Shown piece by piece: positions 1-21,968 of a DNA stretch of 21,968 bases. The stretch covers positions 1 to 21,968 of the IMG/VR virus record IMGVR_UViG_3300017729_000047; one strand, given 5' to 3'. Position 1 is the stretch's first letter, and the number at the start of each line of letters is the position of its first letter. The notes below the pieces were generated by a model. It was not told the DNA's origin. It was given only the letters and a program-made list of their open reading frames with translations, and ran no database searches. This DNA is from a virus. Position numbers and translations under genes: made by a program.

Positions 1-3000
1 CTACCAAACTTTTTTGAAGTCTGAGATAGCTCTAGTATTCTCATCGGTAAATTATTAGCTGATTGTATCCATGCGGCTAATGAGTTGTTTTTAGCCGGAT
101 CCCATCTTTTTACGATATCTATAAATCCTCTTTTAGCCGCGTAAGACTGGTTTATAGGTGATGAACTAGTGTTGTGACTTAACCCAGTAAATTTATTTAA
201 CAATGACAATATTTCCGTTTCGTCTGCGGTTATTTGTTGTTTTATTTTTTTCTTTAAAAAATTTTCCCAATATAAACCCAAACTTTGAGCTCTCTGTATT
301 TTATCGTTTTCACTTAATTTACTCCAACCATCACCCATCATTTCTGTAGTTTCAAACAAGGTGCTTTCAGATTTAGCGTTTTCTTCTATTTTGTTTTCTA
401 AGTCACTAGCGTTTTTTACACTCTTGTCTGTTTTTATAGTTTCTTGAAAAACCTTGTTCTTGTTAGCTTTATCTATATCTTGTTTAGTAAGAGTACCATC
501 TTTGATTTTTTTACCAAGTTGAACTAAAAAAGAAACAACATTATCATTCGTTGATAAATCTACAGCATCACTATTTATTTTTCCAGATATAAACCTACCT
601 ATATAACCCATTAAATGTTTGTTCTGGAACTTAGACATGTCTATTTTGTCAGCTCTTTCAACTAATCCCATAACAACTTCCATAGGTATATAGTTACCTT
701 TTTCATCTCTTTCAACTCTCTGGCTACCATCTTCGCCAAACATTTGATCATATACAGCTGGTTCGTGTTTTTTTAAGTGTTCTGTAATAGCATCAGCTAA
801 AGGCTTGAATTGTTCTCCTTTGATATTTAATAAATCCCAAAAAACCAAGTGGCTAATCTCATGGCTCTCAGTCGCTTCTCTTTCGTTCTGTTTAGCAGTA
901 TCGTCTATCGTTACATATGTGTAAGAACCATTAACGCTAGCCGCTGTACCATTTAAGCTGTTTGGCTCTGCGTCGACTATGCTTTTCCAAAAATCTCTTT
1001 GTTCTTTAGTTAAGTTTTCTGAAGATTCTAAAACCGTAGCTGCGTAAGATTTAGCTTCGTTTTCATTTTTAAATCTATGCTTTGTCCAATCTCTACCTAT
1101 TGATTTTAGAAGTTTATCAGCTGCTTTAGATCTATTATCTATCTCTTGTTGTAAATAAATATCGTAAGCTTCTTTGTTTAATTTAGAATCAGTTAGCTCT
1201 GTTCCTTTAAGATTTTGTTTTGCTTTTTTTATTATAGTTTTGTATCTTTCAGGCTCAGTAACTTTTATACCCTCAAATTTATTAGCATAAAAATTAGGAT
1301 TTTTAAATTTATCTATTTGTTGCTGATAAACACCATAATCGAAAGCTAGTTTTTCTAACTCTTTTTGTTTAGACTCGTTACTAATATCCTTATCGTTGTT
1401 TATCTCAAAAGCTTGGTTTCTTAGTTTAGTCTGCTCTATTATCATTTGCTTATAAGTTTCATAGGCAGATTTAGTCATTTTACTTGACCATCTACCCTCA
1501 AACTCTTCTATCTTAGCTTCAGCTTCTTTAACTAACTCATCTCTTCTTTTCTTAGCCAGCCTACCTTCTGTTGTTCTACCGTCTAACCCCTCTAACGTTA
1601 CATTGGCATCTTTTATGTCTGCAAACATATTTTCTAACTCAAGCTTTTCATCAGTGTTCATCATAGATCTACCAGCAGCTCCTATAGCTACGCTTCCTCC
1701 ACCTAAAACAACACCAAAGAAACCACCAGAAAAAGTAGCGTGATCCACCCCTTCTAATATAGGCTTGTCTGTTATTGCGTTTTGAGTTATTTGAGTTAAG
1801 CCTTCGCTAGGTGCTTCTGATACAAGCCCCAACCCAGCTTCTTTTAAAAATTTTTTCTTGAAGTAATCCTTACCACTTACTTTTAACAAATCGTCCATGT
1901 TGTTTCTAGCAAAAGCACTATAGGCTGATTTAGCCCATCTTCTACCTAGTAAAAAAGTAGGGGCTGTTCCAAATATACCCTCAGCTGCACCAAAACCTAT
2001 ACCGGTACCAATTTTTTGCAAAGAGCTATATTCTACATCATTAGAGGTTAAACCATCAAGCATTGTGTTATATTCCTCAAAAGTCATATCACCCATTTGT
2101 TGACCACCAGTCATAAGACCTAAGGTTGTACCTGATATAGCTGCTGAAGCATACATGCCAGCGCCAAAGTAACTAGCTGTACCACCTGACAAAGCGATAG
2201 CAGCAAATATAGGCGCTTGTTTACCTGTTTCTTCCACAATAAAAGATCCAAAATTACCCCAACTATCAAAAGCATTATCAAACTTAATATCTGGTCTATA
2301 TGTTTTTCTTTCTTCTTGTACTCTATATCTTCTGTTCTGAGCTAATCTAGAGGTGCCTCCAGTTGCTAGATCTAATAAGCCATACGTTAGGTCACCTGTT
2401 GTTGTCGAAACATTAAATAAAAATTTATCAGCTAAACTATAGTTTCTACCCAAAAGATCTAATTCTTCATTAGAATCAGACACCTTCTCTTGTCTATCTA
2501 TCAAGCTATTTAACGTGGTTACTAGCTCGTCTTTATTAGTGTTGTAGTCGGTTAAATCTCGTTTATACTTCTCCCATGTTGACAAAGGTAAAACTTTACC
2601 GTTTTTTAACTCTATAGTTTCTTCACTTGAGCTAGTATCAAATTTATACTCTGGATTTAATACATTTAGCTCAAACTCTTTTATTTTTTTATTACTTGGA
2701 TTGTTTTCAAACTCCGCTAAGTTTAATTTAAAATCCTCTTGATCTTGTTCTAGGTTTTTACCAGCTTCAGACTTTATCTTTTTAGACGCTTTTAGAGTAG
2801 CTTTTCTCTGAATGTCTGTCATCTCTCTTAAACCTCTGTCTATTTCGTATCTTCTAGCCTCTGCTCTTTTAGTTCTAAGTTGTTGATGTTTAAAATACTC
2901 CTGAACCAATTCGTCAGATGGCTGCGAGTCATCGAAATGAAATTCTTTAGGCAAGTGTGAGTTTAATGTTGGAAGTTCTTTTATTATAGGAGCATAACCA

Positions 3001-3632
3001 GTAGCTTCGTATCTTTTTGGATCGTTGTTTATGCTTTCAATTTTCATTATCTTTTGAGCTTCATTCATTTCTGAATTTTCTTTTAGCTCTACTAAATAAT
3101 CTCTAATTTCACTTAGTTCTTTTTCGTAAGGAACATGTGTATATTCTTCAGTTGGAGATATACCTAACTTTGTATCCATAGAATCACCAGTTGGGATATT
3201 TCTTGTCTTAGTAACAGGTTCAAAAGAGTAGTTTGCAATTTCTTGCTCTATATCTTTGTATTTTCTTTTTAAGTTAGGATTCCAGTCTTCGTTTAACTCT
3301 CCAAAAGATATGTAGCCTTCTGTGCCATCATCATATTCTACAGGTATATTACTTGTGCTATACATGTCATCAGACTCAACAATAGTTTGAGTACCACCTC
3401 CAACAACACCGGTTGATGGTGAGTAATAACTACCTGTTGACACTGTTTTTTGCGCTTTTTCTTTTTTCCTAGAAGGATCTATATCTACACCTGGGGACTC
3501 GCGAAGACCGTGTGGTCCATATATAGGATCTTCTAAGTTTAAAGAATCAAATAAATATGTTTCGTCTATTTCCTCGGAATCTTGACTTAATAAGTCTAAC
3601 CAAGGATCAACATTATTGTTTGGATCTGGCAT
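1..3632 (-). CDS. Giant internal virion (ejection/cargo-type) protein with HExxH zincin motif, partial (3' end off window)
   Basis: An uninterrupted reading frame starts at ATG 3630-3632 and runs off the left edge after 1210 codons with no stop. The N-terminal third is charged, Lys/Glu-rich and probably helical. Residues about 473-513 and 631-655 are Gly/Ala/Ser-rich hydrophobic stretches that could insert in membranes. Residues 924-928 read HEISH, a zinc-metallopeptidase HExxH motif (H924, E925, H928). E985, in the segment PMEVVMGLVE, is a possible third ligand of gluzincin type. Near the edge (about 1168-1189) is a GFI...WDP...LAAWI segment resembling sigma-70 region 2. Very large multi-domain proteins after the tail genes of short-tailed phages are usually packaged and injected with the DNA; phage 'polyvalent' proteins often carry zincin domains. 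The start overlaps the stop of the upstream gene (TAATG), suggesting coupled translation. Ejection and protease activity are inferred from position and motif only. Confidence 0.75.
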   Translation of the reverse strand, partial: MPDPNNNVDPWLDLLSQDSEEIDETYLFDSLNLEDPIYGPHGLRESPGVDIDPSRKKEKAQKTVSTGSYYSPSTGVVGGGTQTIVESDDMYSTSNIPVEYDDGTEGYISFGELNEDWNPNLKRKYKDIEQEIANYSFEPVTKTRNIPTGDSMDTKLGISPTEEYTHVPYEKELSEIRDYLVELKENSEMNEAQKIMKIESINNDPKRYEATGYAPIIKELPTLNSHLPKEFHFDDSQPSDELVQEYFKHQQLRTKRAEARRYEIDRGLREMTDIQRKATLKASKKIKSEAGKNLEQDQEDFKLNLAEFENNPSNKKIKEFELNVLNPEYKFDTSSSEETIELKNGKVLPLSTWEKYKRDLTDYNTNKDELVTTLNSLIDRQEKVSDSNEELDLLGRNYSLADKFLFNVSTTTGDLTYGLLDLATGGTSRLAQNRRYRVQEERKTYRPDIKFDNAFDSWGNFGSFIVEETGKQAPIFAAIALSGGTASYFGAGMYASAAISGTTLGLMTGGQQMGDMTFEEYNTMLDGLTSNDVEYSSLQKIGTGIGFGAAEGIFGTAPTFLLGRRWAKSAYSAFARNNMDDLLKVSGKDYFKKKFLKEAGLGLVSEAPSEGLTQITQNAITDKPILEGVDHATFSGGFFGVVLGGGSVAIGAAGRSMMNTDEKLELENMFADIKDANVTLEGLDGRTTEGRLAKKRRDELVKEAEAKIEEFEGRWSSKMTKSAYETYKQMIIEQTKLRNQAFEINNDKDISNESKQKELEKLAFDYGVYQQQIDKFKNPNFYANKFEGIKVTEPERYKTIIKKAKQNLKGTELTDSKLNKEAYDIYLQQEIDNRSKAADKLLKSIGRDWTKHRFKNENEAKSYAATVLESSENLTKEQRDFWKSIVDAEPNSLNGTAASVNGSYTYVTIDDTAKQNEREATESHEISHLVFWDLLNIKGEQFKPLADAITEHLKKHEPAVYDQMFGEDGSQRVERDEKGNYIPMEVVMGLVERADKIDMSKFQNKHLMGYIGRFISGKINSDAVDLSTNDNVVSFLVQLGKKIKDGTLTKQDIDKANKNKVFQETIKTDKSVKNASDLENKIEENAKSESTLFETTEMMGDGWSKLSENDKIQRAQSLGLYWENFLKKKIKQQITADETEILSLLNKFTGLSHNTSSSPINQSYAAKRGFIDIVKRWDPAKNNSLAAWIQSANNLPMRILELSQTSKKFG

Positions 3633-5074
3633 TATTTATTTAATTTATATAGTCTATTAACAGCGTTTTGTATACTATTTGGATCGTTTATATCTATTTT
3701 TATTTTCAAACTATTTCTGTCATCTTTTGTACCACCTGTTTTGGGTCTAACAGTGTAATAACCTTTAGCGCCGGCTGTTGTGGTTACTATTTCTTCTATT
3801 TTTTCTCTCTTTTGTTTCTCATTCATTTTATTCCACTTTGATCCAACTTTAGCTTTGACAATCTTTAAAGCATCTAATTTACTCATCTCTGTGCCGGCTA
3901 TAGAATAAGAGTTTTCTTCGTCTTTCGATTTTTCTAACATTATATCGTTGTTATATAAATATATACCTATATCTGATGTTGCTGGATTATCACCAGTATT
4001 TATGTTGTAAGATTTTGTATTGTCTTCGTTGCTTGAAACAGTTGATCCATCTTCAAACTTATGTGTATCATAGAAAGAAGTTATATCTATAACACCACTA
4101 GCTTTTGGATCAGTAGGATTTTTAGCATCGTAACCATCGCTAGCTTGTTTACTTAACCTTGCTAAATATTCATCTGTTATAGCGTTAGATATCGCTTGTT
4201 TAGCTTCTCTAACTTTCATAGGATCACCACTTCTTAGATCAGCTATTTGGCTTTGATAATCTTTTTTATTTAAAAGAGAACCACCCATACCCATAACATC
4301 TTCAAAACCTACAGATAATATAGATGGCGTACCACCTTCGTTTAACGTGTTGGTCATGTTTACTCTCTGCAAAGCTAATTCATTTTCTGTTAACTTACTA
4401 CCTCTATTAAAAGCACCTATAAGATTTTTAGTTAACATGCCACCTGTTTTTATATCTTTATTATGATATTGCGGTAAATCGTTTACAGTTACACCGTTAA
4501 AAGTAATATTACCTTGATCGTCCATTTCAGGTTTTATTTTACCATGTTGTATGTCACTTATCAATTGTTTGTCTTTAGGATCCATCATATCAGACATTAT
4601 ACCGTCCATATAATCCCCATCAAAATCAGCATACATTTCGTTTAAAGCAGCTAATTGCTGAGGTATTTTGGTAGTTATGACGCTTGTCATATTGCTTATG
4701 TTGTTAGCTGTGGCTGATCTCCCAATGAAATCTGTCTTACTCATGTTTTGTTGGAGATGTTTTTCGTAACCTATTTGAGAACCTAAGTTTTGTATTTTTT
4801 GATTCCAGCCGGAAGTTATATCAGAAGGTATACTACTATATGAGCCCCAATTAACCTGAGGTGACGCATCTAAATTTGCAGCAACAACATTGTCAGCTCT
4901 CATTGTATCTAGCTCCTGTTGAGTGTACTTTGGTTTATTTGGAGTGTTTCCTTGCACGGCTTGAGCTCCTTTAGAAACAGCGTCAAAAACGTTTATACCC
5001 CCACTATAAGCCAAGTTAGCTGCAGGTGTTCTTAAATTTCCGAAATAATTTGGTTGAGTTGATTTTTTTGCCAT
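3632..5074 (-). CDS. Probable internal virion / cargo protein, 480 aa
   Basis: I cannot name this protein from sequence. It is 480 residues, hydrophilic and mostly helical in appearance, rich in Asn, Asp, Lys and Met, with no signal peptide or clear membrane segment. It sits between the Ala/Gln-rich protein and the giant protein, a place where crAss-like and other short-tailed phages encode proteins packaged in the capsid and ejected with the genome. A striking short string, YADFDGDYM at residues 148-156, resembles the metal-binding loop of multisubunit RNA polymerases, but the surrounding sequence does not look like a polymerase barrel. The first ATG (5072-5074) follows a 12-base gap after the previous stop and has an A-rich leader without a Shine-Dalgarno sequence. 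The TAA stop shares its last A with the ATG of the next gene. Confidence 0.8.
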   Translation of the reverse strand: MAKKSTQPNYFGNLRTPAANLAYSGGINVFDAVSKGAQAVQGNTPNKPKYTQQELDTMRADNVVAANLDASPQVNWGSYSSIPSDITSGWNQKIQNLGSQIGYEKHLQQNMSKTDFIGRSATANNISNMTSVITTKIPQQLAALNEMYADFDGDYMDGIMSDMMDPKDKQLISDIQHGKIKPEMDDQGNITFNGVTVNDLPQYHNKDIKTGGMLTKNLIGAFNRGSKLTENELALQRVNMTNTLNEGGTPSILSVGFEDVMGMGGSLLNKKDYQSQIADLRSGDPMKVREAKQAISNAITDEYLARLSKQASDGYDAKNPTDPKASGVIDITSFYDTHKFEDGSTVSSNEDNTKSYNINTGDNPATSDIGIYLYNNDIMLEKSKDEENSYSIAGTEMSKLDALKIVKAKVGSKWNKMNEKQKREKIEEIVTTTAGAKGYYTVRPKTGGTKDDRNSLKIKIDINDPNSIQNAVNRLYKLNK

Positions 5075-5086
5075 CGTATTTTTTTA

Positions 5087-5686
5087 TTATCTATCAGCGT
5101 AAGCACCAGCAGCTCCAGCTAAAGCGCCAATACCACCCATTATACTTTGTGTAGCTTGTTGTCTAGCTGCATTTGCAGCACCTAATCTATTTTGTGCTAA
5201 ACTCATTAAGCCTCCAGCTTTTTGATACTCTAAACCTCTAGCGGCTGAAGCACCAGCTACATCAGCTTGTTGTACTTGCATAGCTCCTTGAGCGGCTAAT
5301 TTATCGTTTGCTGATTCTTGTTGAGCAATACTTGCTGCAGCGGCTTGATTCTGTTGAGCACCAGCATTAGCCATACTTTGTGCTAATGCAGCAATACCAG
5401 CACCTCCAGCAGCGCCCTGTAGACCTGACATAGTGTTAGCTAAGTTAGCTTGATTTTGTTGAGCTGCAAAGTCAGCTGCTTGAGTATTTACTGTTAAATC
5501 TTCGTATGGGTTTTCCATATTAGCAGCTAGATTAGAAGTATCTAAATTCATCATTCTAGCTTTAGATCGCGCCATTTCTTGCTGTGCGGCTCTTTGTTCG
5601 CGTCTTCTTTTACCACTACCGATTATCCCACCGGCGATGCCCGCTAAACCTTGTATTCCACCCGCTATTGCTGCTCCTGGTATCAT
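5087..5686 (-). CDS. Ala/Gln/Gly-rich internal virion (ejection) protein
   Basis: A 199-residue protein made largely of Ala, Gln, Gly, Asn and Ser. Residues 1-24 form a small-residue hydrophobic stretch with GxxxG-like spacing (AIAGG, GIAGG, GIIGSG), followed by a basic KRRREQR cluster. The middle is a long Ala/Gln-rich helix, and residues about 183-195 are again Gly/Ala-rich and hydrophobic. This resembles the small internal or ejection proteins of podoviruses (the P22 gp7 and T7 gp14 kind), which help DNA cross the cell envelope. Its position, after the tail genes and before two larger proteins of the internal-protein type, agrees. Its GC content is raised by Ala and Gly codons, so I do not take that as a sign of foreign origin. 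The leader contains five TAA triplets and no Shine-Dalgarno sequence. The role is inferred from composition and position. Confidence 0.8.
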   Translation of the reverse strand: MIPGAAIAGGIQGLAGIAGGIIGSGKRRREQRAAQQEMARSKARMMNLDTSNLAANMENPYEDLTVNTQAADFAAQQNQANLANTMSGLQGAAGGAGIAALAQSMANAGAQQNQAAAASIAQQESANDKLAAQGAMQVQQADVAGASAARGLEYQKAGGLMSLAQNRLGAANAARQQATQSIMGGIGALAGAAGAYADR

Positions 5687-5704
5687 ATTTATATTTGTTT
5701 TATG

Positions 5705-5719
5705 TTATTATTATTATTA
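5705..5719 (-). repeat. (TAA)5 trinucleotide repeat in gene leader
   Basis: Five perfect TTA triplets on the plus strand, TAA as transcribed, in the 37-base gap upstream of the Ala/Gln-rich protein and about 18 bases before its ATG. It places repeated stops in one frame and makes an unstructured A/U-rich leader. It may be no more than base composition. Confidence 0.6.
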
Positions 5720-5723
5720 CACA

Positions 5724-6050
5724 TTATTTGCTAGATTCAAACACTTCACTACCAACATCGTATAATTCACACGCAGTGTTGGAGTCGTTAACCATTTTTA
5801 CTTCAGCATAATAACCTCTTATGGAAGATGTATTTATTCTAGCATCTTTACTAAAAAGAATAAAGTCACTAGAAGTTGGCCTTACTGTTGTTCCGCTTAT
5901 ATTACAACTTATTGTTGTACTAGTAACAGCCGTAGCCGCACCCATTTCTATTATATTCCCACTACTGTTTTGGTAATATATTTTATCATAAACCTGAACA
6001 GAGTCTTGAACATGTGGGAATGTCATTGTTATATTTTGTATTGATGCCAT
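5724..6050 (-). CDS. Small conserved phage structural protein, unknown function
   Basis: A 108-residue protein that looks beta-strand rich. The N-terminal half (residues 1-68) has alternating hydrophobic and polar residues with many Thr, Ser and Ile. The C-terminal part, about 72-108, has the pattern RINTSSIRGYYAEV, then KMVNDS, then a tail ending in ESSK. I recall this C-terminal pattern from small hypothetical proteins next to the tail-hub gene in Bacteroidota and marine phages, but I cannot assign a function. It starts 9 bases after the stop of the muzzle gene, so it is almost certainly co-transcribed and probably a tail or muzzle accessory protein. The ATG at 6048-6050 is preceded by AT-rich sequence with no Shine-Dalgarno motif. 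Confidence 0.8.
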   Translation of the reverse strand: MASIQNITMTFPHVQDSVQVYDKIYYQNSSGNIIEMGAATAVTSTTISCNISGTTVRPTSSDFILFSKDARINTSSIRGYYAEVKMVNDSNTACELYDVGSEVFESSK

Positions 6051-6059
6051 ATTTATATA

Positions 6060-9000
6060 TTAAGGTTCGTTAGCTAGTGCTACGTGCACATTAAATACCA
6101 TGAGAGAAGATGCGTCAATAACCTCGTCTAATCTACCAGACCAAGTGAAAGTTAAGTCATAGCTTGATAAATCTATCGCGGTTAGAGTTCCTTTGGTCAC
6201 AGTTAGTTGACTACTACTAAGAGCCGATGTACCACCCGAATCAACTGATATTGTAAGAGTTATGTCATTTATACTATTACCATAAAAGTTACCGTATATA
6301 GTACCTGTTCCACTAGTTATATTCGTTAGTGATAAAGTGCCTATAGCCACTCCTTTTGCGTTAGTACCACTACTACCATTACCATCATTGTATGATGCTC
6401 TTGCTGCTCCCATTATAAATCCACCACCACCTGTTACAGTAGGCGTCCACAGTCTAATCTGATTACTACCACTACTACCACCACTAACAGAGGCAAAGTT
6501 GTTTATAGCGATATCAGAAACTAAATCTGTAGTACCATATTTATTAACAAGCATGTTACCCGTTATTATTATAGTTTTTGGATTAACAGTATTGTTTATA
6601 CTTATTATAGGTGTTTCGTAGTCTAACTCAAATCCATTTTGAAACGTACTAATTTCTTCCGAGTCCGTTGATATATAATTAGACCAATCTTCTATTTCTG
6701 GATCTTTTACTTTTGTAATGTTTCCAGTGGCTGTAGCTGTTAAAATCAAATTAAATAAAGATGCACTAGAGTCTTCATCTGGAAATGAATTAGCTAAGTA
6801 AGTTTTAGAAACATCACTTGATGTGATTGTAAAATCACTACCCGTTTGATGCATACCTAGAGTTAAACTAACATCTATATATTGATTTATATAAAAAGGA
6901 TTTTGTACAACATTAGAAGAGTTATACACGTTTCCTTGAAAAACAGGATCTCCAGCACTTGAAGCTGATATGGGTAGTAAAGCTGTTGGGCTTATTGCTT
7001 CTATTTCTAAATAATATTTTCTAACCACAGATGTTTCAAAGAAAGGAACGTTAACCGGATAAACGCCTGTAGAAGGTATTTCTAGGTCGGTTTCAGTGCC
7101 AACAAATGTAGTACCGTTCCACCAATGCGTAAAAGTCAATGTTGTGCTGCTGCTAATACTTTGAGCAGATGTCATAATTATATTTGCACCACTTATGCTT
7201 AACACTGTCACTGTTCCGCTTATACCTGATCCGGTAATTTTCATACCCTTCTTTATGTCGTAATTCACTGATGTCAACGCTAAAGAGCTGCTTGAACCAG
7301 AGGTACTTCCTACTGATGTTGTTGAGTTCTTAAATCTAAAATCAGCTCCGACAGCGCCAAATATCTTCACTTCTTTATCTTGCGCAAACCTACTAACTAC
7401 GTTTCCTCCAACAACATTATAACCAGTTATCTTGTTAACATCAGGGTCATTTTCTAAAACAGATTCAGCACTAAAAGTTATAATATCTTTAAACGTGTCT
7501 TGTGCTGGGAATTTATACTGAACAGTGTACCATCTCTGATCCACATCATCTAGCGTTGTTACTGCGCCGTTAACAGTATCACCTATAGTGAAATCAACAC
7601 CTGTAGATAATTTATCCTGATATGTTATATCATAATAACTTTCAGGGTCGCTATCTTGAGCTGTTATTTCAAAACTAGGCGGAATTCTAAAATTATAAGC
7701 ATTGTTTAAATTAAACTTAACGACTGCCACTGTGTTTTGTGTACCATACTCAGCCTTGTACCCTAATTGATTACCAACGGGGTTAGCGGTTTCGTTGTTA
7801 CCACTACCGTTATAAGTAACAGTTGTTACAATGTTACTATCACTTTGGTCCACTAATAATAAATCTTTTAGTATATACTTATTCAAAACACCATCACCAA
7901 CTATAGCTAAAGATATTGTTAAATTACTTGAAGGCATATTTACACCATCCTTAAAGTTAACCCTTGCTGAAACATTTAAACCGCTTTGCGTAAAAGCAAC
8001 GCTATCAACGTACGTGTGTCCAGAAGCATTAAAACTTAAATCACCAGCCGTTATTGTTGATCCGGTGTTAGGTGTTATCAATATATCTATAAATTGCTTT
8101 TCTGAGTGTATTTCAGTTCCAGCTTCTACATCAAATCTACCTAATGGACTAGTAGAGTTATTTATACCTGTTAACTCAACTATAAGTGTTTTGTCTGCAA
8201 GACTAACATCTCCGCTTATACTCAGTAGCTGACCAACACCTTGCACGTTAAATTCTCTAGAATCTAAATTAGTTAAAGTTGTGGTTTCACCTTTTATGTT
8301 GTTATAATATCTACCTTCTTTTCTTTTAAATCCTTTCACAAAACCATGTTGTGTATCTGTATTTATGTAATCACAATACCAACCATCTGTGTGACTAGAA
8401 CCTGTCCAAACTCTAGATGCTGATCCACCATAGTTTAGAGTTTTAAACCCTTTAATAACCTCAGGCATTTCGTTTATTAAAAACGTCACCGAGCTTTCGT
8501 ATTGTATACCGTAAAAATTATTTCTCACGGAATTATTATGCGAGTATAGCTCTCCAAGATATATAGAGTAATAAACATTATTAAGAGAAACTGCTCCTTC
8601 TGGTACAAATGATTTGAAGCTTGGAAAACCATTCACCTTTTCATCAAAAGATATAGTTTTATGGTTTAGTGTTAGATTGTATAAACCTTTACTGCCATCA
8701 TAACTACCTATTATTTTTTTACCAGTTGGAAGAAGATCTTTAAAAAAGTCTCTCATTCCATTTTCAGATATAGCTGTTAAACCATCTCTAGACAACCTCA
8801 AAACAACTCCTCTTGATTTGTCTGTAAAATAACATCTATAAGCATATGATGCAAATGATTCTGGATTTTTAGATATACCATACTCACCTATAAATGGTAC
8901 AGTTTGCCCTAAAACTCGGTTTGTAGCTGTTAGTTGAGGATTACCACTAGCCTCGTACAAAGCGTCTTTATTAGCTAACACTTTTAAACATTTATCCTCA

Positions 9001-12000
9001 CATAGTACTATTAGGTCAGTGTTTCTAGAATGCAGCTTCTGTATACTACCATAATGAGGGTTCATATCTTTAGTTATAGCCTCACCTTGTATAAATTGAT
9101 TTAATCTATTAACGCCACTTGTAGAGTTAAATATACCAGAAAATATTAAACCTGTACTTTTTCTTTCCTCTCTGTATGGCTCGTCTAAAACTGAAGAAAC
9201 TTTAACACCTTTACCAATTCTAGGCGCGTTATAATCGTCATTAATTCTATCTGACTCTACACCGTTACCGAAAGAATAACAATTTTTAAAGTCTAGAATA
9301 TGTGTTCCACCATGTTGTGATATTGGCCTAGATAAACCAGTTTCGTAGTAAAGATCTAAATCAATAGATTCTTTAGGTTCAGTTTCCCATACCGCTGGAT
9401 TACTTGATGTTAAAACATCTACATCAGCAGTAATTACGTTTTGCATTATTTGAATCTCACTGATGTAATTAACTGGGTTACCACTAGTTGGGTAAGAAAA
9501 ATTATCAACCATCCCAACCGAACTGTTTCTTTTTTCAAACCTTATGTTATATTGTCTTCTCTTAGCTGATTGATATTTCTTTCCAGATGTCCTTCTATAT
9601 CTATATGTTCTATCTGGCTGTGCATTGCGAGTTACTTCGTACAATGGGCTTAGTTCACCTGATTGACTACCTTTAAACCTAAAAATAGTACCTTGTAACT
9701 CTATTAATTTTAAAAAGTTATTTATGGTATTTGATTTATCAAAATCCCTGTCATCAGATTTAGGGGATCCACAGAAATAAAAAGTCATCTTTTTTTCACC
9801 TAATCTTGGGTGCCCGTTGTTTTCTTGTTTAACCCATCTACTCCTTCTTCTATCTGCAGTATCATACCAAGAAGCTTCTTGTCGACTAGAACCAGCACCT
9901 GTGTTTTGCGCGTTGCCATAAATAGTTCTAGACTCTATTATACCAAACTGTTCGTCCTCTTCTGGGAATGAGGCTATAATATTCGTGTCAAAATTAGCAT
10001 CTCTATTAACTTTCACGAAAAACCTACCGTAAAACTCAGCTTTTCTTTCAAATTTTTCTTCAAAAAGTATAACTTGAAATTCATCACCAGAACTAATACC
10101 AGAAACCATGGTGTCACCAGTTTTAATAGGTTCTTCTAGAGTTACTTGGTATATATAGTTAAAAGGTGCGTTACCTTCTGTATCACCAGTAGGGCCACCA
10201 CTAATGACATTGTATTTATCTGATTTAATACCACCATTAGCAATCTGTATAACAGCGTCTGATGAAAACCCTTCACCAAAACTAGGGTTAGTTTGAGGAT
10301 TTGGGCCTAAAAATGAAAAACCAATACTACCTATTTGAGGTATACTAGATGATCTAGCTTTCACAGCACCAGTAGCTATAGCTTTTTGTTTTAACTTTAA
10401 AAAGTCAGGAGCATCGTTTGATATGTCTATTATTTTATATCTTGATTTACTTGAAACAAAATCGTCGGTGTCGTGTTTCTTTTTCAGTATCAAATAAGTT
10501 TCTTCATCAACTTTATTTCTTTCAGAAGAAGGAAAACTTAACCAAACATTACCATCTTCAGCTAGATAATATCTATCCATAGCTAGATTGTAATACTCGT
10601 TAGAAGTTTCTTTTATATAATACTTAAAATGTGTAGCCCAGCTAGGCGGCTGGTTGTTTAACGTTACGTTTATTGAGTTAACGGTTGGAGCATAACCTTT
10701 GCCTATTTGTTTAGAGGCTTTTTCACTAGTAAAAACAGGTGATTGTCTATTGTATTTATCGATGTACACAACACCAACCTGATAGGTTCTAAGTGACTTT
10801 ATTGAAAGCTGAGGCTCTCTAACAGTTGTTATAGCCCCTTGGCTTATAGACATAGTTATATTAGGTAGATTAGTATCTAATATATCATAATTTTGTAAAT
10901 AATTACCAAAAATAAGTCTATTGGCAGTAATTTCCTGTGCTTTTGCTTTTCTAGGAACATTATCCCAGGGTCTTATTATCTGATTGCTTTCTACGGTCTT
11001 ACTTATTATTTCTGATTCTAGTTTATACTCTGTAGGAAAAGTGCCATCAGAGGCGTACTTAAGAGTGTCTACAACATATATATTATTATTGTTTGATTCT
11101 TTATATAATATTTCTACTTCTTCTACATCAATAGGTCTTGATTCGGTTATGTTTATTGCTAACTGTCTAAGATTATTAATCATACCGTTGTTGTAACCAT
11201 CGGTAGAAAGGTATTCAAAAGTATCTGGTAAAAAAGCCGTTTCGCTAAATGGTGAAAAAGTTGAATACTCGCCAGAATAATACTTCCATCTATAAGCAAA
11301 TCTTACAAATTTTTTCTCAAACAAAACGCCTTCTTCACTTAACACAGCCTCCCAAGTTAATTGAGTATAAGGTATTTCTACCGGTATACTTTGTATTCTG
11401 CACAAATGTACATTAGTAGAAGAAATGCTCATAACTAATACTTTTATTTCAAAAGTTTCTTGTTGACCTAGTTCTTCATATGTTGTTGTTAGAGTTATTA
11501 TATCATTAACCTGAAAGTTTGGTAAAGGTGAAAAATATAAATTAACAAGCGTTCCTGCTGGATGAGATTCGTTTTCTGTGTCTGTAAACGTTTGGGCAAC
11601 AGCGTTACTAACTATAACACTATTAGTTCCAGTACCATTACCGCCTCTAGTAGAACTACCCATTGTTAAAGTTGGCATACCCATAGGAGCTTTTTTAGCT
11701 ACAGTAATATGTTCTTCTTGAAAACCAGGTAGAGTATTAAATCCTCCAGAAGGTATTATAACTTTTCCAGTGTACTTAGTGTGATTAGTAAAATTATCAT
11801 AACAACCGGATTTAAATATTTTTATATTTATTTTCTTTGGCTCCGTTTCATCATCGGTCCATATTAATAAATCTTCAATTATATTTATACCAGTTATGTT
11901 AGTTTCTCGTGTCCAACCAAGTATACCCGCTGTATCAACTAAAACTGGTCTTATTATTCCTGACTCTGCGCTATATTCAGCAATGCAAGAAGCTTCTGTT

Positions 12001-12302
12001 GATGCAATGAACCAATATATTGTATCGCTTTCGTTATTCAACTTAGTACCTACGCAGAAAGCATTAGTTAATCCAAAACTATTTCCAGACCAATTTGCTG
12101 TTATTAATTTTTTATTAGAATCATAAGTTTTACCTACAATTTTACTTGTACCTATAACGTTCTGAATAGTACCAACATCATCACCGTCAGACGTAGACAT
12201 TTCAATATTCAACGCATCTCTATACTCTCCATTAGGTACTAACCTCTCGTCCAGGTCTTTATTCATTTTACCTGAACGGAAGTAATGTTTAATATCTGGC
12301 AT
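6060..12302 (-). CDS. Tail hub 'stabilisation/muzzle' protein, 2080 aa, with long C-terminal extension
   Basis: This is by far the largest complete gene. The N-terminus (residues about 1-60) has the pattern NGEYRDALNIEMSTSDGDD followed by VGTIQNVIG, which I recognise from phage stabilisation proteins of crAss-like and marine Bacteroidota phages, related to P22 gp10. Other family-like blocks are LLIWTDDETEPKKINI (around 146-161), RFAYRWKYYSGEYSTFSPFS (around 335-355), IRPWDNVPRKAKAQEITANR (around 440-460), a block around 990-1200 that ends in SRDGLTAISENGMRDFF, and YGGSASRVW near 1285. In mature virions such proteins form the distal tail hub or 'muzzle' and close the tail tube. From about residue 1370 to 2080 the protein becomes a beta-rich, Ser/Thr/Gly-rich extension without those blocks. 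A Ser-rich segment near 1665-1725 looks like a beta module. The extension may bind the host surface; that is inference. The start is 5 bases after the preceding stop. Confidence 0.85.
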   Translation of the reverse strand: MPDIKHYFRSGKMNKDLDERLVPNGEYRDALNIEMSTSDGDDVGTIQNVIGTSKIVGKTYDSNKKLITANWSGNSFGLTNAFCVGTKLNNESDTIYWFIASTEASCIAEYSAESGIIRPVLVDTAGILGWTRETNITGINIIEDLLIWTDDETEPKKINIKIFKSGCYDNFTNHTKYTGKVIIPSGGFNTLPGFQEEHITVAKKAPMGMPTLTMGSSTRGGNGTGTNSVIVSNAVAQTFTDTENESHPAGTLVNLYFSPLPNFQVNDIITLTTTYEELGQQETFEIKVLVMSISSTNVHLCRIQSIPVEIPYTQLTWEAVLSEEGVLFEKKFVRFAYRWKYYSGEYSTFSPFSETAFLPDTFEYLSTDGYNNGMINNLRQLAINITESRPIDVEEVEILYKESNNNNIYVVDTLKYASDGTFPTEYKLESEIISKTVESNQIIRPWDNVPRKAKAQEITANRLIFGNYLQNYDILDTNLPNITMSISQGAITTVREPQLSIKSLRTYQVGVVYIDKYNRQSPVFTSEKASKQIGKGYAPTVNSINVTLNNQPPSWATHFKYYIKETSNEYYNLAMDRYYLAEDGNVWLSFPSSERNKVDEETYLILKKKHDTDDFVSSKSRYKIIDISNDAPDFLKLKQKAIATGAVKARSSSIPQIGSIGFSFLGPNPQTNPSFGEGFSSDAVIQIANGGIKSDKYNVISGGPTGDTEGNAPFNYIYQVTLEEPIKTGDTMVSGISSGDEFQVILFEEKFERKAEFYGRFFVKVNRDANFDTNIIASFPEEDEQFGIIESRTIYGNAQNTGAGSSRQEASWYDTADRRRSRWVKQENNGHPRLGEKKMTFYFCGSPKSDDRDFDKSNTINNFLKLIELQGTIFRFKGSQSGELSPLYEVTRNAQPDRTYRYRRTSGKKYQSAKRRQYNIRFEKRNSSVGMVDNFSYPTSGNPVNYISEIQIMQNVITADVDVLTSSNPAVWETEPKESIDLDLYYETGLSRPISQHGGTHILDFKNCYSFGNGVESDRINDDYNAPRIGKGVKVSSVLDEPYREERKSTGLIFSGIFNSTSGVNRLNQFIQGEAITKDMNPHYGSIQKLHSRNTDLIVLCEDKCLKVLANKDALYEASGNPQLTATNRVLGQTVPFIGEYGISKNPESFASYAYRCYFTDKSRGVVLRLSRDGLTAISENGMRDFFKDLLPTGKKIIGSYDGSKGLYNLTLNHKTISFDEKVNGFPSFKSFVPEGAVSLNNVYYSIYLGELYSHNNSVRNNFYGIQYESSVTFLINEMPEVIKGFKTLNYGGSASRVWTGSSHTDGWYCDYINTDTQHGFVKGFKRKEGRYYNNIKGETTTLTNLDSREFNVQGVGQLLSISGDVSLADKTLIVELTGINNSTSPLGRFDVEAGTEIHSEKQFIDILITPNTGSTITAGDLSFNASGHTYVDSVAFTQSGLNVSARVNFKDGVNMPSSNLTISLAIVGDGVLNKYILKDLLLVDQSDSNIVTTVTYNGSGNNETANPVGNQLGYKAEYGTQNTVAVVKFNLNNAYNFRIPPSFEITAQDSDPESYYDITYQDKLSTGVDFTIGDTVNGAVTTLDDVDQRWYTVQYKFPAQDTFKDIITFSAESVLENDPDVNKITGYNVVGGNVVSRFAQDKEVKIFGAVGADFRFKNSTTSVGSTSGSSSSLALTSVNYDIKKGMKITGSGISGTVTVLSISGANIIMTSAQSISSSTTLTFTHWWNGTTFVGTETDLEIPSTGVYPVNVPFFETSVVRKYYLEIEAISPTALLPISASSAGDPVFQGNVYNSSNVVQNPFYINQYIDVSLTLGMHQTGSDFTITSSDVSKTYLANSFPDEDSSASLFNLILTATATGNITKVKDPEIEDWSNYISTDSEEISTFQNGFELDYETPIISINNTVNPKTIIITGNMLVNKYGTTDLVSDIAINNFASVSGGSSGSNQIRLWTPTVTGGGGFIMGAARASYNDGNGSSGTNAKGVAIGTLSLTNITSGTGTIYGNFYGNSINDITLTISVDSGGTSALSSSQLTVTKGTLTAIDLSSYDLTFTWSGRLDEVIDASSLMVFNVHVALANEP

Positions 12303-12307
12303 ACTTG

Positions 12308-13423
12308 TTAATGTTTAATTTGTTTGGACTTACCTCGCATTACCTGTGTAAGTTCTTCAATTTTTATATTGGATAGTCTTAATTTAGCTTTTCTTGTAGC
12401 AGCAAACCTTTCTTTTTTCAACAAAGGTATATATGCTGTTGGTACTGACGTGTGCGTACTGGCTATAGCGTAAGCTATATGTTTATACACAGCTTCTTCA
12501 GCAAACTTATGCACAACCATATCGTCATCCGCAGCTAAACCATCGCTTATGTATTTTAACGTTACTAGTTTACCACTTAGTGAAGAGCTAAAGTGTATAT
12601 AACCTTTTTGCTCATCAATGTAAAACACTCCGTTAGCTTGAGCCATTTCAGGTTCTAAACCAAATCTTCTACCTTCAACTAAGTTAAAATCCTCTTCTGT
12701 GTTTCTATAGTTATCAGTGTCGCTTTCTGAGTTAGAGTTACTGCTGTTTTGAAATCTAGACCATGTTGTAGAGTCACTAGCTACGTTTAGACCACCATCA
12801 CTATTATAAGTATAGTTGTAGGCACCGTCTTGAAGTATAGCCGTAGGATTACTTGTTTTTCTTGTTGGATATAATAGCTTCTCTACACCAGAGTTATCGA
12901 TGTAACATATTTTTACGTAATTAACATAATCATGTGGTAAAGCCATTTTCAAGTTAGGTGGTAATTCTATTTCTTGTGATTTAATAGATTTAAAAGTATC
13001 ATAACTTAATTCTTGTATTGCTCTTTGAGCGTGAAAAGCCACGTTAGATCTTTTTGTTCTAGGTATTATTTTATCACTACCTACGTAACTAATCATAAAA
13101 TTATTAACGATAGTTTGTAGTGATATAAACTGATAATTACCCAACTGTGGATTTACTAATGTAATAACTATAACGTCGCCATTACTAACAGACTGGCTTA
13201 CAGTCACTAAATAAGTAGTAGAATTGTATGAAAAATTAGATGTTGCCACACCATTCACAGTAACAGTAAACTCAGCTGCAGACTCAGGCATCGTGTCTAA
13301 ATTGTTTAATAGCGTCTGGTTAGCTGGGAAGCTTAAAGTATATGTTCCTGCGGATGCATTACCACTTTGAATAAAAGTTTGCGAGCCGTAATACTGTTGT
13401 TGTGTTCCTTCAAATAATGGCAT
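12308..13423 (-). CDS. Head-tail connector ring protein (adaptor/tail-tube type) with N-terminal beta domain
   Basis: A 371-residue protein. Residues about 1-92 are Thr/Val/Ser-rich alternating strands (TYTLSFPANQ, EFTVTVNGV, TYLVTVSQSVSNGDVIVITL), which suggests a small beta-sandwich. From about 95 on, helical segments alternate with strands: LQTIVNNFMISYVG, then AQRAIQELSYDTFKS, then LPHDYVNYVKICYID, then VFYIDEQKGYIHFSS and ending in a helix around VVHKFAEEAVYKHIAYAI. This helical-bundle-plus-beta pattern matches the ring proteins of podoviruses (P22 gp4 or T7 gp11-like adaptors), which stack under the portal. It lies 2 bases after the other ring-protein gene and 5 bases before the muzzle gene, so the three are probably translated together. 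The first ATG is used. The precise ring position is not resolvable from sequence. Confidence 0.75.
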   Translation of the reverse strand: MPLFEGTQQQYYGSQTFIQSGNASAGTYTLSFPANQTLLNNLDTMPESAAEFTVTVNGVATSNFSYNSTTYLVTVSQSVSNGDVIVITLVNPQLGNYQFISLQTIVNNFMISYVGSDKIIPRTKRSNVAFHAQRAIQELSYDTFKSIKSQEIELPPNLKMALPHDYVNYVKICYIDNSGVEKLLYPTRKTSNPTAILQDGAYNYTYNSDGGLNVASDSTTWSRFQNSSNSNSESDTDNYRNTEEDFNLVEGRRFGLEPEMAQANGVFYIDEQKGYIHFSSSLSGKLVTLKYISDGLAADDDMVVHKFAEEAVYKHIAYAIASTHTSVPTAYIPLLKKERFAATRKAKLRLSNIKIEELTQVMRGKSKQIKH

Positions 13424-13425
13424 AT

Positions 13426-14202
13426 CTATTTATTTTCTTGTTGTACGTTTTGTGCTTCTTCTGTAGTAGCTATTTGATATAGTTGAGGATCTTTTATTTC
13501 AACACCAGCAAGCTTTAGTATTTTTATAACCAACTCTGTTTCCTCTGATTGGTGTAGTTCAAAATCTTGACTATTATTAACGTTAAATAAAGGCTCGTCA
13601 AAAACAGTTGTATAAGCCCACTTTACAGTAACAGGCCTAGCTATATAGTTACACGTTACATTCGATGTTATAGTTGTTGGGTAAATTTGTATAGCTCTGT
13701 CTAGTGGAAAACCAGACGTTGTGCTGCTTGTTTGAGTAGAACTACCAGCTCTGGGAGTGTAATTAGAAGCTCTAACATAAACAGGCTGTGTTAATGAAGG
13801 AGCTGTTAGTGGTGAATTTTGTATATGGTGAACCTCGTTTTGATTCATTTTTTCTACCTCCACGTAACCACCTTTGTGTTTGTAGTACAGTTCACCCATT
13901 CTGTAATGTTGTGGTAAAGTACCTTGACCAGGTTCTGTTGAATGAGTTGACATAACCACTGGGACTCTATATTTTTCAAATATATCTATTTTTTCCTGTA
14001 TAATGTCTACTTGATCAGCGTACGTGTAGTCGTTTCCTGGTATTCTATTTAACGCGTTTAAATCATAGAAATATTGCTCAAATATATCCATCTGAACTTG
14101 ATTAGCGTATAGATTATACTCTTGAGGTGTTATATAACCTCTTTGTTCTTTATTAGCAACCGCTAAAACTCTTTGATAAACCGTATCTATATTAACCGCC
14201 AT
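13426..14202 (-). CDS. Head-tail connector ring protein
   Basis: A 258-residue protein. The N-terminal block VYQRVLAVANKEQRGYITP, followed by a helix with NQVQMDIFEQYFYDLN, is a pattern I recognise from connector or tail-ring proteins of crAss-like and related marine phages. A middle beta region includes PQHYRMGELYYKHKGGYVEV and ends with a Ser/Thr-rich loop at about 153-163. The C-terminal helix, ELHQSEETELVIKILKLAGV, is typical of proteins that pack against the portal ring. It is the only complete gene here that ends in TAG. A compact inverted-repeat structure lies 22 bases upstream of its ATG, so its expression could be set apart from that of the upstream gene. A ring or neck position is inferred from similarity and gene order. 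Confidence 0.75.
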   Translation of the reverse strand: MAVNIDTVYQRVLAVANKEQRGYITPQEYNLYANQVQMDIFEQYFYDLNALNRIPGNDYTYADQVDIIQEKIDIFEKYRVPVVMSTHSTEPGQGTLPQHYRMGELYYKHKGGYVEVEKMNQNEVHHIQNSPLTAPSLTQPVYVRASNYTPRAGSSTQTSSTTSGFPLDRAIQIYPTTITSNVTCNYIARPVTVKWAYTTVFDEPLFNVNNSQDFELHQSEETELVIKILKLAGVEIKDPQLYQIATTEEAQNVQQENK

Positions 14203-14224
14203 AATTTTTTTTTATTTATAGTAA

Positions 14225-14257
14225 GTAACCACCCCTATAGAGATGGTTACCTCTATA
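14225..14257 (-). promoter_or_regulatory. Interleaved inverted repeats (possible RNA pseudoknot) in leader
   Basis: In transcript order this stretch reads arm a TATAGAG, arm b GTAACCA, one T, arm a' CTCTATA, GGGG, then arm b' TGGTTAC. Both pairs are perfect 7-base complements, and they interleave, so the RNA could form an H-type pseudoknot or switch between two exclusive hairpins. It is 33 bases long within a 62-base gap and is followed by A-rich sequence rather than a T run, so it is not a standard intrinsic terminator. The arms are seen directly; folding and function are inferred. Confidence 0.6.
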
Positions 14258-14264
14258 AGTTGAT

Positions 14265-15002
14265 TTATTTCATTTTCTTTTCAACAGCTTTTAATATTTC
14301 CATACCGTCATCTGTTTTAAACCAAGCAGCTAGTGCTGAATAAGGATTTTCATCAAATGGTACAGTAAATAATTTTCTGCCATTACCCCACGTAAACGAT
14401 CTATTATCGCTAGCGAGTTTTATGATATTAGCTTCAACAGCTTTAACACCAATGTTTCTTAAATGCACGTTGTCATCTGCAGCTAGTTCTATAAAAGCAG
14501 CTGGTTGGTTTTTAGCAAGTAGTAAAGCGTCTCTTTTTACTTCTTTAGTAGACATTTTGCTTACTTTATTACCTTTTTGAACTCTTAATATAGCTTCTAA
14601 CTCATCTACTTCTAATTTTTTAGCTAAGTTTAAAGCTTCTATTTGTAACTCTATTTCATCAACCTCATTTTCAGCATACACCTCTGGTGTGTATTCATAC
14701 CACAATGTATTTCTTTTTGGATGATATAATGATAGTAGTTTCTGTAAAGCTGGTTTACTTTTTGGAACAGATAACCTACCTTCTTTAAAATATATATGAC
14801 CCAATGTTGCGTAACCATTCTGTTCATCAGCAAAAACTGATTTTTGATTAGTAGCATATCTTAATTCTCTATTGTGACCTTTTTCTTCATCGAAATAAAG
14901 TAAAGGTTTTCTTGACGTATGTTTTGATTGTATTGATAATACAGGTGGAGAATTTTCACCTTTTACAATATACACTCTATCTTTGTATTCCCATTTTTCC
15001 AT
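14265..15002 (-). CDS. Conserved virion-block protein of unknown function, 245 aa
   Basis: The gene directly downstream of the major capsid gene. Residues 1-95 look beta-rich, with blocks PVLSIQSKHTSRKPLLYFDE, RELRYATNQ and GYATLGHIYFKEGRLSVP. Residues about 110-170 form charged helices (DEIELQIEALNLAKKLEVDE, KVSKMSTKEVKRDALLLAK). The C-terminal part reads DDNVHLRNIGVKAVEAN and FTVPFDENPYSALAAWFKTD. I recall proteins with these blocks in the same place in marine phages but know no assigned function. Its position suggests a capsid auxiliary, head-completion or regulatory role. It is set off by the two largest gaps in the window, each containing strong inverted repeats, so its expression may be controlled separately from capsid and connector genes. 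The leader shares 14 bases ending at the ATG with the leader of the scaffold gene. Confidence 0.8.
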   Translation of the reverse strand: MEKWEYKDRVYIVKGENSPPVLSIQSKHTSRKPLLYFDEEKGHNRELRYATNQKSVFADEQNGYATLGHIYFKEGRLSVPKSKPALQKLLSLYHPKRNTLWYEYTPEVYAENEVDEIELQIEALNLAKKLEVDELEAILRVQKGNKVSKMSTKEVKRDALLLAKNQPAAFIELAADDNVHLRNIGVKAVEANIIKLASDNRSFTWGNGRKLFTVPFDENPYSALAAWFKTDDGMEILKAVEKKMK

Positions 15003-15029
15003 AATATAATATAATTAAAAAGTTTATAA

Positions 15030-15065
15030 GGGTAATAATTACCCCTGTAAATACAACAGGGGTAA
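15030..15065 (-). promoter_or_regulatory. Two competing hairpins downstream of the capsid gene
   Basis: Hairpin 1 pairs 15056-15065 with 15039-15048: a 10-base perfect stem (TTACCCCTGT/ACAGGGGTAA) with a 7-base loop. Hairpin 2 pairs part of the same second arm, GGGTAA, with TTACCC further downstream (15030-15044, 3-base loop). The two cannot form together. They begin 17 bases after the capsid stop in an 79-base gap. A short T run (CTTTTT) lies about ten bases past hairpin 2, so weak termination, attenuation or 3'-end protection of the capsid message are all possible. The repeats are seen; the function is inferred. Confidence 0.6.
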
Positions 15066-15081
15066 GAATTACATTTGTTTG

Positions 15082-16578
15082 TTATGCTTTAAGCAATACG
15101 AAGTTATTCGCAGCTTGAACACATAGACATCTTTCTGATAAGAAGTTAACAACCATCTCATCAGCAGATGATGTATAGTTTCCACCAACAGATCCAGTGA
15201 TCCATGATTTCATTTTTCTATCATCAGCCTCAGACGCTCTATATCTTACGTGTAAGAAAGGTCGTTGGATGTTTTTACCCATTGACTCATCGTAAACTGT
15301 TGAAGTTCCAGCAGGAACAATAACACCTTCGATATCACCAATAAGTCCTCTTGTTACAGAATCATTTAAGTATTTCCAGTCAGTTTTGTAGAAGTCATAA
15401 GAACCTCGTCTGAAACCAGAGAAACCTAAATTTAAAGCCATATCTTCATCGTTGTTGAATACACCGTAAGATGATCCACCAGCAACATGACCAGAGTTTA
15501 CAGAAGCTAACATGTTGTCAATTTCTAGAGAAGTACCTCTATCTAAGAACATCATATTTTCTTCAATAGCACCTTGCTTGTCTAATTCTTGTAGAATAGT
15601 ATCAAACTCAGCTAAACCACCTTGAGTGTAAGGAGCAGATCCAGATACTTGATCAAAATCAGTACCAGTCCATACTAAACCTCTTGACTCTAATGCAGAG
15701 AATAAACCTTCAGTACCACCAACTGCAAAAGCAGAAGTACCACCAAAGTTGTGTCCAGCAGGCATTTCAACTTGCTCACCTTCAATCATAGCCATTTCAA
15801 GGTAATCGTTAAATCTTAGTCTTGCTTCAGACTCAGATTTTAAATACCAAAGGTAACCAGAAGCTCCATCTTCAGAAGTAACTTCAACCCAACCGATTTG
15901 TGCAGTGTCAGAACCATTTACTTGGTATCTGTCTCTTAAAATAGCTGGTTTGTTGCTAAATCTTGTGAAAGAAGCATCGATAGATCTTGAATCTTCAGAA
16001 GATCCTTTGATATATTCAGTTCCATAAACAAAGATGTTTACGTCTTCACCATCGGCGAAGTTTACAGCACCGTTAACCGCACCTGAATCAGGAGACTGGT
16101 CTAAGTGTGCTTGTGAGTAAGGAGCAACTGTAACAGTAGTTGTTCCACCACCGCTAACTACAAGACATTTTAATACTTTTGCGTTGTCAGTTTTAGCAAC
16201 TACAATAGTATCATGGTTTTGTATTAAGTTGTTAGCAGGTAAAGTAATAGTGTTAGCAGAAGCGTCAGCGATTTGTACATTGTTTGCACCATCGTTATAA
16301 GCTTCAGCAGAATATGCAATATGCAATCTACCTTGCTCAGACCAAATTACTTGATCAGAAGCTAAAGGCATTTCTGCGCCAACCATACTTAAGAATCCAG
16401 AGATTGTTCGTTTTCCGAATCTCTCTACTTCTTTTTCATAAATTTCTGGTAGGAATTGCTGAGCAAATGTTCCACCACCAGTGCTTGAGTCGAACGACAA
16501 GTAGTTATCATTAAATAACTGCTGCGTTGGTCTCGGAGTTAAGTGCGCTTGATACGCACCGAGTGAACTAAAAGGCAT
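15082..16578 (-). CDS. Major capsid protein (HK97-fold, crAss-like type)
   Basis: A 498-residue protein, the usual length for crAss-like major capsid proteins (around 490-500). The N-terminus (HLTPRPTQQLFNDNYLSFDS, then QQFLPEIYEKEVERFGKRT and MPLASDQVIWSEQGRLH) is a pattern I recognise from capsid proteins of Bacteroidota and marine phages. The middle is beta-rich with Gly-rich loops (GGGTTTVTVAPYSQAHL). Residues about 320-400 hold FDTILQELDKQGAIEENMMF and LNLGFSGFRRG, and the C-terminal part has RPFLHVRYRASEADDRKM. It forms the icosahedral shell. It follows the scaffold gene by 31 bases, the classical scaffold-capsid order. A strong hairpin pair follows its stop codon and may set its message level apart from downstream genes. 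The leader is A/T-rich with no Shine-Dalgarno sequence. No N-terminal protease domain is visible. Confidence 0.85.
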   Translation of the reverse strand: MPFSSLGAYQAHLTPRPTQQLFNDNYLSFDSSTGGGTFAQQFLPEIYEKEVERFGKRTISGFLSMVGAEMPLASDQVIWSEQGRLHIAYSAEAYNDGANNVQIADASANTITLPANNLIQNHDTIVVAKTDNAKVLKCLVVSGGGTTTVTVAPYSQAHLDQSPDSGAVNGAVNFADGEDVNIFVYGTEYIKGSSEDSRSIDASFTRFSNKPAILRDRYQVNGSDTAQIGWVEVTSEDGASGYLWYLKSESEARLRFNDYLEMAMIEGEQVEMPAGHNFGGTSAFAVGGTEGLFSALESRGLVWTGTDFDQVSGSAPYTQGGLAEFDTILQELDKQGAIEENMMFLDRGTSLEIDNMLASVNSGHVAGGSSYGVFNNDEDMALNLGFSGFRRGSYDFYKTDWKYLNDSVTRGLIGDIEGVIVPAGTSTVYDESMGKNIQRPFLHVRYRASEADDRKMKSWITGSVGGNYTSSADEMVVNFLSERCLCVQAANNFVLLKA

Positions 16579-16609
16579 AATTTTTAATTTTTAAATGTTT
16601 AACTTATTT

Positions 16610-17869
16610 TTATTTACGTATTTTAACCTTAAACGAGTTAGAATCACTACCTGTAATTGCTCTTACTTTCATACCACCAGCTTCAACAGTTTTATGCGTT
16701 TGTCTGGGGTCCATGCTCACGTTTTTTGCATTAGCAATACTATTCTTAATAGCATCTGCTTTGCCCTGCTCATAGAAATGATTAGCAACAGCATCGGCGT
16801 TCATTGCGGTAAATAAAGATTTATGGTAACCACTTGCATCACTCATTTCGTTTTTATCGTTTAAAAACTTTTTAACAAAATTAGTAATATCACTTTGACT
16901 ACTTTTAACCTTATCAGCATCTTTAACATTAAACCTATAACGCTTATCACCAACTTTATATTCAAAACCTTTGAAATTTTGGTTAAAAACTTTACTAGTT
17001 TCATTGTTAAAAATAGACGCTTGATGATCTGCAACTTTTTGATTTTCACCTTGCTCTTGGTTATATCTATTAAAGAAATCAACAGCCTTTTTTTGCTCAG
17101 AAGTTAACTTAACTCCAGCTTTGATTTCGTTATAGTATTTAGACTTTAACCCGTCTAGATGGGTTTTAGCACTGGCAACTTGCTCTTTAAGCGCTAATTT
17201 TTTTCTACGGACATCTCTTTCTTCATCGATTTCTTCGTCAACTGAAAATTGATCTTCCATTAAGAAACTAATCTCATCATCTGTAAGATGTGATTTCGTT
17301 TGTTTGTAATATTCTCTTAACAAAGTGTTGTCATCATATTTAGAATAATCTTGATTTAATCTAACATAATCTTCAAGAGTTCCACCGGTTTCATTCATAA
17401 ATTCTACAACTTTCTGAATGTTTTCTGGTAAATCAACACCTGTTTCTTTTGAATCTTGAACAGCTTGCTCCAAATCTTCTTGTAGCTCTTCCGTTTTAGA
17501 TTCAATAATTTCTTCTTTTATTTCTTCAGTAATTTCCTCGAGTATAGGTGTTTCTTCAACAACCTCTTCTTTTGGTTTATCCTCAACAACCTCGACAATT
17601 TTTTCCTCTTGTTTAGGTTCTTCTTCTTTTTTACTTAAATCAACTTTAGCAATAGCTTCTTCCGCTTGTTTAGTTTCTTCTTTTGCTTTACTTAAATCTA
17701 TTTTAGCAATAGAGTTATCTTGTTTACCTAATTGTTTAGGTTTTTTTGGTGTTTTCATTTTCATGTCTCCACCTTCTTGCAAAACTGGTTCGTCTACTTT
17801 TTTAGTTTCAGTTTTGGCTTTTTGAGTAGGTTGAATTTCTTCAACTACTTTATCTTCTTTTTTAGCCAT
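16610..17869 (-). CDS. Capsid scaffolding-like protein with acidic coiled-coil N-terminus
   Basis: A 419-residue highly charged protein encoded between portal and major capsid genes, the usual place of a scaffold. Residues 1-145 are very rich in Glu and Lys with almost no aromatic residues and look disordered or coiled-coil. They include a tandem near-repeat (53-71 and 72-89). Residues about 147-240 form a conserved-looking helical core with ENIQKVVEFMNETGGTLEDY and HLTDDEISFLMEDQFSVDEE followed by charged helices. The C-terminal 60 residues include GYHKSLFTAMNADAVANHFY and a basic end, KVKIRK, which may bind the capsid protein, as basic C-termini of P22-type scaffolds do. No protease motif is visible. 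The role rests on position, composition and resemblance to scaffold-like proteins of related phages. Confidence 0.75.
   Translation of the reverse strand: MAKKEDKVVEEIQPTQKAKTETKKVDEPVLQEGGDMKMKTPKKPKQLGKQDNSIAKIDLSKAKEETKQAEEAIAKVDLSKKEEEPKQEEKIVEVVEDKPKEEVVEETPILEEITEEIKEEIIESKTEELQEDLEQAVQDSKETGVDLPENIQKVVEFMNETGGTLEDYVRLNQDYSKYDDNTLLREYYKQTKSHLTDDEISFLMEDQFSVDEEIDEERDVRRKKLALKEQVASAKTHLDGLKSKYYNEIKAGVKLTSEQKKAVDFFNRYNQEQGENQKVADHQASIFNNETSKVFNQNFKGFEYKVGDKRYRFNVKDADKVKSSQSDITNFVKKFLNDKNEMSDASGYHKSLFTAMNADAVANHFYEQGKADAIKNSIANAKNVSMDPRQTHKTVEAGGMKVRAITGSDSNSFKVKIRK
17603..17713 (-). repeat. Tandem near-repeat inside the scaffold gene
   Basis: Residues 53-71 (SIAKIDLSKAKEETKQAEE) and 72-89 (AIAKVDLSKKEEEPKQEE) are two adjacent copies of one Lys/Glu-rich unit. 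They differ by substitutions and one residue of length. This points to a local duplication in the disordered N-terminal arm, a region where length variation is usually tolerated. Confidence 0.65.
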
Positions 17870-17895
17870 AATATAATATTATAAAATTAAACAAA

Positions 17896-20304
17896 TTATC
17901 TAGGATTAAACACACTCATGTCTATTCCTTGCCCTAGAGTATCATTACCTGAAGACTCAAAGCTTTTAGCAGTATTTTTACTTTTTCTTTGCTCTTCGCC
18001 CTGTAGTTTAACTCTTTGGTCTTTTCTATCCTCTCTTTGAGTTTCTTTTTTGTCAGCTATAGAGTTTTCCATGTTTCTTATTTGCATGTTTAATTGAAAC
18101 TCGTAAGCCATTAATTCTTTTTTAAGTTTAGCTTCTTGAACAAGCTTGTTGTTAGCCATCTCAGCTTTTACTTGTTCTAACTGAGTTTGCATCTGCGTTA
18201 TAGCTTGTTGTTTTTGAATCTCAGCTTGAGCAGCAACTTGCTGTGCTTCAGCGTTAGCCTGCGCTTGTGCTTGTATATTTTTTTGAGCAAGTTCTTGATC
18301 TCTCTCCTGCTTTTTTCTACGTCTTATTTTAAGAAGTTGATTAGCTAGTTTTACATTTTTAATCATTCTAAGGTCAATAGCATCTTCAAGCTCTATGCTT
18401 TGTTGAGTTAAAGCCATTTGTATGTTATTTTCTAGCAATTGCTTTTCTTCTTCATCTGGTTCTAATTCAATAAATATACCAAAGTCATATAAATGTAGCT
18501 CAGCCATTTCTTCTAATGTAGCCACATTATGAGATCCTATAGCTTGTATAAAAGCATCTCTCGTTGGTGAATATTCTATTATATCAGATATCCTAAGAGA
18601 TAACGCTTCAGCAACCTCAGTTGTTAAATATAAACCAGCTTGTAGTATGTGTCTTGTAGCTGTATTGCTGTTTGCGGCTGCTATTTTTTGTATACCAACT
18701 AAAGCTTTCGCGTCTGGCGTGCTAGCATCTCTTGCTTCATTTAACCCGGTGACATCCCTTATCATTTGAAGATAATAGTTGTAAGTTTGAATTAGTGATT
18801 GCAATTTTGCACCACCGTTTCCAGATTGAATTTCCTGAATAGGAATTTTTCCTGGATTCATATCACCGTCAGATGTCATCGATCTACCTATAATCGAACC
18901 TGTTTGAAAGAACATGTTCAGCGCTTCTTGTGGATTATAGTTTGTTCCGTTACCGAGATCAACCTCTGCAAGACCATCAGCATCCATATATATGCCGTCA
19001 GGTACCATTCGCGAAAGTACTTGTTGGAGTTTTAAATGAGTTAATTGAATCATGTCGGCAAAACCTGTTATTCTGCTAACTAAAGATTCGATTTTACCTT
19101 TATACATGCGTGGAGCAACTATATTGTAGTTCATCTTAACCTTAGTGTAGTCACTTTTAGGTCTCATCATATTTTTAGCTAACTCCCATTTTAATAATTT
19201 TTCACTACCTAGAACTAAAGCTCCTTCATATAAAACTTCTATTTGTTTTTCTAATTTACCAAACCTTTGTTCTAACGCAGCATCTAATACAGGATTAAAA
19301 GTATCGTCTTTAACTATAATTTTAGTTCCACCCGTAGCAGTATCTTTTACTTTATATACTTCTTTGGAATATGTTTTATAGTTAAAATATAATATTTGTA
19401 TTTGATTTTTATCTATTTCATCGTGATCATTATGAGCACTGTAGTAACCAGCTTTTTTAAAGCTCTGGTTAGTTATCTCTTTTAAATCTTCATCTGTTAA
19501 TTCTGAAAACTCCTTAACTAATTCGTTTATAGGTACTGTTTTAACCTCACCTACGTAATATATATCGTCGAAGTAAGGATCTTCAGTATATGACCAAACT
19601 AAATTAGCAGGATCTACATAATCAACCACAACACCCTCAGATGTGTTAAATGTAGTCTTAACAGCACCAATACCTAACACGGTTAAATCTTGATAAAATC
19701 TCTTTCTTGTTAACTCATATCTATTACCGTTTAACAATGTATTTATAGCTTGCTCCTCAGCTATTTCTACAGCTTGTTTGTAGTTTAGCTGCATGTGTAG
19801 CTCTAATTCTTCTTTATTTTCAGGTATATTAGTTGGATCATTTTGAAGTATACTAACGCCATAAAAATCTTCAACTTGCTTATTTAGCTCTAGGTTTTGC
19901 ATATCTATCAATATGCTTTCCATGTACTGAGTTCTTTTATCCACTCCGTAAGGATCTTGTGAATATGCTTTTATATCAAAAACTCTTTCAGATATACCGT
20001 TAACTACTATATCTACAAACTTAGGTATAATAGGTACTGGTTTCCAGTCTAAATTAAGATAAGACAAGTCGCCATTGATAGACAATTCGTCTTTGTATTT
20101 TTGTATACTTTGCTCACCCCTAGCATATAGTCTTAACCTATGGAAGCTGTCTTGGTTATTGGCGAACCTATAGGTAACACCATCCCTAACAAACCATTCG
20201 CTTTCTATTGCTTTAGCTACCTTTAAACCATATTCTTTGCTTACTTTTTCAAGATCGCTAGCAACCTGACTTGGAAAAAACGCTTTTGTTACTGATTCAG
20301 CCAT
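17896..20304 (-). CDS. Portal protein (crAss-like type), 802 aa
   Basis: The portal forms the twelve-fold ring at one capsid vertex through which terminase pumps DNA and to which the tail connector attaches. The size (802 residues) and position directly after terL fit the large portals of crAss-like phages. Recognisable blocks are DWKPVPIIPKFVDIVVNGIS (86-105) followed by ERVFDIKAYS, the DYVDPANLVWSYTEDPYFDD block near 228-247, QMIRDVTGLNEARDASTPD, and LVGIQKIAAANSNTATRHIL. After about residue 640 the protein becomes a long Gln/Ala/Glu/Lys-rich coiled coil (around 640-770) that should form the crown or barrel of the ring inside the head. The tail ends in GQGIDMSVFNPR. The start is 4 bases after the terL stop, which implies translational coupling. 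The leader is AT-only with no Shine-Dalgarno sequence. Confidence 0.85.
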   Translation of the reverse strand: MAESVTKAFFPSQVASDLEKVSKEYGLKVAKAIESEWFVRDGVTYRFANNQDSFHRLRLYARGEQSIQKYKDELSINGDLSYLNLDWKPVPIIPKFVDIVVNGISERVFDIKAYSQDPYGVDKRTQYMESILIDMQNLELNKQVEDFYGVSILQNDPTNIPENKEELELHMQLNYKQAVEIAEEQAINTLLNGNRYELTRKRFYQDLTVLGIGAVKTTFNTSEGVVVDYVDPANLVWSYTEDPYFDDIYYVGEVKTVPINELVKEFSELTDEDLKEITNQSFKKAGYYSAHNDHDEIDKNQIQILYFNYKTYSKEVYKVKDTATGGTKIIVKDDTFNPVLDAALEQRFGKLEKQIEVLYEGALVLGSEKLLKWELAKNMMRPKSDYTKVKMNYNIVAPRMYKGKIESLVSRITGFADMIQLTHLKLQQVLSRMVPDGIYMDADGLAEVDLGNGTNYNPQEALNMFFQTGSIIGRSMTSDGDMNPGKIPIQEIQSGNGGAKLQSLIQTYNYYLQMIRDVTGLNEARDASTPDAKALVGIQKIAAANSNTATRHILQAGLYLTTEVAEALSLRISDIIEYSPTRDAFIQAIGSHNVATLEEMAELHLYDFGIFIELEPDEEEKQLLENNIQMALTQQSIELEDAIDLRMIKNVKLANQLLKIRRRKKQERDQELAQKNIQAQAQANAEAQQVAAQAEIQKQQAITQMQTQLEQVKAEMANNKLVQEAKLKKELMAYEFQLNMQIRNMENSIADKKETQREDRKDQRVKLQGEEQRKSKNTAKSFESSGNDTLGQGIDMSVFNPR

Positions 20305-20308
20305 ATTA

Positions 20309-21968
20309 TTATTTTATTAATTTAGAAAAAGCACCTTTATTTTCGTACTTCGCTATTCTTATATTCACTTTTTGTTTTTCTATTTTAGCATTAGGGTTAT
20401 ACAAATGCCTGTTACAAGCCATAATAGCTAGACCACTACTGATAGCAGCATCAAACTTTGTCCTATTATTTATATCAAATTTAGCCCAATCTTGCAGTGT
20501 CTCATTGAAATACATTTTACCTCTTGAATTAACATGATCTTGTATATACATTTCTATTGCAGCTGCATGAGCTTGTTTAATATCTTCACTTGAGTTCGGT
20601 ATACCACCTATTTCTTTTTCAGCAACCGAGAGCTTATTCCATTTTTTATCAGGTCTGTTCATGCTAAAACCTCTATAACCACGCCTTCTTAAATAATACA
20701 ATAGACGGGGTTTATTGTTTTCAGCTAGTATAGGCATCCCGTAGAATATTAAAGCCATTAGAACGTCCTCAAAGAACATCTCAGACGTTTGAGGCCTAGC
20801 TACATACTCTAAGAAGAATTGGTTAGGTGGGCAATCCTCCATACTGAACTTAGTTAATCCATGTAAAGCTCCTTTCGACCCTTGACCATCTACAGTTCCA
20901 GATATATCATAACTATCGCAACCAAAAGCACCCATATGTTCGTTTCCAGGATACTTAACACCGTTTTTTATTATTATATTATTTTGCAAGTTAGAAGGTG
21001 GTGTCCAAGATATTTTAAACCTACCTCTTGCATCTGGATAAAATATAACTCTAGAATCCTTTATTCCATTTATCCACTGAAAATTACCAGTGGAAATATG
21101 ATCATTACCTAGCTCTTCATTGTAATCTATCTGTTCATATATCTTAGCTAGGTTAAATATACTGTTTTTAGTCTCATCTCTAAAAGCATGCTCTTCGGTA
21201 CGCGGGAATTGTCTGTAAAATTCATTTAAAGCATCTCCATCATTCTTTAAACCATCAACTTCATTTTGCCAATGATCTATAACACCTATATCTATATAGT
21301 CTCCAAGAGGACCTTTGACTTCATTCTCAGGCGTTTCGAATACAGGTAGTCCATAAGAATCAATGAATCCCTCGTAGTTCCATTCCATAGGTATGAACAA
21401 ACTATATAATCCCGAGCTAGTCTGTCCATTGCGGTTTCTTTTTGTAACATCTGAAGCATTATATAATTTTTTAAAGTTATCCCCTCCTTTATCTAAAGCA
21501 TTTGATGTCGAACCCATCATACATTTACCTATAATTCTAGAACCTAACCTTAGTGTTGTTTTTGTGACCCTCCAGTTGTTGAGGATGTTGTTTGGCCTTT
21601 CCCACTTCCCCGATTCATCATGGACGAGGAGTTTAAGTTTCTCCCCATCGTAGGAGTTATCACCGGTGTTCTTCCAATCGATCGTTGTATCGAGTCCGGT
21701 GAGTTCCTCGGGTTTGTCGGTCTTACTCGTGATGTTCCTCCGCGTGAGCTTCGACGCGGGTACTCTGTACGCAAGTTCGGTTTTGGGACGGTCCATTCCG
21801 TCCTGTATCGGTTTAAAAAAGAACGGATAATTGACCGATATTGGTACGACTTTATCTGTGAACATTTTCTTAGCGTCGGGCCCAGATTTGGACAATATAC
21901 CGAATCGTGAATCGGAACTAATAGTTGCTGAATTAACCACCTCTCCTGATGCCATAAATGAAAATCCC
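20309..21968 (-). CDS. terL: Terminase large subunit (packaging ATPase-nuclease), 5' end off window
   Basis: The motor that cuts concatemers and pumps DNA into the prohead. The frame stays open past ATG 21953-21955 to the right edge, encoding GFSF before that Met. This resembles the end of a deviant Walker A (G-F-S), so the true start is outside. Numbering from that Met: Walker B is LKLLVHDE (D113, E114), and the ATPase coupling motif is GSTS at 148-151. Nuclease residues are plausibly D347 or D350 in GCDSYDISGT, E412 in ILAENN and D502 in KFDAAISSGLA. The stop is 4 bases before the portal start. Codon use changes sharply inside the gene: residues 46-130 prefer C/G-ending codons (CTC, AAG, AAC, ACC), while the rest prefer TTA, AAA, AAT. 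Both ATPase motifs remain in frame across the change. Confidence 0.88.
   Translation of the reverse strand, partial: GFSFMASGEVVNSATISSDSRFGILSKSGPDAKKMFTDKVVPISVNYPFFFKPIQDGMDRPKTELAYRVPASKLTRRNITSKTDKPEELTGLDTTIDWKNTGDNSYDGEKLKLLVHDESGKWERPNNILNNWRVTKTTLRLGSRIIGKCMMGSTSNALDKGGDNFKKLYNASDVTKRNRNGQTSSGLYSLFIPMEWNYEGFIDSYGLPVFETPENEVKGPLGDYIDIGVIDHWQNEVDGLKNDGDALNEFYRQFPRTEEHAFRDETKNSIFNLAKIYEQIDYNEELGNDHISTGNFQWINGIKDSRVIFYPDARGRFKISWTPPSNLQNNIIIKNGVKYPGNEHMGAFGCDSYDISGTVDGQGSKGALHGLTKFSMEDCPPNQFFLEYVARPQTSEMFFEDVLMALIFYGMPILAENNKPRLLYYLRRRGYRGFSMNRPDKKWNKLSVAEKEIGGIPNSSEDIKQAHAAAIEMYIQDHVNSRGKMYFNETLQDWAKFDINNRTKFDAAISSGLAIMACNRHLYNPNAKIEKQKVNIRIAKYENKGAFSKLIK
21566..21820 (-). other. GC-rich, codon-biased tract within terL (probable recombination mosaic)
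   Basis: By hand count, third-position GC is 58 of 85 codons (about 68%) here, 23 of 85 (about 27%) in the next downstream block and 18 of 45 (about 40%) in the block upstream to the start-like Met. Overall GC for 21601-21780 is 96 of 180 bases (about 53%), whereas sampled lines further down the gene are near 27-37%. The left edge falls around residue 130, just before the coupling motif. The frame and the Walker B motif are intact, so this is coding sequence, not an intron or a broken gene. Confidence 0.7.

Follow-up and report, generated by a model that had tools for sequence, protein, structure and literature searches.

A candidate bistable RNA leader before a virion protein gene in marine Bacteroidota podoviruses

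What fold, and what function, belong to two pairs of complementary arms that interleave in the gap before a phage head gene? The arms lie at positions 14225-14257 of a virus record of 21,968 bases, here called the window, on the minus strand, which is the strand of all genes at this place. The terminase, portal and capsid-region genes of the window match head-and-packaging families of PHROGs. Three features frame the gap:

13426-14202, minus strand: downstream gene, 258 aa; head and packaging, virion structural protein (phrog_14543)
14203-14215, minus strand: A-rich, unpaired leader of 13 nt, separating the hairpin H2 (see below) from the start codon
14265-15002, minus strand: upstream gene, 245 aa; phrog_34748, no assigned function; syntenic with gp94 of Cellulophaga phage phi38:1

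A preliminary description of the locus placed the next gene 22 bases downstream of the arms, in agreement with the start codon at 14202, and took it for a ring-protein gene. The PHROGs assignment bears out a head-and-packaging virion structural protein; the ring identity is a guess, and a profile search for relatives of known structure gave no match for either flanking protein. Judged by the downstream protein, the nearest cultured relatives are phages of Flavobacterium, Cellulophaga and Maribacter (30-34% identity), and the gene order is shared with the phages phi38:1, Calle_1 and elemo. The surrounding operon had been regarded as otherwise gapless; in fact a gap of 79 nt after the capsid gene holds another hairpin, and the other gaps measure 26-37 nt.

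The arms and the two hairpins that they can form are as follows:

14251-14257, minus strand: arm a, UAUAGAG; strand common to H1 and to the outer stem of H2, as judged from sequence and swap tests
14244-14250, minus strand: arm b, GUAACCA; 5' side of helix P2 of H2, in H1 mostly loop and stem top; the pairs of helix 2 covary in sub-alignment A3
14236-14242, minus strand: arm a', CUCUAUA; 3' side of H1, in H2 stem top and loop; swap tests and H2-preserving permutations
14225-14231, minus strand: arm b', UGGUUAC; 3' side of helix P2; covariation in A3
14216-14221, minus strand: strand a'', CUAUAA; forms the outer stem P1 of H2 together with UUAUAG; compensatory change in relatives
14216-14258, minus strand: H2, predicted ground state; nested hairpin over the full length, with 19 bp, the loop UAUA and a single bulged A at 14222
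14234-14259, minus strand: H1, 5'-half hairpin of 11 bp with the loop AACC; includes arms a and a'

Read on the minus strand from 14257 to 14225, the order is a, b, U, a', GGGG, b', so that two perfect 7-base interleaved pairs within 33 bases are present exactly as claimed. A scan for interleaved arms that match perfectly (7+7) and leave no more than 6 bases as spacers has a single hit in the window, 14225-14257; among 500 dinucleotide shuffles of the full window, just 3 contained such arms, in line with the earlier judgement that a chance origin is unlikely. The inventory of arms was incomplete, however: the third strand a'', which is also complementary to a, had been overlooked, and the GGGG regarded as a mere spacer pairs with UCUC in the predicted ground state H2.

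The 62-nt gap RNA folds at -22.4 kcal/mol (z -6.94), a stability that none of 200 shuffles attained. In this nested hairpin, a'' pairs with the start of arm a, and the outer stem P1 changes from UUAUAG/CUAUAA to UUGUAG/CUACAA in the relatives L020, L024 and L030. Relatives were assembled as a first set of 46, with 80 more from a profile search and 53 pattern matches; about 100 distinct IMG/VR relatives conserve H2 at this single site, and its pairs show compensatory changes. RNAalifold returned no structure on the full MAFFT alignment owing to gap placement, and two sub-alignments, A3 and A4, were used. In A3, compensatory changes were found in 8 of the 17 pairs, 95.8% of the cells were paired and the covariation score was reached by none of 500 shuffles; A4 revealed compensatory changes in 5 of 19 pairs. 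Missing compensatory changes in both arms among relatives had been named beforehand as the observation that would count against a structure, and changes were found for both arm pairs.

Stem, loop and spacing were uniform across the relatives, while the letters varied. Among distinct elements the medians were 17 bp for the stem, 4 nt for the loop, 6 nt between stop codon and hairpin and 13 nt between hairpin and AUG; the median absolute deviation (MAD) was 1 nt for the stop-codon distance versus 2 nt for the AUG distance. Many relatives carried C(UUCG)G or C(UACG)G loops. Of 62 cases, 61 folded better as coding strand than as complement, indicating that the structure acts as RNA and not as DNA. 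Seven relatives seemed to lack the element; in these it was found upstream of a small inserted gene (51-55 aa), and its position relative to the AUG was kept even with the small gene in between. L092 and L094 gave weak model matches, yet fold as hairpins. Searches with alignment-derived models had the element as their best match and yielded no convincing second copy in the window and 12 long relatives; the leftover matches lay at the same site on the other strand or scored low.

H1 and H2 share strand a and are mutually exclusive, H2 being about 10 kcal/mol more stable in the window. The 5' half of the window element folded at -11.1 kcal/mol, compared to -1.4 kcal/mol for permutations that preserved H2 (z -6.4), and the 5' half outperformed such permutations (p<0.05) in 76% of 62 distinct elements. 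The elements' own a:a' duplexes had -6.25 kcal/mol versus -3.99 kcal/mol with swapped partners (z -8.8; 0 of 2000), an effect that was gone in reversed-strand controls (z about -1). Thinning to <80% identity left a z of -4.9 and thinning to <70% a z of -2.9; at <62% six sequences remained, with nothing left to test. Simulations along the protein tree in which only H2 was constrained gave z values with standard deviations of 1.1-1.7 and a lowest value of -4.7, never near the observed -8.4. Position by position, H1 was paired in 82% of the cells of A4, with double changes in two pairs; its covariation score was reached by 3 of 500 shuffles and one slid control scored higher, which is a moderate result. 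The helices of H1 were stronger on the coding strand than on the complement in 56 of 62 cases, with G-U pairs on one strand only.

The neighbouring gap of the same phages served as control:

15003-15081, minus strand: control hairpin gap after the capsid gene, with a separate conserved hairpin

There, an H1-type signal in the 5' half was found in 0 of 60 hairpins of similar size and stability, which dismisses an H1 analogue in this gap. In relatives the hairpin often has a UUCG loop and a U-rich tail; it is likely an ordinary terminator or attenuator. The capsid-gene gap of L121 and L123 is much longer and holds a second hairpin.

As the H1 test had been devised after the first relatives were seen, a distant second set, collected via the upstream protein, was run through the same procedure. 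In these 40 gaps, which were <80% identical to the first set, H1 was present in just 10%, although H2 persisted with at least 12 bp in 34 of the 40, essentially without U-tracts. A family-wide H1 is ruled out by this result. On the tree of the upstream protein, H1 changes 22 times versus 34 times for shuffled labels; it is clustered but patchy, and a feature of the window's wider clade. Mutually exclusive conserved pairings of which the earlier-transcribed one is weaker, as expected for delayed folding, were thus found within the clade and not in most of the distant relatives. In the window's clade, strand a is under selection for two exclusive pairings, with a' in H1 and with a'' in H2. The preliminary description had offered a two-state switch as an alternative; the covariation of a/a', which competes with that of a/a'', supports it in this clade, and a two-state element is the reading best supported by the sequence comparisons.

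We therefore favour, with a probability of roughly 0.4, a bistable RNA leader that would give a limited early translation burst of the downstream gene. H1 would form first, since the 5' half emerges from the polymerase earlier than the 3' half of H2, and would act as a metastable trap during transcription. The modelled refolding barrier was 15.2 kcal/mol in the window and 10.6 kcal/mol on average, compared to 5.1 kcal/mol in permuted sequences, in a model of nested direct paths that ignores pseudoknotted intermediates which could speed refolding. While H1 is in place, a stretch of about 30 nt before the start codon would be single-stranded and open to ribosomes. By virtue of its greater stability H2 should win in the end, and refolding would set a highly stable stem 13 nt before the AUG, with pairing from about -14 outward, lowering further initiation. 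Each transcript would in this way support a limited early burst of the downstream low-copy head or connector protein. In distant relatives without H1, H2 alone would serve as a constant damper or would mark off the two genes from each other.

Initiation in Flavobacterium johnsoniae is tuned by structure within -20 to +20 and by an A at -12/-13 (PMC6847099). A role of the element in translation is plausible, and its main effect would most likely fall on initiation of the downstream gene, in the manner of MS2 and other leaders with delayed folding. H2 could also act without any switch. A role tied to the 3' end of the upstream gene may likewise exist, given that the element's spacing from the stop codon varies no more than its spacing from the AUG.

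In the MS2 maturation gene leader, as cited in PMC6582335, a small local hairpin on the 5' side forms first and delays a stabler, ribosome-hindering structure. The likeness consists in an early small hairpin before a stabler fold and in the control of a low-copy virion protein gene; MS2 differs in its RNA genome, the cloverleaf of its final fold and a known functional test. The candidate leader described here is intercistronic, belongs to a DNA phage and has one long final hairpin and no sequence relation to MS2. The hok mRNA of plasmid R1 likewise has a metastable 5' structure that forms during transcription and rearranges later, whereas in hok it is 3' processing that sets off the rearrangement, which switches translation on (PMC6582335); here it would be spontaneous and turn translation down. 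A search of Rfam 15 with the window and 12 relatives gave no match at curated or permissive thresholds, and the element would class as a variant of the metastable leader without an Rfam match. The literature on phage intergenic RNA structures and flavophage transcriptomes yielded nothing usable.

To our knowledge, a biological role has been demonstrated for few metastable RNA folds, and signs that the transient fold is maintained in evolution along with the final one are rarer still. At this one short site, both folds come in dozens of natural variants, accompanied by lineages that lost the early fold and by a built-in control in the ordinary hairpin of the neighbouring gap. We put forward more tentatively that the site represents a new RNA element of marine Bacteroidota podoviruses, in which capsid-connector expression would be timed by the kinetics of folding alone, independently of any ligand, protein or second RNA, both exclusive folds being kept by covariation through near-complete sequence turnover. 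Whether protein stoichiometry in DNA phages is set by cotranscriptional folding would become directly testable with this site in flavobacterial laboratory hosts, which initiate translation without Shine-Dalgarno sequences.

The same junction of genes in Cellulophaga phi38:1, Calle_1 and the Flavobacterium elemo phages also has a hairpin in the gap. In contrast to the element described here, which essentially lacks a U-tract, these phages combine the hairpin with a U-tract and a host-type TAnnTTTG promoter, which marks a transcription-unit border there. The promoter TAnnTTTG was seen in the gap before the homologous gene of the cultured relatives L069, L070, L071 and L072. Across the gaps, a host-type promoter is dismissed, TAnnTTTG occurring in just 2 of 124.

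The alternative that survives best, though it is somewhat unlikely, regards H2 as an RNA-processing or end-protecting stem, either cut in the manner of RNase III or blocking an exonuclease, so that the flanking messages decay and are translated separately; H1 would then delay the substrate or be incidental. T7-like phages have stable intercistronic RNase III hairpins between late genes, without terminator tails. H2 is alike as a stable stem lacking such a tail, while an alternative 5' hairpin is no part of the definition of the T7 structures. A near-perfect stem of 15-20 bp, conserved in length and free in sequence, suits the needs of a helix-recognising nuclease, and it is located at the gene boundary where the cultured relatives split their transcription units by terminator and promoter. 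Processing leaves the covariation of H1 unexplained, however, and a median of 17 bp falls somewhat short of what the best-studied RNase III substrates need for efficient cleavage.

Transcription attenuation, with H1 as anti-hairpin and H2 as a hairpin for pausing or termination that descends from true terminators in this gap of related phages, is unlikely. It would connect well to the hairpins with U-tract of phi38:1, Calle_1 and elemo, and some uncultured lineages (L101, L118, L120 and L093) have a hairpin with a U-run or U-tract opposed by upstream pairing. Yet at least 5 U within 8 nt after the stem were found in only 1 of 96 distinct elements (median 1), the tail being A-rich, and the neighbouring gap, with its U-rich tails, has no H1. 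The element shares the G+C-rich hairpin of intrinsic terminators and lacks a U-tract directly after the stem; a terminator on either strand was dismissed, as the U-tract is missing and a terminator scanner finds none at this place. In these lineages (L101:1951-2000, L118, L120, L093:1912-2000) the strand just past the stop codon pairs with part of the U-tailed hairpin (AAAGUUGUGA/UCACAACUUU in L120), an arrangement that in sequence looks like an anti-terminator.

Quite improbable is a passive gene boundary in which only H2 matters and the complementarity of H1 is mutational, generated by template switching in overlapping near-palindromes, which would tend to make every inverted repeat there perfect. 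Overlapping inverted repeats are known hot spots of template-switch mutation, and most of the distant set has H2 but no H1. Against this, secondary repeats of this kind are missing from the neighbouring hairpin (0 of 60), which in these phages equals H2 in length and stability, and a mutational bias at the DNA level would favour neither strand, whereas H1 is stronger on the coding strand (56 of 62) with G-U pairs confined to one strand. The same strand bias rules out a DNA cruciform or origin; a DNA operator of two half-sites was rejected since the TAG-CTA spacing varies from 8 to 12 nt and the pairing is strand-biased. The H-type pseudoknot of the preliminary description is very improbable as the functional fold, for although both stems are perfect in the window and their stacks alone sum to about -21.3 kcal/mol before any loop penalty, loop 1 has 0 nt, loop 3 has 1-3 nt against 7-8 bp in relatives (L018, L087), lengths at which two simultaneous interleaved stems are not feasible, and the nested hairpin is clearly favoured (-22.4 kcal/mol, z -6.9), with compensatory changes in P1 and P2, including the upper-stem pairs that a pseudoknot would break.

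Two observations concern the genes around the element. In some relatives the element is separated from the structural gene by a small gene, 51-67 aa long, in which a cysteine motif resembling GCNCNKRK is conserved:

L033:2834-3001, L044:2840-2998, L092:1837-1998, L122:1833-1997, L139:1837-2001, L151:1785-1988: small-gene loci

Furthermore, the same A/T leader, TAATTATATTATATT / TAATATTATATT, immediately precedes two start codons on the minus strand, at 15003-15020 for the start at 15002 and at 17870-17890 for the one at 17869. Nearly all relatives have it in front of the upstream gene too, and it is possibly a promoter or a translation leader.
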